Shown: positions 1-64,000 of the stretch, piece by piece
Numbering within the stretch: the stretch's first letter is position 1
Layout of the letters: every line of letters begins with the position of its first letter
NCBI GenBank assembly: GCA_021323945.1
Contig: JAJPKA010000017.1
Span: forward strand, 95,990 to 159,989
Source of the DNA: Pseudomonadota bacterium
Lineage (GTDB): Bacteria; Desulfobacterota; Binatia; Binatales; Binataceae
Reading direction: 5' to 3'
DNA: 64,000 nt
Position numbers and translations under genes: made by a program
The notes under the pieces: generated by a model
The model's database searches: none
Told to the model about the DNA's origin: nothing
The model's input: only the letters and a program-made list of their open reading frames with translations

Positions 1-102
1 TCGAAAGGGAATCGGTACGGGATTCTCAGTCGTGACGGTTTCCAAGAACGCGGCGAGCTCGCAAATTTGCTGCGCCAATTTCCAGCGCTGGAGACCTGTT
101 AA
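1..102 (+). CDS. C-terminal end of an unidentified gene entering from the left
   Basis: An open frame runs from the first base to a TAA at 100-102 and would encode the last 33 residues of a protein (including the stretch RYGILSRDGFQERGELANLL). I do not recognise the family. It lies on the same strand as accB, 78 bases upstream of the chosen accB start, so it could be the previous gene in the same transcript. With no start visible and so short a piece, it may also be chance. Confidence 0.3.
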   Translation, partial: SKGNRYGILSRDGFQERGELANLLRQFPALETC

Positions 103-123
103 AACTTGTAACGCGAGTTTTAA
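99..123. promoter_or_regulatory. AT-rich inverted repeat upstream of accB
   Basis: A perfect 8-base inverted repeat (TTAAAACT at 99-106, AGTTTTAA at 116-123) is separated by 9 bases. It overlaps the TAA of the preceding frame and lies about 58 bases before the accB ATG. It could be an operator for a fatty-acid-synthesis repressor or a weak terminator of the upstream gene. The stem is too AT-rich to be a convincing intrinsic terminator. Function is inferred from position only. Confidence 0.3.
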
Positions 124-180
124 TCAGACTCGGGCGGTTTTACGAATGACAATCAACTCTTGGCGCCTGCGCTTCTAAGC

Positions 181-645
181 ATGGAAATTCGTGAAATCAA
201 AGTTCTGCTCGCATTGATGCATGAATATAACCTCAGCGAACTCGAGCTTGATGATAAGCGCAAGGGCCGCCTGAGGCTGGTCCGAGCACAGCCTGTTGCC
301 GACGCAACGCGCGTCACTGCGACGCCTCCGGCGAAAGCTCCGCGTCACATCTCCGCACGAGCCGCCAAGGCGAACGAGGCGGCAGCTCCGAGCATTGCTG
401 AGAATCAACGGTTAGTCACAAGCCCGATGGTAGGCACCTTTTATCGTTCGCCCTCACCCGATGCAGCGCCTTATGTGGAAGAAGGGACTACGGTGCGGAA
501 AGGACAGACTCTTTGTATCATCGAAGCAATGAAAATGATGAACGAGATTGATGCCGAGATTGCGGGCCGAATCGTGAAAATTCTTTGCGAGAATGCCCAG
601 GCCGTCGAATACGGTCAACCGCTGATGATTATCGAGGTCGAATAA
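181..645 (+). CDS. accB: Acetyl-CoA carboxylase biotin carboxyl carrier protein
   Basis: This is the carrier subunit of cytosolic acetyl-CoA carboxylase: biotin on its lysine is carboxylated by AccC and the carboxyl group is passed to acetyl-CoA, giving malonyl-CoA for fatty acid synthesis. The 154-residue protein has the usual layout: a short N-terminal segment ([10 protein letters not shown]), an Ala/Pro-rich linker at about 40-75, and a biotinyl-lipoyl domain from about 80 to the end. The EAMKMMNEI motif places the biotinylated lysine at residue 118. I start at ATG 181 because the N-terminus then matches AccB proteins (MDIR-K type); a TTG at 160 would add seven unrelated residues. Neither start has a clear Shine-Dalgarno. 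accC follows 78 bases downstream, as in most bacteria. Confidence 0.96.
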
Positions 646-723
646 CGTATATGGAGGAACACGCAGCGATCGACCGTCACTTCGTCCCGGAAAAAGCGAG
701 GTAAGGAGGCGGAGGCGCGGCTT

Positions 724-2103
724 ATGTTCAAAAAGCTCTTGGTAGCCAATCGCGGAACAATCGCTATCCGAATCATTCGCGCCTGCCACGAACTTGGACT
801 GAAAACCCTCGCCGTCTACTCGACTGCGGACAAAGATGCGCTTCACGTGCGAATGGCCGACGAAGCGGTCTGCATCGGGCCACCCGCTGCCGAACAGAGT
901 TACCTGAACATTCCGGCGATCGTCAGTGCGGCCCTGACTTATGGGGCCGATGCCGTCCATCCGGGTTATGGATTTCTCTCGGAGAATGGGGACTTCGCTG
1001 AAGCTTGCTATCGCTCGGGTTTAGCCTTTGTCGGGCCACGCGCACGTCATATCCGCCTAATGGGAGATAAGCCGCGGGCACGGCGCATCATGAAGCGCGC
1101 GGGAGTTCCGATTCTTCCCGGGAGCGAAGGCACCGGAGTAAGCGAGCTCAAGCAGGCACAAGCGGACGCCAAACGACTGGGCTTCCCGGTATTGATCAAG
1201 GCCGCCGCTGGGGGTGGCGGTAAAGGCATGCGGATTGCGCGAGATGCGGCAGAACTCGCTCGGCTCTTTCCACTTGCACAGGCAGAAAGCGAAGCCGCAT
1301 TCAACTCGCGTACGATGTACCTCGAGAAGTTTCTCGAGCATGCACGCCACGTCGAGTTTCAAATCGTCGCCGATAATCAACGCAGGGCCGCACACCTGGG
1401 CGAACGCGATTGCTCGATTCAGCGCCGTCATCAAAAAGTGCTAGAAGAAGCTCCGTGTCCGGTGATGACCCGGCGCTTGCGGGAGAAGATGGGCAAAGCG
1501 GCTGTGCGTGCCGCCCAAGTCGTAGGCTATTCGAACGTCGGCACAGTCGAGTTTCTGCTCACGCCTGACGGCGAATTTTACTTCATCGAAATGAATACCC
1601 GAATCCAGGTCGAACATGGCGTGACTGAGATGGTGACGGGCATCGACCTGATCAAAGAAAGCATCAGGCTGGCCGCGGGTGAGAGCCTGAGTGCTCGACA
1701 TCGACAAATCGAGATCGACGGCGCCGCGATCGAATGCCGGATATACGCGGAGGATCCCAGTACGCACTTGCCATCACCCGGTGTCGTTACCAATCATCAT
1801 CCACCAGGAGGTCTCGGTGTGCGGGTTGAGACAGCGCTGTACGACGGTTACCGGGTGCCGGTGCATTATGACCCTTTGATCGCCAAGGTCATCGTCCATT
1901 CAGACGATCGCAGTCTGGCTATTCGGCGGGCCCAGGCCGCCTTACGCGAGTATCTCATCGACGGCATCAAGACCAACATTCCGCTTCATTTAAAGATTCT
2001 CGAAGATTCGGATTTCGGCGCGGGCCGATATGGCACTGATTTCTTGAGCCGCTTTGAGCCGCACCTGGAAGTCGTGTCAGGACGCCGAGCAAAAGCGTCG
2101 TAA
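724..2103 (+). CDS. accC: Acetyl-CoA carboxylase, biotin carboxylase subunit
   Basis: ATP-grasp enzyme that carboxylates the biotin on AccB using bicarbonate and ATP. The 459 residues match the family length (about 450). Visible landmarks are the N-terminal biotin-carboxylase domain (KLLVANRGTIAIR), the glycine-rich ATP loop KAAAGGGGKGM with Lys159, the catalytic EMNTRIQVEH segment near 289-298, and the C-terminal biotin carboxylase domain (ECRIYAEDP). One oddity is that the usual VEHPVTEM reads VEHGVTEM, with Gly replacing a nearly invariant Pro. GGAGG at 711-715 gives good spacing to ATG 724. The gene sits 78 bases after accB and six bases before the earliest start of the next gene, so the three are probably cotranscribed. 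Confidence 0.96.
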   Translation: MFKKLLVANRGTIAIRIIRACHELGLKTLAVYSTADKDALHVRMADEAVCIGPPAAEQSYLNIPAIVSAALTYGADAVHPGYGFLSENGDFAEACYRSGLAFVGPRARHIRLMGDKPRARRIMKRAGVPILPGSEGTGVSELKQAQADAKRLGFPVLIKAAAGGGGKGMRIARDAAELARLFPLAQAESEAAFNSRTMYLEKFLEHARHVEFQIVADNQRRAAHLGERDCSIQRRHQKVLEEAPCPVMTRRLREKMGKAAVRAAQVVGYSNVGTVEFLLTPDGEFYFIEMNTRIQVEHGVTEMVTGIDLIKESIRLAAGESLSARHRQIEIDGAAIECRIYAEDPSTHLPSPGVVTNHHPPGGLGVRVETALYDGYRVPVHYDPLIAKVIVHSDDRSLAIRRAQAALREYLIDGIKTNIPLHLKILEDSDFGAGRYGTDFLSRFEPHLEVVSGRRAKAS

Positions 2104-2117
2104 AGCAGTTGAAATTG

Positions 2118-3218
2118 ATGCGGAAGTTTACTGTCGCCCTGCTAGCTCGTCTTCTAACGGTAATGGCGGCGGCAACCGTGCCGTCTAACGTCACGTATGC
2201 CCAATCCTCTGCGCCCCTCAACGCTTTAACAGGCGGCGACCTCTCCTCCGGCGCGAGCGATGGTGACCATTTGATGGTCCCCAACGCTGCGAATGGACGC
2301 TCGCAGCTCGAAGCCATCGACCCTGTCTATAACTTTGGGACCGTTTACAGCGGTACCACAATAAAGCATACCTATAGACTGAGAAACGCGGGCACGGCGC
2401 CACTCGCGATCACCGGGGTGCGTACTTCCTGCGGATGCACCGCCGCAAAGCCCACTCGCAGCCGCCTTCTGCCCGGGGAGGAATCGGAGATTGCGGTGAC
2501 CTTCGACACTCATGCCGAACACGGTCCCGCAACGCGCATTATCACGGTTTTTACGAACGATCCCAGTCATCCCCAACTCGAGCTCAGCATGCGGGGAAAC
2601 GTCAAGCTTCAAGTTGAGCCGACGCCGCCGCTTGTGATATTCGAGCGAGTTAAGCGCGGGACCGAACGCTCTCAGCAGGTCATGCTCATCGACGAGATGG
2701 GCGATCGCAGCTTTTCAGTAAACAGGATCGTAAATTCCAATCCCTACATCAGGGTAACGTCCAAGGCCGTTGAGGGCACCAAACCTGCCGCGCTTCTCAC
2801 CATCACCTTGCTGCAGACGGCACCGTCCGGACCGGTTAACGACGTCGTGAAAGTCAGCACCAGTCGCGCCCCGGTCGAGATTCCAGTCTCTGGTACGGTG
2901 CTGGGGGAGATCAATGTCAATCCACCGCAAGTAAGTTTCGGCATCGTCGCTCATCACGCTAGTGCGCTGCGATACTTGCGCTTGACCAATTCCGGTGAGC
3001 GACCGGTTAGGGTGACGGGTATTTCTACCAATAACCCGAGCGTCCAGGCGGCGGTAGAGCCGATAAAGGTCGGCAGGGAGTACAAGATTTCAGTCCAATT
3101 GGCACCCAACACTCCGGATGGTGTGCTCAGGGGCATGCTGGCGATCAAAACCGATGATCCGCATCAGCAGGATCTGCAAGTGCCGTTCTACGGTATCGTG
3201 GGATCGTTTAAGGGTTGA
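2118..3218 (+). CDS. Secreted protein with DUF1573 / HYDIN-like Ig domains
   Basis: A predicted exported protein of 366 residues. A signal peptide (MRKFTVALLARLL..., cleavage near the ...TYA/QSS boundary) is followed by a DUF1573 domain at about 60-160 (YNFGTVYSGTTIKHTY, then a TSCGC motif and GEESEIAVTFD). Two further Ig-like repeats follow, the last beginning near NPPQVSFGIVAHHASALRYL. DUF1573/ASH-type domains are beta-sandwich modules of unknown role, found in periplasmic or surface proteins. A TTG at 2109 would add three residues; neither start has a good Shine-Dalgarno, and ATG 2118 is chosen as the stronger codon. It follows accC almost directly and may be read through from it. Its substrate or partner cannot be told from sequence. 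Confidence 0.8.
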   Translation: MRKFTVALLARLLTVMAAATVPSNVTYAQSSAPLNALTGGDLSSGASDGDHLMVPNAANGRSQLEAIDPVYNFGTVYSGTTIKHTYRLRNAGTAPLAITGVRTSCGCTAAKPTRSRLLPGEESEIAVTFDTHAEHGPATRIITVFTNDPSHPQLELSMRGNVKLQVEPTPPLVIFERVKRGTERSQQVMLIDEMGDRSFSVNRIVNSNPYIRVTSKAVEGTKPAALLTITLLQTAPSGPVNDVVKVSTSRAPVEIPVSGTVLGEINVNPPQVSFGIVAHHASALRYLRLTNSGERPVRVTGISTNNPSVQAAVEPIKVGREYKISVQLAPNTPDGVLRGMLAIKTDDPHQQDLQVPFYGIVGSFKG

Positions 3219-3525
3219 CTTCGGCTGACAGCGACCAAATTCTCACGCACGACGCCTCATCAATTTTTTGATTCTTCTCACGACTGCCTTGACTCGTGGG
3301 AGGGAGAACGCAGGCAGCGCGCGAGCGCACCTTGCTGAGCTGGCGGCGAAGCACCCATATGGTCGCGACTCTAGGACCGACGGGGCGTGCCCCGACAGTC
3401 GATTTGTCACAAACACGTAGTGGATTTGGCCGTGCTACAACGCCTTGCGTCAATGATTGAGGGGCAGCAGGGCGTCGGCTGTCGTGCGCTGACATCCGAC
3501 GCTCTGCCCGCTCACCAAACTCTGA
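3219..3525. other. Intergenic, convergent; one short GC hairpin
   Basis: There is no convincing gene between the DUF1573 gene and the converging amidohydrolase. The only structure is a near-palindrome at 3381-3394 (cggggc/gccccg around two bases) without a T-tract. It could help end transcription from either side but is weak evidence. Confidence 0.35.
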
Positions 3526-4695
3526 TCAAAGACAGTTGTATACTCGTAACACGTTGTCGCCCAGGAACTTTTGTCGAGCGACAGGGTCAAGTTTGTCGGC
3601 ACACTCTTCGAGCTCTTCGATGTAGTTGCCCGGATGATCGGGATGGGGGAAGTCGGAAGCCCAGAAGAAGCGGTCTTCGCCGCACAGCTTGATCATCGCG
3701 GGCAGCGAATTCTCGTCCGGATCAGCCGAGATCCAGACATTGCGTTTGAAGTAGTAACTTGGCTTCTCTTTGAGCGGCACTCCCCGTCCCATAACGCTGT
3801 CGTAAACCGCGTCCATCCGGTCGAGCCAATAACCGATCCAACCGGCTCCAACTTCAAGCAGCACGATTTTTAATCGAGGGAATTTGTCAAACGTGCCATA
3901 TTGCATAAAGCTGGTCAGTGCGTGGCGCAACGCGTCGGAGGCGGTCACGTTCAGGAAAAAGGTTTGCTTGCGCACGTACTCACGATCGTAGCGGCCCGGC
4001 CAACACCATTGAGGTTCAAGTGACACGTGCAATCCGAGTGGAACATCCAGTTCCTGTGCCTTGGCAAACAGAACATCGTGGTCGGGATGAGCATGAGGCT
4101 TGCGCGTCATCGTAAACTGAACAACCCATCCGCCCTTATGTCCCGCCTTAACCGCACGCTCCAACTCAGCCGCCGCGGCAACGGGGTCGCCAAGCGACAA
4201 GTGCGCTACTGGGATAAGCCGACCGCCGCTATCGGAGCACCAGTCGAGAATCCAGCGGTTGTACGCACGCGTCATTGCTTGGGCATAGTCTGCGTCCTCG
4301 CACTCCGTCTCCCAGGACAAGTCAAGGCTGGGATAGATGATCGCTGCTCGCAAATTCTCGCGGTTGAGGCGTTCGAGGCGCTCCTTTGCATCCATGGCCC
4401 CGAACGGAGCGTTTTCACCATACTTGCGATAAGGATCGACTGATCCTTTGTCGCGGGTAACTTCCCCCATTGCAGCAAGAGCGCCGAAGGAGCCCTTGCG
4501 ATTTACTTTCGACGGTCTACCCGCGATCTCGAAATATTGGAGTCCGTCACCGTCGTCCTTGATGCGAAGGGCAATCGGTTTGTACTTGGCCTCGCAATAT
4601 CTTTCCCACAAAGTGGGATCTTCGAGTATGTGGCCATCCGCATCTACCCCACCCGGATACTTAAGTCGCTGAATTTGTTCTTCCATTCGGGACAT
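3526..4695 (-). CDS. Amidohydrolase family 2 (COG2159) metal-dependent hydrolase
   Basis: A TIM-barrel metal-dependent hydrolase or decarboxylase of the ACMSD/gamma-resorcylate decarboxylase superfamily, 389 residues from the chosen start. The N-terminal metal motif is D20-x-H22 (VDADGHILE), a later His lies in GLHVSLEPQW, and the C-terminal metal Asp is in FFWASDFPHPDHPGNY, a hallmark of this family. ATG 4695 is chosen because the frame before it (46 residues) is not conserved-looking and because GAGG lies about 11 bases upstream. Members in catabolic gene clusters act on aromatic or cyclic intermediates, but the substrate is not inferable here. It runs convergent to the DUF1573 gene and codirectional with the nitroreductase upstream. 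Confidence 0.85.
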   Translation of the reverse strand: MSRMEEQIQRLKYPGGVDADGHILEDPTLWERYCEAKYKPIALRIKDDGDGLQYFEIAGRPSKVNRKGSFGALAAMGEVTRDKGSVDPYRKYGENAPFGAMDAKERLERLNRENLRAAIIYPSLDLSWETECEDADYAQAMTRAYNRWILDWCSDSGGRLIPVAHLSLGDPVAAAAELERAVKAGHKGGWVVQFTMTRKPHAHPDHDVLFAKAQELDVPLGLHVSLEPQWCWPGRYDREYVRKQTFFLNVTASDALRHALTSFMQYGTFDKFPRLKIVLLEVGAGWIGYWLDRMDAVYDSVMGRGVPLKEKPSYYFKRNVWISADPDENSLPAMIKLCGEDRFFWASDFPHPDHPGNYIEELEECADKLDPVARQKFLGDNVLRVYNCL

Positions 4696-4889
4696 TTGGC
4701 TTAGCCTCGATTCGACAGTTTCGTAACCTGGCACAATTAATATTTGGGTCGCGACCGGTGCGGTCAAGGGCCGGACGAGCTGGTATTGGTGATGAGCACA
4801 TCGAGAATGGTTGTCCGGACCGAGGGCTTTCAAGACAAATTGCTCAGTACGACCATTCAGTGGCAGGGTCGCATTCGCGCCGGCGGTTC

Positions 4890-5552
4890 TCAGCCGTCAT
4901 GGGATCGGGGGTGAGGCCGCGCACCCCATCGCTCCACGAAGGTTACATCGGTCGCTGGCTTGCGTGCCGGACGACCCCATCGACCCCTGGGATAGCCGAG
5001 CGGAATCAAAATCTCGTTTGCGTATTCTGGAGGAACCCCAAGTCGCTGATTTATCTCATTCACAAAATGCTTGTGTAGGCTGGTAATCGCAGTGCCCAGG
5101 CCATAAGCACGCGCGGCGAGGCAGAGATTCTGAATCGCTGGATATATCGACCCAACCATTGGCTGTCCGGCACGAGTGGGGTCGGAATAGCGTTTGACAC
5201 AGGCAAAAATGAGCAACGGGGCTTCGCCAATGTGATTGGCAAGATAAATTGCGGACCTGAGATTTTTAGCTTCGGGTGTCGCTGGATGATTTTCAAGGAA
5301 GAGCTTTTTCTCAGCCGTGAAATAATACTTCTCCCAAGCTTCCTTGTAGCGCTCTGCAATAAACTGGCGGTTTTCCGGCGAGCTCACCAACAGAAAAATC
5401 CAGGGCTGACGGTTGCTGTTGGAGGGCGCCATAGTGGCCGCTTCGATGATCTTCATGATGATCTCTTGCGGCACCGGGTCCGGTTTCAGCCGTCGCATCG
5501 CACGTGTGGTATAAATCGCTTCAAACAAGTCAAATTCCGGATGACCGTACAT
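4890..5552 (-). CDS. Nitroreductase-family FMN oxidoreductase
   Basis: About 220 residues, the usual nitroreductase length. Diagnostic segments are the N-terminal FMN-phosphate contact (YTTRAMRRLKPDPVP), the APSNSNRQPW loop, the central helix QNLCLAARAYGLGTAIT and the C-terminal PLGYPRGRWGRPARKP. Such enzymes use NAD(P)H and FMN to reduce nitro groups, quinones or enone-like substrates. ATG 5552 is taken as start; a TTG at 5582 would add ten residues, and neither has a clear ribosome site. The amidohydrolase lies downstream on the same strand, 194 bases away. The physiological substrate is unknown. Confidence 0.87.
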   Translation of the reverse strand: MYGHPEFDLFEAIYTTRAMRRLKPDPVPQEIIMKIIEAATMAPSNSNRQPWIFLLVSSPENRQFIAERYKEAWEKYYFTAEKKLFLENHPATPEAKNLRSAIYLANHIGEAPLLIFACVKRYSDPTRAGQPMVGSIYPAIQNLCLAARAYGLGTAITSLHKHFVNEINQRLGVPPEYANEILIPLGYPRGRWGRPARKPATDVTFVERWGARPHPRSHDG

Positions 5553-5713
5553 GTCGCGGAGTTTAACAAGCTGTAATTTCAAACCGAAGACACTCGCGCG
5601 GCGCCCAGCCCTTTGTCTGCCTGAATGCTGTTTACGGCCGCTCGCCGCCGGGCCCGAAAATTCGCAGTTTGGTAGAGCGCGCCGCCGAAGCGCCAGGAAG
5701 TTGCAGGTGCCGA

Positions 5714-6064
5714 ATGGACATTTATCATGTATGGTGCGATCTTAAGCCGGAGATCGCGGATACAGAATTCGCCGATCGGGTCGCCGCATATTTGGAGCAT
5801 CTCCGAGCGGAAGGACTTATTCAGAGCTGGCGCCTTACCCGGCGCAAGCTCGGACTGGGAGTTTCTGCCCTCGGCGAGTTTCACATAATGATAGATGTAA
5901 CCGGACTTGCTCAGCTCGACAGCGCTTTCGCACGAGTGGCCAGTCGCGCCGGGCTGACTGAAAGCCTGCATTTCCAAGTCAATTCTCTGGTCCGCAATGC
6001 GCAATTTGCCCTCTACCGTGATTTTCCCGATCCCGTCAGGCGGCGTGGCGAAGAAAAATTCTAG
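5714..6064 (+). CDS. DUF6614 family small protein
   Basis: A 116-residue protein that I recognise as a DUF6614-type protein: the start MDIYHVWCDLKP, the centre RRKLGLGVSALGEFHIMI and the end FALYRDFPDPVRRRGEEKF are the family's conserved blocks. The compact alpha/beta pattern resembles dimeric ferredoxin-like barrels, but no function is established. ATG 5714 is chosen because the conserved block begins there; an upstream in-frame start at 5669 would add 15 unrelated residues. It is divergent from the nitroreductase and 54 bases upstream of the amidase, so probably cotranscribed with the latter. Confidence 0.85.
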   Translation: MDIYHVWCDLKPEIADTEFADRVAAYLEHLRAEGLIQSWRLTRRKLGLGVSALGEFHIMIDVTGLAQLDSAFARVASRAGLTESLHFQVNSLVRNAQFALYRDFPDPVRRRGEEKF

Positions 6065-6118
6065 TTAACATTTTGTAGATGGACTGATGAGAACCGTTAA
6101 TGGCCAAAGGATGCGCCC

Positions 6119-7558
6119 ATGACTGAACTTGCCTTTGTTGGTGCGAACGCGCTCGCCAGGGATATCCGGGAGCGCAGGATTTCCAGCCGGGAGGCGGTAG
6201 ATTACTTCCTGGCACGCGTCGAGGCGCTCGACCGACCGATCAATAGTGTCGTGACGGTCGATGCAGCCCGAGCACGCAGGGAGGCCGATGCGGCTGATGC
6301 TGCGCTGGCGCGCGGCGAGATTCGCGGGCCACTCCACGGCGTGCCCATGACGGTCAAGGACTCATTCCAAACCGCCGGAATGCGAACCACGTCGGGCGCC
6401 CCCGAATTATCAGACTTCATTCCGGACGAAGACGCCTGGCCAGTTGCTCGACTGCGCAGCGCGGGAGCAATCATTTTCGGTAAAACGAACCTGCCAATCT
6501 ACGCCGGAGATATGCAGAGTTATAACCAGGTGTTCGGTACAACCAACATTCCGTATGATTTGACTCGCACGCCCGGAGGGTCGTCCGGTGGTGCGGCCGC
6601 GGCCTTGGCTTGTGGATTCACGCCGCTCGAGCTCGGTAGCGACATTGGGGGTTCGATCCGATTGCCCGCGCACATGTCCGGAGTGGCCGGTCACAAGCCG
6701 AGCTTCGGGATCGTTCCGGCCCATGGGCAGATTCCGGGGCCGCCAGGCACGTTGACCCTGGCCGATCTCGCTGTTGCCGGCCCGATGGCCCGCACCGTCG
6801 AAGACCTCGAACTCGGGCTCTCAATACTTGCCGGGCCGAACCGCTGGGATTTACCCGCCTGGCGCTTGGAGTTACCCCCGCCTCGGCATGTAGAGCTGAG
6901 GGAATATCGAGTCGCGGTCTGGCTCGATGATCCAATCTGCCGACTCGAACCCGAGGTCCTTGCCTTGCTCGAGCACGCGGCACGCACGCTGGCATCGGCC
7001 GGAGCTGTAGTAGATTACGAAGCGCGCCCCGGCTTCTCGTTGGAGAAGGTGTTCACAACCTTCGCTGCTTTGCTGCAAGCCGCGCTGTCGGGTGCTGTCC
7101 CGGCAGAGAAGATTGAAAAATATGCGACGGCAACCGGCGATACGCCGGCTGCCCGGCTTAAACGACTTCAAGCCATGCGTCATCGGGAATGGCTGAGTCA
7201 CAATGAGCGGCGGCTGCAGATGCGCCGGAAATGGGAAGAGTTTTTCAAAACCTGGGATGCGATGCTGATGCCAGTGATGCCGTGCCCCGCTATTCCTCAT
7301 GACCATTCGGAACCCATCGCCAGCAGGAGCGTGATGGTTGGCGGTGAACGGAGATCTTATTGGGACCTCAATACCTGGATGGCACCAGCAGGTGCCTGCT
7401 ATCTGCCGGCGACCGTCATTCCGGTCGGCTGTGTGGCGAATCGACTACCCGTCGGAATTCAGATTGTTGGACCTTTCCTCGAAGATCGGACCACTTTGCA
7501 TCTCGCCAAACACCTGCTGACCCTACTCGGAGGATGTCCGAGGCCACCAGGATTCTGA
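6119..7558 (+). CDS. Amidase (amidase signature family)
   Basis: A 479-residue amidase signature hydrolase. The Ser-cisSer-Lys triad is fully visible: Lys80 in VPMTVKDSF, Ser155 in the GGSSGG loop and nucleophile Ser179 in GSDIGGSIR. The spacings (75 and 24 residues) match fatty-acid amide hydrolase. The family cleaves carboxamides to acids plus ammonia. An AAAGGA ribosome site precedes ATG 6119 at good distance. The DUF6614 gene sits just upstream on the same strand. GatA is the main alternative, but there is no gatB or gatC nearby and the C-terminal region resembles stand-alone amidases. Confidence 0.93.
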   Translation: MTELAFVGANALARDIRERRISSREAVDYFLARVEALDRPINSVVTVDAARARREADAADAALARGEIRGPLHGVPMTVKDSFQTAGMRTTSGAPELSDFIPDEDAWPVARLRSAGAIIFGKTNLPIYAGDMQSYNQVFGTTNIPYDLTRTPGGSSGGAAAALACGFTPLELGSDIGGSIRLPAHMSGVAGHKPSFGIVPAHGQIPGPPGTLTLADLAVAGPMARTVEDLELGLSILAGPNRWDLPAWRLELPPPRHVELREYRVAVWLDDPICRLEPEVLALLEHAARTLASAGAVVDYEARPGFSLEKVFTTFAALLQAALSGAVPAEKIEKYATATGDTPAARLKRLQAMRHREWLSHNERRLQMRRKWEEFFKTWDAMLMPVMPCPAIPHDHSEPIASRSVMVGGERRSYWDLNTWMAPAGACYLPATVIPVGCVANRLPVGIQIVGPFLEDRTTLHLAKHLLTLLGGCPRPPGF

Positions 7559-7680
7559 ATTGGAGGTCGGTGTGTCAGCCGAGGATCATTTCCGCTAGTA
7601 CCCAGCTCCTATCCTACAGAGAGCTATGAGGAACGCCGAACAAAAAAAGGCGCGCTTAAGACCCAAGAGTGAAAAGGTCG

Positions 7681-8304
7681 TCAAAGGTCCACTGCATAAC
7701 TCGACAGGTTCGGATTGTCCCGCAGTATTTTTTTAAGCTGGCGAACGTAGCTCGTATTCGGCAGCGACAAGAGTTTCAACTCCCGGACCAGTCCAAAGAC
7801 CCGGTCGGGTTGTGCTGACTCGACGGCGATGGTCTGGTAAGCGGAGTTACCAATAGTCACTGAGGTGAATTCCGCCCGGCATTGATCCATTTGGAACAGC
7901 GTACGGGTTTTTAATGTCTTTGCTGACTTGAGCTCACGGTGAGGTCGAACCACCTGGGCAAAAAAATCGTCCAGCGGATATTGCGGTCGTTGGAGAGAGG
8001 GCCGATCAAGCCGCAGCGCGGGAAAAAGCCGTTCCTGTATGACGGACCGCGCAAGTGGAAAGCCAGCATCGAGGACGGGTTGCCACAATTCAAGCTCCCG
8101 GTCAGTTGCGAGCAGGACTTTGAGATTAAGTAATCCAGCTCGGACTTTGGCATTGCATTCGTCGGTCCTGCTGGAGATCAGATAGAATTCTTCGCTCACG
8201 GTGGCGGCGATAACTTTGTTGGCTAGCCGCTCAAGCTTGTCTTTCAAACTCTCGAGCCATTCACCCCAGACACGGTACTCATAGCGTGGTTTGCGATTAG
8301 CCAT
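7681..8304 (-). CDS. Conserved hypothetical protein, possible CYTH-like fold
   Basis: A 207-residue cytosolic protein with no signal or membrane segment. It begins MANRKPRYEYRVWGEWLESL and has charged patterns (SSRTDECNAKVRAGLLNLKVL; AEFTSVTIG) that recall the paired basic and acidic strands of CYTH/triphosphate-tunnel proteins. That resemblance is by eye only. ATG 8304 is preferred over TTG 8316, which would add four residues. It runs toward the amidase (convergent) and away from the glutathione peroxidase gene. No function is proposed beyond possible binding of a phosphorylated ligand. Confidence 0.6.
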   Translation of the reverse strand: MANRKPRYEYRVWGEWLESLKDKLERLANKVIAATVSEEFYLISSRTDECNAKVRAGLLNLKVLLATDRELELWQPVLDAGFPLARSVIQERLFPALRLDRPSLQRPQYPLDDFFAQVVRPHRELKSAKTLKTRTLFQMDQCRAEFTSVTIGNSAYQTIAVESAQPDRVFGLVRELKLLSLPNTSYVRQLKKILRDNPNLSSYAVDL

Positions 8305-8414
8305 TCCAATACCCAAGATACGCCGACATGATCAGGCCACTTGTGTTAGCCGGATTGAATGAACGATAAGGTGGAACTTAACTATACCGGAAAGATTAGG
8401 GAGGAACGAACTAC

Positions 8415-8972
8415 ATGTTGGCTTCAATCTATGATATCCCGGTTCGTCGCATTGACGGTGTGCCTGCAAAATTGGGCGAGCATAGGGGAAAGGTGCTGCT
8501 GGTCGTGAACGTCGCCTCGAAATGTGGTTTGACCCCACAATATGCGGAGTTGGAAGAGATCTACGAAACGTATCGTGACCGGGGATTTGTCGTGCTTGGC
8601 TTCCCGGCGAACGAATTCGCTGGACAGGAGCCCGGGAGCAATGAAGAGATCCAACAGTTCTGCCAAACCAAATACGGCGTCAAGTTTCCGATGTTCGAAA
8701 AGATTGTGGTCAAGGGTGCCGGACAACACCCGCTCTACCGAGAGCTGATCGCCCGATGTCCCGTTGCTCAACACAAGCCTAACAGCAGCTTGCGCAAGAC
8801 GCTCGAGCAACATGGCCTTGGACCTATCAATGAAAGTGATATCCTGTGGAATTTCGAAAAGTTCCTGGTGAATCGGCAGGGACAGGTAGTCGGCCGGTTC
8901 GCTCCGGATATTACCCCCAAGGATCCTATACTGACCACGGCGATCGAAGCTGAGTTAAGCAACCAAGCATAA
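8415..8972 (+). CDS. Glutathione peroxidase-type thiol peroxidase
   Basis: A 185-residue thioredoxin-fold peroxidase of the GPx/BtuE type that reduces hydroperoxides. The peroxidatic residue is Cys37 in VNVASKCGLTPQ, encoded TGT, so this enzyme uses cysteine even though the organism appears to make selenocysteine. The remaining tetrad is visible: Gln in NEFAGQEP and the Trp-Asn pair in DILWNFEKFLV. The resolving-type Cys in QQFCQTKYGVKFPMF suggests a thioredoxin-dependent enzyme. GGGAGGA lies well placed before ATG 8415. The gene stands alone between two minus-strand genes. Confidence 0.94.
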   Translation: MLASIYDIPVRRIDGVPAKLGEHRGKVLLVVNVASKCGLTPQYAELEEIYETYRDRGFVVLGFPANEFAGQEPGSNEEIQQFCQTKYGVKFPMFEKIVVKGAGQHPLYRELIARCPVAQHKPNSSLRKTLEQHGLGPINESDILWNFEKFLVNRQGQVVGRFAPDITPKDPILTTAIEAELSNQA

Positions 8973-9518
8973 TTGTTAGATCCTATTTGTGGGCTACGGC
9001 TGCTTAAAATATATCTTGCCTATTTTACGCGCAGGCCAAGCGTGCTAATTGGAATCCTGTCGCTATTGAACGCCCTGGCTAAATTCGGTGGCAGCTGTCG
9101 GATTTAGCTAGGGCCTACTTCAGCGACAAAAGTGAGACCAGTGGTGTACTGAACGATAGCGGGCAGCTTCTAATCGCGAATATTTGCGACCTCGCGGCCG
9201 ATCTTTGGATCGGCTGAGGATTGTAGGGGAATCCGGGCTCTTCATCCGCGTCTTCGAGCAGGTGCCGCCAACTTCATCACCCTCGTCGGCGGCGATGTTG
9301 TGACGACACCCAGCCCGAAATTCTGATGTGAGGGCTGGAAGTGCCAAATCGTGACTGCTGCGGCTCACTATTGAGCGCGCCGGCATTCACACCGTCGTGA
9401 CCGAGAATGGCGCGAGTTCGCTTGCTCAGGTTGCTGCAGGTGTTGCCGGTTGGCGCAAGCGGCTGCGATTCATATGTCATGTTGAGCGCGGCACTCACAC
9501 CTCACCGCGCTACTCCAT
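8973..9518. other. Gene-free interval of about 550 bases
   Basis: There is no supported gene. Short frames occur on both strands. One plus-strand stretch ending near 9520 (IERAGIHTVVTENGASSLAQ...) looks mildly protein-like, but it has no start or family match I can recognise and could be a relic. There is no clear terminator hairpin after the glutathione peroxidase. Confidence 0.35.
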
Positions 9519-9884
9519 CTAATTCCTGAATCGGATCGCACCCGAGTTGTCGAGCGCACGCTCGACATCCTGCGAATGCACTGCGCGGCCGCCCCTCAGT
9601 TGATCAGCCAGCGCTTTGGCTTCCTTCGCCTTCTGGTAATAGTAGATGCCTGCTTCCGAATCTTCCGCGGTGAATGCATGTGAATCCTCTCGATCATGCC
9701 GAGCGGCGTGGTCTAGCAATTTAAGCACTCGTGCGGCCTGCGGTGTGCCGGGTTGAATGGTCGCTGGTAAATTAGGTTGTTCGGTTCCTCCTGAGGCGTA
9801 CGCGGGCGTCAGTGACAACATTACCAGCAGCGCTCCCGTCCTCAGGAGCGAGCCGTTGGCTGGCATCACCAGTATCCTTGCCAT
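9519..9884 (-). CDS. Small exported hypothetical protein
   Basis: 121 residues. An N-terminal hydrophobic stretch (TGALLVMLSLTPAYASGG) reads as a Sec signal peptide with cleavage after AYA or ASG. The mature part is a hydrophilic, largely helical segment of about 85 residues (AARVLKLLDHAARHDREDSHAF... YYYQKAKEAKALADQL) resembling small periplasmic helical repeats. Start ATG 9884 has AGAGGA upstream, somewhat distant; a second ATG at 9866 is possible. No family is recognised and both neighbours are unrelated. Confidence 0.55.
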   Translation of the reverse strand: MARILVMPANGSLLRTGALLVMLSLTPAYASGGTEQPNLPATIQPGTPQAARVLKLLDHAARHDREDSHAFTAEDSEAGIYYYQKAKEAKALADQLRGGRAVHSQDVERALDNSGAIRFRN

Positions 9885-10262
9885 TGGATTACGCTGAGTC
9901 CTCTTGGAGATCGTCGAGTCATTTGCAAAACCACTGAAAAGTGCACATTCCTCACACTCGGCTTGGTTTTCAGACTAACAGGTAAGATAAGCGGAGGGCG
10001 AGCTCGCGTTGAGCAGTAATCGAAAAATTCATCATCCGTTTATAAATATGCAAAGTTGGCCCATCGAATTGCACGATCGCCTCAAGCCCAATTTACGCTC
10101 GACGAATCAATTGGGTTATACTTTCTCATTGGCCTTGAGCACCGGCTCATCGCCGTTTCGTCGGAGCGGTACTGACTGATAGTCGACGAGAATAACCACG
10201 TATCAAGCGACTCACGGCTATCCTGGCAGGTGCGCCTTAATCGAAGCTGGATGGGAAACCGA
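9885..10262. other. Divergent intergenic region with possible promoter
   Basis: AT-richer spacer between the exported small protein and the nitronate monooxygenase gene. A TATACT hexamer at about 10119 lies downstream of a TTTACG-like element, but the spacing (about 19) is longer than ideal. It is recorded as a weak sigma-70-type promoter candidate. No gene is seen. Confidence 0.25.
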
Positions 10263-11408
10263 ATGAGATCACCAATATGCGAGATGCTGGGGATCGATTT
10301 TCCGTTGGTGGCTTTTAGCCATTGCCGCGACGTGGTCGCTGCCGTGAGCAGGGCTGGAGGCTTCGGGGTGCTGGGCGCAACGGCTTTCAGTCCGCATCAA
10401 CTCGATCGCGAACTTGCCTGGCTCGATGAACATTGTGGCGGAAGGGGATATGGGGTTGATGTCCTGATTCCAGAGCATATTGCCACCAAGGATGAACGCA
10501 ACGTGAGTGTCAGCACGGTGGCAGAGCGTATTCCGCAGCGCCATCGCGATTTCGTCCGCGAACTCTTGAAAAAGTATGACGTAGAACTTCCCGATCGAAC
10601 GCTGCACGGTGGTCCTGAACAGCATCATGGCAGGATCAATCTACAGGAAGATACCGTGATGCCGCTCCTCGAGGTGGCCTTTAGTCATCCGATTAAACTT
10701 ATCGCCAATGCTTTGGGTGTACCACCACAATCGATGCTCGAGCTCGGACGGCGCCACAACGTTCCGGTAGCCGCATTGATCGGCGCCAAAGAACACGCCG
10801 TCCGTCAGGTCCAGGCAGGGGTCGACATCATCATCGCCGAAGGATGGGAAGCGGGCGGTCACTGCGGTGAAGTCTCTACCCTCGTTTTGGTTCCGGACGT
10901 CATACGGGCGATTAAGCCAATCCGCGACGTTCCGGTTCTCGCGGCTGGCGGCATCGCCAATGGGCGGCAAATGGCGGCCTGTATGGCAATGGGTGCCGCA
11001 GGTGTATGGACTGGCTCGGTGTGGTTGACGACCTCCGAATCGGATGTGCCGCAGCTTCTGCGCGAGAAGATGCTGGCGGCCACCGCGCGTGATACGGTTA
11101 GGTCGAAATGTCGGACGGGGAAGTTCTCACGGCAGCTCAAATCCGCCTGGACCGAAGCCTGGGAATCGGCTGAGAGCCCCGGTCCTCTACCGATGCCGTT
11201 TCAAACAGTTTTAAGTGAGCCGGCCCTTCGCGCAGCCTTATACTCTGCGGAACACGGCAATGAAAAAGCCCGTGAGCTGATAACCTACTGGGTCGGCCAG
11301 TGTGTGGGGTTGATCGATACTGTTAAGTCGGCCCGCACCGTGGTGCAGGAATTTATGGAAGATTTCGCTGCTGCGCTCGAGGATATGAACAGGTTGGTAG
11401 GACAGTGA
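10263..11408 (+). CDS. Nitronate monooxygenase / 2-nitropropane dioxygenase family
   Basis: An FMN-dependent TIM-barrel enzyme of about 380 residues that oxidises alkyl nitronates to carbonyls. Conserved parts are the N-terminus MRSPICEMLGIDFPLVAF, AAVSRAGGFGVLG, the core IIAEGWEAGGHCGEVSTLVL containing the catalytic His of the GGH motif, and the FMN phosphate site PVLAAGGIANG followed by MGAAGVWTGS. ATG 10263 is chosen where similarity begins; ATG 10251 and GTG 10230 are in frame upstream. Homologues in actinobacterial and uncultured catabolic clusters are often annotated simply as NMO-like, so a non-nitronate substrate is possible. Confidence 0.87.
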   Translation: MRSPICEMLGIDFPLVAFSHCRDVVAAVSRAGGFGVLGATAFSPHQLDRELAWLDEHCGGRGYGVDVLIPEHIATKDERNVSVSTVAERIPQRHRDFVRELLKKYDVELPDRTLHGGPEQHHGRINLQEDTVMPLLEVAFSHPIKLIANALGVPPQSMLELGRRHNVPVAALIGAKEHAVRQVQAGVDIIIAEGWEAGGHCGEVSTLVLVPDVIRAIKPIRDVPVLAAGGIANGRQMAACMAMGAAGVWTGSVWLTTSESDVPQLLREKMLAATARDTVRSKCRTGKFSRQLKSAWTEAWESAESPGPLPMPFQTVLSEPALRAALYSAEHGNEKARELITYWVGQCVGLIDTVKSARTVVQEFMEDFAAALEDMNRLVGQ

Positions 11409-11497
11409 TCGAGGCGCAGTCGGCAAGCGCGGCACATTTTGCATTGCTCGCTCGATTTTTTGACGTGCGACGCGGAGACAATTGAGGTTGGTTCTTG

Positions 11498-12565
11498 ATG
11501 GAACAAGCTGCTGATCGCAAAAAAACTGCTGCTCTTACTCGCCAGGTCGGGATTGATTTCGGCGCAGCCTTGTGCGTCGCTCTCGCTTTTATTGGCGACC
11601 GCCTCGGCATCTTTAAGAAATTGGCCGAGACCGGTCGCGCCACAATACAGCAACTGGCGCAGAGGACCGGCCTCAACGAACGCTATCTGCGTGAATGGGC
11701 TCATACGATGGCAGCCTCCGGATATTTGCAGTATGACCCCGCTACGGCATCATTCGGCTTGAGCCCTGAACAAGCCACTGTGCTGGCGCACGAAGACAAT
11801 ACCTTCTTCATGGGTGGAGCCTTCGAGTATGCGGTCGCATGTTACCGGCAGATTCCCAAACTCATTCAATGCTTTGAAAGTGGTGGTGGAGTGCCTTTTG
11901 CCGATTTCGGTCCCGATATTGTAGAAGCGATCGAGCGCCTGTTTCACGCTGGTTACGAAGCATGGGTCGCTCAGGAATGGATTCCAGCAGTTAGCGACAT
12001 TCACGAAAAACTTCGAGAGGGCGGTATAGTCGCCGAAATCGGTTGTGGCGCGGGACAGTGCATCATCCCGGTTGCGCGCGCTTTTCCCAATTCTCGCTTT
12101 TACGGCTACGACGTTGACCCCACCTCGATTGAACGGGCGCGCCGAAAAGCCGCAGCAGCCGGACTAGGTGAGCGGCTTTCGTTCGAACGTGTTGCCGCTG
12201 AGGAGCTACCATTGGCGGACCAGTTCGACCTTGTGATGGCCTTCAATTGCATTCACGACATGGCACGTCCACGGGCAGTGCTTGCTTCAGTAAAGCGTAT
12301 GCTAAAGCCGGCTGGTGCTTTTCTGTGGTCGGAGGCGCGAGCCTCGGATCGACTCGAGGAGAATCTGACATTGCAGGGGCGAACCATGTACGCTGCGAGT
12401 ACGATGCATTGCATGACGGTCTCGTTAGCTCAAGGGGGCGAGGGCCTAGGTTCGGTAATTGGGGAAAGCTTGGCGCGCGCGATGGCGCAAGAGGCTGGCT
12501 TCTCTCATTTCGAGCGCCTGCCGATCAAGAACCCGGTACACCAGATCTTTTGCCTGCGGAAATGA
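11498..12565 (+). CDS. SAM-dependent methyltransferase with N-terminal winged helix
   Basis: A 355-residue class I methyltransferase. Residues about 20-95 form a winged-helix dimerisation domain (LAETGRATIQQLAQRTGLNE RYLREW) as in Rv2258c-type and O-methyltransferase families. The Rossmann SAM site follows: motif I VAEIGCGAGQ, the acidic residue in FYGYDVDP, and motif post-I/II around FDLVMAFNCIHD. No signal peptide or membrane segment is present. ATG 11498 has GAGG about ten bases upstream; a TTG directly before it adds one residue. The gene follows the nitronate monooxygenase by 89 bases on the same strand. The substrate is unknown, probably a small molecule. Confidence 0.85.
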   Translation: MEQAADRKKTAALTRQVGIDFGAALCVALAFIGDRLGIFKKLAETGRATIQQLAQRTGLNERYLREWAHTMAASGYLQYDPATASFGLSPEQATVLAHEDNTFFMGGAFEYAVACYRQIPKLIQCFESGGGVPFADFGPDIVEAIERLFHAGYEAWVAQEWIPAVSDIHEKLREGGIVAEIGCGAGQCIIPVARAFPNSRFYGYDVDPTSIERARRKAAAAGLGERLSFERVAAEELPLADQFDLVMAFNCIHDMARPRAVLASVKRMLKPAGAFLWSEARASDRLEENLTLQGRTMYAASTMHCMTVSLAQGGEGLGSVIGESLARAMAQEAGFSHFERLPIKNPVHQIFCLRK

Positions 12566-12568
12566 AGC

Positions 12569-12592
12569 TGGGCCCTCAAAGCCCAACCTTTT
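12569..12592 (+). terminator. Possible weak terminator after the methyltransferase
   Basis: Four bases after the stop codon, TGGGC (12569-12573) can pair with GCCCA (12581-12585) around a seven-base loop, followed by a CCTTTT run. The stem is only five pairs, so this is tentative. Confidence 0.35.
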
Positions 12593-13009
12593 GCTACCTG
12601 AGATACTGCGCTCTCCAGCAGCAGTTAATTCCGAGCTTTCAGGCGAGAACGGCATTTCAGCGTATCCGCTAGCAGACGGTGGTTTCATTCCATTTGACCG
12701 GGAACAGGGATTTTTCCTCAAAACGTTCTTTCCCTGGTCCGCGCTTCGGGCGAAGCACCAGCGCAGAGTGAAGAAATAGCGATAGCCACGGATGTTTTTG
12801 AAAGTGCGCGCTTGCCCTCCAATAGCACTATAAGACAGAGCGCTTTCGCCCGAGGCGGGCGATCTTGTCCGTTCATTTATCGGCAGCGCTCAGATTAATA
12901 GTCTCACCGCAGCAGTCGTTAAGCCGAGCGCAACTTATTTGATCCGCGAGGTTCATTTGCCATATAAGGGCATCTCAACTTGTGTGTCGGCGATAAGGGT
13001 CCACTCGCT
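12593..13009. other. Gene-free interval
   Basis: There is no supported coding region between the methyltransferase and the M23 peptidase gene. A 106-residue plus-strand frame here overlaps the methyltransferase out of frame and has biased, unprotein-like composition. Nothing else is seen. Confidence 0.35.
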
Positions 13010-14161
13010 ATGAAATTGCATTTGCTAACTTTGCTTGCGGTAAGTTTGCTTGCTATTCCGGTATGCGGTGCAAGCTTTGATCTCAAGCCGCCTCAGGTTG
13101 GAGTAAGTTTCATTTTTCCACCAAGTCCGCTGATTCAGGCAAGCACCCCGCGACTTGTTTACGAAATGGTGCTGACGAACTACGTGCCCGTGACCTACCG
13201 CTTGGAATCAATAAGCGTCGATTGCGGCAGTCACAAATTCGAGTTCTCGGGCGAGGCGCTGAACCAAATGGTTCGATGGGCGGGAGAGTCCACTTCGACC
13301 TCGCGGACGGTTGAACTGAACGCCGGCAAAACGGCGGTTGTGTTCTTCATGTTGAAGTTAGAAGACGTCTCTGAGGTCCCTGATTCGATCTTTCACACTC
13401 TTCATTTTCGCTCCAATGACGGTATTGATCACTCTCTTAGTCCGCCGCCCTTGCCTGTAGAGCGACGGGTGCCAATAGGGGTTGAGGCGCCTTTGCGCGG
13501 TTCGCATTGGATTGCTGGCGACTCGGTGCACAACGGACCGACTGCGACGCATCGGCGAACGATCCTGTTCGAAGCAGGAAAGCCTTACCTGGCCCAGCGC
13601 TACGCGATCGACTGGGTACGGTACCGGCTAAGTAATGGGGTTGCCGTCACATGGTCAGGTCCTGAAAATCGCAACTCCAGTTATTTCTGCTATGGTGCCC
13701 CGGTCTACAGCATGACCAGTGGTAGAGTGACCGAAGTATTGGATGGCGTACCCGACAATGTGCCTCATTCCGGCAAGGTTGCAATCGACGTGAATTTTAA
13801 AAATGCAGGTGGTAACCACGTTGTTATATATATTGGCTATGGACTATACGCCTTCTATGCTCATATGCAGCCAGGCACAATTAAGGTCAAGATGGGAGAG
13901 CATGTGGCGACCGGTCAGCTCCTCGGCCTGGTTGGTAACAGCGGCAATTCGACTGAACCGCATCTTCATGAACATATTGTTAATAGATCGTCATTTCTTG
14001 CGGGACAGGGCGTACCTTATGAGTTTGAACACTTTCAGGCCAGCGGTCCGACGGACTTGATATCTGGGCCACACGACCAAATGCGGTTCAGGAATATCGG
14101 AAGCCTAAAACCTTTTAACAATGACTATCCGGCCGCCAATGCGGCGGTTTCGTTCCAGTAG
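13010..14161 (+). CDS. Secreted M23 (LytM-type) metallopeptidase
   Basis: A predicted envelope endopeptidase of 383 residues. A signal peptide (MKLHLLTLLAVSLLAIPVCGA) precedes an N-terminal beta-rich domain of about 150 residues and a LytM domain at about 190-340. Active-site elements are Asp201 (RYAIDW), His285 (YAHM) and His318/His320 (EPHLHEH). The first zinc-binding His of LytM, four residues before the Asp, is replaced here by Arg197, a substitution that occurs in some M23 branches. The enzyme may thus be active with altered metal binding or be a degenerate activator. ATG 13010 is chosen because the signal peptide begins there. Confidence 0.84.
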   Translation: MKLHLLTLLAVSLLAIPVCGASFDLKPPQVGVSFIFPPSPLIQASTPRLVYEMVLTNYVPVTYRLESISVDCGSHKFEFSGEALNQMVRWAGESTSTSRTVELNAGKTAVVFFMLKLEDVSEVPDSIFHTLHFRSNDGIDHSLSPPPLPVERRVPIGVEAPLRGSHWIAGDSVHNGPTATHRRTILFEAGKPYLAQRYAIDWVRYRLSNGVAVTWSGPENRNSSYFCYGAPVYSMTSGRVTEVLDGVPDNVPHSGKVAIDVNFKNAGGNHVVIYIGYGLYAFYAHMQPGTIKVKMGEHVATGQLLGLVGNSGNSTEPHLHEHIVNRSSFLAGQGVPYEFEHFQASGPTDLISGPHDQMRFRNIGSLKPFNNDYPAANAAVSFQ

Positions 14162-14211
14162 GGATTGAAAGCCGGTGACCTTAATGCTTTCCGTATAGCT
14201 GACCCGATGTT

Positions 14212-14814
14212 ATGAGCGGCACTGAATCGCGCGGTATTCAAAAAGATGGATCGCGGACAAGCCGCATCCTTCCGATCTGCGCGTTGTTGATCAGCGCGGT
14301 AGCTTGTGCCGCCTCCCTGTACCAGCTGCGAATGGCCTCATCTTCAATGTCCGCCCAAACCTGGCCCTACGTGACCATCGGATGGCGCCACGCAAACGAT
14401 GAAATTGGTATTGTGATCAATAACGACGGGCTTGGTCCCGCGCTTATCCGCGATGTACTGCTGACTGTCGACCAGAAGAATCAGCACGATGCTGTTTCGG
14501 CTCTGGAGCAGATAATCCGAAAGCCGACGATCAAAACCGACGGTGCGGAGGTTCGGATCGATGTACTTGTGCGGGGCTCGGTGATTCGAGCCGGCAACGC
14601 TGCGAACATTTTTCTCGTCCGCGGCGCGGCTTGGGCCAATCGGATGCGCGCGGCTCAATCTCGCATCAATTTGGAAATTTGTTATTGCTCGATTCTGGGC
14701 CAGTGCTGGATTAATTCATTGACCTCGGTGGTACCACGCGAAGTTGTGGAGTGCGCCGAGGATGACAGCAGAGGGCTCAAAGCTCCGGAAACGTTGACCA
14801 ACGGCCCCGATTGA
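14212..14814 (+). CDS. Membrane-anchored hypothetical protein
   Basis: 200 residues. A single transmembrane helix at about 19-37 (ILPICALLISAVACAASLYQL) follows a short basic N-terminus. The rest, about 160 residues, would be exported and contains a beta-rich pattern (WPYVTIGWRHANDEIGIVINNDGLGPALI). Three cysteines lie near the end (CYCSILGQC). No recognised domain is seen; similar short proteins with this NNDGxGPALI motif appear as hypothetical proteins. It is 50 bases downstream of the M23 peptidase gene on the same strand and may be cotranscribed. Confidence 0.6.
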   Translation: MSGTESRGIQKDGSRTSRILPICALLISAVACAASLYQLRMASSSMSAQTWPYVTIGWRHANDEIGIVINNDGLGPALIRDVLLTVDQKNQHDAVSALEQIIRKPTIKTDGAEVRIDVLVRGSVIRAGNAANIFLVRGAAWANRMRAAQSRINLEICYCSILGQCWINSLTSVVPREVVECAEDDSRGLKAPETLTNGPD

Positions 14815-14885
14815 CCATCAGTGGGATTAGCGCGAGCGAAGCTGCCCGACCGCGATGGCCGTGAGCGACCGCGATTCGGCGGCCT

Positions 14886-15284
14886 TTATCGGTGTTGGGG
14901 GCGATTGATGAACGTCTCGAGCGACGGTGCTGCGTCAGGACCGCCGCGCCTCTTCAATTGTGGGTCACTTGCCGGAATACAATGTATGAAGGCGCTCGGG
15001 TTAGTGAAGCCATAGCGATCCCAGTTCCCGCGCTTGATTACACTGAGCCGCCACCATTTGGCGATAAGTTGCTGGCGACGGGGTTCACATTCGGCGCGTG
15101 AGGCAAATTTCTCACGGGGCATAAATTCAATGGGCCCGAAGACCGGCCCGTGCTCCATTCGGATCGCCACTCTAGGCTCACTTATGAGCTTTTCGTCGGG
15201 AGCCATCAAGTACCATGACTCTGCGTGCGCGGCTGAAGCCAGGAAAACTGCCGCTGCGACAATCGAAAAGGGTATTTTTTCCAT
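14886..15284 (-). CDS. Small exported hypothetical protein
   Basis: 132 residues from the chosen start. The N-terminus MEKIPFSIVAAAVFLASAAHAES is a clear Sec signal peptide with an AHA cleavage site. The mature part has two cysteines (AECEPRR and FIHCIPA) that could form a disulfide and a Trp-rich centre (AKWWRLSVIKRGNWDRYGF). The long frame extends 42 residues upstream, but those residues are unlike a protein start and the signal peptide fixes ATG 15284. No family is recognised. It is convergent with the membrane-anchored protein. Confidence 0.6.
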   Translation of the reverse strand: MEKIPFSIVAAAVFLASAAHAESWYLMAPDEKLISEPRVAIRMEHGPVFGPIEFMPREKFASRAECEPRRQQLIAKWWRLSVIKRGNWDRYGFTNPSAFIHCIPASDPQLKRRGGPDAAPSLETFINRPQHR

Positions 15285-15682
15285 TATGTTCCACGTGGTA
15301 GCGGGATAATCTCGAACTTGGAAAGAAACGCGGCAAACTTTTTCACGTTCGATTACCGACAACTCGGACCTGAGGCTCAACCATTTTCTGTAGTGCCTCG
15401 AGCGTTGCAAATGCTAACCGTTGAGCGATCAGTGGCTGGGATTCGCTTCGCTTCAGCGTTCAGCCGTGAAGCGTGGTAATGAAAAGTACCTCACCCGCAG
15501 AAGGCTTCAACAGTGCGTGTGGTTGCTCCAAGACAAGAGCAATAAGCGACGTCAATTGCCAACTGAGCAAGGGACCTTGGGCCCAACTAGTGGCCGTTCA
15601 GAGCTACACACTGGGTTAACTAACATGAGCAAGAAACCGGCCCCGAGGCATCAAAACGCAGTTCGCGCCCTGGCACGGCCGG
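15285..15682. other. Gene-free interval
   Basis: There is no supported gene. A 99-residue plus-strand frame at 15421-15720 lacks a ribosome site and any protein-like pattern. The right edge holds the hairpin listed next. Confidence 0.35.
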
Positions 15683-15705
15683 GTGCGGCCTCGTCGAGGC
15701 CGCAC
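15683..15705 (-). terminator. Perfect 10-bp stem-loop after amidohydrolase gene
   Basis: GTGCGGCCTC (15683-15692) and GAGGCCGCAC (15696-15705) form a perfect ten-pair stem with a three-base loop. It lies 12 bases beyond the stop codon of the minus-strand amidohydrolase. Neither side has a T-tract, so it may act as a 3'-end stabiliser or a Rho-assisted terminator rather than a textbook intrinsic terminator. Confidence 0.55.
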
Positions 15706-15716
15706 CTCTCTCATCG

Positions 15717-16847
15717 TTAGTTGATGTTGTACAACTGAGCCGCGTTTGCGAAGACGATTTTGTGCCTGACTTCCTCGGGCACACCGGCGAAGTCGCGTTC
15801 GACCACTTTTCGCGATTCTGGCCAGGTCGAGTCAGTATGCGGGAAATCCGACGCCCACATGTAGTTCGCGGGACCGAATAACTTGTAGGCCGAAGGTCCC
15901 ACTGGATCGTCCTGGAAAGTAGCGAACATCTGCCGTCGAATGTATTCAGAGGGCTTCATCGGCAGCGGTTCGCTCAGCAATGAGTTGAATTTTTCGTAAG
16001 CGTGGTCCAATCGATACATGTAATGGGGAATCCAGCCGACGTCATTCTCGGCTGAAATGATGATCAGTTGCGGGAAACGCTCCAGCACCCCGCCAAAAAT
16101 GATCGAGCTGAGCGAGCGTTGCACCTCGTGAATCAGGTTGGCGTAAATCTCGCCAACCGACGCTTTGGGCCGGCTCTCGCCCGAGAAGGCATCACCGACG
16201 TTACTCTCTTTGCCCTTGCCCGTAATCACGTGCAATGAGAGCGGCATGTGTAACTCGGATGCGGCCTGCCAAAGCGGATCGTACAGCCGACTTGAATAAG
16301 GTCGATCCTCCGGCGGGGAGCCCCATATCATGGCTCCTCTCAAACCCTTTTTCGCGCAGTATTCGAGTTCCTTGACCCCCGCCGACACGTCTTCAAGCGA
16401 GATAAGCGCTGTTCCGATCAGCCGCTTGGGGTTATAGGAGCAGAATTCGGCGAGCCACTCATTGTAAACATGGAAGCAGGCCCGCTGGAGCTCCGCATCC
16501 TTGAGACCGAATAGTGGCATCCCCAGCGTGGTGTAAAGAACCTCCGCCTCGACCCCGTCGATCTCCTGGTCTTTGATTCGCTCCGCGGGGTCCCAACCGC
16601 TCGGCCGAGCGGCTTCATAGCCTTTTTTCAAATGCTCTTTAAGTTCGGCCCCACTCTTGCCTATACCGAAACCGCCGGCGACCGGGAATGGGTTGATATC
16701 GGGAGCCGTAAAAACCAAGCCATTGCCATCCGGACGTGGAACCACTTTCGGAGCTCGGTCGCGAAACTTGTGGTCTAACCGCTCTTCCCAGAAGCCCAGG
16801 GGTTCCATTACGTGCGAGTCGGCCGAGATTAATCGCAGCTCCGCCAT
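15717..16847 (-). CDS. Amidohydrolase family 2 (COG2159) metal-dependent hydrolase
   Basis: 376 residues, the same superfamily as the gene at 3526-4695 but a distinct branch. The metal motif is D10-x-H12 (ISADSHVMEPLGFW), a His sits in LSLHVITGKG, and the C-terminal MWASDFPHTDSTWP holds the last metal ligand. ATG 16847 is fixed by a perfect GGAGGA ribosome site. The gene is the last of four minus-strand genes (21250 to 15717: acyl-CoA synthetase, two CoA transferases, this enzyme), suggesting a role in the same degradation route, possibly ring or C-C bond cleavage. The substrate is unknown. Confidence 0.87.
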   Translation of the reverse strand: MAELRLISADSHVMEPLGFWEERLDHKFRDRAPKVVPRPDGNGLVFTAPDINPFPVAGGFGIGKSGAELKEHLKKGYEAARPSGWDPAERIKDQEIDGVEAEVLYTTLGMPLFGLKDAELQRACFHVYNEWLAEFCSYNPKRLIGTALISLEDVSAGVKELEYCAKKGLRGAMIWGSPPEDRPYSSRLYDPLWQAASELHMPLSLHVITGKGKESNVGDAFSGESRPKASVGEIYANLIHEVQRSLSSIIFGGVLERFPQLIIISAENDVGWIPHYMYRLDHAYEKFNSLLSEPLPMKPSEYIRRQMFATFQDDPVGPSAYKLFGPANYMWASDFPHTDSTWPESRKVVERDFAGVPEEVRHKIVFANAAQLYNIN

Positions 16848-16983
16848 AAGTCCTCCAATGCGCAATGCGCGGGTGATCACTGTTCAGCCGGATTCTTATA
16901 GCACAGCCCATGGCAGGGGGGTTATCAGTTGGCCTCGCTCCGAGCTGGCCCGTGAGCGGCACGCTTATGAAAGGGAGTGAAAG

Positions 16984-18201
16984 TCAGGCTAAAATGCCCG
17001 CCTTGCGCAATTGCTCGATCTTGTCGCTGCTGTAACCAAGCAAAGACTTGAGTACTTCTTCGGTATCAGCCCCGCGGATGGGCGCCGCGGAGCGAACCGA
17101 GCAAGGCGTCCCTGACATCTTCCAAGGAATGCCTGCGTGTTTCCGCTTGCCCACTTCCGGATGCTCTGGTTCAACCAGAAAACCCCGCTCGAGCAGATGG
17201 GGATCCTCTGCAAGGTCCTTGTTGCTCATCGCCGGGAAAGCTGCGACCCCAGCCGCTTGCAGCATCCGCGTAAGCTCCCAACGATCGTGTTGTCGAGTCC
17301 ACGCCGCCACGATTTCATCCAAGGCGTCTTCATTTTGCTTTCGCAGCTGAGCTGTTTTAAAGCGAGGATCATCAGCCAAACCCGGACTCCCCATCACCTT
17401 ACAGAGTGCCCGCCATTCAGCTTCGGATCCCACCGCAATGGATACCCAGCGATCTTCACCGGCTGCCGGGTAGCACTCGTGCGGCGCCATTACCCAGTCC
17501 CGATTACCTTGCCGCTCAGGCTCGCGTCCAGTCATTTCATAGTGCAGTAAAGCTTCGGGCATCAGTACCAGGGCGGCCTCCCATTGTGATTGGTCAATAT
17601 ATTGTCCTTCACCTGTCAGTTCTCGCTGCGTCAGAGCCGCCAGGATGGCAAAGGCACCGAAGATGCCTGCGTTGGGATCGGGATAGGAAATTCCTATCTC
17701 GCTCGGCCCCATCCCGCGGTATCCAGTCGTGAAAAACATCCCGGCAGCGGCAGAAGCCGGCGGACCGTAGCCAATAAAGCCTTTAAAAGGTCCGGTTTGC
17801 CCGTAGCCGGACATCGAGATCATGATGAGATCGGGTTTGAAGCGGCGCAGCTTGTCATAGCCAAGGCCTAGTTTGTCCATGACGCCGGCGGCGAAGTTAT
17901 CGGCGACAACATCACAATGCCGCACCATCTCGCAGGCGATTTCCACAGCTTCCGGGCGAGCGAGGTTCATTAGAATGCTTTTCTTGCCGAGATTATATTG
18001 ATTGAAGTAACCAGCCCGGTTCGGTCCGGGAATATCGTCGGCAAAGGGCGGAATGAGCCTGGTCACGCAGGCCGGCCGAGCAGTGGTCTCAATCCGGATA
18101 ACCTCAGCCCCGAGATGGGCGAGTTGAAGTGTGCAAAAGGGCCCGGCCCACGCCCAAGTAAAATCCAGTACGCGAATCCCCGACAGCGGTCCCTCAGCCA
18201 T
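16984..18201 (-). CDS. CaiB/BaiF-type class III CoA transferase
   Basis: A 405-residue class III (formyl-CoA/carnitine) CoA transferase that moves CoA between carboxylic acids without free intermediates. The N-terminus PLSGIRVLDFTWAWAGPFCT and GAEVIRIE are typical, and the catalytic Asp is D175 in YPDPNAG. The C-terminus YSSDKIEQLRKAGIL matches the family's closing helix. A 31-residue upstream extension is excluded because a GGAG site lies just before ATG 18201 and the conserved region starts there. It is 157 bases downstream of a second CoA transferase; the two may act as a heterodimer or in successive steps. Confidence 0.9.
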   Translation of the reverse strand: MAEGPLSGIRVLDFTWAWAGPFCTLQLAHLGAEVIRIETTARPACVTRLIPPFADDIPGPNRAGYFNQYNLGKKSILMNLARPEAVEIACEMVRHCDVVADNFAAGVMDKLGLGYDKLRRFKPDLIMISMSGYGQTGPFKGFIGYGPPASAAAGMFFTTGYRGMGPSEIGISYPDPNAGIFGAFAILAALTQRELTGEGQYIDQSQWEAALVLMPEALLHYEMTGREPERQGNRDWVMAPHECYPAAGEDRWVSIAVGSEAEWRALCKVMGSPGLADDPRFKTAQLRKQNEDALDEIVAAWTRQHDRWELTRMLQAAGVAAFPAMSNKDLAEDPHLLERGFLVEPEHPEVGKRKHAGIPWKMSGTPCSVRSAAPIRGADTEEVLKSLLGYSSDKIEQLRKAGILA

Positions 18202-18276
18202 TGTTAGTCTCCGTTTCCGAGTCAGTAATCTTAAGGCGGCGGAAAGTGAAAAACGCCTGCCGACGGTTCCTTCGTA

Positions 18277-18304
18277 GCCGAGCCTCATGTCCATGAGACT
18301 CGGC
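18277..18304 (-). other. Strong intergenic hairpin between CoA-transferase genes
   Basis: On the minus strand GCCGAG-T-CTCAT pairs with ATGAG-G-CTCGGC around a four-base GGAC loop, a 12-pair stem including one G-U wobble that becomes an A-C mismatch on the plus strand. This asymmetry suggests an RNA structure on the minus-strand transcript. There is no T-tract after it. It may tune expression between the two genes or protect an mRNA end. Confidence 0.45.
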
Positions 18305-18357
18305 GCAAAAACGATTCTCTGGCTGCTTTATTTCAATCAAAGCTCCCCTCACTCGAG

Positions 18358-19578
18358 TTAGATAACCCCGGCGTTGCGCAGTTCGCGGAATCGCTGCTGA
18401 CTGAGCCCTAGCTCAGCGCAGAAAATCTCTTCATTGTGTTCGCCCAAGCGAGGAGCGGGTCGGCGTATAGCCCAGAATGATTTGCCATATTGCGATGGCA
18501 TCCCCGGGACACGCATCTTGCCGACACCAGGTTGATGGACGTCGACGAAGAAATTTCGTTGACGCAGATGTTCGCTCTCATAAAGGCTGCGCATGGTGTT
18601 GATGGGCGCAAACGGCACACGATGCTCCTGCGCGACGCGATATAAATCCTGAACCTTCCATCCCGCGAGCCATTCCGCCATCAGAGCTTTTAACGCATCC
18701 ATGTTCTGTGCGCGGGATAATCGGTCCTTAAACAGCTCTTCACGGGCCCACTCTGGATTGCCCATCAAATCCACCAAGCGCTGCCATTGGTCTTCTTCGA
18801 CCGCCAGCACGAAGATCTGTCCATCTGCGCAGTCCGCGATAAACCACGGGCCGAGGGCCCGACTCCCCAGGCGTGAAGTCTCCCGGCCTGCATAAGTGTA
18901 GTGCATCAGGTTCATCTCGAGCATCGCGGCCACTGCCTCCTGCTCTGAGATCTCGATCACCTGGCCAGTGTCGCTCGATTTCAGCCGATGAAAATATGCG
19001 GCCAGAACGGTCAACGCCGCATGAACGCCACCCTGAAAATCACATTGGCTGCCAAAGCATTTCAATGGCGGTAGGTCAGGGTAGGGCGACGCTCCGGGAC
19101 TCAGGAACGCCCATCCTGAGGCATTCGAGGCGGTCAGCTCGTAAGCTTTGTAAGAAGCGTACCGGCCGCTTCCGCCGAAAACTGAAATGGCTGCTATGAC
19201 CAGGCGCGGATGGCGCGTCTGAAGAGCCGAATTTTCAAGTCCCCATACGCTGCGCTCCGCCGGAGGCACATTGTGTATCAGGACGTCAGCGCGATTCAGC
19301 AGTTCGGACAACAACTGTTGTCCTGCCGCTTGTGTGAGGTCGATCGTTACGCCGCGCTTGTTGGTGTTAAGATAGATGAAGGTGCCACTTTTTTCAGGGT
19401 CCTCTGAGCCGGCGGGGAAAGGACCGCGGCCGCGCGTCAAGTCTCCCTCAGGTGGTTCAACTTTTATGACCTGGGCGCCAAGATCAGCCAGCAATTTAGC
19501 TCCGAATGCGGCCGACACTCCTTGACCGCATTCGACGATCTTAAGTGCTGCAAATGGTGACGATGTGCTGCTTGCCAC
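18358..19578 (-). CDS. CaiB/BaiF-type class III CoA transferase
   Basis: 406 residues. Family marks are LKIVECGQGVSAAFGAKLLADLGAQVIKVEPP, the catalytic Asp180 in FGSQCDFQGG, and the closing helix GLSQQRFRELRNAGVI. GTG 19578 starts one base after the TAG of the acyl-CoA synthetase gene, and AGAGG lies inside that gene's end, so translation is tightly coupled. This arrangement implies CoA activation and transfer of the same or related acids. The sequence is clearly divergent from the neighbour at 16984-18201, so it is not a recent duplicate. Confidence 0.9.
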   Translation of the reverse strand: MASSTSSPFAALKIVECGQGVSAAFGAKLLADLGAQVIKVEPPEGDLTRGRGPFPAGSEDPEKSGTFIYLNTNKRGVTIDLTQAAGQQLLSELLNRADVLIHNVPPAERSVWGLENSALQTRHPRLVIAAISVFGGSGRYASYKAYELTASNASGWAFLSPGASPYPDLPPLKCFGSQCDFQGGVHAALTVLAAYFHRLKSSDTGQVIEISEQEAVAAMLEMNLMHYTYAGRETSRLGSRALGPWFIADCADGQIFVLAVEEDQWQRLVDLMGNPEWAREELFKDRLSRAQNMDALKALMAEWLAGWKVQDLYRVAQEHRVPFAPINTMRSLYESEHLRQRNFFVDVHQPGVGKMRVPGMPSQYGKSFWAIRRPAPRLGEHNEEIFCAELGLSQQRFRELRNAGVI

Positions 19579-19579
19579 G

Positions 19580-21250
19580 CTATGACCTCTTCTGCAGTTC
19601 GCGTTCGCGGAGATCGCGTCGCCTTATCTTCCCGGTGACGGTCATTGGGAACTCGTCGATAAACTCGAACTCACGCGGGTACTCATGCGCAGCCAGCTTT
19701 TGTTTGACGTGTTGCTGAATCTCCTCGATAAGCTTCTGCGACGGTTCGTGACCCGGAAGCAATTTAAGGAATGCCTTGATGCTCTGGCCGCGGCGTTCGT
19801 CAGGAACGCCAATAACGGCACATGACGCGACCGCAGGATGTTCAATGATTTTGGCTTCGACTTCAGCCGGGCCGACCCGGTAACCCGAGGTCTTAATCAC
19901 ATCGTCATTCCGTCCCTGAAAGTAGACATAGCCTTGGTCATCCATATGACCCATATCGCCGGTCAGACACCATTCGCCGGCAAACTTCTCACTCATCGCG
20001 CCAGGATTTCTCCAGTATTCTTTCATCACGACGGGACTATCGCGTCGGATGGCGATCTCACCGGTTTCGCCGGCCCTAACTGGTTGGCCGTCAACCAGAA
20101 TTGCCACCTCATGACCTGGATAAGCCTTTCCCAGCGGTTCCAGTAGCGGCTTTTCCAAGGCGGAACAATTACCAATAAAATAATTGGCCTCGGTTTGGCC
20201 GAAAGCCTGGTTGAATTCGACGCGCAGCTGCTCATCGACCCATCGAGCTAATTCAGGACTGACTGGTTCGGCGCCACTCACCACGCATCGCAATCGGAGG
20301 TTGGGATACTTCTCTCGTGGATTTCTAATTTCGCGAAGGCCTTTGAGCACCGTTGGCGGATAGAGGCCGATGGTGGCGCCGTATTTCTGAACAAGATGAA
20401 GCATTGCGTCCGGATCAAAGCGGGCTTTGCTCCGATAGGCGAGCACCGGCACGCCGTAGGGCCAGATCGCCAAAAGGCCATCCAACAATCCGCCAGCCCA
20501 AGCCCAATCCGCAGGACTATAATAAAGATCGCCGGAACGTAAAAAATTGTAAGAATAATCAATACCGTTGTGGCCCAGGACATAGCGCGCGGCGTGCAGC
20601 ACCCCCTTTGGATCTCCGGTTGTGCCAGAGGTGTACATCAGGAGGGCTGGATCTTCGGCGCTTGTGCTAGACATCGCGAAGTGCTCGGAAGCTTTGGCCA
20701 GAAGTTCGTCGAAGCTACTCCGCTGCAATGGTCGCAGGTCTTCCCCGCGATTGTTGCCGGCAACGATGAGATGTTTTAGGGCAGGAAGTTGGTCCCGGAT
20801 TGGAAAGATTTTCTCGAGACTTTCAGGCTCGAGCATCAGAACCTTTGCCCCGCTGTTGTTGAGGCGATAAAGTAGTGCATCGGAACCAAAGAGCTTGGAG
20901 ATTGGAAGTGCTATCGCACCCAAACGATAGCACGCGATGTGTGCGAGTGCTGTTTCGGGTCGCTGCGGCAGGTGAATCGCGACCACGTCGCCACGCTGCA
21001 CGCCCAAGGCAGAGAGTGCGTTGGCCAAACGGCGGCTCAGCGCCGCGACTTGACCGAACGTGTATTTCTCCATCCGGCCTTCGTCGTCTTCATAAAACAG
21101 CGCCGGCTTATCCCACAGCTCGGTATGACGGTCGATACAGTCGACCGCGATATTGTAATCCGCCGGAATCTGCCAACGATGCCTAACGCGGGCATCAGCG
21201 ATGCTTTTGGCATCTTTGACAGTCTGTTCGCGCAGACCGATTGGAGCCAT
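19580..21250 (-). CDS. Acyl-CoA synthetase, AMP-forming (acetyl/medium-chain type)
   Basis: A 556-residue ANL-superfamily ligase that activates a carboxylic acid with ATP and CoA. Seen in order: the N-terminal ACS-like start (IPADYNIAVDCIDRH), P-loop-like A3 motif YTSGTTGDPKG, A5 motif GQTEAN, A7 TGD, A8 hinge near GRNDDVIKTSGYRVGP, and A10 TGKIRRRDLR with the catalytic lysine. The sequence is closest in style to AcsM-type medium-chain or propionyl synthetases. GGAGGA precedes ATG 21250. It heads the four-gene minus-strand cluster and is divergent from the amidotransferase gene 114 bases away. Confidence 0.92.
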   Translation of the reverse strand: MAPIGLREQTVKDAKSIADARVRHRWQIPADYNIAVDCIDRHTELWDKPALFYEDDEGRMEKYTFGQVAALSRRLANALSALGVQRGDVVAIHLPQRPETALAHIACYRLGAIALPISKLFGSDALLYRLNNSGAKVLMLEPESLEKIFPIRDQLPALKHLIVAGNNRGEDLRPLQRSSFDELLAKASEHFAMSSTSAEDPALLMYTSGTTGDPKGVLHAARYVLGHNGIDYSYNFLRSGDLYYSPADWAWAGGLLDGLLAIWPYGVPVLAYRSKARFDPDAMLHLVQKYGATIGLYPPTVLKGLREIRNPREKYPNLRLRCVVSGAEPVSPELARWVDEQLRVEFNQAFGQTEANYFIGNCSALEKPLLEPLGKAYPGHEVAILVDGQPVRAGETGEIAIRRDSPVVMKEYWRNPGAMSEKFAGEWCLTGDMGHMDDQGYVYFQGRNDDVIKTSGYRVGPAEVEAKIIEHPAVASCAVIGVPDERRGQSIKAFLKLLPGHEPSQKLIEEIQQHVKQKLAAHEYPREFEFIDEFPMTVTGKIRRRDLRERELQKRS

Positions 21251-21364
21251 GATCAGAGTCCTCCACCTTCTTTGATGTTTACCTTACAGCGCGGGTAGTG
21301 TTAAAGCGCGGAATGCGGGAATAAGGATTGCCCCTTCACCAAACGACGGAAAGGAAGTTATGCC

Positions 21365-22072
21365 GTGGGTAAAATTTGGGTCCTGCAGCATCATCCGGTC
21401 GAGGACCTCGGAAGGATCGCTGAGTCGCTCCAGGAGGCCGGGCTTGAGTGGCAATACGTGAGAGTCTTCGCTAACGAGCGGATTCCTCGCCAGATGGAGG
21501 CGGCTGATGGTCTAATCGTTATGGGCGGGCCGGAGAGCGTTTACCAGCTCGACCGTTACCCTCACCTGCGCGACGAAATGCACCTTATCGAGTGTGCCCT
21601 GCGCGACGACAAGCCGATTCTTGGTGTTTGTCTGGGCGCCCAGCTGTTGGCCGCGGTCTTGGGCGGGAAGGTCAGGCGTGCCGAAACTCGCGAAATCGGC
21701 TGGTACCTTGTGCGGCTGACCGATGCGGCGGGCCACGACCGCTTGATGCGAGGGTTGCCTCGCGAGTTTGTTGCAGCTCACTGGCATAGTGACATCTTTG
21801 ATTTGCCCAATGGAGCTACCGCACTCGCGTCCTCGGAAAAGACCGCAGTCCAGGCTTTTCGTTTCGGCGATAAGGCTCATGGCCTGCTGTTTCACGCCGA
21901 GATAACCGAGGACAGGATTCGCAGGTTGGTTGACGAGTTTGCCGAGGATCTAAGACGTGTTGGCGTTGATGGCCACCAATATGTTGCCCAAACACCCGAG
22001 CATATGCCAGCGCTCGCCGAAATCGGTGCCAAAATCTTCAGTCGCTGGGCAGCGACGCTGCGGTCCGTCTGA
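21365..22072 (+). CDS. Class I glutamine amidotransferase-like protein (GMP synthase-type)
   Basis: A 235-residue stand-alone class I GATase domain of the YfeJ/GuaA-like group. The nucleophile is Cys89 in the elbow GVCLGAQLLA, the early oxyanion strand is DGLIVMGGPESVY, and the His-x-Glu pair appears in LLFHAEITEDRI. Such proteins either supply ammonia from glutamine or hydrolyse gamma-glutamyl peptides; no synthetase partner is adjacent. Start is GTG 21365 (an ATG five bases earlier is out of frame) with AAGGAAG upstream. The ArsI-like gene follows 66 bases later on the same strand. Confidence 0.86.
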   Translation: MGKIWVLQHHPVEDLGRIAESLQEAGLEWQYVRVFANERIPRQMEAADGLIVMGGPESVYQLDRYPHLRDEMHLIECALRDDKPILGVCLGAQLLAAVLGGKVRRAETREIGWYLVRLTDAAGHDRLMRGLPREFVAAHWHSDIFDLPNGATALASSEKTAVQAFRFGDKAHGLLFHAEITEDRIRRLVDEFAEDLRRVGVDGHQYVAQTPEHMPALAEIGAKIFSRWAATLRSV

Positions 22073-22138
22073 GCGACGTACCTATGGACTGGGAGCCAGC
22101 CTGCAGGAAGGGGGAAACGAGTCAGCACGGAGGATTCT

Positions 22139-22612
22139 ATGTTGCCACGTGTTCATGTGCATTTGAAGTCGGTTGACCTAGAGGCGGCGCGCGAGTTTTA
22201 TCGCCGATTTCTCGGTATCGAGCCGGTTAAGGATAAGCCGGATCATGTTAAGTTTCTTGTACCATTCGCCCCGCTGAATCTGGTCATTTCTCCAGCACGT
22301 TCTGATCTGGCAGCCCAGCGGAGCGCTGCTGTCAATCATTTGGGAATCGAACTCGCGTCCAGCGCGGCAGTTGAGGAGCATTTGACCCGGGTCAAGCAAC
22401 GAGGCGTCAAGGTCCGAGAACAACTTAATGTGAATTGCTGCTACGCGAACCAATCAAAGTTTTGGGTGATCGATCCCGATGGCGTCGAGTGGGAAGTATA
22501 CCATGTCAACTACGACTTGGCTGAAAAGCACGGCGGCGCCATTGAAAGGCATAAGAACGAGGACTGCTGCGGGGGCGAGGCCGATCGTCCAGTTGCTGGG
22601 CCGCCTGGATGA
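22139..22612 (+). CDS. ArsI/CadI-family vicinal-oxygen-chelate dioxygenase
   Basis: A 157-residue glyoxalase-fold protein closely patterned on ArsI/CadI: N-terminal VHVHLKSVDLEAAREFY, HLGIELASS, and the thiol motif NCCYANQSKFWVIDPDGVEWEVY. In ArsI the CC pair binds trivalent organoarsenicals and a His/His/Glu site holds Fe(II), giving C-As bond cleavage; CadI relatives are cadmium-induced. Here the His residues, the CC pair and the final Glu are all present. A second CC lies near the C-terminus (EDCCGG). GGAGG precedes ATG 22139. No arsR, arsM or arsenic transporter is nearby, so the arsenic role is inference from the family. Confidence 0.85.
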   Translation: MLPRVHVHLKSVDLEAAREFYRRFLGIEPVKDKPDHVKFLVPFAPLNLVISPARSDLAAQRSAAVNHLGIELASSAAVEEHLTRVKQRGVKVREQLNVNCCYANQSKFWVIDPDGVEWEVYHVNYDLAEKHGGAIERHKNEDCCGGEADRPVAGPPG

Positions 22613-23262
22613 ACACGTGGGATCTATTCCAATGCTGTAGGCGGTCGTCCCCCATTGCTCGGCTTCGACAAGCGGGGGCTATACCGGGCACGACAAGGCT
22701 TATCCGCTAAGCGGACCGATTAGCAGCCAGCCATACTGAACCCGCCGGCAACTGTCTGGTCGCGCTATGAGCTTCGGGAGGCGTCGCGTCAGGAGGACAC
22801 GATCCTTTGCTCAAGGGATGACGGCTTTGGCGCGCCGGATTTGATGACGAGACCGCATCGCGGCTGCCGCTTTGAAATGTCGTTGAGTTGGGCGGGATGT
22901 GCTCAAGGCAAGATAAGGTGGCAAACAGCGGGTTGTGACCGGCTCGAGACTTCTAAGCGATCGCTGAAGCCTGACGGCCCTGCTGATCCCCTTGCGGGCA
23001 ACATTTGGCTAGCACGGCTCGGCGAGCTTGCAACCTGAGATAGTTAACGGGCAACATTCCTCTCACGGATGGTTGCCGGCCCTTAGAGACAGTGGCCGGA
23101 CTAACGCCTGAAGCGTGCGAGGCAACGACGCATCTCTCCGATTACAATCTCAACCTCTCTCCCCACTTCTGAGGGTAAGAACCTCACCAGGAAGTCTTTT
23201 TGACCAGCTCTGGCGCTAGCCTATTAAGCTCAATAGGATTTCAGCGCGACGGAGGTTGCCAT
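22613..23262. other. Gene-free interval of about 650 bases
   Basis: There is no convincing gene on either strand. A 65-residue frame (22841-23038) has no ribosome site or recognisable pattern. The last 20 bases hold the GGAGG ribosome site of the next gene. Confidence 0.35.
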
Positions 23263-24477
23263 ATGGCGCAACTCAAGCATGTGTTGGACGGGTATAAAGT
23301 TCTCGACTTTACCCAGGTTTTGGCCGGCCCAACTACGACACGAATGATGGCGGAGATGGGAGCCGAGATTATCAAGGTCGAACTCGCGCCCAACGGTGAC
23401 CCTAGCCGTGCTTTGCCGTTTCTCAGAGATGGCCGCAGTGCCTACTATGTCCAGCAGAATCGCGGCAAGAAGAGCCTGTGTGTCGATATCAAAAACCCGG
23501 TCGGTCTGGAGATCATTAAGGCGCTCATCCCCAAAATGGACGTAATGATCGAAAACTACGCCCCGGGGGTCATCGCGCGGACAGGACTCGATTATCAAAC
23601 CGTCAAGGCGTTGAATCCCAGAATCGTCATGTGCTCGATCTCGAGTCTTGGCCAGGATGGGCCATTGGCTAATCGACCGGGCTACGACACCATCGGGGCG
23701 GCTTATGCCGGGGTGCTCGATATGTGTGGTTATCCCGATCGCGCACCGGTTTTTCCGGCACTCGGCATTGGCGATGTCAGCACCGGCGTCCATGCTCTGG
23801 CCGCGATTACCGCGGCCCTTCTCGGACGCGAGCGTTCTGGTGAGGGGCAATATGTCCAGACATCACTGCTTGACTGCTATTTTGGCTATCACGAACTGAA
23901 CGTGCAGATGCTAAGCGCCAGCGGGGGGACCATGAAGCCGCGCCGGACCGGTGAGCACCATTACATGGTTGCACCCGCTGGGATGTTCAAAGGCAAGCAC
24001 ACTTACCTGCTGATTATCGGGGGTCTCGATCGCCAGTGGCCGTCGATGTGTCATGCGATGGAGCGACCAGATCTGATCGAGGATCCGCGTTTCAACACGC
24101 TCGCAGCCCGCGCGAAAAATAGAGAGGAAGTGATTCAGATCGTGCAGGACTGGGTTGACACGCATGAAGACGAAGAGGTCGAGCGGGCATTGGAAAAGTA
24201 TCGGGTGCCCTTTGCTCCAGCATTGACCGTCGAGCAGGCGATGAATCATCCGCATCTGCGGCAGCGTCGCACGGTTAGAAGCATCCGCGATCGGTTTCTG
24301 GGGGAATTCGAGATTCCGGGTTTTCCGCTCCGCTTTTCCGGGTACGGTGAACTCGAACTGCAAGCACCGACACTTGGCGAACACAACATGCCGATCCTGA
24401 CTGAGTATCTTGGCTATTCGCCGGCGCAGGTCGAGCAGCTGGAGGCAATGGGCGTTCTCAGGCGTGGCCCTCGCTGA
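23263..24477 (+). CDS. CaiB/BaiF-type class III CoA transferase
   Basis: 404 residues. Family features are YKVLDFTQVLAGPTTTRMMAEMGAEIIKVE, the catalytic Asp171 in LGIGDVSTG, the EGQYVQTSLLDC strand and the closing helix YSPAQVEQLEAMGVL. The frame extends 21 residues upstream, but GGAGG at 23251-23255 fixes ATG 23263. It reads toward the P450 gene, 317 bases away. The exact acyl donor and acceptor cannot be deduced. Confidence 0.91.
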   Translation: MAQLKHVLDGYKVLDFTQVLAGPTTTRMMAEMGAEIIKVELAPNGDPSRALPFLRDGRSAYYVQQNRGKKSLCVDIKNPVGLEIIKALIPKMDVMIENYAPGVIARTGLDYQTVKALNPRIVMCSISSLGQDGPLANRPGYDTIGAAYAGVLDMCGYPDRAPVFPALGIGDVSTGVHALAAITAALLGRERSGEGQYVQTSLLDCYFGYHELNVQMLSASGGTMKPRRTGEHHYMVAPAGMFKGKHTYLLIIGGLDRQWPSMCHAMERPDLIEDPRFNTLAARAKNREEVIQIVQDWVDTHEDEEVERALEKYRVPFAPALTVEQAMNHPHLRQRRTVRSIRDRFLGEFEIPGFPLRFSGYGELELQAPTLGEHNMPILTEYLGYSPAQVEQLEAMGVLRRGPR

Positions 24478-24794
24478 GTATCGGACGAGCGTTGTCTGCT
24501 TTCCGCGTCGTCAAGCGACCTACTGACTTTGGCGCCGCTTATCGCCAACTCAATTCAGGGTGGGCGGCGCCGCAATTTAAGCCGTTCAAAAAGCCAGCCA
24601 TTGGGAAATCCCAGGAGTTTTTTCCAACCGCTCTTATCAATTGTTGGGCCTTTACCGCGCCGGTGCGAAAGAGCTTGACGACCGGGAATCAGAAGGTTAA
24701 TTTCCTCGAGAATACTGTTGCATGAAGAAATAATTTAACATTGCAACCATCTTCTCCGTGCATGGTCCGAGTTTAACTCTTCTCGGGGGCACCA
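24478..24794. other. Intergenic region before P450 gene
   Basis: No gene is supported. The DNA just before the P450 start is AT-richer (around 24700-24770) and may hold its promoter, but I see no clear -35/-10 pair. Confidence 0.3.
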
Positions 24795-26039
24795 ATGGAT
24801 TACCGCGAAATCGATGCAGCCTTAACTGATCCTGGGTTCTTCGTTGATCACGATCCTCACCCATTATGGAAGGTTTTGCGCGAAAATGACCCGATTCATT
24901 GGACCGACGATGCTCGCCACGGATTTTGGTCCGTAACACGCTATGAGGACATCGTCACTGTGGTAAGCGAGCCCACGCTGTTCAGTTCGGCGTTTCTCAT
25001 CTCCATTCCCTCATCGGCTGAAATGGAGCGACTGACACCGGTCATGCTGGGCTCAGGAGAAATGATGCTGATGACGGACCCGCCTCTGCATGCTGTCATG
25101 CGCCGGGCGTTCAATCGGCTGATGTTGCCGCGCGCGGTAGGCCGCTACGAAACCCCGGGGCATTTACTGGTCCAGGAGATTTTGGCAGAAGCAGCCTCAC
25201 GGGGCGAATGTGATTTTGTGGTCGATGTTGCGGCGCGGCTGCCGATGGCTTTTATCTGTCAGATCATGGGAATCCCGCGCTCGGATTGGCCGGACATGTT
25301 CAGATGGGGCAATATGGTGGCGGGTAACGACGACCCTGAGTATCAAGTCGAATCAGGCTCGCCTTTGGATACGCGTCAGGAGGGATCGCGCCGCATCGGA
25401 AATTACTGTGTAGCTGCCGCGCTTGAACGTCGTGGCCGCGAAGGTGAGGACTTGCTGACGGTGCTCGGCAATGCGACTATCAATGGTCGGTTGCTGACCA
25501 ATTCCGAGCTTGCTCACAACGGGCTTCTTTATGTAGGCGCAGGACTGGAGACAACGCGAAATGCGATATCAGCAGGTCTCCTGGCCCTCCTGCAGCATCC
25601 CGAGCAGCTCGATCGTTTGCTCGAACATCCCCAGATCATGCCAACGGCGGTGGAAGAAATTCTGCGATGGACTAGCCCGGTAACCCACTTTGCGCGAGTC
25701 GCGACTGCGGACACGGAATTAGGTGGCCGGCGGATCCGTGCTGGCGAGCGGCTGGCTCTGTGGTTCCCTTCGGCCAATCGTGATGAGGCGGTGTTCGAGA
25801 ATCCCTATACCTTTGATGTTGCGCGAACACCCAATGAGCACCTGGCGTTCAGCCGAGGTGAGCACTTCTGTGCGGGCGCACATCTGGCGCGCCTCGAACT
25901 GCGGCTGACGTTGCAGGCACTCATGCCCCGGATAAAGCAGATCGAAGTCATCGGCAAGATCGAACGATTGCGTTCCAACTTCCTCGCCGGCATTAAACAT
26001 ATGCCAGTGCGTTTCAAGAAAACGGAGCTCACTGCCTGA
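24795..26039 (+). CDS. Cytochrome P450
   Basis: A soluble bacterial P450 of 414 residues. The I-helix oxygen-activation motif reads VGAGLETTRNAI, the ExxR pair is EEILR, and the heme loop is FSRGEHFCAGAHLARLE with Cys359 as the thiolate ligand. In that loop the second position of the usual FGxGxHxCxG is Ser. The closing AGIKHMPVRF is typical of CYP families acting on fatty acids, terpenes or sterols (as in mycobacterial CYP125/142-like enzymes). No ferredoxin or reductase gene is adjacent. It precedes the CmcJ/NvfI-type gene on the same strand. Confidence 0.92.
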   Translation: MDYREIDAALTDPGFFVDHDPHPLWKVLRENDPIHWTDDARHGFWSVTRYEDIVTVVSEPTLFSSAFLISIPSSAEMERLTPVMLGSGEMMLMTDPPLHAVMRRAFNRLMLPRAVGRYETPGHLLVQEILAEAASRGECDFVVDVAARLPMAFICQIMGIPRSDWPDMFRWGNMVAGNDDPEYQVESGSPLDTRQEGSRRIGNYCVAAALERRGREGEDLLTVLGNATINGRLLTNSELAHNGLLYVGAGLETTRNAISAGLLALLQHPEQLDRLLEHPQIMPTAVEEILRWTSPVTHFARVATADTELGGRRIRAGERLALWFPSANRDEAVFENPYTFDVARTPNEHLAFSRGEHFCAGAHLARLELRLTLQALMPRIKQIEVIGKIERLRSNFLAGIKHMPVRFKKTELTA

Positions 26040-26355
26040 GCTCACCGGCACCTCCGGCACCGTTGCGCGGCAGGGGCACGCGCAATGGAATCTCGATGGG
26101 TTCCATTCGCAAAGGATGAGCGCCAGCCTGAAACACCCTGCAGAGATGTCTCGCGCCAGCTGCTGGCCTTGAGCATAACCTTCCAGATTGGCTAGCTTAA
26201 GCTCGTGCATGACACGTCACGTTGGCAAGATCGAGTTTTGCTAGTGTCGATTCACTACGTTAGGAAGCGTCGTGGTGGGATTGATCAGCCGACGCAAACC
26301 TTAGGAATATAAGCCCTTGGAAGGGTGGGTTAATTTAACCAGCTAGAGGGACTTT
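26040..26355. other. Intergenic region
   Basis: Spacer between the P450 and the CmcJ/NvfI-type gene. A minus-strand frame covers part of it but mainly shadows the end of the P450 gene. No supported gene or terminator is seen; GAGGGA before 26356 is the next ribosome site. Confidence 0.35.
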
Positions 26356-27633
26356 ATGGACCAGCTCAATTCTATCGAAGACCGTGCTGCGGGAAGTACC
26401 GGAAAGGCTTCTTCAGTCTACGTTCCACCCATCCAACGTACCAAAGGCCAGCCCGCCCCGATCGCGGCGAACGGTGGTTTGTCCTATATGGCGCTCGATC
26501 GCAACGGCGATGCTGGAACGGCTGCAGCGACTGAGGCCGCTCTCCGCCAGATTGCAGAGGGAAGAGGGCAAGCCGTCATCGACCTGCTGGACAAAGCCCC
26601 TCCAGGCCCCATTAGGACAAAGTGGGGTCTCGGGTTTCGTAGTTACTCAGAATGCCTGGAGTATATAGGCGCCAACAACATTAAGGCGCCCGAAGGCGGC
26701 ATAGCGCTTCCGCTGCGTTACACCATTTACGAGGAGCCCTCTTACTCGGTGGTACCCTCAAATGCTCTTTGGCGGGATCCGACACGTCAGGCTGAGGCGA
26801 AAGCGTTGCGCAAGGAAGAACAGGATATGGGTCGGCGTTCGCTGTATTTCCCGCAAATCTTGCGAGACGCTCGGCGAATTCGCGAGTACTACCCGGAGCT
26901 TTCGCTAAATACGCCGCAATGCATGGACAAGCTCGGCCTTGCCTTGGCGTACTGCGAGTCCAAGTGCAAGAACTTTTATGACGCAGCGGAAGTCGAACGC
27001 GTCTTTTACCCTGAGATGGAAAAACTTCTGTTGGAGTTTTTCCCCGACGCGACCGACGCGCTCGTCTATAATCACGACGTGTTTGACAAGGACTATACGG
27101 GTGACCGCACTGAGGATCAGGACAACAAAAACCCAGGCGTAAACGCCAACTATGCCTATCTGGTCCACAACGATCTGACTGACAACAGCGGCCGTGTGCG
27201 TTGCCGCGAGCTGCTCACCCGCAATCTACGAAACTTCGGGCGCGAGCAGCACTACACCGAGGAAGAAGCGGACGCCAAGATGTCGCGCCGTTTTATGTCA
27301 ATCAATCTCGCGAAGCCCATTGAGACCGTCCGGCAGAACCCCTTTGTGCTGTGTGCCTGGCCCTCCTTCGCGGATCAGCCTTACATTACGCATTATCGGA
27401 TCTATGATGACCGGGTCGGTGAAACTGCTCGTTTCACTTACCGCCCCAGCCACGAATGGTACTGGTTTCCGCTGCAGAAGCCGACTGAGGTTTCGATGCT
27501 CAAGTGCTACGACTCCATAACGGACGGTTCTGTCTCACGATGGTCTTTCCACAGTGCATGCATCGATCCGAGCGCGCCTGCTGACGCACCTTGCCGCAAG
27601 AACGTGGTGGTCCGCGCGTTCGTGTTCTTCTGA
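26356..27633 (+). CDS. CmcJ/NvfI-family oxidoreductase
   Basis: A 425-residue protein that I place in the CmcJ/NvfI (AsaB-like) family. The evidence is the H-x-D element (VHNDLTDNSG), then FMSINLAKPIETVRQNPFVLC, the basic strand near RIYDDRVGETARFTYRPSHEWYWFP, and the conserved ending FHSACIDPSAPADAPCRKNV with VRAFVFF. NvfI is an Fe(II)/2-oxoglutarate enzyme, and CmcJ partners CmcI in cephamycin 7-methoxylation. The reaction here is unknown. An unusually long N-terminal part of about 200 residues precedes the core. GAGGGA gives the start ATG 26356. The P450 gene lies upstream on the same strand. Confidence 0.75.
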   Translation: MDQLNSIEDRAAGSTGKASSVYVPPIQRTKGQPAPIAANGGLSYMALDRNGDAGTAAATEAALRQIAEGRGQAVIDLLDKAPPGPIRTKWGLGFRSYSECLEYIGANNIKAPEGGIALPLRYTIYEEPSYSVVPSNALWRDPTRQAEAKALRKEEQDMGRRSLYFPQILRDARRIREYYPELSLNTPQCMDKLGLALAYCESKCKNFYDAAEVERVFYPEMEKLLLEFFPDATDALVYNHDVFDKDYTGDRTEDQDNKNPGVNANYAYLVHNDLTDNSGRVRCRELLTRNLRNFGREQHYTEEEADAKMSRRFMSINLAKPIETVRQNPFVLCAWPSFADQPYITHYRIYDDRVGETARFTYRPSHEWYWFPLQKPTEVSMLKCYDSITDGSVSRWSFHSACIDPSAPADAPCRKNVVVRAFVFF

Positions 27634-27999
27634 GCCGGGAGTGGCGGCTATCGTCAGCGTGTACGCTCGAACTCTCGCGCGAGTCATAAGCAGTAGCGCG
27701 CGGCGGCTTTGTGTGAAATTGCGTCCGCCTTATGCAACGCGCTCGTCGCACCGCCCACGAAGGTCTGCAAGACGGTGAACGGATTATTGGCTTCGACCGT
27801 GCCGGGTGCCTTTGAGACTTTCAGAGAAGAAAATATCAGGGGTGCCCGTGGTCGTATCGGGCACAACTCAACAGGCGAGCGACAAAAGCACAGATTCGTT
27901 CGGAATAACGTTCGGATTAGAACCCGCCGGGGTCGCGCGCTCAAAGAGCGCGTTGAACTAATCAGATGTGCACAAGCGGGCGCCTGGCAAGGGAGGACA
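27634..27999. other. Convergent intergenic region with two hairpins
   Basis: There is no supported gene. Two stem-loops lie here: GTGCCCG (27842-27848) with CGGGCAC (27858-27864), and CGCGCTC (27936-27942) with GAGCGCG (27946-27952) around AAA. Both lie between converging genes and may end transcription, although neither has a T-tract. Confidence 0.4.
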
Positions 28000-28260
28000 T
28001 CAGAGCAGAACCGGCGTTACAATATGCCCTATTGCGCGGTCGATGTCAGCTTCGGTGGCCTGACGAAATAGGTCGGTCGGAGATTCGCATTTAAGACATT
28101 GGCGGAATTCGGCCTCGTAGATCTGACGCTCACCTTCACTCAGCTGATAACGAATCAGGGCGCCGTCGAGCTCCGCCTTTTCCTGCTCAGTCATGGCGTA
28201 ATGGACCCATCCACAGGCGCCACACGCCAGTAGCTTTCGATTGGTGAGTGATCTGGGCAT
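28000..28260 (-). CDS. Small zinc-ribbon-like hypothetical protein
   Basis: 86 residues with a paired-cysteine pattern: ACGACGWVHYAM near the start and QCLKCESP near residue 54, which would bind one zinc ion in a ribbon. A basic N-terminus (MPRSLTNRKLL) and an acidic helical centre complete it. Small proteins with this CxxCGWVHY motif are widespread but uncharacterised. ATG 28260 is the only sensible start. It is 56 bases downstream of the beta-sandwich protein gene on the same strand. Confidence 0.6.
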   Translation of the reverse strand: MPRSLTNRKLLACGACGWVHYAMTEQEKAELDGALIRYQLSEGERQIYEAEFRQCLKCESPTDLFRQATEADIDRAIGHIVTPVLL

Positions 28261-28316
28261 TCTTTGCAGGTGGCTCCGTATAAATTTAAACGGCCACCCG
28301 TGGATTCTATCGCTGG

Positions 28317-28964
28317 TCAGCCCAGAACGATAGAGAAATTCTTGCCTTGGTTATTGTCCCAGCGAACAAACTCGTCGCCCTCAATCGGCGTATTGCTCCG
28401 CAGAAGCTGAAAACAATATTCGACGGTTGCACCGCGAGGACCCCATACGCGTCCGACAAAACGGCGGGGCAGCGGCACGGTCTGCACGAGTTCGTAAATC
28501 GCTTCGTCGGCCAAGCCCTCTCCCTCGATATCATGACCGGGCGCATTGGCCGGTACCTGTAACGGCAGCCCCTCGAGGTGTGCCTGCGTCCAATTCGGAG
28601 CTGCCCATCCACCTACGCTCCAGAGGACCCGGACCTCGGTTATCTGGCCCTCGTGATCGAGATATTCGACTTCGTTCGAAACGATCTCTTCGGTATAGAT
28701 CTGCGTAAAACCTTCGTGATGCTCGCCGCCGCCGCCGAAATGATAATGCAGCAGATAATTGGGCTTGCCGTCGAGATAACGGGGAATTTCGATTATCGCC
28801 TGCCGGACACGCGGGTGCGTCCCCGACACCACCTGCATCACTTCGGCTTCATCTTTGGCATTACTGAAGTCGGCCGCAGTACCAATCGGAGACCAGGTGT
28901 ACCTAATCTCGACGCTATCGATACGATCGTTTGGATCGACCCAAACTTTTGCCATCTGGAACAT
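28317..28964 (-). CDS. Hypothetical protein, tandem beta-sandwich (CBM-like) pattern
   Basis: 215 residues with no signal peptide. Two halves look related: the first contains VEIRYTWSP and PNYLLHYHFGG, the second TEVRVLWSVGGWAAPNW and TVEYCFQLLRSN, ending in RWDNNQGKNFSIVL, which resembles the last strand of starch-binding or Ig-like carbohydrate modules. That suggests two beta-sandwich domains binding a sugar or polymer inside the cell, or a subunit of a larger complex. GAGGAG nine bases upstream fixes ATG 28964. It is the first gene of a two-gene unit with the zinc-ribbon protein. I do not recognise a named family. Confidence 0.6.
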   Translation of the reverse strand: MFQMAKVWVDPNDRIDSVEIRYTWSPIGTAADFSNAKDEAEVMQVVSGTHPRVRQAIIEIPRYLDGKPNYLLHYHFGGGGEHHEGFTQIYTEEIVSNEVEYLDHEGQITEVRVLWSVGGWAAPNWTQAHLEGLPLQVPANAPGHDIEGEGLADEAIYELVQTVPLPRRFVGRVWGPRGATVEYCFQLLRSNTPIEGDEFVRWDNNQGKNFSIVLG

Positions 28965-29070
28965 GGCACTGCTCCTCAGTGAAGGTGTTGCTGTTCCCCG
29001 TGTTCGTTCTTCAGGCCGACTGCGCTACGCATACTTATGATCGCGATATGAGGTCAAGCTTTGCGCTCTT

Positions 29071-29382
29071 TTAAACGGGCTTGAGCGCCGCCGGGTCACA
29101 CAGATTCATTTTAACCTCGAACGTCTGCACCCTCGGCACTCCCATCAACAGGGGCGTAATTCGACTAAATAGCTCCCGTGCGATTTCACCGTTGGCATAA
29201 GCGGCAAGGTCTTCCTGATTTTCCCAAGTGGTGATGCCCACTATTTCGTTGCCATGACGTAAAACCTGCTGGAGGATACAACCTTTTTGCTGCTTCACGC
29301 GTTGGGCAAAGTCGGACAGAATCGCCCAGGCCTCGTCATACTTGCCTTGTTGAATTTCTCCAAAAAAAAGACGCGTGTGCAT
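29071..29382 (-). CDS. Antibiotic biosynthesis monooxygenase (ABM)-like protein
   Basis: 103 residues with a dimeric ferredoxin-like pattern: an N-terminal strand (TRLFFGEIQQGKYDEAWAIL), a GCILQQVLRHGNEIVGITTWENQEDL segment typical of YgiN/ABM domains, and a helix-strand ending. Members oxidise quinones or polyketides without cofactor, or act as small stress proteins. A strong AAGGAGA site precedes ATG 29382. It is the same strand as the two genes downstream, separated by about 100 bases. Confidence 0.72.
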   Translation of the reverse strand: MHTRLFFGEIQQGKYDEAWAILSDFAQRVKQQKGCILQQVLRHGNEIVGITTWENQEDLAAYANGEIARELFSRITPLLMGVPRVQTFEVKMNLCDPAALKPV

Positions 29383-29587
29383 GGCTATCTCCTTAGCTGA
29401 ACCAAGCCGCCTATACCACCTTTGCGTCCAGGTTTACAAATGTGAAACGACCATCTCCGATTCATGGCATCGGCTCGAGTCGATGCGCATAATCGGTCAG
29501 CGGCGACCCCCGCCGACGCACAGTCACAAACGCGTCAGATCCGGCCACGAAAGCAGACTACCGGGCACCAGGGTTGACCTAAGGCTA

Positions 29588-30139
29588 TTAGCTGCCCCTT
29601 GCTGGAATTGGGACAAGTATCTGTCTCCGGACGCCGCGGCGTACGACGGTAAGGTATACAATCTCGCCCGGTTGGGCCTGACGTATTTTGTTTTCGTAGT
29701 CCAGGTAATTCCTGACACGATCGCCGTCTGCAGCGATGATCAGGTCACCGCCGATTCCGTCGGGGAGCGAGTTGGTGAGGGGCAACAGCAGCATCGCCGG
29801 CGGAAACGCCATCGCCCCGACCACTATCATCCCCGATAGCATTTCTTTCGGCATCTTTCGAGCAGCAAGCAAGCCCGCCTTAGCCGCCGGGCTGCCTTTT
29901 TTTACGTCAACGACGAGCAGTCCAGCAGCTGGCGCGCCGGATTTCAACGGTCGCTCGTCCGGACGGAGCGTAACGCCCAATAAGTAATCCTCCAATGTGG
30001 CTCGGGCCAGGTAGTCATGCAACGAACGCAGATGTGGATTGAAGTCATCGTTGGAGCAGTACCCGCGACTAACCGAGCCGATTATGAAGGCTAAAGTGGC
30101 GAGCCACGGCCAAACTCGAAACTGGCGAAAATAATGCAC
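29588..30139 (-). CDS. Exported PDZ-domain protein
   Basis: 183 residues. An N-terminal signal or anchor segment (WPWLATLAFIIGSVSRGYCSN) is followed by a PDZ domain. The carboxylate-binding loop region is LLGVTLRPDE with GLLVVDVKKGSPAAKAGL, and the C-terminal half contains GGDLIIAADGDRVRNYLDYENKI and GEIVYLTVVRRG, as in DegP/HtrA PDZ domains. Between the two halves is a hydrophobic insert of about 25 residues (MLSGMIVVGAMAFPPAMLLL) not normal for PDZ, possibly a membrane-touching loop. There is no protease domain. The start appears to be GTG 30139, without a clear ribosome site. Confidence 0.65.
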   Translation of the reverse strand: MHYFRQFRVWPWLATLAFIIGSVSRGYCSNDDFNPHLRSLHDYLARATLEDYLLGVTLRPDERPLKSGAPAAGLLVVDVKKGSPAAKAGLLAARKMPKEMLSGMIVVGAMAFPPAMLLLPLTNSLPDGIGGDLIIAADGDRVRNYLDYENKIRQAQPGEIVYLTVVRRGVRRQILVPIPARGS

Positions 30140-30683
30140 AACTGGCTACCGACCCGCTAGCAACAGCGCCGTTACTGGCCCGCGTGTGCTTTAGGCACAG
30201 CGAGCGCAATTCCACCCGTATAATCCATCATAGGCATTACCTTCCCAGTCATACCAGTGCGCAGGAGAGCAAGATGGCCCGCCGCTAATTTAGGACCCGA
30301 TTCGAGCAATAGCTGAGTAAGCTTCCTTCTGACCTGTAATGCGTTCTGAACAAGAAGATCGCTGAACAACCCAAACTAAGGTGAAGCCGACGAAAACTTC
30401 CTCCCCCGATAGAGCATTTGGGGACGAACGCAGGCTCTGATCAATCCTTCTTGCTGACGAGGTCTCCGCATTTATGCGGCGCTACCGCTACCATTGTTTA
30501 TTGCCGCGTGTTGATGATTTTCGCAGCTTCGGCGAGGTCGGAGACCAACCGAAGAGGTATGGTTTGGTGATGCTCCGCCTGAGGGCAACACCCGAGACTT
30601 GAACACTCAGCTTAAAATTCGACGAGTTGAATTTAAACGAAAAACTGTTCGCTTATCACCTTCATTGCCGCGTGCAATGGCCT
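30140..30683. other. Gene-free interval
   Basis: No supported coding region lies between the PDZ protein and the acetyltransferase. A 65-residue minus-strand frame has no ribosome site or family pattern. Confidence 0.35.
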
Positions 30684-31319
30684 TCAAACACTCGCGGATG
30701 CGATCGAAAACTCATCCTCAGTTCGTTGCAGTTCAGGCCAGCTGCTGGCGTCAGGAGCCGGCGAGTGCTGCGCGCCATGGCGACCGCCGACTCGCGACAA
30801 AGGGCGAAACAAACGATGAATACCGCAGGAAACCAAAAGCGGCCTGAAACCTCGTCGCACCAGGAACTCGAGCGCCACACGATTTGACCCCAAAACATCG
30901 GCTGACAATTGCTTCACCCCCCAGTGTTCAGCCAATCGCACAACATGTTCGAGTAACAGGGCCCCGACCCCCTGGTGGCGTTGTCCATCGAGAACGCTGA
31001 GCGCGCAATCCGCGTTGCGTCCATCGGCTGCCGAGATATAGCTCGCTTCTCCAACGATTTCTTCGTCAAGTCTCCCGTCGGCCAAGGTTGCAACGATGGT
31101 AGCATGTTCGAGGAAATTCGGATGCGTAATGTACTCCAACTCCCGTGCAGTAAATGAATTGCGGAAACCAAGAAACCGCAAGTAACGAGACTCAGGAGTC
31201 ATTTCTTGAAAATACTTGGCGAGCCGTTGCGCGTCCTCGGAACGGACTGCGCGGACGATTACTTTGTTACCGCTTTTCAGAGTGCTTTCTACGCGATAGT
31301 TACGAAGATCAAGCGACAT
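30684..31319 (-). CDS. GNAT-family N-acetyltransferase
   Basis: 211 residues. The acetyl-CoA fold is visible at about 17-165: VIVRAVRSEDAQRLAKYFQ, a motif A-like region ALSVLDGQRHQGVGALLLEHVVRLAEHWGV (pyrophosphate-binding Q/RxxGxG/A as QGVGAL) and SNRVALEFLVRRGF. The sequence resembles the acetyltransferase module of Pat/AcuA-like protein lysine acetyltransferases. After residue 170 the protein becomes low-complexity and unlike GNAT ends, suggesting a late frameshift or a replaced C-terminus. GAGGAGGG precedes ATG 31319. Confidence 0.8.
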   Translation of the reverse strand: MSLDLRNYRVESTLKSGNKVIVRAVRSEDAQRLAKYFQEMTPESRYLRFLGFRNSFTARELEYITHPNFLEHATIVATLADGRLDEEIVGEASYISAADGRNADCALSVLDGQRHQGVGALLLEHVVRLAEHWGVKQLSADVLGSNRVALEFLVRRGFRPLLVSCGIHRLFRPLSRVGGRHGAQHSPAPDASSWPELQRTEDEFSIASASV

Positions 31320-32138
31320 ATAAGGCCCTCCTCGACTGTGCGTCAGGCGAATGTTGGCGAGCGAGACCGCGGAAAGCGCGAAGCGATTTGCATTTTGAAA
31401 GGCCTCGGGACCGTGAAAGCTTGAAGTTTTTGCCCATCTTTCAACGTCCTCTCATGCAACAATATCCGTGCCTGTTGTAGGCGCAGCCCGGACTCATATT
31501 CAGATGGCAACCGCGTGACCGCGCAGGAGCCGGACATTGCAGCCTGTCTTATCGACCAGCAGAAGCTGCTGATTTAACCAATTGCATGGTGGTTTATTCT
31601 GAAAACTGAGAAATCCGACAGGGAGCTCAACCGCCAGGGAACCTCATCGCACCGGGAACGACCGCTCCATACCTGCTTCGCATGGTTGAGGACGATGAGT
31701 TCTTTGACCGAACAGACTAGTGCTTTCTGACGAGGAGCCCCGCGCCGCCATGCGCCGGTTTTGGGTAAACTGGCCTCTATTCAGGACCAGTGCAGACCCC
31801 GGGGAGTCTTTCTCGTACTCATCTACGGGCGCCTGTCGCAATCCCCTTGGTTTTTGGCACGCTATTGCAAGCGCGTTTCCGCGGCCAGCGTGCTGAGGAG
31901 CAAGTTAATGATAGCCCGCCGTACATAACTGAGACGGGAAACGAGTCCGTAGCTATTGTCCGAAGCATGAAGCTGCAGGGCGCGTGGCTCCATGATTAGT
32001 TCCAAGCTCGCTTCACCGGTCGGATTCAAAAGACATTGGTAAGATCTGCTTGGCGCCGTCGATATTATCGTCTCGGCGTTAACTGCTATCGATAGAGCCT
32101 TTTCCGTGGAGTTTGTCCCATCGGGTTAGCCCAGTGCA
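31320..32138. other. Gene-free interval of about 820 bases
   Basis: No frame here has a ribosome site and protein-like composition. The region belongs to the gene-poor middle of the window and may contain decayed sequence I cannot identify. Confidence 0.35.
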
Positions 32139-32231
32139 TTAACCGAACAGCCAGCGAGCGGCTAGTACAAATGCAACAATGATGAGGGCGGTAAGGAAGT
32201 CGCGAAGATTAACAGGATCGATCGCAATCAT
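32139..32231 (-). CDS. Putative 30-residue single-span membrane protein
   Basis: A very short frame beginning ATG 32231 encodes MIAIDPVNLRDFLTALII followed by VAFVLAARWLFG. About 18 hydrophobic residues are flanked by Arg and Trp, as in small membrane peptides. A strong GGGAGGG site lies nine bases before the ATG, which is the main reason to believe it. A longer frame extends upstream, but that part is basic and unprotein-like. No family is recognised and the function is unknown. Confidence 0.4.
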   Translation of the reverse strand: MIAIDPVNLRDFLTALIIVAFVLAARWLFG

Positions 32232-33210
32232 TGCTGACCCTCCCATCCCGACATTGACATTCGGTGAACACAGGTAAGTCCGCAGGCCAACTTTGGCAGA
32301 GCATCGTTCCCTGCGGATCACAAAGCTCGCCTCGATACGCGATTGACCCCCAAGGGCGAGGGGCTCTTGCAAGGCGTTCGATCGGCGTGTTTGCAGAGAG
32401 TATCTGTCTCGGGGCTGCCTTAAACCATACTTCCAGTCAGCGCACAAGAGCTGAGTGTAGACACACTGAGAGCGTGAGCGGCGATGACCCACTCTTCGCG
32501 CCGGGTGAGCAGGATGTTCACGCGGAACAACTGCCTCAGAGCGACCGCATCGGGTGCGACGCTTCGGTCTTCTTTCGATCGTATCGACCGCTTGCTCGCG
32601 CCGCTCATATTGGCGGGCTGTCGTCGAATGTAATCAGGGGAATTCCGGCTGGCTGACGGTTTGGCATGGGGGCGCTCGAGAGATTTCGTTGGCCGCGGTT
32701 CGCTTTTAAGGCGTTTCAGCAAATTCGAAATCCTGTGGCGGCGAAGAACGCCGAAGTCAGGGAAAAACGATTGACCTCCATTGAGGAGACTTCCGACACC
32801 GCCGATGGACTATGGCCGCGTCAAATGACCTAGTTTGGCATTTCCATGTCGCCCCCTTTAATCTTCGCTCCCGCAACCGAAGCCTTAGCATTATCCACAC
32901 CCAGTCCCGGAAGATCTTTCGTGCTAACGCGAATAACGGCGAGCTATACGCTTCCGCTCCCGCTCATCGGGCCGCGCCAAAGATCGATTTGCAGCTTTAG
33001 CTGGTCGGATGCAGTGCCCTCCGGCGTTTTGCGCCCTGTCGTTGATTATCCGGGCAGCGGGTGCCTGGAGCCAAGGTCCTTTGCTTGAAATCAGATGAAC
33101 AGCAGGTGAGAGTTTGTTTGTAAGCGCATAAAAATCGATTTATTGATTAAAGTTAACAAAGCGCGATCAGACCTGGATAGAAGATAACTCTGACTAGTAG
33201 GAGTAGCCTC
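32232..33210. other. Gene-free interval of about 980 bases
   Basis: No gene is supported. Frames of 80-130 residues occur but have Arg/Ser-rich shadow composition. The last 130 bases are AT-rich (around 33110-33190) and probably hold the promoter of the alcohol dehydrogenase gene, whose ribosome site AGGAG lies just before 33211. Confidence 0.35.
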
Positions 33211-34305
33211 GTGCAGATCAAAGCAGCAGTTTTGCGTGAGATGAATCAGCCGCTTAGCATCGAAGAAATCGAGATCGATCAACCTGCCGCTCACGAGGTG
33301 CTGGTAAGAACCGTCGCGAGTGGCGTCTGTCACAGCGATCTCCACTGTGTTCGGGGAAACCTGCCGACGCGCGTTCCCGCTGTCCTAGGTCATGAACCAG
33401 CCGGCATCGTCGAAGCGGTCGGCAGCGAGGTGAGCACGGTCAAGCCGGGCGATCACGTAATCGCCTGCACTTCGATTTACTGCGGTGATTGTGTGCAATG
33501 CCTCTCCGGACGTCCGCATCTATGTGTTAATCGTGCCGCCTGCCGACGTCCAAAAGGGGCCTCACCAAGATTGTCACAGAATGGTCTGCCAATTGACCAG
33601 TTCGCCGATCTGGCTGCGTTTGCGGAAAAGATGCTGGTGCACGAGCGGGCGGTAATCAAAATCGGAGAAGACATACCGCTCGACCGCGCGGCGCTTCTCG
33701 GGTGCGCCGTTACGACCGGCGTCGGTGCGGCTTTAAACACGGCCGATGTGCGCGCGGGCTCGTCTGTGGCGGTGTTCGGAGCGGGTGGGGTTGGTACCTC
33801 AATTATACAGGGGGCCCGGATCGCTGGAGCGCGTCAGATAATAGCCGTTGATTTACTGGACAATAAGCTCGACAATGCTCGTCACTTTGGCGCAACACAC
33901 GTTGTTAACGCGTCCAAAGTTGACCCGGTAAAGCAAATCAAGGCCCTCAGTGAGGGCGGTGTCGATTACTCGTTCGAGGCTATTGGCCACCCCAAAGTGC
34001 TGGAGCAAGCTTTTTACTGTCTGGCCCCCCGGGGTATTTGCACTCTGGTCGGTGCCATTCCGACTGGTCAGAAAGTTGAGTTGATCGCCGGTCATTTCTA
34101 CGTCGAGAAACAGATTCGCGGTTGCTTCATGGGTTCCAACCGTTTCCATATTGACATGCCGCGTTACCTTGAGCTTTATCGGCAAGGTCGGTTGAATCTG
34201 GACGACATGGTAACTCGTCGCGGCCGTCTGGAAGATGTCAACGAGGCGTTTCGAGCCATGGAAGCAGGGGAAGTAACCCGCACCGTCCTGCTGCTGGCTA
34301 GCTGA
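33211..34305 (+). CDS. Zinc-dependent alcohol dehydrogenase (class III-like)
   Basis: A 364-residue medium-chain dehydrogenase/reductase. Catalytic zinc ligands are Cys40 (GVCHSD), His61-Glu62 (LGHEPAG) and the later Cys in LLGCAVTTG. The structural zinc site is complete (Cys91, 94, 97, 105). The NAD-binding fold shows VAVFGAGGVG and an acidic end of strand 2 in IIAVDLLDNKL, which favours NAD over NADP. The overall pattern follows class III/glutathione-dependent formaldehyde or mycothiol-type dehydrogenases, though the typical PKGASPRL-containing loop here is less usual. Start is GTG 33211 with AGGAG upstream. It stands alone on the plus strand. Confidence 0.91.
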   Translation: MQIKAAVLREMNQPLSIEEIEIDQPAAHEVLVRTVASGVCHSDLHCVRGNLPTRVPAVLGHEPAGIVEAVGSEVSTVKPGDHVIACTSIYCGDCVQCLSGRPHLCVNRAACRRPKGASPRLSQNGLPIDQFADLAAFAEKMLVHERAVIKIGEDIPLDRAALLGCAVTTGVGAALNTADVRAGSSVAVFGAGGVGTSIIQGARIAGARQIIAVDLLDNKLDNARHFGATHVVNASKVDPVKQIKALSEGGVDYSFEAIGHPKVLEQAFYCLAPRGICTLVGAIPTGQKVELIAGHFYVEKQIRGCFMGSNRFHIDMPRYLELYRQGRLNLDDMVTRRGRLEDVNEAFRAMEAGEVTRTVLLLAS

Positions 34306-34380
34306 ACGGGCAGCTTGACCGTTCGGCCGATCCACCTCGGTATGTGGCGCCCTGCCCGAACCCTCTCACCAGCCAGGTCC

Positions 34381-35334
34381 TTATCGCTCGCGCAGAACCG
34401 GCGCGTTTTCAGCTTGCCAAGAACCGTCCACTCGTAGGCGCGTTTCAAGAAATGCGACCAGATCGTCGACATTGGCCGAGGTCAGGATTCCGGCAAACGA
34501 CGGCATATTCCCGCCTCCGTTAAGGATTCGGATCTTAATCTCGATGACGCTAAGGCGACGTGCCACGCTGCTAAGATTAGGTCCTCTCGAGCCGCCATGC
34601 CCCTCGATTGTGTGGCAAAATTCGCATCCTTTGTCATGGAACAGTTGCGCACCGCTTATCACCGAGGGATCGTGTGAACGCACCAGACTGGCGGGCAGCG
34701 CTGGAGCATTGAAATCGGGTGACCAGGGCGAAATTGAACCCTCAATCCAAAAGGCGAGAATCGTCACAACCACCATAATTACCACTGCAACCGCCCAGGG
34801 GCGCCGAGCGGGATGGCGTTCGCCCTTGTTCCACAGTACGGGAACCAGGAGAAGGAAAACGAAGGCACTCAGCGGCGCCAGGATCATGAAGGCGGACTCC
34901 AGTCCGCGTGGTAGGAGGGCAAGTACCGCAAAGTACCAGAGCATGTACCAGTCGGGACGCGGATCATTGGCGAGCACACTGGGGTTAGGAGGGTTGTTGA
35001 GAGCGAGCGGACCGACGAAATAGGCTAGCCCAACTATTGTCAACACCACAGCGAAAGCCACAACCACATCGCGCCAGGCCGCATCAGGCCAGAAGGGTAC
35101 GCCATGGTCAGTGAGCAATTTCTCGTATTGCGCACGATAGGTCTTCGGATCGACCCGTACGCCAGGCACCGGAGGAGCTGAAATACCGTCGTGGAAAACC
35201 AGGAGGAAATGCAGGCCGACCACCGTAAAGATAGCTGCGGGCAGGAAGAAGACATGAAAAGCTAAAAAGCGGCTTAGGGTTGCTCCGCCGAGAGTTTTAC
35301 CTCCGAGCAAAAAGCGGGCGAGATATTTACCCAC
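34381..35334 (-). pseudogene. 5'-truncated cytochrome b fused to cytochrome c domain
   Basis: The frame of 317 residues begins in the middle of a bc-complex cytochrome b, just before helix D: the His27-x14-His42 pair (FLAFHVFFLPAAIFTVVGLH) is present, but helices A-C with the other two heme ligands are missing. It continues through the Qo-region helices (NDPRPDWYMLWYFAVLALLP) and ends in a cytochrome c domain with C237-E-F-C-H241 and a Met ligand in NMPSFAG. A natural b6/subunit IV split would fall after helix D, so this is not that. The 5' end abuts coxB after only about 22 bases, suggesting a deletion that joined the two. The GTG start has no ribosome site. It is probably inactive. Confidence 0.75.
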
Positions 35335-35356
35335 CTAGGGGGTTCGCCCTATCATC

Positions 35357-36304
35357 TCAGCCGCCAGTGTCCAGGTAAGCCACTAGTTCAGTCAGTTCCC
35401 GCTTGCTGAGTTGCAGATTAGGCATGTGACTGCCCGGTTTAAAACTGTTGGGATCATGAAGTCACAGGCCAAGGTTTGTAGGCGTATTCTCGAGAGCTCC
35501 TCCCGCCAGCAACGCTCGACTGGCGACGTGAGTCAGATCCGGACCGATATGCTGTTTCGCAGGAGTTCCAGCAATTCGATGACAATTGGCACAGGTGCGC
35601 TGAACAAAGAGCTGCCGGCCGCGTTGCGCCAGGGCGGAGTTCGGCACGGCTGGCACGTGGAGCTGCTCTTGCAGCCAGGCAGTGAACTGCTGGGCAGGCT
35701 GTGCGATCACCTGGAACCTCATCCAGGCGTGTTCATTACCACAGAATTCAGCGCAGACTCCGAGGTAGGTTCTAGGGCGGTCAGCCTCAAGCCAGATGTG
35801 ATTGGGATGTCCGGGGATAATGTCAATTTTGCGTGCCAGTTGCGGCACCCAAAAATCGTGGATTACGTCGGCCGAGCGCAACTCAACCAGCAGCCGTTGC
35901 CCCACCGGGATATGGATCTCGTTTGCTGCTAGTGCGCCGCTCTTGACATAGTTGAGCTCCCACCACCACTGATGAGCAGTAATCAGCAGATCGGGCTGCT
36001 CGTCTCGGGCAGGTGGATCGCTGGCGCGCATAGCCCACGCGGTGAAGAGTGCAAGAACTGCAAGCGACAGAATCGGTATCAGAGTCCAGATCGTCTCAAG
36101 CCTTGGTGAGCCGAAAACCTGTTCAGCCTCTGGTCCACCGGGCCGCTCACGATAGCGCACCAAGGCATAAACAATGAGAGATATGACGAGAACCAGAATC
36201 AACCCAAGGAATATCAGGGTTCCACCGAACAGCCGACCAATCGCTGCGGCCTCGGGCGATGCCGGGTTCAAAATGAAAGCGTTCGCCTTATACGGTGCGG
36301 ACAT
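35357..36304 (-). pseudogene. coxB: Cytochrome c oxidase subunit II with cytochrome c tail, interrupted by UGA
   Basis: From ATG 36304 the frame gives the two N-terminal membrane helices, TIWTLIPILSLAVLALF, the QWWWE strand and an intact CuA site (VIHDFW; CAEFCGNEHAWM). A C-terminal heme c domain with CANCH follows. Codon 281 is TGA (plus-strand 35462-35464). The same frame then continues LHDPNSFKPGSHMPNLQL to a TGA at 35357-35359, supplying the heme Met ligand. Homologues have Trp at the interrupted position (NLxxWLxDP), so TGG to TGA is the likely change. Stopping at UGA would remove the Met ligand. No selenocysteine-type hairpin follows. The downstream neighbour is the truncated cytochrome b, and no coxA is present. 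Confidence 0.8.
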
Positions 36305-37350
36305 GCGCCGCTGGCTCGAATGTGAAAACCTTGACCAGCCCTAAACCTGACAGGAGCTTTATTAGCCTCAATTGCGATTGTTCCCCCTCTCGAGCCTCCG
36401 CTTTAGTGTCGAGTCAAGTAGCCAATCGAATTTTTGGTCCACCGCCCAACACGCTAATGCTTCCGAAGATGGAGTGTGTCTAACGCCAGCTGGAGGCATC
36501 GTACCTTCGGCTTCTTGTGTCTGCAAGGATCTGGTCGGACGCAAGCCCCAGAGAAGTAGTTGTAGCAGCCGAGCGCATCACCGCGAAATCTTGGTGGGAG
36601 AAGAGGCTTTAGGTGGCCAATGGGACAGGCTCGATTCTCCCGAGTCATCAGGCAAGAGTGTGGGAAGTATCGTAGGGGACTTGGCTTCCAGTAAACTCAG
36701 CGCCAGAGTTTAGCATCGAACACAACGGAACGAAGCTAAATTCCTGTTTTGTAGATTTTTCGGATAGTAAAGTTTCTACCGTGAGTAGCGATAGTGCTGG
36801 GGCCCTTCGTCAACCCGTCGAGAATGAATTGAGTCGACAAGAACCCTACCAATTATCAATTGATGCCAGGTAGTCGAATCACGAGAGCGATTGCGGGGCG
36901 ATACGCGCCAGCAGAGGTTTATGCCGTGAACCGACCAATCATCACCGCCGAAATATTACTCGAGGGGGCATAAAGACCAGGTCAATCATCGACCAGAGTA
37001 TCACGATTTAAATGACTTCGACCTTGGGTCCTTATCGCACTTGGCACCAAATGGCGGCATCTCCGCTATATCTATAACTAAAGCGTCTGGCCGAATGGTA
37101 ATATCGCCGGCACCAGCGGTCGGTTATGATGTTGGTCTGTGGTCAGTTTGCAACTAGCGCGCAAGTCGGGATATGTGCTCAAACCGTGTGTACTGAAGAG
37201 ACACAAGAAATTGTTGGCGCGCCAAGGTAAACACCTGATGCATGCCGGCCAAAGAAAACGGCTGATGCACTACGGAACTAGCACGTTGTCCGGGGAGCGG
37301 GTGAGCTTTTCGAGGCGGGCTAGCTTAATACACTGTAAAGGGCAAATGAG
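36305..37350. other. Gene-free interval of about 1 kb
   Basis: This lies upstream of both coxB (minus) and the rhodanese-channel gene (plus). Frames at 36372-36713 and 37139-37354 lack ribosome sites and recognisable patterns. The stretch around 36720-37080 is AT-rich compared with the flanks and may carry divergent promoters. Confidence 0.35.
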
Positions 37351-38586
37351 TTGAACGTGGCACAGACTTTGGCGAGCATTAATCGGACCCTAAACGAATT
37401 ATCGCCCTACGAACTCCGTCAGAAGCTCGGGAATCGTTCGCTGACACTGGTTGACGTGCTGCCCCAGGAATCATACGCGCAGGGTCATATTCCCAGGGCG
37501 ATCAATCTGCCGCTCGCGGAACTGGATAGCCGTGCAACCGAAGTGCTTCCTGATCGTGACGCCGAGATCGTTGTCTACTGCGCTTCGGACACCTGACGAG
37601 CTGGCGAGCAGGCGGTCAGTCTGCTAAAGCAGCGTGGTTATTTCAACGTTTACCATTTGCGCGGAGGAATCGCGCAATGGCGGGAAGCGGGATTCCCCAT
37701 CGAAACAGGATCTGCGCCCTCAGGATCGAATCTTACTGCAAGCGATCCGACCCCGCGAGGCTCAAGCAGGCCTGTTCGGGCGCCTCGGCGAGACCTGAGT
37801 GAGATTGCGCTCGATCTTGTCGATCGGCTTTCGGCCGGCCGACTGTTCGCGATTTGGCTTGCGCTGATCCTGGGCTGCGCTCTGCTCTACTGGTTTGCCG
37901 CGTTGTTCGGTCGGCCCGTGCTCACCGGCGACACAACGAGTGCTGGAGCCTATGTGAGCGGTTTCTGGACAGCGGTGTATTTCAGTTTCGTTACCGCAAC
38001 CTCGGTCGGTTATGGCGATGTGTTACCGGTGGGTGCGGGACGAATTCTTGCGGTAGGCGAGGCTGCCAGCGGGCTCCTGATTTTTGGCCTGCTCATCGCC
38101 AAGTTCGTCTCATATCGGCAGGACCTCTTGGTACGACAAATTCACAGCGTGACCCTCGAAGAACGGCTCGACCGTGTTCAGACCAATCTTCACCTGGTTG
38201 TTTCCGAGTTACTCGGGATCGGTGCCGTCTGCACCGACGGGCGCGGGCCAACGGCACAAATCGGCTTGCGGCTTGAGAGTACCACCCTGGTTCTGGCGGC
38301 AGAACTACGTGCAATCCATCGCTTGCTTTATGAGCCGCAGCAAGGACCCGAAGACCCATTGCTGGATTCCATCCTCGCAAACCTGTTTTCGGCCTTGAGT
38401 ACGTTACGTGAAGTGTTGAACGAATTGCCGCCGGGCGTTGCGCGGAGCGCGACCCTGGAGAATGCGCTTAAAACGGTAGCGACGCTGGCGCAAGAAATTT
38501 GTGCCGACTGCGTCCCTCGCGTGTATGCTCCGGATTTGAGCGTCCTGATGGATCATATTCAGCAGGCGGCGCGCGCACTTACTTAA
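37351..38586 (+). CDS. Probable selenoprotein: rhodanese domain fused to K+ channel
   Basis: One frame of 411 residues is interrupted only by TGA at codon 82 (37594-37596). Residues 15-118 are a rhodanese domain (LVDVLPQESYAQGHIPRAINLP; later RGGIAQWREAGFPIE). The active-site loop is C77-A-S-D-T-UGA; relatives have YCASxTC, so UGA sits at a Cys position. After a linker comes a two-helix potassium-channel module: TM1 about 165-187, filter TATSVGYGD at 215-223, TM2 about 232-254. A cytosolic helical tail of about 155 residues follows. A hairpin with a GGTCA loop follows the UGA. Start is TTG 37351 with a weak ribosome site. A nonsense mutation is the alternative. If translated through, persulfide or redox chemistry at Cys77/Sec82 could gate K+ flow; this is inference. 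Confidence 0.72.
37600..37633 (+). promoter_or_regulatory. Candidate bacterial SECIS hairpin in the rhodanese-channel mRNA
   Basis: Just after the in-frame UGA, AGCAGGC (37607-37613) pairs with GTCTGCT (37619-37625), seven pairs with one G-U, around the loop GGTCA. An outer GCTG/CAGC stem (37600-37603 with 37630-37633) closes an internal loop. The apical loop begins 17 nt after the UGA and starts with GG, which fits the known bacterial SECIS rule (a G in the first two loop bases, about 16-37 nt from UGA) and resembles the GGUCU loop of E. coli fdhF. SelB binding is inferred. Confidence 0.6.
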
Positions 38587-38600
38587 TTTTCGACCCCGAT

Positions 38601-39389
38601 TCAAAGGCCGCCGAAATACAGCACCGCGAGCACGTGAATCACGATAAAGGAGAAAGCAATCAGCGCGAGCAAGCGATGCGTTGCCGACCAGTATTTGAGA
38701 AAGTCCTGGATGAAGCGATGCCTTTGCAGGGCGTCCAGTGTCGCTACTCCTAGAACTCCGCTGGTCACCAGCAGTATCGCTGCGCCTTTTAACACCTGAT
38801 CTAGCGTGCTTGCCTGGCGGAGCTGGCAATGCCACCAAAAGGGCAACATTGCCGCGATCGCAGTCGCCATATGAGCTTTCAGTCGTTTCTCTGGCCTCAC
38901 CAGCGACGGTTCATTCACCACAGGAGTCAGACTGTCGCCGTGTGGGGTCGACGGCTTAAGCGCGGTTCTGAGGGCATTTCGCGCGGAGAGCAGTAGCTTG
39001 ACAATTCGTGGCCAGAGTGCAACCAAAGTTGCGATTACGAAAAATACCAGGGTTGCGAGGCCGCTATAGTACGCGCCAATTCGGTCTCCAAGGTCACCCG
39101 CCGCGACATAAATCCCAACTACCGTCGCCCCGTATACCAGGACCCATATTGCCAAGGAGCCACCGGCGGGACGTTTTAACACTGGGGTCAGAGAAGAGTG
39201 GGGACTGGTTAGGGTAAGGGGTCGGTCCGAGACTGATACATTGGCAATACCGCTGCGCGCCCTAACGGCAAGTAGCGGCCGTCCTGCTGCAACCAACGCA
39301 ATCGACAAACGATTCGCTTTCCCATACGACTCCTCTCTGACGTTCGCTCTCACGAGGCGAGTAGCGACAGAGGCGTCATTGCCGGCCAT
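38601..39389 (-). CDS. Multi-pass membrane protein with paired histidines
   Basis: 262 residues with about five or six hydrophobic segments from residue 78 on (LAIWVLVYGATVVGIYVAAG; YSGLATLVFFVIATLVALW). The last helix reads ATHRLLALIAFSFIVIHVLA, with two His about 14 apart, a spacing seen in heme b-binding helices of cytochrome b561 or ferric-reductase-like proteins. Another His lies in FWWHCQL. The first 75 residues are hydrophilic and poorly protein-like, so the true start may be later; GTG or ATG choices there are uncertain. It converges on the rhodanese-channel gene with 14 bases between stops. A heme protein is a guess. Confidence 0.5.
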   Translation of the reverse strand: MAGNDASVATRLVRANVREESYGKANRLSIALVAAGRPLLAVRARSGIANVSVSDRPLTLTSPHSSLTPVLKRPAGGSLAIWVLVYGATVVGIYVAAGDLGDRIGAYYSGLATLVFFVIATLVALWPRIVKLLLSARNALRTALKPSTPHGDSLTPVVNEPSLVRPEKRLKAHMATAIAAMLPFWWHCQLRQASTLDQVLKGAAILLVTSGVLGVATLDALQRHRFIQDFLKYWSATHRLLALIAFSFIVIHVLAVLYFGGL

Positions 39390-39502
39390 GCCTAATGTAT
39401 CCGATGACCGAGTGCGGAGGCATTCACATGAGCCCTTAGCTCACGGTGCCGGTGGTTTAATATTCCCGAGCAGGTCGCCACCGACTGGCAAATGAGATGA
39501 AG

Positions 39503-39542
39503 GCGTGAAAGCGGCGGGTCGTCGGTATCGCCGCCTTCACGC
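39503..39542 (-). terminator. Intrinsic terminator-like hairpin after the DUF1302 gene
   Basis: On the minus strand GCGTGAAGGCGGCG pairs with CGCCGCTTTCACGC over 14 positions, one a G-U wobble, around a 12-base loop, 12 bases after the stop codon. A moderately T-rich run (TTCATCTCATTT) follows. On the plus strand the wobble becomes an A-C mismatch, so the structure fits minus-strand transcripts. Confidence 0.65.
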
Positions 39543-39554
39543 TTGTTGATGCGA

Positions 39555-41555
39555 CTATAGCACGTTGAAATTATACTGGAATTGCGCGGTCAGGAAGCTC
39601 TCACCCTTGAACAGGCCACCTCCGATGCTCTGAGCGTCACCGCCCAGCACCTCGATTGCCTGAAGTTTCAGAAAATACGCTTTGGTCCAAGGCGGATTGA
39701 GGACCAGCGACGGGAACAGCAGAAAGGTACGCCCTTTCGGATTGAAGATCATCGTCCATGTCGGAGCGATATCATTCCACCACCATGAAGTGCCTACGTT
39801 GAATAAGAGGTTTACTTCATTCTTGTTCACCGACTCGTTCAAATCACCTCCGACTCCGCCGAAAGGTGCGCCGGCCGTGATCATATTCTGGCTGGCATCC
39901 ATCGTAATATAGTCCTGCACCTCGAGGTTCATTGATAGATTGCCCGTGCGAGTAAGCCAAGGAGCATATGCCTGTGATATGTCGATAGCGTACATCATGT
40001 CGACGGTGTCAGAGAAACGGACGCTGCTCAGATCGAACGGGTCAAAGTCAGCATAGGGTTGGTGATTAGCGTATACAAACTCAGCACGTCCAACGGCGGG
40101 AATATGCTCTGCCAGAGAGGCGGGCAAGGGCAGAGGTGCATCCGCCGTCACCCCAAGATATTGCACTGGCATATAACGCGCACGCCATTGATTCGTGAAT
40201 GCCTGCCAGAAGAACGAGGGATAATAGTCCCAGGTGTTGAAGTAAAAACCCGTCAGTTCCAATGGGCCCCATAGCGTGTGCAAGCGGACCCCCTCTTCCC
40301 AGTTGGCGACGGTGGCCGCAGGGACTTTCCACTGGCCTATGTCGAGCACACTGTCGCCGGCAACCGGACCAAAACCGACGGTTTTGTCAGGAGTGAAAGT
40401 ACAGAACCGTTGTGCTCTCCGCGGGACCGGATTGAAAGGTTGCAGACTGCTGCCGAGATTACTGCACCAGTAAAATTCCTTGGAGAATGGTGCGGAGATC
40501 AAGCCGGCTCCCGAGGGCCCGAATGGACCTAGAACGGTTTCGGTTACTGGGTTAGCGAGCGCCGTGCGCCCCGCGTAGAACTGGTCAGGGTAGTGAACGT
40601 CGAATCGGGCACTCGGTCCGTGCATCGCCGAGGGGAAGCCTTGGTTGACGCTTCCTGCTACGCCCATCTCGTCAAAAAACCGCCCGTCTGCATAATCCCA
40701 CGACCACTGCGGCTGATAGCGGGGAATGATGACGCCCTCGATGAAATTGGAGGAGAATGGCCCAAGATCCGGTAGATTCAAAATCGGGTGGACCATCCAT
40801 TGTGGAATCCGCGATTGCTCGAGGTTGGCGAAGCCGAACGCCCAAGTCGTGTCCTGCGGATTTATGACGTCGCCAACGCGGAAGGCGATCGACTGACCCC
40901 AAACCACAATTTGATTGCCGATGAAGGTGGTTAGAGGACCGGTTTTGTTCTCCCACCAGGCGTCGCGCACGGTGTACTGATTGTAAAAGTCATTCATGAA
41001 GTGGCCGAAGCTGGCCGCATTGCCGGCAGCCGCACTGCCCGAGGCATAAGCTGAGTTATTGGCGCTGTTAAAAGAGTAGGGCGGTTCATAAACGAACCAT
41101 TCGCGCATGAAAAAGGTATTGTTTTCGTTCAGCCTGTAGTTCTCGTCCACCTGCAACAGCGTCCGAGCCGTCGCCAGGTTGTTGCGGCTCGGGGTAAAAT
41201 CGCGCAACGCCGTTGGGTTTTGCCACATGCCAAAGGTTTGGCTAAGGAAACCAGAGACGTGCAACCCGCTTAGCCATCCCTGCTCCTCCGTGCCAGAGCC
41301 CATAGTGGGGCCGGGAACTCCGCCACCAACTGCCGCTCCTGCCCCCGCCGGTGCAGCCACTCCGCCTTGTGCAATCTGGACCGGGGACGACTGCGGAACA
41401 GTGCCGGTGACACTCAATTCATTTCCCGCCCAGCAGCGGTCCTTTATCGGAACTAATCCGACTGAAATCGTTACTGTTAGCGCTGAAATTGCTAAGGCGC
41501 GGATTACTGCTTTCGCTCCCCCCGGTGAACTAATCATGACCTCCAGTGATCCCAT
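39555..41555 (-). CDS. DUF1302-family outer membrane beta-barrel protein
   Basis: A 666-residue exported protein. A signal peptide (AVIRALAISALTVTISVGL...) is followed by a low-complexity Gly/Ala/Pro stretch at about 65-90, then a long region of alternating aromatic strands. DUF1302 features are the phrases FIGNQIVVWGQSIAFRVGDVINPQD and FANLEQSRIPQWMV, and the ending QYNFNVL with alternating hydrophobics suits BamA-dependent insertion. In proteobacteria these proteins are linked to uptake or export of hydrophobic compounds, often near lipid or sterol catabolism genes. AGGAG fixes ATG 41555. A hairpin terminator follows the gene. Confidence 0.8.
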   Translation of the reverse strand: MGSLEVMISSPGGAKAVIRALAISALTVTISVGLVPIKDRCWAGNELSVTGTVPQSSPVQIAQGGVAAPAGAGAAVGGGVPGPTMGSGTEEQGWLSGLHVSGFLSQTFGMWQNPTALRDFTPSRNNLATARTLLQVDENYRLNENNTFFMREWFVYEPPYSFNSANNSAYASGSAAAGNAASFGHFMNDFYNQYTVRDAWWENKTGPLTTFIGNQIVVWGQSIAFRVGDVINPQDTTWAFGFANLEQSRIPQWMVHPILNLPDLGPFSSNFIEGVIIPRYQPQWSWDYADGRFFDEMGVAGSVNQGFPSAMHGPSARFDVHYPDQFYAGRTALANPVTETVLGPFGPSGAGLISAPFSKEFYWCSNLGSSLQPFNPVPRRAQRFCTFTPDKTVGFGPVAGDSVLDIGQWKVPAATVANWEEGVRLHTLWGPLELTGFYFNTWDYYPSFFWQAFTNQWRARYMPVQYLGVTADAPLPLPASLAEHIPAVGRAEFVYANHQPYADFDPFDLSSVRFSDTVDMMYAIDISQAYAPWLTRTGNLSMNLEVQDYITMDASQNMITAGAPFGGVGGDLNESVNKNEVNLLFNVGTSWWWNDIAPTWTMIFNPKGRTFLLFPSLVLNPPWTKAYFLKLQAIEVLGGDAQSIGGGLFKGESFLTAQFQYNFNVL

Positions 41556-42829
41556 CTCATCCTGCTCCTTTGAGCGAAACCGCTAAAGTTCCGTTGTACT
41601 ATTGTCGTACGGTTTCTCCTCCCTGCGATGGAAAATCAGCTCATGTAGATACCATCGAGGCATAGCCGACAATAGTATTAAAAGTCACTCACGCGTATTA
41701 ACAATCACCTCCAATCTAGCTCGCTCCCTAATGCGCCTCGCACAACACGTCATGCGTTGGGCTCTACGCACTAGTCCCGAGCTAACGCAGTCTCGAACAT
41801 ACACGGATGTTTTTTTGGAAAGGACCAGCCTTTTCGACGCGACCGAAATGTTTTACTGTAGTTGCCAGGCAACTGTCTGCCCCTATTTCGAAGTCTTCTA
41901 GCCTGCGAAAAAGCCAAGCGGATAGCCTACCCTCGCATATCGCGCTCTCGCGCGAGGCAAGGACGTGAATAGCCTTTGCTCTCGCGGAAAAGACCCATGC
42001 CAGATAGTAAGTCAACACGATAACTGGGACGCGTATGGCGGAATATCAAGGCGTACAATTTATCATAGTATAAAAACTACTTGTTTGCATTGTTCTTTAG
42101 CCGGCTTTCGCGCACAACTAGAAACCTAAGCGCACAATAACTACTGACAAGCGGTATAACCTGTTTAGATATTACCATCTTTCAGTAGCGGCCCGGCCGC
42201 ATATATGGCATGTGTCGCGAGCCACAATCCGGTGGGTCAAATCTATATTACGGAACCGATCCTGTTCAACTATCTTGGCATTGGCGCAAATTGAGCGACT
42301 CGCGGAAGTGCACCTGTAGCTGACCGCGAACAATAATTCCTGTTTGCTAGCTACGATGACTTGGACGGTCAGAACGCGGCAAATGGCTATATCGACGAAT
42401 ATTGCGGCGCACGCGCGACCGTAGGGGAAGCGTTAGACTAGGTAAGTCATGATCGGAATGATGCTTTTCAGTCGCGTGGCAGTGGCTTCGATTCAAGCGT
42501 AACGTGATTGCGGCTTCTTGTACGGACTCCTTATATATTAAGGTCTTTACCCGGGGCGCCGCAATGATTGTGTGCACAAAGCCTCGATCGCCAACTTCGC
42601 CGTGATTGGCGCTGGCAGGGAGACGAGCGTTTCGAGCCGAGCGTCTCGCGCTGCGCGCTGGGCCTGGCGCCTGGCAGAGCCTCGTATAGGCTACGACGGT
42701 CCTGTTCAAATCGATCTCTTTCAAATAAAAGAATAACGGTTTACTTTTGAGCGCATGCCGGCGGTAGATGACCCGATCCATCTATAAAAGATCCGCTCAG
42801 AGGCCCGCCAGGAACGAGGAGGAAAATTT
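41556..42829. other. Gene-free, AT-richer divergent region of about 1.3 kb
   Basis: This is the longest stretch without a supported gene. It lies between the divergently read DUF1302 and deacylase genes and is AT-richer around 42010-42180. Several frames of 60-145 residues exist, none with a ribosome site plus protein-like composition. It could hold long regulatory leaders or decayed genes. GAGGAGG just before 42830 is the deacylase ribosome site. Confidence 0.35.
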
Positions 42830-44536
42830 ATGCAATATGATCTAATCATCCGCAACGGCACGATTATCGATGGTTCGGGGATGCCGCGGTTTCGTGCCGA
42901 CCTGGGAATTGCTGAAGGCAAGATTGTCAGCATCGGCAGGTTGCGAGATAGAGCTCGCGAGGTCATCGACGCCGAAGGACACGTAGTCGCTCCCGGGATC
43001 ATCGACGCTCATACACATATGGATGCCCAGGTCTTCTGGGATCCCCTCGGAACCTGCTCCTGTTGGCATGGCATCACGACTGTGGTGATGGGCAACTGCG
43101 GGTTTTCGCTCGCGCCGTGCGCTGAGAAAGATAAATTGCTCGTCATGCGCAACCTTGAGCGAGCCGAGGACATCGCGCCCGAGGCGATGGAAGCTGGGAT
43201 AAGATGGTCGTGGACTACGTTTCCCGAGTACCTCGATGCCGTAGAGCGTACCCCAAAAGGTATCAACTACGCCGCCTACATGGGACATTCAGCGCTGCGC
43301 ACTTTTGTAATGGGCGAGCGAGCCTTTTCCGGCGAGGCGAACGAGGATGACCTGCAGGCGATGAAACGGGAGCTTCGCAACGCCATCGCGGCCGGCGCAA
43401 TCGGTTTTACGACGTCACGCACCCGAAATCATCAGACACCGGACGGACAGCCGGTGGCAAGCCGCCTGGCGAACTGGACCGAGGTCCGCGAACTGGTGGG
43501 AGTAATGGGCGAATTGAACGCGGGCATCTTCGAGATCGCGGGCGAGGACACGGGCGTCGACGGACCGCGCGTCACTGATTACCTTAGCCGCTTAAAGGCC
43601 CTCGCTGTGGATACCGGTGTCCCGGTAACCTTCGGAATGTTTAGCAGCCGAAGAGCACCGGATTACTGGCGCCAATACTTTTCACTCGCCGAAGAGACCG
43701 CGGCCGCTGGCGGACGGATGTTCATCCAGGTACATAGCCGCGCACTTAACGTATTATTGTCGTTTGAGACCGTCACCCCGTTCGATCGGCTGCCGGTGTG
43801 GCGTGAATTCCGCCAACTGCCGCTGGCAGAACAGCAGGCAGGACTACGCAATCCTGAGATTCGCCGCAGGCTGGTCGAGGCGGCGCGAGAGCGACGCCAG
43901 GAGCGGCCAGTGGGCCCGGAGCCGCGCAACGCCAACTTCAAGTGGCTGTTCCCGCTCGAGCGGCCGCTGCCGCCCTACCGTTCCATCGCTCAAATCGCTG
44001 ACGAACTGGCCAAGGATCCGGTCGACGTGATGATCGATCTGGCGCTGGAGAAGAATCTGAAGATGTTCTTCATTCAGACGCTCACCAACGAAGATCAGAG
44101 CCACGTATTGGAAATGATGCGGCATCCACGTTCGGTGGTCACCTTTTCGGACTCGGGTGCGCATGTCTCGCAGATCATGGATTCTTCGCTGCAAACTCAC
44201 TTCCTGAGCTATTGGGTGCGTGAGGAGGAGGAATTCACGCTCGAACAGGCCATTCGGATGCTGACGTTTGTGCCTGCATCGTACTGGGGCCTGCACGGAC
44301 GTGGATTACTGCGCGAAGGGTATGCAGCCGATGTGATTGTGTTCGATCCTGCGCGGATTACTCCGGAACTACCCAGCTTGGAATACGATTTGCCAGCCGG
44401 CGCTCGGCGTCTCAAACAGAAGGCACGTGGGCTGCTAGCCACAGTAGTAAATGGACAGGTTCTGCTGCGCAACAATGAGCACACCGGTGCCTTCCCCGGG
44501 CAGTTGCTGCGCGGACCTTTGGCTCGTCGCAACTGA
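42830..44536 (+). CDS. Amidohydrolase, N-acyl-D-amino-acid deacylase type
   Basis: 568 residues of the urease-related amidohydrolase superfamily. The N-terminal composite beta domain (YDLIIRNGTIIDGSG) is followed by the metal motif PGIIDAHTHMD (HxH), then GNCGFSLAPC, characteristic of D-aminoacylases. Later come the FMFSSRRAP region, SDSGAHVS (metal Asp) and a second composite part (LREGYAADVIVFDP). A cysteine in the GNCGF motif can be a zinc ligand in this family. GAGGAGG gives the start ATG 42830. The substrate may be an N-acyl-D-amino acid or a cyclic amide; related proteins in uncultured bacteria are broadly annotated. It converges with the sigma-54 activator gene. Confidence 0.88.
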   Translation: MQYDLIIRNGTIIDGSGMPRFRADLGIAEGKIVSIGRLRDRAREVIDAEGHVVAPGIIDAHTHMDAQVFWDPLGTCSCWHGITTVVMGNCGFSLAPCAEKDKLLVMRNLERAEDIAPEAMEAGIRWSWTTFPEYLDAVERTPKGINYAAYMGHSALRTFVMGERAFSGEANEDDLQAMKRELRNAIAAGAIGFTTSRTRNHQTPDGQPVASRLANWTEVRELVGVMGELNAGIFEIAGEDTGVDGPRVTDYLSRLKALAVDTGVPVTFGMFSSRRAPDYWRQYFSLAEETAAAGGRMFIQVHSRALNVLLSFETVTPFDRLPVWREFRQLPLAEQQAGLRNPEIRRRLVEAARERRQERPVGPEPRNANFKWLFPLERPLPPYRSIAQIADELAKDPVDVMIDLALEKNLKMFFIQTLTNEDQSHVLEMMRHPRSVVTFSDSGAHVSQIMDSSLQTHFLSYWVREEEEFTLEQAIRMLTFVPASYWGLHGRGLLREGYAADVIVFDPARITPELPSLEYDLPAGARRLKQKARGLLATVVNGQVLLRNNEHTGAFPGQLLRGPLARRN

Positions 44537-44668
44537 TCTTTCCTGCCCACCATCGTCGCCGCGTCCATTGTGCTGGATGCGGCGACTTAACCCCTGATCG
44601 CGGAGGATTAAGGGCGTCGGCCAATGCATCTGTTCGCGCTGGCGCCTGGTGTCGCCCGATCGCTTGAA

Positions 44669-46258
44669 TCAGAGACTTCGCAGCGAGTACTCCTTCATCT
44701 TCTTCTGCAGCGTTATCCGCGAAATGCCAAGTGCGAGCGCAGTTCGTGAGACGTTGTGATTATGTTGGTTCAGCGCTTCCGCGATGATCTTGCGTTCACA
44801 CTCGGCAAGTCTGGCAGCTAACGAAACCTGACTTCCCGACAGGACTGAAACCGGAGGCGTGGCGTCGTAGGCCCGAGCTTGCGGTGCCGTTGTCGGGCGC
44901 TTGACTTGTGAGGCAACCAGCTCAGGTGACAAATGGCGGGGTGAGATCGCGTCGCCGTCTCGCGCCACTGCGACGGCCCGCTCGATTTCATTTTGCAGTT
45001 GCCGCACGTTGCCCGGCCAGTCGAATTGAGTCAACAAATCGAGGGCTTCTGGAGTCAGGCCATCGATTCGTTTGCGATGCTGCTGTGCGGCACGCCGGAG
45101 GAAGAGGGACGCCAGTGATGGGATATCCTCACGTCGTTGACGGAGCGGTGGCACTTTAATCGTCAGGGCGGCCAGGCGGTAGTAGAGATCCTGGCGAAAG
45201 CTGCGCTCGGCGATGGCGGCTCGCAAGTCCCGGTTAGTGGCCGCGAGGAGGCGCACGTCGACCTTGTGTGGACGAGTATCGCCAACCGCAGTCACCTCAC
45301 GCTCTTCAATCGCGCGCAGCAGCTTGGCCTGCATCGCCAAGGGCATATCGCCGACTTCATCGAGAAATAGCACTCCGCCCGAGGCGGCCCGGAAGAGGCC
45401 GGGTTTGTCTTCGAGTGCGCCCGTGAAAGCGCCACGCCGATGGCCGAACAGCTCCGTTTCCATCAGACCGTCCGGTATTGCGGCACAGTTCAGGGCCATA
45501 AAGGGTCCCTTGGCACGGCTGCTTGTTCGATAAATGGCCCGCGCAACTAGTTCTTTGCCGGCGCCTGTTTCGCCCTCGATTAGGACGCTGATCGAGGAAG
45601 CGGCGGCAGCCTCCATAAGACTAAACATCTCGAGCATTGGCGCGCTGTTCGCAACGATCTCCGAGAAGTGATCTTGCCGGGCCAGTTGGCGACGCAGGAC
45701 GTCGACTTCAGCTCGGAGCTGGTCAGCTGCTGCCTTGATCGCACCGAACCGGCCAGCATTTTCGAGCGCAATCGCGACCGAGTGGGCGAGCTGCTCAAGC
45801 ATGGCCATATCCCCTGCGGTGAAGCAGGGCTCGCCACTTCGCCTGACGGCTTCAATTACTCCCAGTGCGCGCTCGCCGGCAAATAACGGCACCGCCAGCA
45901 TCGAACCGGTGTCCATCCCGGTTTTGCGATCAACATCGGGATAATGGCGGCGGTCCTCTTGCGCATTGATAATCAGTTCAGGTGCTCGCTGCCGCAGCAC
46001 CGCTCCCGCGACGCCGCGGTCCGCCGGCATCCGCAGACCGACCAGGCGGTGCCCAGCCTGAGTATTGCCTTCGGAGTTGTAAGCGAATTCAAGTTCGTTT
46101 CGTTGCTCATCCAGCAACAGTAATGAAACGCCGCTCGCCGGCAACGCCTCGCGCAAACGCTGAGCGACGAACGGGATAAGCTCGTCAATCTCGGTTCGCT
46201 GGGCGAAAGCGTTAGCGAGCTCGTGAATCAGCGCCGACCTGTCCTCGTCATGTATCAC
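44669..46258 (-). CDS. Sigma-54-dependent transcriptional activator with GAF sensor
   Basis: About 529 residues in three domains: an N-terminal GAF sensor (about 1-170, RTEIDELIPFVAQRLREAL; SMLAVPLFAGERALGVIEAV), an AAA+ domain (about 200-430) and a C-terminal Fis-type helix-turn-helix (ECERKIIAEALNQHNHNVSRTALALGISRITL). The AAA+ part has Walker A GETGAGKE, the sigma-54 contact loop GAFTGA, Walker B GGVLFLDEVGD and the arginine-finger region. It would activate sigma-54 promoters in response to a small ligand. GTG 46258 is preferred because GGGGGA lies about ten bases before it; TTG 46279 is the other option. It lies divergent from hldE. The target promoter is not identified. Confidence 0.91.
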   Translation of the reverse strand: MIHDEDRSALIHELANAFAQRTEIDELIPFVAQRLREALPASGVSLLLLDEQRNELEFAYNSEGNTQAGHRLVGLRMPADRGVAGAVLRQRAPELIINAQEDRRHYPDVDRKTGMDTGSMLAVPLFAGERALGVIEAVRRSGEPCFTAGDMAMLEQLAHSVAIALENAGRFGAIKAAADQLRAEVDVLRRQLARQDHFSEIVANSAPMLEMFSLMEAAAASSISVLIEGETGAGKELVARAIYRTSSRAKGPFMALNCAAIPDGLMETELFGHRRGAFTGALEDKPGLFRAASGGVLFLDEVGDMPLAMQAKLLRAIEEREVTAVGDTRPHKVDVRLLAATNRDLRAAIAERSFRQDLYYRLAALTIKVPPLRQRREDIPSLASLFLRRAAQQHRKRIDGLTPEALDLLTQFDWPGNVRQLQNEIERAVAVARDGDAISPRHLSPELVASQVKRPTTAPQARAYDATPPVSVLSGSQVSLAARLAECERKIIAEALNQHNHNVSRTALALGISRITLQKKMKEYSLRSL

Positions 46259-46496
46259 AATCTTTGTTCCCCCGAACAATCGTTGGCTGTTATCGCAGAA
46301 TGTCCATCAGCAGTCTATTCAGCTCGCGACGGAAAGGGCAAATTGACAGGCGGCTAGCAAGACGCAGGAGGCAACTGAGCCGCTGACCTCTGCAACCGAA
46401 ACCGCGCCTTGCCGCTCCGGCCGATGGCACACTTAAAGCACCTGTTTCGGTCACCTATGATTGGCTGATGACGGTTAGCAAATCACGAGGTGCCCG

Positions 46497-48086
46497 TTGA
46501 AGAAAAAGCAAGAGCAGAGACGGTCCCGTTCAGGGAAGCAGGAAGTCCTGCGTTTGCCGGACACTGAGCCGCTCCGGATAGTGGTTGCGGGTGAAGTCAT
46601 TCTTGATAGGTACGTTTGGGGCGAAGTGGAGAGGATCTCGCCTGAAGCCCCTATTCCCGTTCTTCGAGCTCGTCGCCGCGAGGAGAAGCCCGGTAATGCG
46701 GGGTTCGTTATGGCGAACTTGCGTGCCCTAGGTGCCCGACCACTCGCCTTCGGCATCGTCGGTGACGACTACGGCGGCCGGATGTTACGCGCTATGTTTC
46801 GTGACCTTGCAATCGATACGCGCGGCTTGTTGGTTGACCCGGACCGGCCCACCATCGTTAAGGAACGGCTGCTAGGTTCAGTGCAGTCGGCCAACCGAGC
46901 AATCCAACAGCTCTTACGCGTGGATGATGAGGATGACCGACCTTTGTCCGGAGAGCGCGAGCGCGAGCTCACTCGCCGGCTTGACCAGGTACTCGAGCGC
47001 GCCGATGGCGTGCTGGTGTCGGACATCAATAAGGGGGTATTGACGCCGCGCTTACTGAAAGAATTGATCCGCGGCGCTAATCGGCGCCGCATTCCCATTA
47101 TCATCGATCCGCGCTTAAGCACTGACTATTCGCTATACGACGGCGCTACGGCAATAACCCCTAATCGCTACGAGACCGAGATGGCTACCGGCATTAAGCT
47201 CACTGACCGTGACGCATGGCGCACGGCAGCCGAGAGCTTGATACGCAGGCATCATTTGCAAGCCTGCCTTATTACTCTGGACCGTGACGGGATGTATCTG
47301 GCGGAACGCGGCGGCCGCGCATCGTTTATCTCGACCACACCGCGAGAAGTATACGACGTTACAGGTGCAGGCGATGTGGTCCTTGCCGTCTTCGGATTGC
47401 TCGCTATTGCGGGTCTCGGCTTTAGTTCAGCCGCGGCACTTGCCAATATCGCCGCTGGGATCGAAGTTGGTCGGCTGGGCACGGAGATCATTTCTCGCGA
47501 CGATCTGGCTCGCGCTCTGGCCCCCGCTAACGACCGGATTGAGCAAAAGATAGTCTCGATCAGCGAATTGAAGGTTCAGCTTGAGTCCAGGCGTCGAGCA
47601 GGTCAGCAGGTCGTTTTTACCAACGGGTGCTTCGACCTGTTGCATGTCGGCCATCTTCAACTTTTGGGCTTCGCGCGAGCGCAGGGCGACGTTTTGGTTG
47701 TCGGGATCAACAGCGATCGGGCTGTGCGTTTGATTAAGGGGCAGGAACGACCGATCTATCCGGCTGCTGAACGAGCTCGCATTCTTGCAGCCCTCGAAAT
47801 GGTCGACTATGTGGTTGTGTTCGACGACGTTCGCGCCGAAGAAATCATTCGCGAAGTTCGGCCGGATGTGTTGGTCAAAGGTGCTGACTGGCGCGGTCGG
47901 ACGGTCGACGGACAGAAATTTGTTGAATCCTACGGTGGCCGAGTACTCCTGGCTCCGCTCCTCGATGGTCGTAGTACTACTCTGACAATTTCCCGTATGC
48001 GCGGAGAAGCTGGTGCAGGAGCACATGTCTCACGCCCCGCTGCAGCTCAAGCTTGTCGGGTTGATACCAAGCGGCCGAAAGCCTGA
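46497..48086 (+). CDS. hldE: Bifunctional heptose-7-phosphate kinase / heptose-1-phosphate adenylyltransferase
   Basis: 529 residues combining both HldE activities, which make ADP-heptose for the lipopolysaccharide inner core. The N-terminal PfkB-type kinase spans about 20-350 (GEVILDRYVWGEVERISPEAP; anion hole DVTGAGDVV with catalytic Asp293). The C-terminal nucleotidyltransferase spans about 365-510 (FTNGCFDLLHVGH with the HxGH pair His383/His386; VKGADWRG). A Lys/Arg-rich N-terminal extension of about 20 residues is unusual. Start is TTG 46497 with GAGG about seven bases upstream. Its 3' end overlaps murJ, on the opposite strand, by 40 bases. Confidence 0.95.
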   Translation: MKKKQEQRRSRSGKQEVLRLPDTEPLRIVVAGEVILDRYVWGEVERISPEAPIPVLRARRREEKPGNAGFVMANLRALGARPLAFGIVGDDYGGRMLRAMFRDLAIDTRGLLVDPDRPTIVKERLLGSVQSANRAIQQLLRVDDEDDRPLSGERERELTRRLDQVLERADGVLVSDINKGVLTPRLLKELIRGANRRRIPIIIDPRLSTDYSLYDGATAITPNRYETEMATGIKLTDRDAWRTAAESLIRRHHLQACLITLDRDGMYLAERGGRASFISTTPREVYDVTGAGDVVLAVFGLLAIAGLGFSSAAALANIAAGIEVGRLGTEIISRDDLARALAPANDRIEQKIVSISELKVQLESRRRAGQQVVFTNGCFDLLHVGHLQLLGFARAQGDVLVVGINSDRAVRLIKGQERPIYPAAERARILAALEMVDYVVVFDDVRAEEIIREVRPDVLVKGADWRGRTVDGQKFVESYGGRVLLAPLLDGRSTTLTISRMRGEAGAGAHVSRPAAAQACRVDTKRPKA

Positions 48087-49765
48087 CGCAGCAACCGGTC
48101 GAATTCCGGTACTCGCAACCAGAAAGCCAACCCCAGGTAACTTGTTGAGTACAGCGCGATGACGACCAGTGCACTAATTCGCGAGTTTACAGGCAACAGG
48201 CACTCGGCGGTCAGGGCGACAATCGATGAGGCCAAGGCCATTCCCCATAACTGGGCTAAATAAGCGCGGCCTACTCCTGTTGGGCCAAGCCTGCGATTGA
48301 GCGTTCGTCGCAAGAGCGAAAATTCGACCCATGCTGCTATACCAGCCGACCCACTTAGACCAACAACTCCCCAGCGCCGGGCAAGGCCTAAATCAGGAGG
48401 CAGGACAATCGCGGCCAGATAGCCCAAAATGAGCGTTAATCCGACCCGTATCATTGCAAACCGAAGCGGAGTGCGAGTATCCGAGAGTGCGTAGTAGGTC
48501 GAATTGTATAGCCGACCCATTGTCGCCGCGAGCATTCCGACGGCCGACCCGGCCAGAATTGACCAAACATAGATTACATCGCGATGGTGGAATACACCCG
48601 ATTGGAAAAGCACTGCGACGATGCGGTCACCGATAAACAGAAACGCAGCAGCGGACGGGATGACCAGAAAGGAGATTTGGCGCAGGCCTGCATCCAGGCG
48701 CCTCCGCAGGATCTCGGCGCTCGCAGCCGCCCCCTCTGTTAGCGATAATCCGGTTGCCTGTGACATCGCAGGCAGTTCCGCTGCCGCCACCGACATCCCG
48801 AACAGACTGATCGGCAGCAGGTAAAGAATTTGTGCGTAATTGAGCGCGGCGACGGCACCGCTCGGCAACAGGCTCGCCAGCAGGTTGTCAATATAGCCGC
48901 TTAGCTGAACGACACCTCGGCTGGCAATGACCGGCAACAGGTTCTTGAACACCATAGAAAGCTCCGTCTGCGCCCTTGCCCAACACAGGCGAAGCCTGCC
49001 CAACATTTGCAACGTCTGCGGCAACTGCACCAGCATTTGAAGAATCGCGCCAATCAACGATGCCCAGGCGATGTGGACCGCCAGCCGTGGCTGAGAGGCC
49101 CAGGGACCGTACCACAGCAGTGCGGCAATAATGGTCAGGTTCCAGGCAACGGGGGCGGCATATGAGGCAAAGAACCGATGGTGGCTGTTGAGTACCCCCA
49201 AACACCATGCCGACATCACCAAAATTCCGGCCCCCGGAAACAAGACCTGGACTATGCGGATCGTTAACTGCCTGGTCTCACCCCTGAAACCGGGTGCGAT
49301 TACATCAATCAGCCAGGGTGCCGCCATCACGCCAATTAGGACGAGGAGGGCAACGATCGTCGCCAGAATCGCCCCAACGGACCACGCGACAATATCAGCT
49401 TCTTCTTGATCGCCCTTGCTCAGCAGCCGGCTGTAAACCGGAATGAACGAAGCTGAGAGCACGCCTTCACCAAACAGATTTTGAAGGATGTTTGGGATAC
49501 GAAAGCCGGCTTTGAACGCGTCGGCAGCGGCCGAATTTCCCAGGTAATGGGCGAAGACGCTCTCGCGCACAAGACCGGCGATGCGGCTTAGCAGAATTCC
49601 AGCCGCCACTACACCCGCCCGATTGGAGACCGTTTGCAAACGGTGGGCGTCTCCATCACCTAATAACGAAGCCGAAGCGGGATCCGAGTCCAAGTTACTG
49701 CTGGTGGAGCTTCTCCCGAGGTGTAACGAAATCGGGCGACAGCGAGGGTCGCTCAGCGTTGGCAC
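48047..49765 (-). CDS. murJ: Lipid II flippase MurJ
   Basis: An inner-membrane MOP-superfamily transporter that flips undecaprenyl-PP-linked peptidoglycan precursor. About 572 residues with 13-14 helices; the MurJ signature starts SNRAGVVAAGILLSRIAGLVRE and continues AADAFKAGFRIPNILQNLFGEGVLSASFIPVYSRLL. Essential arginines in RIAGLVRES and FRIPN are present. The N-terminus carries a Ser-rich extension of about 50 residues not found in typical MurJ. GTG 49765 is chosen because GGAGG lies just upstream; GTG 49777 is in frame. The gene converges with hldE and overlaps it by 40 bases. hemW is divergent about 140 bases away. Confidence 0.94.
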   Translation of the reverse strand: MPTLSDPRCRPISLHLGRSSTSSNLDSDPASASLLGDGDAHRLQTVSNRAGVVAAGILLSRIAGLVRESVFAHYLGNSAAADAFKAGFRIPNILQNLFGEGVLSASFIPVYSRLLSKGDQEEADIVAWSVGAILATIVALLVLIGVMAAPWLIDVIAPGFRGETRQLTIRIVQVLFPGAGILVMSAWCLGVLNSHHRFFASYAAPVAWNLTIIAALLWYGPWASQPRLAVHIAWASLIGAILQMLVQLPQTLQMLGRLRLCWARAQTELSMVFKNLLPVIASRGVVQLSGYIDNLLASLLPSGAVAALNYAQILYLLPISLFGMSVAAAELPAMSQATGLSLTEGAAASAEILRRRLDAGLRQISFLVIPSAAAFLFIGDRIVAVLFQSGVFHHRDVIYVWSILAGSAVGMLAATMGRLYNSTYYALSDTRTPLRFAMIRVGLTLILGYLAAIVLPPDLGLARRWGVVGLSGSAGIAAWVEFSLLRRTLNRRLGPTGVGRAYLAQLWGMALASSIVALTAECLLPVNSRISALVVIALYSTSYLGLAFWLRVPEFDRLLRQAFGRLVSTRQA

Positions 49766-49904
49766 ACGATCCTCCACTGAAGCGATGCTTCAACCCGTGG
49801 CTCGTAAGTATATAGACCAGCAGGGCCTCAGCATAGCTGACCACGACGACCGATAGTCGTTACGTCAGTCGGGGATTACAATAGACCGCTGGAGCATCGC
49901 TGCC

Positions 49905-51059
49905 GTGGGTTTTTCGCTCTACATCCACATCCCCTATTGTGAGTCGAAATGTCCGTATTGCGATTTCAACTCTTACGGGGTTTCGCAGTGGCCGGAGGTC
50001 GAGTATGTCGATGCCTTAGTTGGTGAGATGGAAACCCGGGCGAGGACTGCACCGTGGGCTGGCCAACGGGTCAAAACCATTTTCTTTGGTGGCGGTACGC
50101 CCTCGCTGTTCATGCCAGCTTCGATTGCGGGCGTGATCCAGGCGGCCGACCGATTGTTCGGTCTGGTGCCCGACTGTGAGGTTACCCTGGAAGCGAATCC
50201 TGGTACCGTCGACCAGTCCAAGCTCGTTGACTTGAGGGCTGCCGGCGTGAACCGGATTAGTTTTGGCGCTCAGTCCTTCAACCCAGCTATACTCAAGGTT
50301 CTTGGCCGGATTCATGATGCGGAACAGACGCGGCAAGCGGCGTCGATGGCTCAACGTGCAGGCTTCGAGCGTCTCAATCTAGACTTAATTTTTGCGGTAC
50401 CTGGCCAACAAATCGAGGATGTCTATCGAGACATTGCGGTGGCAACTTCCTTGGGGCCCGACCATATCTCGGCTTACAACCTGACTTTCGAGGAAAAAAC
50501 GATTTTTTTCACCGCAATGAAGCGGGGGCTTATCGTTCCGCTGTCGGATGATGAGCAAGCTGCAATGTTTGAGGTGGTTCGAACGGAATTGCCTCGACGC
50601 GGTTATCCAATGTACGAGATTTCCAATTACGCGCCCGCGGGACACGAGGCGCGCCACAATTTGAGTTATTGGAGGGCCGAGAGTTACCTTGGTCTTGGCG
50701 CCGGTGCTCATAGCTGCGCGCTGGATGATACTTTCAGCCAAGGTGTTCGTTGGTGGAACCAGCCGCTCCCCTCCCGTTATCTGGCAGCGGTAGCTGAGCG
50801 CGGAATCGCCGAAGAGGGTCGCGAGCTGATCGAGAAGCGCAAGCTGGAACAGGAATTTGTCTTTCTTAACCTTCGTTTGCGCGCTGGCTTTGAGTTCCGA
50901 GAGTTTGAGCGGCGATTCGGCGAACCTTTCGATGCCCGCTTTGGAGAAGTGACGGCGCCATTGGTTCAAGGCGGCCTGCTCGTCCGAGATAAGGACCGGC
51001 TCTTTTTGAGTGATCGCGGGTTGGAGATCGCTGACTCAGTCTTTGCCCAGTTCATGTGA
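49905..51059 (+). CDS. hemW: HemW-type radical SAM protein
   Basis: 384 residues. The radical SAM cluster motif is at the very start (SLYIHIPYC12-ESK-C16-PY-C19-DFNSYG), then FFGGGTPSLF, LEANPG and RISFGAQSFNPAILKVLGR, all typical of HemN/HemW proteins. The C-terminal HemN domain is present (LRLRAGFEF region). HemW is a heme chaperone for respiratory enzymes rather than a coproporphyrinogen oxidase; HemN normally has an extra N-terminal section absent here. Start is GTG 49905 with GGAG about ten bases upstream. The ferritin-like gene follows 74 bases later, an apt neighbour in iron metabolism. Confidence 0.93.
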   Translation: MGFSLYIHIPYCESKCPYCDFNSYGVSQWPEVEYVDALVGEMETRARTAPWAGQRVKTIFFGGGTPSLFMPASIAGVIQAADRLFGLVPDCEVTLEANPGTVDQSKLVDLRAAGVNRISFGAQSFNPAILKVLGRIHDAEQTRQAASMAQRAGFERLNLDLIFAVPGQQIEDVYRDIAVATSLGPDHISAYNLTFEEKTIFFTAMKRGLIVPLSDDEQAAMFEVVRTELPRRGYPMYEISNYAPAGHEARHNLSYWRAESYLGLGAGAHSCALDDTFSQGVRWWNQPLPSRYLAAVAERGIAEEGRELIEKRKLEQEFVFLNLRLRAGFEFREFERRFGEPFDARFGEVTAPLVQGGLLVRDKDRLFLSDRGLEIADSVFAQFM

Positions 51060-51133
51060 ACTTGGATCGGTGCTGAGGCTGGGCGATGTCGTTAATTGAA
51101 CGGCTGTCCCTAGAACCGACCGGAGAAATGTCC

Positions 51134-51571
51134 ATGGAAAATAATCGAGAAGAAGCTATCGCAATCCTGAATCGGCTGGTCGAACTCGAGCTTGCGGGCG
51201 CGGTCCGCTACACCCAATATTCTCTGATGATTTTTGGTCATGCGCGGATCCCCATAATGCACTGGATGCGTCAGCAGGCATCGGAAGCGTTAGCTCACGC
51301 GGCCGAAGCCGGCGAAGAAGTCACCGCATTGGGTGGACGAGTTTCGTTGGGGATCGCGGAGTTGGCTGGGACCCACCACGCCACGGTGGACGAAATCCTG
51401 CAGGAACTCGTCCTTCATGAGCGTCGCGGAATCGAATTGTACCGACAATTGCTCAAACTGGCGGAAGGCTGGAGCGTCTCGCTGGAAGAATTCGCTCGCA
51501 CGAAGATTCGCGGAGAAGAGACACACCTTGCGGAGATCGAGAAGATGTTGCGCCGGCGCGGCGATGCTTGA
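51134..51571 (+). CDS. Ferritin-like / bacterioferritin-family protein
   Basis: 145 residues of four-helix-bundle type. Iron-binding candidates are Glu17/Glu19 (LVELEL), the Glu51-His55 pair in ASEALAHAAE, Glu in LHERRGIELYRQLL, and the closing EETHLAEIEKML. The pattern is closest to bacterioferritin or Dps-like stress ferritins (HAEEAGEE-type helix seen here as HAAEAGEEV). A heme-ligand Met like that of bacterioferritin cannot be assigned. GGAGA seven bases before ATG 51134 fixes the start; ATG 51128 and an upstream ATG at 51086 are in frame. It lies between hemW and the DsbA-like gene. Confidence 0.85.
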   Translation: MENNREEAIAILNRLVELELAGAVRYTQYSLMIFGHARIPIMHWMRQQASEALAHAAEAGEEVTALGGRVSLGIAELAGTHHATVDEILQELVLHERRGIELYRQLLKLAEGWSVSLEEFARTKIRGEETHLAEIEKMLRRRGDA

Positions 51572-51641
51572 ATATCGCTAACCGTGACGACCGAGAATCC
51601 TGACGCGTACGTAGCAACCCGGTGATGGAGCCGCGCCTCTC

Positions 51642-52247
51642 GTGGGCAGAATAGTCGTTCCCATCTACTTCGATTACGCTTCGACGCTTTGTTATATTGC
51701 ATGGCGAATTGTACGGGAGCTGCAGCTCGAGCTCGCTTTCGAGCCATTGTGGAAGGGCGTGCCAATTCAGTGGCGAAGCCCATTTAGCCGGCCCGGCCAG
51801 GTTCTAGGGGCGGTCGAACAGGCCAAAATCGCCGCCGTTGTGGCAGAGACCGGGGTTCAGGTTACTCCTCCGGCGCATTGGATAGACTCATTAAACGCCC
51901 TGATGGCATCGGAGCTGGCGCGCCAGGCGGGGGTTTTCGACTCGTTCCACAACGCTGTTTTTCACGGTACGTTTGACTTGGGGCTCGACATTTCCAGCCC
52001 AATCCAATTGGCAAAATTGGCCGCCCAGACTGGAATGGATGAGGCGGCGTTTCGCCAAGCGCTGGAAAATCGGGTAATGGAACCGCAGTTGCGGAAAAAC
52101 AAGCTCGAAGCCGACCGGTTTTCGGCAGTCGGCTATCCCACGTTTATGCTGGGAGAATTTCCCCTGATTGGGATTCAATCCAAAGGTACTATGCGAAGTG
52201 TGCTCGCCCGCTTTCTCGCCCAGCGTCGTGGCGAGCCGCAAGGTTAA
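51642..52247 (+). CDS. DsbA-family thioredoxin-fold protein
   Basis: 201 residues, with no signal peptide, resembling DsbA/FrnE-like or 2-hydroxychromene-2-carboxylate isomerase-like proteins. The N-terminus VVPIYFDYASTLCYIAWRIV carries a single cysteine in place of the CxxC pair. The helical insert and the closing segment (RFSAVGYPTFMLGEFPLIGIQ) with the cis-proline VGYPT are typical of the fold. With one cysteine it may act on glutathione conjugates or as an isomerase rather than an oxidant. The start appears to be GTG 51642. It follows the ferritin-like gene by 70 bases. Confidence 0.8.
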   Translation: MGRIVVPIYFDYASTLCYIAWRIVRELQLELAFEPLWKGVPIQWRSPFSRPGQVLGAVEQAKIAAVVAETGVQVTPPAHWIDSLNALMASELARQAGVFDSFHNAVFHGTFDLGLDISSPIQLAKLAAQTGMDEAAFRQALENRVMEPQLRKNKLEADRFSAVGYPTFMLGEFPLIGIQSKGTMRSVLARFLAQRRGEPQG

Positions 52248-52403
52248 GAGAGCTCCAGTTAAGGAGACGGCAAATTTCGACGGCTGGTATGGCTGCCAAA
52301 CGGCAGCTGAATTAAACTCGACCATCATTACATGCCGGAACGGGTTCTTTGCAAAAAAGCCAACTGCGCCTTGGGAGATGTTTGAGCTGCGGAGGTTCGA
52401 TGA

Positions 52404-52697
52404 GTGAGTGAAAGTAAAAGCGCGAAATTGTCGCGATTGGTCGACGAATTATGCGAGGCAGCCAGACGGGTGGGAATTGAAGTTCGGCGCGAACGGATTC
52501 TGCGCGAGGTCGGATATCGGGCGCGCGGAGGGGCATGCCGTTTCCGCGAGCGCAGGCTGATTATTCTCGATCGGGAAATAGGACTCGAAGAGCAGGCTCA
52601 ACTGTTGGCCCAGGCTTTGCGGGGCACAGACCTGGAAGCGCTCTATCTATCACCCGCTGCCCGTCGCCTGATCGAACCTGCGGCCGAGACAAGCTGA
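52404..52697 (+). CDS. Conserved small hypothetical protein
   Basis: 97 residues, mostly helical and charged, with a conserved-looking middle GGACRFRERRLIILDREIGL followed by EEQAQLLAQALRGTD. No signal or membrane segment is present. Start is GTG 52404 with GGAGG about eight bases upstream. It lies about 230 bases before the Fur-family gene on the same strand. Function is unknown; the pattern resembles small proteins that accompany metal regulators in some deltaproteobacteria-like genomes, but that is memory, not proof. Confidence 0.6.
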   Translation: MSESKSAKLSRLVDELCEAARRVGIEVRRERILREVGYRARGGACRFRERRLIILDREIGLEEQAQLLAQALRGTDLEALYLSPAARRLIEPAAETS

Positions 52698-52930
52698 TTT
52701 AGTGGTCACGGAGGGTTCAGTCTTCGGCTGGGCACCGGGCGAATAGCTCGACAGGCCGCCACCCTCAGGCGCCAAAAGGGGGAAAGGCATCGGAGGCTGT
52801 GGCTTCCGTCGACCGTGTCGGGAGCGCTAGACTCGGCAATCCTCGTCACCATCCTGCTTGAACCGGGCCGAGTTCCAGTTGCGGGGTTCACCGCTTACAA
52901 GGCGCGCAAGGCAGAGACACAAAATCCACG

Positions 52931-53455
52931 GTGGCACGTGTGGCGCAAGGTGATTCAGATCCTTTGGTGCGGGAGCATTCTGCTGTCGACAAACGTGAAC
53001 AGCGAATGGAATTGTTCCACGCACGGTTGCGTGACCGTGGTCTGAAATCCACGTCACCACGGGACGATATTGCCCGTGTCTTTTTCGAACTGGGTAGGCA
53101 TGTGAGTGCGGAAGAACTCTATGCCGAAGTAAAGAAAGTCAATCCGCACGTCGGTTACGCAACCATCTACCGAACGCTCAAACTGCTCAAGGAATGTGAA
53201 CTCCTGACCGAGCGTCACTTTGATGAAGACCAGGCGCGCTACGAAGTCGCTGGTGAGCATCACCACGACCATTTCATTTGCGAACAATGTGGCAAAATCG
53301 TCGAATTCGAAGACGATGCGATCGAACGGATGCAGCAGGATGTGGCTAGGAAACTGGGCGTTGTACTCACCCGCCATAAGCTCGAACTTTATGGGTTATG
53401 TGCTGATTGCCAGCGTCGGCGAACAGCAGGACCTTCCAGAGCCAGGGATCGATGA
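52931..53455 (+). CDS. Fur-family metal-responsive transcriptional regulator
   Basis: About 150-174 residues depending on start. The winged helix (LKSTSPRDDIARVFFELGRHVSAEELYAEVKKVNPHVGYATIYRTLKLL) and the metal-binding dimerisation domain (EHHHDHFICEQCGKIVEFED, then GLCADCQ near the end) identify the family. Both CxxC pairs of the structural zinc site are present. GTG 52931 is the longest start; GTG 52967 or ATG 53006 also fit. With a ferritin-like gene and hemW nearby, an iron-responsive (Fur) or peroxide-responsive (PerR) role is plausible. The sensing site cannot be told apart from sequence alone. Confidence 0.88.
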   Translation: MARVAQGDSDPLVREHSAVDKREQRMELFHARLRDRGLKSTSPRDDIARVFFELGRHVSAEELYAEVKKVNPHVGYATIYRTLKLLKECELLTERHFDEDQARYEVAGEHHHDHFICEQCGKIVEFEDDAIERMQQDVARKLGVVLTRHKLELYGLCADCQRRRTAGPSRARDR

Positions 53456-53606
53456 AGCTTGGCATCCAAAAGGGCAAACCCTATTCCACGCTTGCCCGGT
53501 CGCCGTCCTTGGCCGAGGATTCCACCAGGCCGATGGCTGGTGTCCACACTAAGCTGCAAAGCGGGAGTAAACGATCTACAAGCCAAAGAAACGAGGTTAA
53601 GCCATT

Positions 53607-54761
53607 ATGGGAGTGCTGTCCGGATATCGTGTAATCGAGCTGGCTGGTATTGGTCCCGCGCCAATGTGCGCCATGCTGCTTTCAGACATGGGGGCCGACG
53701 TTGTTCGCATCGATCGCCTGGCTGATGCCGGATTGGGGGTTCAAGTCGAGACCAAGTACAGCTTGTTGAATCGCGGCCGGCGGTCAGTCGCACTCGATCT
53801 GAAACGGCCTGAAGCGACCTCCGCAGTCTTGCGCATGGTCGAAAAAGCCGACGCCCTGATCGAAGGATTCCGGCCGGGTGTCATGGAGCGCTTAGGGCTA
53901 GGGCCCGATGTATGCCTTGCCCGCAATCCTAAGCTGATTTACGGCAGGATGACAGGGTGGGGGCAGGAGGGACCCTTGGCACAGGCTGCAGGTCACGACA
54001 TCAACTATATCGCCCTGGCCGGAGCCCTCCATTGCATTGGGCGCCGGGGCGAGGCCCCAGTACCGCCTCTCAACCTGGTTGGCGATTTCGGTGGAGGTGC
54101 GCTCTTTCTCGCATTGGGGATAGTCGCTGGCATTCTTGAGGCGCAGAAATCCGGCAAGGGCCAGGTAGTCGACGTGGCAATGGTCGACGGTGTTGCCTCA
54201 TTAATGACCGCGATATACGGCATGCACGGGGCGGGCATCTGGACCAATGAGCGGGGCACGAATGTGCTCGATACCGGCGCACATTATTATGACGTTTACG
54301 AGACCCGTGACGGCAAATATATTTCCATCGGCTCGATCGAAGGCAAGTTCTACCAGGAATTGCTGGAGCGCACCGGGCTGACGAACGAAGAGTTGCCGCG
54401 ACAAAATGACCGCCCTTCGTGGCCGCGGATGAAGGAAAGACTTAAGGCGCTATTCCGCACCAAGACTCGCGACGAGTGGTGCAAGATCATGGAAGGAACA
54501 GATGTCTGCTTCGCGCCGGTTTTAAACATGGACGAGGCGCCGCAACATCCCCATAACCAGCTTCGTGGGACTTTTGTTGTCCTCGATGGTGTGACGCAAC
54601 CCGCGCCCGCCCCACGCTTCAGCCGCACCCCGAGCGCGATCCAGCGCCCACCGGCGAGACCTGGAGAACACACCGAAGAAGCTTTGCGCGACTGGGGCTT
54701 TAGCTCGGCCGAATTGGAGCAGTTGCGCAACTGCGGTGCAATAGCGCCCAACGGTCGATAG
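53607..54761 (+). CDS. Alpha-methylacyl-CoA racemase (AMACR/MCR-like)
   Basis: 384 residues of the CaiB/BaiF fold with racemase hallmarks: catalytic His130 in [14 protein letters not shown] and Asp160 in [10 protein letters not shown], matching the His-Asp pair of M. tuberculosis MCR at a constant offset, and [13 protein letters not shown] before it. AMACR inverts 2-methyl-branched acyl-CoA thioesters before beta-oxidation, for example of bile acid, sterol or isoprenoid side chains. GAGG precedes ATG 53607. It is convergent with the cytidylate-kinase-like/BON gene. Together with the P450, acyl-CoA synthetase and CoA transferases it suggests branched or polycyclic lipid use. Confidence 0.93.
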
Positions 54762-54782
54762 GGGTTGTGCCTCAGCCTGGAC

Positions 54783-55607
54783 TCAGGAGGATTGCCACGG
54801 ATCGGGGGTCATTTCTCGATTTGTCACCCGAACTGACTTTACTCCGGGCACTGTGCGCACCACCTCGCGGACCAGCTCGTCCCATGGTGGCACCAGCCCC
54901 AGGCCAGTTACTTGGACCGCGCCGCGAAACGATTGCACCCTGAATGGAGCATTGCCGAGTTTAGGATGATTGACAAGCGAGGCTCGCACTTCCGCTGCAA
55001 GTGCAGCGTCGCGCATCTGAACCCATTGTTCGGCGGTGGCGGCGCGATCCACCTCGGCGGCGAAGGCGGCGAGCAGCTTTGCTGAAGACTCCAGGGGTAG
55101 AGCAAAAACGTTGAGTACCAGATTGTAATTCGAGGGGTCATCAATATCGATTCCAAACAGGGTCTGAATGCGCGCGCGAACTTCGCGGTCATAGTCTCGC
55201 ACCCTTGCCTCAGCCAGTGCCGGTGTGAGTTTTTCTTCGGCAGCGACGAGCTGAGTGCGTCGTTCGATGGCGCCGCAAAGGCGCGTCCGTACCCCGCAAC
55301 CGATGTCTGGAAGAATTTGAGCGACCGATCGTCCGATTACAACCAGCCGGTCTCGCGCCATTTCCTTAAGGACGACCGCCCTGAAGCATGCACTAAAACG
55401 TTTGGTATCGGTCTTGAACCGCATCCAGAAGGTAGGGCGGCGCTCGTCGACAATAGCAAGAGCGTCGGCCGGGACGTTGTACGTGCGCGACGCGGCTGAG
55501 ACGAGCTCATCCGAGGTTAGCAGCCGATAATCGAGCTGCTCGGCGGTGATGCGGGCCAACTCGGTGCCGCGCAGACCTAGGTGCTGAGTAATGGCGATAA
55601 CCGCCAT
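54783..55607 (-). CDS. Cytidylate-kinase-like protein fused to BON domain
   Basis: 274 residues. Residues 1-200 resemble the cytidylate-kinase-like family: AVIAITQHLGLRGTELARITAEQL, RDRLVVIGRSVAQILPDIG, then a helical LID-like region and the strand NYNLVLNVFALPLE. Residues 205-274 look like a BON domain (EVRASLVNHPKLGNAPFRVQ; VTGLGLVPPWDELVREVV; VPGVKSVRV), a phospholipid- or ligand-binding module. The nucleotide-binding loop lacks the GSGG-GK pattern of true kinases (here HLGLRGTE), so it may be a sensor rather than an enzyme. ATG 55607 has a modest ribosome site. Divergent CoA transferase lies 139 bases away. Confidence 0.75.
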   Translation of the reverse strand: MAVIAITQHLGLRGTELARITAEQLDYRLLTSDELVSAASRTYNVPADALAIVDERRPTFWMRFKTDTKRFSACFRAVVLKEMARDRLVVIGRSVAQILPDIGCGVRTRLCGAIERRTQLVAAEEKLTPALAEARVRDYDREVRARIQTLFGIDIDDPSNYNLVLNVFALPLESSAKLLAAFAAEVDRAATAEQWVQMRDAALAAEVRASLVNHPKLGNAPFRVQSFRGAVQVTGLGLVPPWDELVREVVRTVPGVKSVRVTNREMTPDPWQSS

Positions 55608-55746
55608 CCTGCCTGACCGCTATTCTGATGTCGAGACTGTGCGCTTGATATGGTCGCACAACCGATTACTCGGCGTCTATTGCCTGGGTGGTTAATCAGC
55701 AAACGGCGCTAACCCGCGTCGTGCGAACTGTGGTATAAGCCTGGGC

Positions 55747-56958
55747 ATGGAAGCACCATTAAAAGGCATCAGAGTCATTGACTGGACGATCTTTCAGCAA
55801 GGGCCCTATGCGACCACTTTACTGGCTGATATGGGTGCCGAAGTCATCAAACTTGAAGAGCGCGATAAGGGCGATCCAGGCCGAGCAATTTTCGCGATCG
55901 GCGGTGCTGACACGAACAAAAAGGGGCTGAACTTTTACTTCGAAGCCAACAACCGTCATAAACATAGCCTGACGGTCGACCTGCGCAAGCCTTCAGCACG
56001 CGAAATAGTCTACAAGCTGGTGGAGAAGAGCGACGTCTTCGTTCAGAACTTTCGCAAGGGCGTGGCCGATCGCCTGGGGCTGGGCTACAAGGACTTGAGC
56101 GCGCGCAATCCGAAATTGATTTACGCCAGTGCTACTGGTTATGGCCCCTTAGGCCCGGATAGTGGTGAACCGTCGTTCGACTACATGGGTCACGCGCGCT
56201 CGGGGATAATGTTTACAGGACCCGCCGATATAAAAGACCCTATTTATCTGACCGGCGGTATCGCTGATCAGATGGGCGCTATCATGCTCGCCTACGGCAT
56301 TACCATGGCACTGGTTGCTCGCGAACGCTATGGCATCGGCCAGGAGGTAAATGCCTCCCATTTGGGCTCTATGATGGCGTTACAGGGGCTCAACGTCTCG
56401 AGTCGAACAATACTGGGTCATCAGTTTGTGCGCAACTCAAGGGAAGACTCCTTTAACCCCTTGTGGAACCACTACAAATGCAAGGATGGGCAATGGATCT
56501 GCCTGGGAATGATCCAGGATAAGTACTGGAAGGATTTCTGCAAAGCGCTTGGGATCAGTCACTTAATCGATGACCCGCGCTTTAACATGATGAAGCTGCG
56601 GGGCAAGAACCGCCGCGAACTCATCAAGATTCTGGATGATGTCTTTTTGACCAAAGACCGCAGCGAATGGCTCAAGATCCTCGACGAGGGGGGAGACTTC
56701 ATTTACACGGTGGTCAATTCGATCGACGACTTGCCCGATGACCCTCAGGTGCGCGCGAATGAGTATATCGTCGATTACGATCATCCCATCGCCGGCAAAA
56801 CGCAGTTGATGGGAGTGCCAGTGGGCTTGAGCAAGACACCCGGCAATGCTCGCGGCCGTGCGCCCGAACTGGGTGAGCATACCGAGACTATCCTGACCGA
56901 GCTCCTCGGATATAGCTGGGATGACGTAGCGCGGTTGCGCGAGGAAGGTGCCATTTAG
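55747..56958 (+). CDS. CaiB/BaiF-type class III CoA transferase
   Basis: 403 residues. Markers are IRVIDWTIFQQGPYATTLLADMGAEVIKLE, the catalytic Asp174 in TGGIADQMGA, and the closing YSWDDVARLREEGAI. The DPIYLTGG and WNHYKCKDGQWICLG strands are typical. ATG 55747 is used, though its ribosome site is weak. It precedes the acyl-CoA-dehydrogenase-like gene by 145 bases on the same strand, a pair often seen in degradation clusters. Confidence 0.91.
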   Translation: MEAPLKGIRVIDWTIFQQGPYATTLLADMGAEVIKLEERDKGDPGRAIFAIGGADTNKKGLNFYFEANNRHKHSLTVDLRKPSAREIVYKLVEKSDVFVQNFRKGVADRLGLGYKDLSARNPKLIYASATGYGPLGPDSGEPSFDYMGHARSGIMFTGPADIKDPIYLTGGIADQMGAIMLAYGITMALVARERYGIGQEVNASHLGSMMALQGLNVSSRTILGHQFVRNSREDSFNPLWNHYKCKDGQWICLGMIQDKYWKDFCKALGISHLIDDPRFNMMKLRGKNRRELIKILDDVFLTKDRSEWLKILDEGGDFIYTVVNSIDDLPDDPQVRANEYIVDYDHPIAGKTQLMGVPVGLSKTPGNARGRAPELGEHTETILTELLGYSWDDVARLREEGAI

Positions 56959-57103
56959 TCCGCCGGGGAGCCCACCCACCGGGTCCGAGATGCTGGATGG
57001 CCTACGTCACCCGCTGTCCGCGCTAGCAGGGCGTAAATCCCTATCATATGGGAAGCTTGGACTGCCCGCTGTCGGCATGCAGGCTGAAGTGGCGACATAG
57101 TTA

Positions 57104-58273
57104 ATGGAGCTTCATTCGTTTTCAGGTCCAACTGAAGAAATCCTGGCAGCCGTTCGCGCCTTGGAGCCTGAGATCAGGCAGGCAGCCGAGCAAATCGAGG
57201 CAGAGCGGCGGTTGCCTGACAAACTTGCTCTGCGTCTGATGCACGCAGGAGTCTTTCGCATGGGGGTTCCGCGCGCTTATGGTGGACCGGAACTCGACCC
57301 GATGGGTCAGGTCCGCGTGGTCGAGGAGCTCTCACGGATCGACGGGTCCGCCGGTTGGCTTTCAATGATTTCGAGCGCCGGCAGCTTCCTCGCGGCCTTC
57401 TTACAACCCAGCGTAGCGCAGAAAATCTTTGGCCCAACTGAAAGTGTGCTGGCAGGTAACCTTCGGCCACCTCAGCGCGCTGATGCGATCGACGGTGGCT
57501 ACAGGGTGAACGGTCATTTTCGGTTCGGAAGCGGCTGTCATCACGCCAGCGTAATGGCATGCGGTTGCGTGGTTTACCGCGATGGGAAACCCGAGGTAAC
57601 GGCCAGGGGCGAGCCTAATATCCGCGTTATGCTCGTGCCCAAGACAAAGGTGACTATCATTGATGTGTGGCATACGACTGGTATGCGCGGCACGGGCAGC
57701 AATGACTATATAGTCGACAACGTCTTCGTGCCGGCCGATGAGAGCGCGAGTATGGCGGAGCCCCCTTTTTGTCCAGGACCGCTCTATCGTTTTCCCCAAC
57801 TGTTTCTGGTTTCGCATGCTGGAGTGCCGCTCGGCCTGGCACGTAGTGCCATCGATTATGTTTTGGAGCTCAGCTCGCGTAAGGAAATCTCGCCTGGTCG
57901 AGGACTTATGCGTGATGACAGCAACGTCCAAGAGACGATCGCGTGGGCTGAGGCTCATCTCGGGGCTGCGCGGTCCTTTGTTTATGCCGTGATCGAGGAC
58001 CTCTGGCGAAGCCTCAACGCGGGAGAGCGGCTGACTGCAAAGCAGCGAGCGAACTATCGGCTGATGATCACCTACTCGCACCAGGCGGCCAAGCAAGTGA
58101 TATCGACATTGTACGATCTGGCGGCTACCAGCTCAATTTTCCGCACGAGCCGGCTTGACCGCGACATGCGCGATATTCTGACCGCCTGTCAGCATCGGGT
58201 GGTCCATTCAAAAATGTATCGGCCCGCAGGTCGGCTTTTGCTGGGACTCAACGCGGACGAGCCTTTTTTTTAA
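57104..58273 (+). CDS. Acyl-CoA-dehydrogenase-like flavoprotein (group D monooxygenase type)
   Basis: 389 residues with the acyl-CoA dehydrogenase fold: helical N-terminus (PEIRQAAEQIEAERRLPDKLALRLMHAGVFRMGVPRAYGG), the beta barrel centre (GYRVNGHFRFGSGCHHASVMACG, WHTTGMRGTGSNDYIVDNVFVP) and a C-terminal four-helix part. The WxxTGMRGTGSNDY stretch and the missing catalytic Glu of true dehydrogenases fit flavin-dependent hydroxylases such as HsaA (ring hydroxylation in sterol catabolism). A flavin reductase partner is not seen here. ATG 57104 has a poor ribosome site. It ends 13 bases before the convergent PanE-family gene. Confidence 0.87.
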   Translation: MELHSFSGPTEEILAAVRALEPEIRQAAEQIEAERRLPDKLALRLMHAGVFRMGVPRAYGGPELDPMGQVRVVEELSRIDGSAGWLSMISSAGSFLAAFLQPSVAQKIFGPTESVLAGNLRPPQRADAIDGGYRVNGHFRFGSGCHHASVMACGCVVYRDGKPEVTARGEPNIRVMLVPKTKVTIIDVWHTTGMRGTGSNDYIVDNVFVPADESASMAEPPFCPGPLYRFPQLFLVSHAGVPLGLARSAIDYVLELSSRKEISPGRGLMRDDSNVQETIAWAEAHLGAARSFVYAVIEDLWRSLNAGERLTAKQRANYRLMITYSHQAAKQVISTLYDLAATSSIFRTSRLDRDMRDILTACQHRVVHSKMYRPAGRLLLGLNADEPFF

Positions 58274-58285
58274 TGCACGTTCACC

Positions 58286-59236
58286 CTAGGTTTCAATCTT
58301 TTGGCCACCAGGTTTTCTGGTCTTCTCCAAGAGCTTTAACAGGGTGTAGACAGTTTCGGTTGCCGGTACTTGCATGCCGTGCCGCCGTGCTGCGCGCAGC
58401 ACGGCGCCTGAAATCGCTTCATATTCGAGCGGTTTACCTTTTTCCAGGTCCTGAAGAGTTGACGTCTTGATCGCCGCAGCATTTAGAGACTTGCGGATCA
58501 TTGCGAGCTGGGCGTCCGCTCGGTCGTCGCTCACTTTCGCGCCCTCGGCGCGGCCGACCGCGAGAGTCTCAAGCATCAGTGTCCGTACCAGACGGAATCC
58601 GTCGGGGTCATCGATCATCTGCGCCAGAGTGGTGTGGCTGAGGGCGCTTACGCTATTGGTGCTGTTGTTACCCATCAGCTTGTACCAGCGGATGGTCTTG
58701 AGATCGGTGGTCAGCTCACCCAGGATACCGGCCCGGCGGAAGACTTCGGCGATTGTTTCGGCACGCGGCGTAATCCTGCCATCCAATTCCCCGAATTCGA
58801 TCTCACCGAGCGCAGTATGGAGCACCTTGCCCGGGGCAAACAGTTCAGCTCCGACCCGGGAATTCCCTCCCATTATCATCTCGCGCGGGAAGAAGCGGCA
58901 GAGAACTTCTTCGTTCTCAACTCCGTTCTGGATGGTCATCAGCACACCGCGGCTGTCGAGACAACCCTGAAGTTGGCGGGCAGCTGATTCCGTATCATAG
59001 GATTTGACGGCAAACAGGATTAAATCGTACGGAGCAAACTCCTTTGGGTCTTCGGTGGCATTGACCCGGAGTTTCAGGTCGCCCTTGAAACTTTTGATCT
59101 CAAGCCCGTTCTCGCGCAAAGCTCGGAGGTTCTCGCCGCGCGCGCAAAATACCACTTGTTCGCCCGCTTGCTGGAGTCGCGCGCCATAATAGGCTCCGAC
59201 CGCCCCAGCGCCCATTATCAAAATCTTCATCGTCAT
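58286..59236 (-). CDS. Ketopantoate reductase family protein (PanE/ApbA)
   Basis: 316 residues. N-terminal Rossmann fold (MKILIMGAGAVGAYYGARLQQAGEQVVFCARG) with an Arg typical of NADPH preference, the strand YDLILFAVKSYDTESA, and TIQNGVENEE. The C-terminal helical domain contains the conserved WYKLMGNNSTNSVSALS, with the catalytic Lys and Asn. It may be the pantothenate-pathway reductase or one of the many paralogues acting on other keto acids; no panB or panC lies nearby. AGAGG gives ATG 59236. The gene is convergent with the flavoprotein gene and divergent from the Nudix gene. Confidence 0.87.
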   Translation of the reverse strand: MTMKILIMGAGAVGAYYGARLQQAGEQVVFCARGENLRALRENGLEIKSFKGDLKLRVNATEDPKEFAPYDLILFAVKSYDTESAARQLQGCLDSRGVLMTIQNGVENEEVLCRFFPREMIMGGNSRVGAELFAPGKVLHTALGEIEFGELDGRITPRAETIAEVFRRAGILGELTTDLKTIRWYKLMGNNSTNSVSALSHTTLAQMIDDPDGFRLVRTLMLETLAVGRAEGAKVSDDRADAQLAMIRKSLNAAAIKTSTLQDLEKGKPLEYEAISGAVLRAARRHGMQVPATETVYTLLKLLEKTRKPGGQKIET

Positions 59237-59312
59237 CTCGCCTCTCGCAAAACAGAGGTTATCGTATCGCTCAAAGGTCTTCCATGGTGACTACGATCAG
59301 TCGGAGACAACA

Positions 59313-59966
59313 ATGACGTCGAGCTTATGTCTGGAATTGGCACGTTTTCTTCAGCGCATGGTCGCGATCGGTCGCACCGGACTCGCATTTGCCAAGGATG
59401 GCTTTGACAGGGAACGTTACGAGGAAATGCTGCGCGAAGCCGCCAGCCTGACTACAGTCTTGGCGGGTGAGTCCGAGGCAGCCGCCGCTGAAGTATTCCG
59501 CACTTGGCGCGAGAGCGTCGGCACAGACTATGACGGCTACGTTACAACAGCAGTCGGATGTGGAGCGATCGTCTTCAATGCGAACGACAAGGTTTTGATG
59601 ATCAAGCGTCCTAACGGACGGTGGTTTTATCCGGGGGGGTTCTGCGACGTCGGCTTTTCACCGGCCGAAAACGTGGCACGAGAAGTTCTTGAAGAAACCG
59701 GCCTGTCGGTCAAACCGGTCCGGCTGATGGCCTTGACCGACAGCCTGAAGTTAGGTTCTCCGGCGCGCCATGTTTACACAGCGCTATTCTACTGCAAGGT
59801 CGAAGCTGGAGAAATCCGGCCACATCCCCTCGAGGTGAGCGAAGCGGGATTCTTCGCGTTGGATCAAATTCCCGAGCCCCTGCATAGTCCCAACCGGCAC
59901 TGGATAACGCTGGCTCGTGAGTTTCATTTCGAGGGTCGAGTGGAACCGTATTTCGATCCGCTCTGA
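59313..59966 (+). CDS. Nudix hydrolase with N-terminal helical domain
   Basis: 217 residues. Residues 1-65 form the helical Nudix_hydro_N-like domain (LELARFLQRMVAIGRTGLAFAKDGFDRERYEEML), and residues 75-200 the Nudix fold with box GGFCDVGFSPAENVAREVLEETGL. The first Glu of the canonical GX5E part is Phe here, which is tolerated in this subgroup; the REVLEE catalytic core is intact. Relatives hydrolyse ADP-ribose or nucleotide sugars. It stands alone, divergent from the PanE-type gene. Confidence 0.86.
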   Translation: MTSSLCLELARFLQRMVAIGRTGLAFAKDGFDRERYEEMLREAASLTTVLAGESEAAAAEVFRTWRESVGTDYDGYVTTAVGCGAIVFNANDKVLMIKRPNGRWFYPGGFCDVGFSPAENVAREVLEETGLSVKPVRLMALTDSLKLGSPARHVYTALFYCKVEAGEIRPHPLEVSEAGFFALDQIPEPLHSPNRHWITLAREFHFEGRVEPYFDPL

Positions 59967-60111
59967 GCTTCTTGACCCGCAACCGCGGCGTTGGATGCGC
60001 AGCGCAGACGTTGGTAGTCCTTCTAAGGTCCTATCGATAGACGGTTAGTGAGCCCTGTCCTCAGATGAGAGTCGCAGGGCTTGGCAGCCAAGCCCGCTCG
60101 GTGGCCGGAGT

Positions 60112-60903
60112 TTAATATGATGTTGCGCGACTGGCGACCCGCGCGGCTAGCAGGTACATGGTTAACGCAAAAGTGCTTGCGATTAGCGTCGAGGGAATGA
60201 CGCTCGGCAGTGAATTAGCGGCTCCGGAGGGGTGACCGAAATAGAGCGCAGCGCGAAGAGCCGCTACGCCGTAGGTCAGTGGATCAAGTCGCATCAGCCA
60301 GCCGACGGCGGCTGGAGCCCCGCTCAGCGGCCAAAAAGCCCCCGATAGCAGCCAGATCGGGATGAGTATCAGATTCATGATCGCGTGAAAGCCCTGGGTC
60401 GATTCTATGCGCCAGGCGATTATCAATCCGATGCAAGTGAGTGAAAACGCAATGATGGCCATTATCAGTGCGGATACCACGACTGCCGTAAGAGTGAGCT
60501 TGATTCCAGCCAACGGTGCAAGGACCAGAAAAATGCAGCTGGGTATCCAAGCTAGGGTAGTACCGCCCATCGCTTGTCCAATGACAATCATCTGGCGCGA
60601 GATAGGTGCTACCAGTACGCCTTGGAGAAAACCCTCGCGGCGGTCCTCGACAGTTGAAATAGTCGAGAAAATAGCGGTGAACAATAAAACCAACACAATG
60701 AAACCGGGGTATAGATACTGAAAATAGTTGATTCCCGCGGGCATACCGGCCGGCCTGAAGGACGCATTTAATCCGGCTCCCAATAGCAACCAGAACACGA
60801 GCGGTTGCAGAAACGAACCGATCACGCGGCTGCGCTGGCGACGAAAGCGTGTAATCTCACGCAGCCATAGAGTGAAAGCGCCTAGCGCACTCCAATGCCT
60901 CAT
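60112..60903 (-). CDS. ABC-2 type transporter permease
   Basis: 263 residues with six hydrophobic segments (for example VFWLLLGAGLNASF, YLYPGFIVLVLLFTAIFSTIS, LTLTAVVVSALIMAIIAFSL, LIPIWLLSGAFWPLSG). The NodJ/DrrB-type signature region (EDRREGFLQGVLVAPISRQM) is present. Its ATG overlaps the stop of the ATP-binding protein gene as ATGA (60900-60903), so translation is coupled. It would form the membrane part of an exporter for a lipid, drug or polysaccharide. Confidence 0.92.
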   Translation of the reverse strand: MRHWSALGAFTLWLREITRFRRQRSRVIGSFLQPLVFWLLLGAGLNASFRPAGMPAGINYFQYLYPGFIVLVLLFTAIFSTISTVEDRREGFLQGVLVAPISRQMIVIGQAMGGTTLAWIPSCIFLVLAPLAGIKLTLTAVVVSALIMAIIAFSLTCIGLIIAWRIESTQGFHAIMNLILIPIWLLSGAFWPLSGAPAAVGWLMRLDPLTYGVAALRAALYFGHPSGAANSLPSVIPSTLIASTFALTMYLLAARVASRATSY

Positions 60904-61892
60904 TGGTCCTCCTGCCGTGTACCATAGAAGCCGTGGCCTGTTAGGTGAATAAAGACGTCCTCCAGCGTAGGTTTGCCAAAAGTAATCGATTCGATCTGAT
61001 CGCCAAACCTTTCAACTACGTCACGGACAAATTCGTGTCCGCGAGGGCGCTCTACGCGCAAGCAGCCGGACACTGTTACGGGAGAAGCCCGCATCTTGAG
61101 CAGGAGCTGGTCGCGCAGAGCCGCGAGATTTTTTGCCCTAATCACCACGACATCGCCGCCCACCTGCGCTTTCAATCGTGCTGGTGAATCCAGAGCGACC
61201 AGCCTCCCATCATTGAGTATTCCTATGCGATCGCATCGTTCCGCTTCTTCCATATGATGGGTTGTGAGCACCATCGTCACGCCTGCTTCGCTGCGCAGTC
61301 GGTCGATATAATCAAGGAATTCGCGGCGCGCCGCCGGGTCCAAGCCCGTACTGGGTTCATCCAGAATCATCAGTTCCGGTTCATGAAGGAATGCTTGGGC
61401 GAGTTCCACCCGTCTCTGCAAGCCGCCCGATAGGGTTTCGACCAAATCGTGGCGGCGTTCGGATAGTCCGAACCAGCCGAGCATCGCCGTGCTTCGTTGG
61501 CGCAGTTGTTCCCCTCTGATTCCAAACAAGTGCCCATGGTGCATCAGGTTTTCGACGACAGTTAGCTTCAGATCGATGCTCGGGTGTTGAAAAACAACGC
61601 CAATCCGTCGCCGCAAGGCGCGGGTATCGCTTCTGAGGCTATGGCCCAGGATCGATGCGTTACCCGATTGCAGCGGCAGCAGAGTCGATAGAATCTTGAA
61701 GAGGGTGGTTTTGCCGCTCCCGTTTGGGCCGAGTAGACCAAAAATTTCACCGCGCTCGATTACGAAGCTCAGGTTATCGAGCGCTCGCCTTTCTTTATAA
61801 CTAAAGCTGAGCGCGTCTATTTCGACAGCGTGAGGCTGTGCCGCAGGACTGATCGGCGCGTTTGCTCCTGCTACATTAACCGATATTTCCAT
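60900..61892 (-). CDS. ABC transporter ATP-binding protein (DrrA/NodI type)
   Basis: 330 residues. Walker A GPNGSGKTT, signature LSGGLQRRVELAQAF, Walker B ELMILDEPSTGLD and the switch His (LTTHHMEEA) are all present. The C-terminal 90 residues form the DrrA-type regulatory extension (VVIRAKNLAALRDQLLLKM... GKPTLEDVFIHLTGH). It pairs with the permease downstream by an ATGA overlap. Such pairs export daunorubicin-like drugs, lipids or Nod factors; the substrate here is unknown. Confidence 0.93.
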   Translation of the reverse strand: MEISVNVAGANAPISPAAQPHAVEIDALSFSYKERRALDNLSFVIERGEIFGLLGPNGSGKTTLFKILSTLLPLQSGNASILGHSLRSDTRALRRRIGVVFQHPSIDLKLTVVENLMHHGHLFGIRGEQLRQRSTAMLGWFGLSERRHDLVETLSGGLQRRVELAQAFLHEPELMILDEPSTGLDPAARREFLDYIDRLRSEAGVTMVLTTHHMEEAERCDRIGILNDGRLVALDSPARLKAQVGGDVVVIRAKNLAALRDQLLLKMRASPVTVSGCLRVERPRGHEFVRDVVERFGDQIESITFGKPTLEDVFIHLTGHGFYGTRQEDQ

Positions 61893-62004
61893 ATGCCTGG
61901 TCGCGTAGAGCTGCGGCCACCATTGCTACCCGCGGGACAAGACATGTTTGGTGGCCAGGTGACGAGTCGCAAGAGCGACCGTGACGGATTTCAGCGCCCG
62001 AAAT

Positions 62005-62640
62005 TTACTCTCTGGGGGCGACGGATACATAGCGATTACCGCACTCGTAAAAGCGCCAAAGCTTTTGCGCCCACTCTCCCGCGTAATCCACGTTGATTCT
62101 GCGCGAGCGTCCGATCCGGCCGGGTGGTTCGGCCGGCTCCTCTAAGAAAAGGCTGTCACCGCATAGGTCCGCTCCGTACATGGCACCGGTGATGCCCAAT
62201 GCCTGTGTTAACTTCCCCGGTCCGTTGGTCAGCTCGCGCGAATCAGCCGGTTTACCGCGACGACGGGCCATCAACTCCAATCCCCACGCTGGCTCAAGTG
62301 CGCGAATCAACACGGCATGTGGTTCCCCCTCGGCTGCAGCAACTAGATTCAACGCCCAGCTCACGCCATAGAGCAGATAGATGTAGGCGTGTCCGGCCGG
62401 GCCGAACATTGCCGCAGTCCTTTTGGTCAACCCACGCGAGCTATGAGCCGCTTGATCATCTGGTCCCCGATATGCCTCGGCCTCGACAATACGGCCCGCC
62501 GCCTCACCTTCAGCGGTCCGTGAGACGAGCAGTTTCCCAATACATCCGCGAGCAACCTCAAGAACAGGCTGCGCGTAGAAGTCGCGAGGGAGCTTGCGAC
62601 CGGTTCTGGATACTCCTGCGTGCTTAACTGTCAATCTCAT
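62005..62640 (-). CDS. DNA-3-methyladenine glycosylase, AAG/MPG type
   Basis: 211 residues of the Mpg family that removes alkylated or deaminated purines in base excision repair. Key segments are RDFYAQPVLEVARGCIGKLLV, EAEAYRGPDDQAAHSSRG (catalytic Glu and the conserved His), RTAAMFGPAGHAYIYLLYGV and NGPGKLTQALGI. The frame extends 47 residues upstream, but ATG 62640 starts where the family begins. The gene is divergent from selD. No ada or alkB gene is nearby. Confidence 0.93.
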   Translation of the reverse strand: MRLTVKHAGVSRTGRKLPRDFYAQPVLEVARGCIGKLLVSRTAEGEAAGRIVEAEAYRGPDDQAAHSSRGLTKRTAAMFGPAGHAYIYLLYGVSWALNLVAAAEGEPHAVLIRALEPAWGLELMARRRGKPADSRELTNGPGKLTQALGITGAMYGADLCGDSLFLEEPAEPPGRIGRSRRINVDYAGEWAQKLWRFYECGNRYVSVAPRE

Positions 62641-62914
62641 CTTTAGGATAAAGACTACAGTGGCATCTGCCAATTGCAGCGACTCGGCCACACCACGAAA
62701 TGACCTGGCTCCTGAATTCATCCGGCCGAAGGTCTCGCTCAGTGACTTGTGCCAGCCGGTGCAGCAATGCCGCAAATGCATTTGAGAACGTGCGGAGTCA
62801 AAAGTTTTGGGCGGCAGCGGTAAAGGAGTGATCCGGGTACAGTCGATGGGTTGAAAGGTAGCCCATTTTGTCGAGTTGAGCGTTAAAGACTGAGGCTATA
62901 GAGTTAAACGCGTA

Positions 62915-63985
62915 ATGGCCCAGGACCGCAATGCTAACGCCTCCCGCGACGCGCTACTTCGCTTGACGGCGCGCTGCAAGGCGGCGGGTTGAGCCGGAAA
63001 GCTGGGTCCGGCGGACCTGCAGGCAGTTCTCTCCAAGCTTGATTTCGCCACCTCGCCGCAAGTTCTCGTCGGCTTGGCGACCGGCGATGACGCTGGGGTG
63101 TACCAACTGCGTGATGATCTCGCGATCGTAAATACGGTGGACTTCTTTACCCCCGTCGTCGATGATCCGTTCACCTTTGGCCAGATTGCCGCGGCGAACG
63201 CACTCTCGGATATTTATGCGATGGGCGGAATCCCGCAAACTGCGCTCAATATCCTCTGTTGGCCGCAGACCGGACTGCCGCTCGAAATGCTTGAACAAAT
63301 CCTTCGAGGCGGCAGTGAAAAAGCCGGCGAGGCCGGTGTCTTTGTCATCGGCGGGCACAGTGTTGCCGATGAAGAAGTCAAGTACGGGATGGCCGTCACC
63401 GGCGTCATCGACCCGCAGCGAATCATCCGCAACGTCGGAGCCCGTGTCGGCGACGCATTACTGCTGAGTAAACCCTTGGGTACGGGCATTTTAATGACGG
63501 CCTTCAAGCGGGATCAGCTTGCAGTCGACTACTATACGGCAGCTGTGCGCTGGATGACGCAACTAAATGCGATCGCGGCGCAGGCCATGCTGAAATATGA
63601 GGTTCATGCTGCGACGGACATCACAGGCTTCGGCTTGGCTGGGCATGGAGCGAAGATGGCCGATGCCAGCGACGTCTCCTTCATAATTGACGAATCGGAC
63701 TTGCCCTTATTACCTGGGGCTCTCGAACTCGCCAAAGAGCATGTACCTGGTGGAGGCAAGCGCAATCGAGAGTTCTTCGGCCCCGCTGTGCGGATCTCTG
63801 AGGAGGTAGCCGACGAAATTGCAACAATCCTGTTTGACCCACAGACCTCCGGTGGGCTTTTAATTTCGCTCGCGGAGAAAGATGCGCTGGCTTTGCTGGC
63901 CGACCTGCAAAACTCCGGTAACACCGAGGCAGCTATCGTCGGGCGCGTTGTCCCGCGAGAGCGTTACTCAATCGAGCTGATCTAG
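62915..63985 (+). CDS. selD: Selenide, water dikinase, itself a selenoprotein
   Basis: 356 residues reading through one in-frame TGA (62990-62992) as selenocysteine 26. SelD makes selenophosphate from selenide and ATP for Sec-tRNA (and selenouridine) synthesis. The catalytic Cys17/Lys20 pair of E. coli SelD appears here as Sec26 and Lys29 (KAAG-U-AGKLGP). Further conserved parts are ATGDDAGVYQL, TVDFFTPVVDDPFTFGQIAAANALSD, VIGGHSVADEEVKYG, and DITGFGLAGH, plus FDPQTSGGLL near the end. If read as a stop, the remaining frame would lack its catalytic residue. A SECIS-like hairpin follows the UGA. ATG 62915 has a weak ribosome site. The length matches SelD (about 350). Confidence 0.92.
63004..63018 (+). 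promoter_or_regulatory. Candidate bacterial SECIS hairpin in selD mRNA
   Basis: GGTCC (63005-63009) pairs perfectly with GGACC (63013-63017) around the loop GGC, extended by a G-U at 63004/63018. The loop starts 17 nt after the UGA and begins with GG, consistent with SelB-binding SECIS elements. An alternative fold pairs GCCGGA right after the UGA with a downstream TCCGGC, so a folding calculation should decide. Confidence 0.5.
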
Positions 63986-64000
63986 GTCAGAGATTTCTCC

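Follow-up and report, generated by a model that had tools for sequence, protein, structure and literature searches.

A long bacterial form of the CmcJ/NvfI-family oxygenases, probably acting without the cytochrome P450 encoded beside it

When a cytochrome P450 gene is followed on the same strand by a gene of the CmcJ/NvfI oxygenase family, and a CoA transferase lies close by, do the two oxidizing enzymes act in succession on one lipid or terpenoid, as the initial annotation of this locus supposed, or does the oxygenase serve a purpose of its own? I addressed this question for one such pair in a 64,000-nucleotide stretch of bacterial DNA (contig JAJPKA010000017.1; this whole stretch is the window, and positions are counted along it). 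Both open reading frames stand where they had been placed, each matches the profile of its family (PF00067 and NF041278, respectively), and the CoA transferase proves to be a type III gene. The features of the locus are as follows.

23200-24477, + strand: type III CoA-transferase gene upstream of the P450, annotated by Pfam profile
24795..26039, + strand: cytochrome P450, 414 aa, CYP125/CYP124-like (PF00067; 8vxi CYP125MRCA)
26040..26355, + strand: intergenic gap of 316 bases from P450 to oxygenase, containing GAGGGA
26356..27633, + strand: long-form CmcJ/NvfI-family Fe(II)/2-oxoglutarate (2OG) oxygenase, 425 aa (NF041278, 131.1 bits; NvfI fold match, Z 25.6)
26356..26679, + strand: N-terminal extension, residues 1-108 (1-20 variable), unmatched in the NvfI and CTB9 alignments
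26680..27630, + strand: NvfI-like jelly-roll core, residues 109-425, from the predicted model against solved structures
27166..27174, + strand: H271-N272-D273, putative HxD metal ligands, from conservation and alignment with H-C-D of NvfI
27550..27552, + strand: H399, putative distal His metal ligand, aligned with NvfI chain residue 270
27595..27615, + strand: R414 to R420, candidate 2OG carboxylate anchors, both Arg invariant where present

The oxygenase clearly belongs to the CmcJ/NvfI family. Over residues 187-425 it scores 131.1 bits against NCBIfam NF041278 (cut-off 80), and the same model is matched at E 1e-5 by 69/69 rows of an alignment of the long form. For the 425-residue protein, searches of Pfam (E 0.01) and PHROGs (0.1) gave no match, and NvfI is likewise described as lacking a Pfam domain (PMC11109268). 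An AlphaFold2 model built from the 69 long-form sequences (mean pLDDT 84.3, pTM 0.83) predicts an NvfI-like jelly-roll fold: among solved structures NvfI comes first (Z 24.7-25.6, the upper value for 7emz), followed by CTB9 (Z 22.9-23.1), and the next, PtlH, reaches only 9.8. The structural alignments with NvfI and CTB9 begin at residue 109-113 and run to 425.

An HxD element and a downstream basic residue had been read from the sequence; HND at 271-273 and two such basic residues, R414 and R420, are indeed present, and to them can be added a second histidine ligand, H399, which had gone unmentioned. H271 and D273 occur in 69/69 long-form rows, H399 in 67/67 rows having a letter at that position, and R414 and R420 together in 68/68 such rows. 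A profile composed mostly of short bacterial forms aligns with most of the length of NvfI and CTB9, placing the H-C-D of NvfI opposite H-N-D in the family and matching H399 with the distal His of NvfI. Judged by alignment and conservation, the putative metal ligands H271, D273 and H399 thus fit the 2-His-1-carboxylate pattern, and R414 and R420 are candidate 2OG anchors.

The long N-terminal extension was also correctly recognized, as residues 1-108 precede the NvfI-like core and are matched neither by NvfI or CTB9 in the structural alignments nor by any of the short forms examined. The alignment on which these counts rest comprises the window protein and 68 of 79 long-form loci; left out were L042, L104 and L111 (gene in two frames), L051 (internal stop), L043, L044, L108 and L112 (partial), and L060, L068 and L071 (close duplicates). 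L042 and L104, equal in length and coordinates, are probably one contig; these two and L111 carry the long form in two frames, and L051 carries it with an internal stop, through either assembly error or decay. At least 80 of the 88 positions from 21 to 108 are filled in every one of the 69 rows. The mean frequency of the commonest residue is 0.39 in residues 1-20 and 0.74-0.83 in residues 21-110; from residue 187 onward it is 0.88-0.93. In the whole-protein model residues 51-110 have block pLDDT values of 87-95, and residues 18-113 folded alone (17 rows) give a low-confidence model (pLDDT 54), so a new fold is not claimed for the extension. These predictions are most simply read as an extension that packs against the core.

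How widely is the long form distributed, and what has kept it so similar? One scan of a genome collection returned 67 loci with full or partial relatives, 68-92% identical in their best segment, which makes the observation more than chance, and all 67 record titles are marked MAG; by title most hosts are Pseudomonadota or Acidobacteriota, and a few are called Deltaproteobacteria. Counting the window's own genome, the long form is present at 75% identity or more in 11/57 near relatives and in 2/395 genomes drawn from the phylum. It was found on no viral contig; the matches in 12 plasmid records were all to short forms, and each covered less than 80% of the query. Across Pseudomonadota and Acidobacteriota, aligned copies are 68-84% identical to the window protein. 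In 16 comparisons dN was 0.09-0.24 and dS ran from 1.4 to infinite (that is, high or saturated), and third-position GC of the copies ranged from 0.40 to 0.93. With dN low and dS high or saturated, the conservation reflects strong purifying selection rather than recent spread.

Identity of the oxygenase tracks host distance only weakly: it is 84% in the same genus, 80-84% in the same family (full copies) and 76-80% in family f5, and RecA in the same carriers gives 95%, 89-94% and 75-77%, respectively. A tree of the long form was built from 72 rows. AU tests did not reject trees that keep together family f1 (p 0.378), f1 with f5 (p 0.213) or the 13 Acidobacteriota rows (p 0.383). As host-grouped trees pass these tests, horizontal transfer of the long form is not claimed, and its patchy occurrence could also stem from loss.

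If the oxygenase worked with a dedicated partner, one might look for that partner beside it. I compared the 79 long-form loci, 58 of which have at least 1.5 kb on both sides, and no widely shared neighbour family was found among them. The largest cluster of neighbours at 50% identity reaches 18 of 82 stretches (67 loci, 14 loci and part of the window). The 216 flanking ORFs in the 79 loci reduce to 182 cluster representatives; 31 short or very long ones were dropped by hand and the other 151 scanned against Pfam, where no family exceeded 4/88 or 4/63 members; TauD totalled 5/151 and short-chain dehydrogenases 6/151. In three loci of the 79 (L038:10816-11814, L041:1927-2862 and L047:5743-6789) a second protein of the NvfI family is encoded no more than about 2 kb away from the long form; it is divergent, with 25-26% identity to the window protein. 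In the window itself, a VOC protein at 22139-22612 (+) scores 123.2 bits against an ArsI/CadI heavy-metal resistance model (cut-off 116), and a 215-residue ORF downstream of the oxygenase, at 28317-28964 (-), matches neither Pfam nor NCBIfam at E 0.01.

The P450 is itself a sound assignment (PF00067, E 3.4e-25, 89.2 bits against a gathering score of 22.8). The closest solved structures by sequence are CYP125 and CYP124, the best being 8vxi, CYP125MRCA (E 9.3e-106). CYP125 and CYP124 are steroid and branched-lipid hydroxylases. Given this resemblance, the P450, taken by itself, may plausibly act on a lipid-like substrate. A two-step pathway in which the P450 and the oxygenase oxidize a lipid or terpenoid, with a link to the CoA transferase, could draw on the same resemblance and on the arrangement of the genes, which are adjacent and on one strand with the CoA transferase upstream. 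The arrangement, however, does not hold in other genomes. Of the 79 oxygenase loci, no more than 6 have a P450 in the flanking sequence retrieved, 1.6-4.2 kb off and 28-32% identical to the window P450, and in none of the six is it the next gene, as other genes intervene; a motif search for P450 recovers five of these six loci, plus an 83-residue ORF in L074. Where closer P450s exist, at 78, 74 and 67% identity in G019, G021 and G007, the oxygenase is on a different contig in each, and the same-genus genome G001 has the oxygenase at 84% and no P450 above 46%.

Even in the window, 316 bases separate the two genes. A ribosome-binding-like GAGGGA (26346-26351) stands 4 bases before the oxygenase ATG; a promoter and terminator scan of 24400-28320 gave few sites, all weak, and no promoter-like site on the + strand within the gap, a result that speaks neither for nor against co-transcription. 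The CoA transferase went unseen beside the P450 in 10/11 other P450 loci, which extend only about 1.5 kb, and L121 has a 71-residue CoA transferase piece at the locus edge. A P450-oxygenase operon was rejected on synteny. The proposed pair of successive oxidations is therefore not supported by comparison with relatives, and a two-step pathway is very unlikely; the tie between the genes, which are probably unrelated in function, is adjacency in the window genome only and looks like a local coincidence. Adjacency in a single genome, as for the P450 here, can mislead guesses about pathways.

What, then, does the oxygenase do? Nearly the whole protein, with the extension, is under strong constraint, and no neighbour is common to the subfamily; both facts might suggest that its target is a macromolecule or some cell component of wide occurrence, be it protein, RNA, lipid or cofactor. 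The constraint fits an accessory function as well as a core one, but the patchy presence noted above speaks against a core process and favours an accessory small-molecule function, and NvfI and CmcJ are both assigned small-molecule substrates; I consider a macromolecular or shared target unlikely. The oxygenase might instead have given up 2OG-dependent oxygenation and become an isomerase or a non-catalytic relative. NvfE is a precedent: its paper describes it as a relative of 2OG dioxygenases that turned into an isomerase and no longer uses 2OG (PMC6030086). Conservation of the ligands is therefore not in itself proof of 2OG turnover, and the pocket positions of the long form are indeed unlike those of NvfI. 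Yet the triad and both candidate 2OG-binding arginines are invariant where present, and such a loss is highly improbable.

The explanation that I consider probable is an NvfI-fold Fe(II)/2OG oxygenase with one specific small-molecule substrate and no fixed partner gene, not paired with the P450. Iron would be bound by H271, D273 and H399, and 2OG probably anchored via R414 or R420; oxidative decarboxylation of 2OG would yield a ferryl species that removes a hydrogen atom from its specific substrate, a single small organic molecule, with hydroxylation as the likeliest outcome. The conserved N-terminal extension, together with inserts in the core, would lie against the core and probably make the pocket different from that of NvfI. 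The enzyme may work without a fixed partner gene, and no dedicated two-gene pathway with the P450 would be involved; that conserved neighbours are missing speaks only weakly for self-sufficiency, since pathway partners may be encoded elsewhere in the genome.

The family and fold of this oxygenase were already known. Among the open papers covered, I found no study of the long form, that is, of its extension, its conservation or its want of shared neighbours. It is mainly in natural-product clusters that NvfI-type oxygenases have been described. A bacterial branch that carries an extra N-terminal region and is very strongly conserved from end to end suggests a specific, selected function outside such clusters. 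Tentatively, and with somewhat less than even confidence, I suggest that the long form is a nearly isofunctional single-gene enzyme, almost unchanged in uncultured bacteria of several phyla, that carries out one specific oxidation, not described so far, on a compound shared by marine, host-associated and soil habitats. Since all 67 record titles are marked MAG, cultured strains may show the activity rarely or not at all.

The nearest relatives by structure are fungal. NvfI, the endoperoxidase of Aspergillus novofumigatus (7de2, 7emz, 7enb), shares the core fold at 20% identity over about 260 residues, and its HxD...H triad and two C-terminal arginines align with those of the long form, but it lacks the N-terminal extension. 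NvfI is Fe- and 2OG-dependent (PMC6030086). Its substrate-pocket residues include R118, H138, W199 and R201; by alignment the long form has F243, L274, Y347 and I/V349 in their place. With these residues replaced, endoperoxide formation is not implied, and the substrate of the long form is probably different from that of NvfI. At residue 346 (27391-27393), which adjoins the position aligned with W199, the window protein has His, against Asn in 67/69 long-form rows. The triad of NvfI is printed as His135-His137-Asp250 in the active-site section of its structure paper (PMC8292354). The PDB chain is numbered 20 ahead of the paper (the W199F change is at 219) and has Asp at paper position 137 and His at 250, so these two printed residue names look swapped.

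CTB9, the 2OG dioxygenase of the cercosporin pathway (7eus, 7eut, 7euu), likewise shares the core fold and an aligned HxD...H; it too is a fungal natural-product enzyme, and over the range aligned it shows no N-terminal extension. CmcJ, of the cephamycin cluster, is named in the same NCBIfam model as the long form, a likeness by model name rather than by alignment; it acts with the methyltransferase CmcI in one cluster, and recombinant CmcJ had not been studied according to a 2018 review (PMC6097109). The short-form bacterial CmcJ/NvfI proteins, two of which are carried by the window's own genome (G000:C11 and G000:C15), are 27-38% identical to the long form over about residues 188-425 and share its HxD...H and Arg pattern. 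They are mostly 249-298 aa in length and lack the extension, and their segments NVWRPI and VCDA are replaced by NLAKPM/I and LCAW in the long form.
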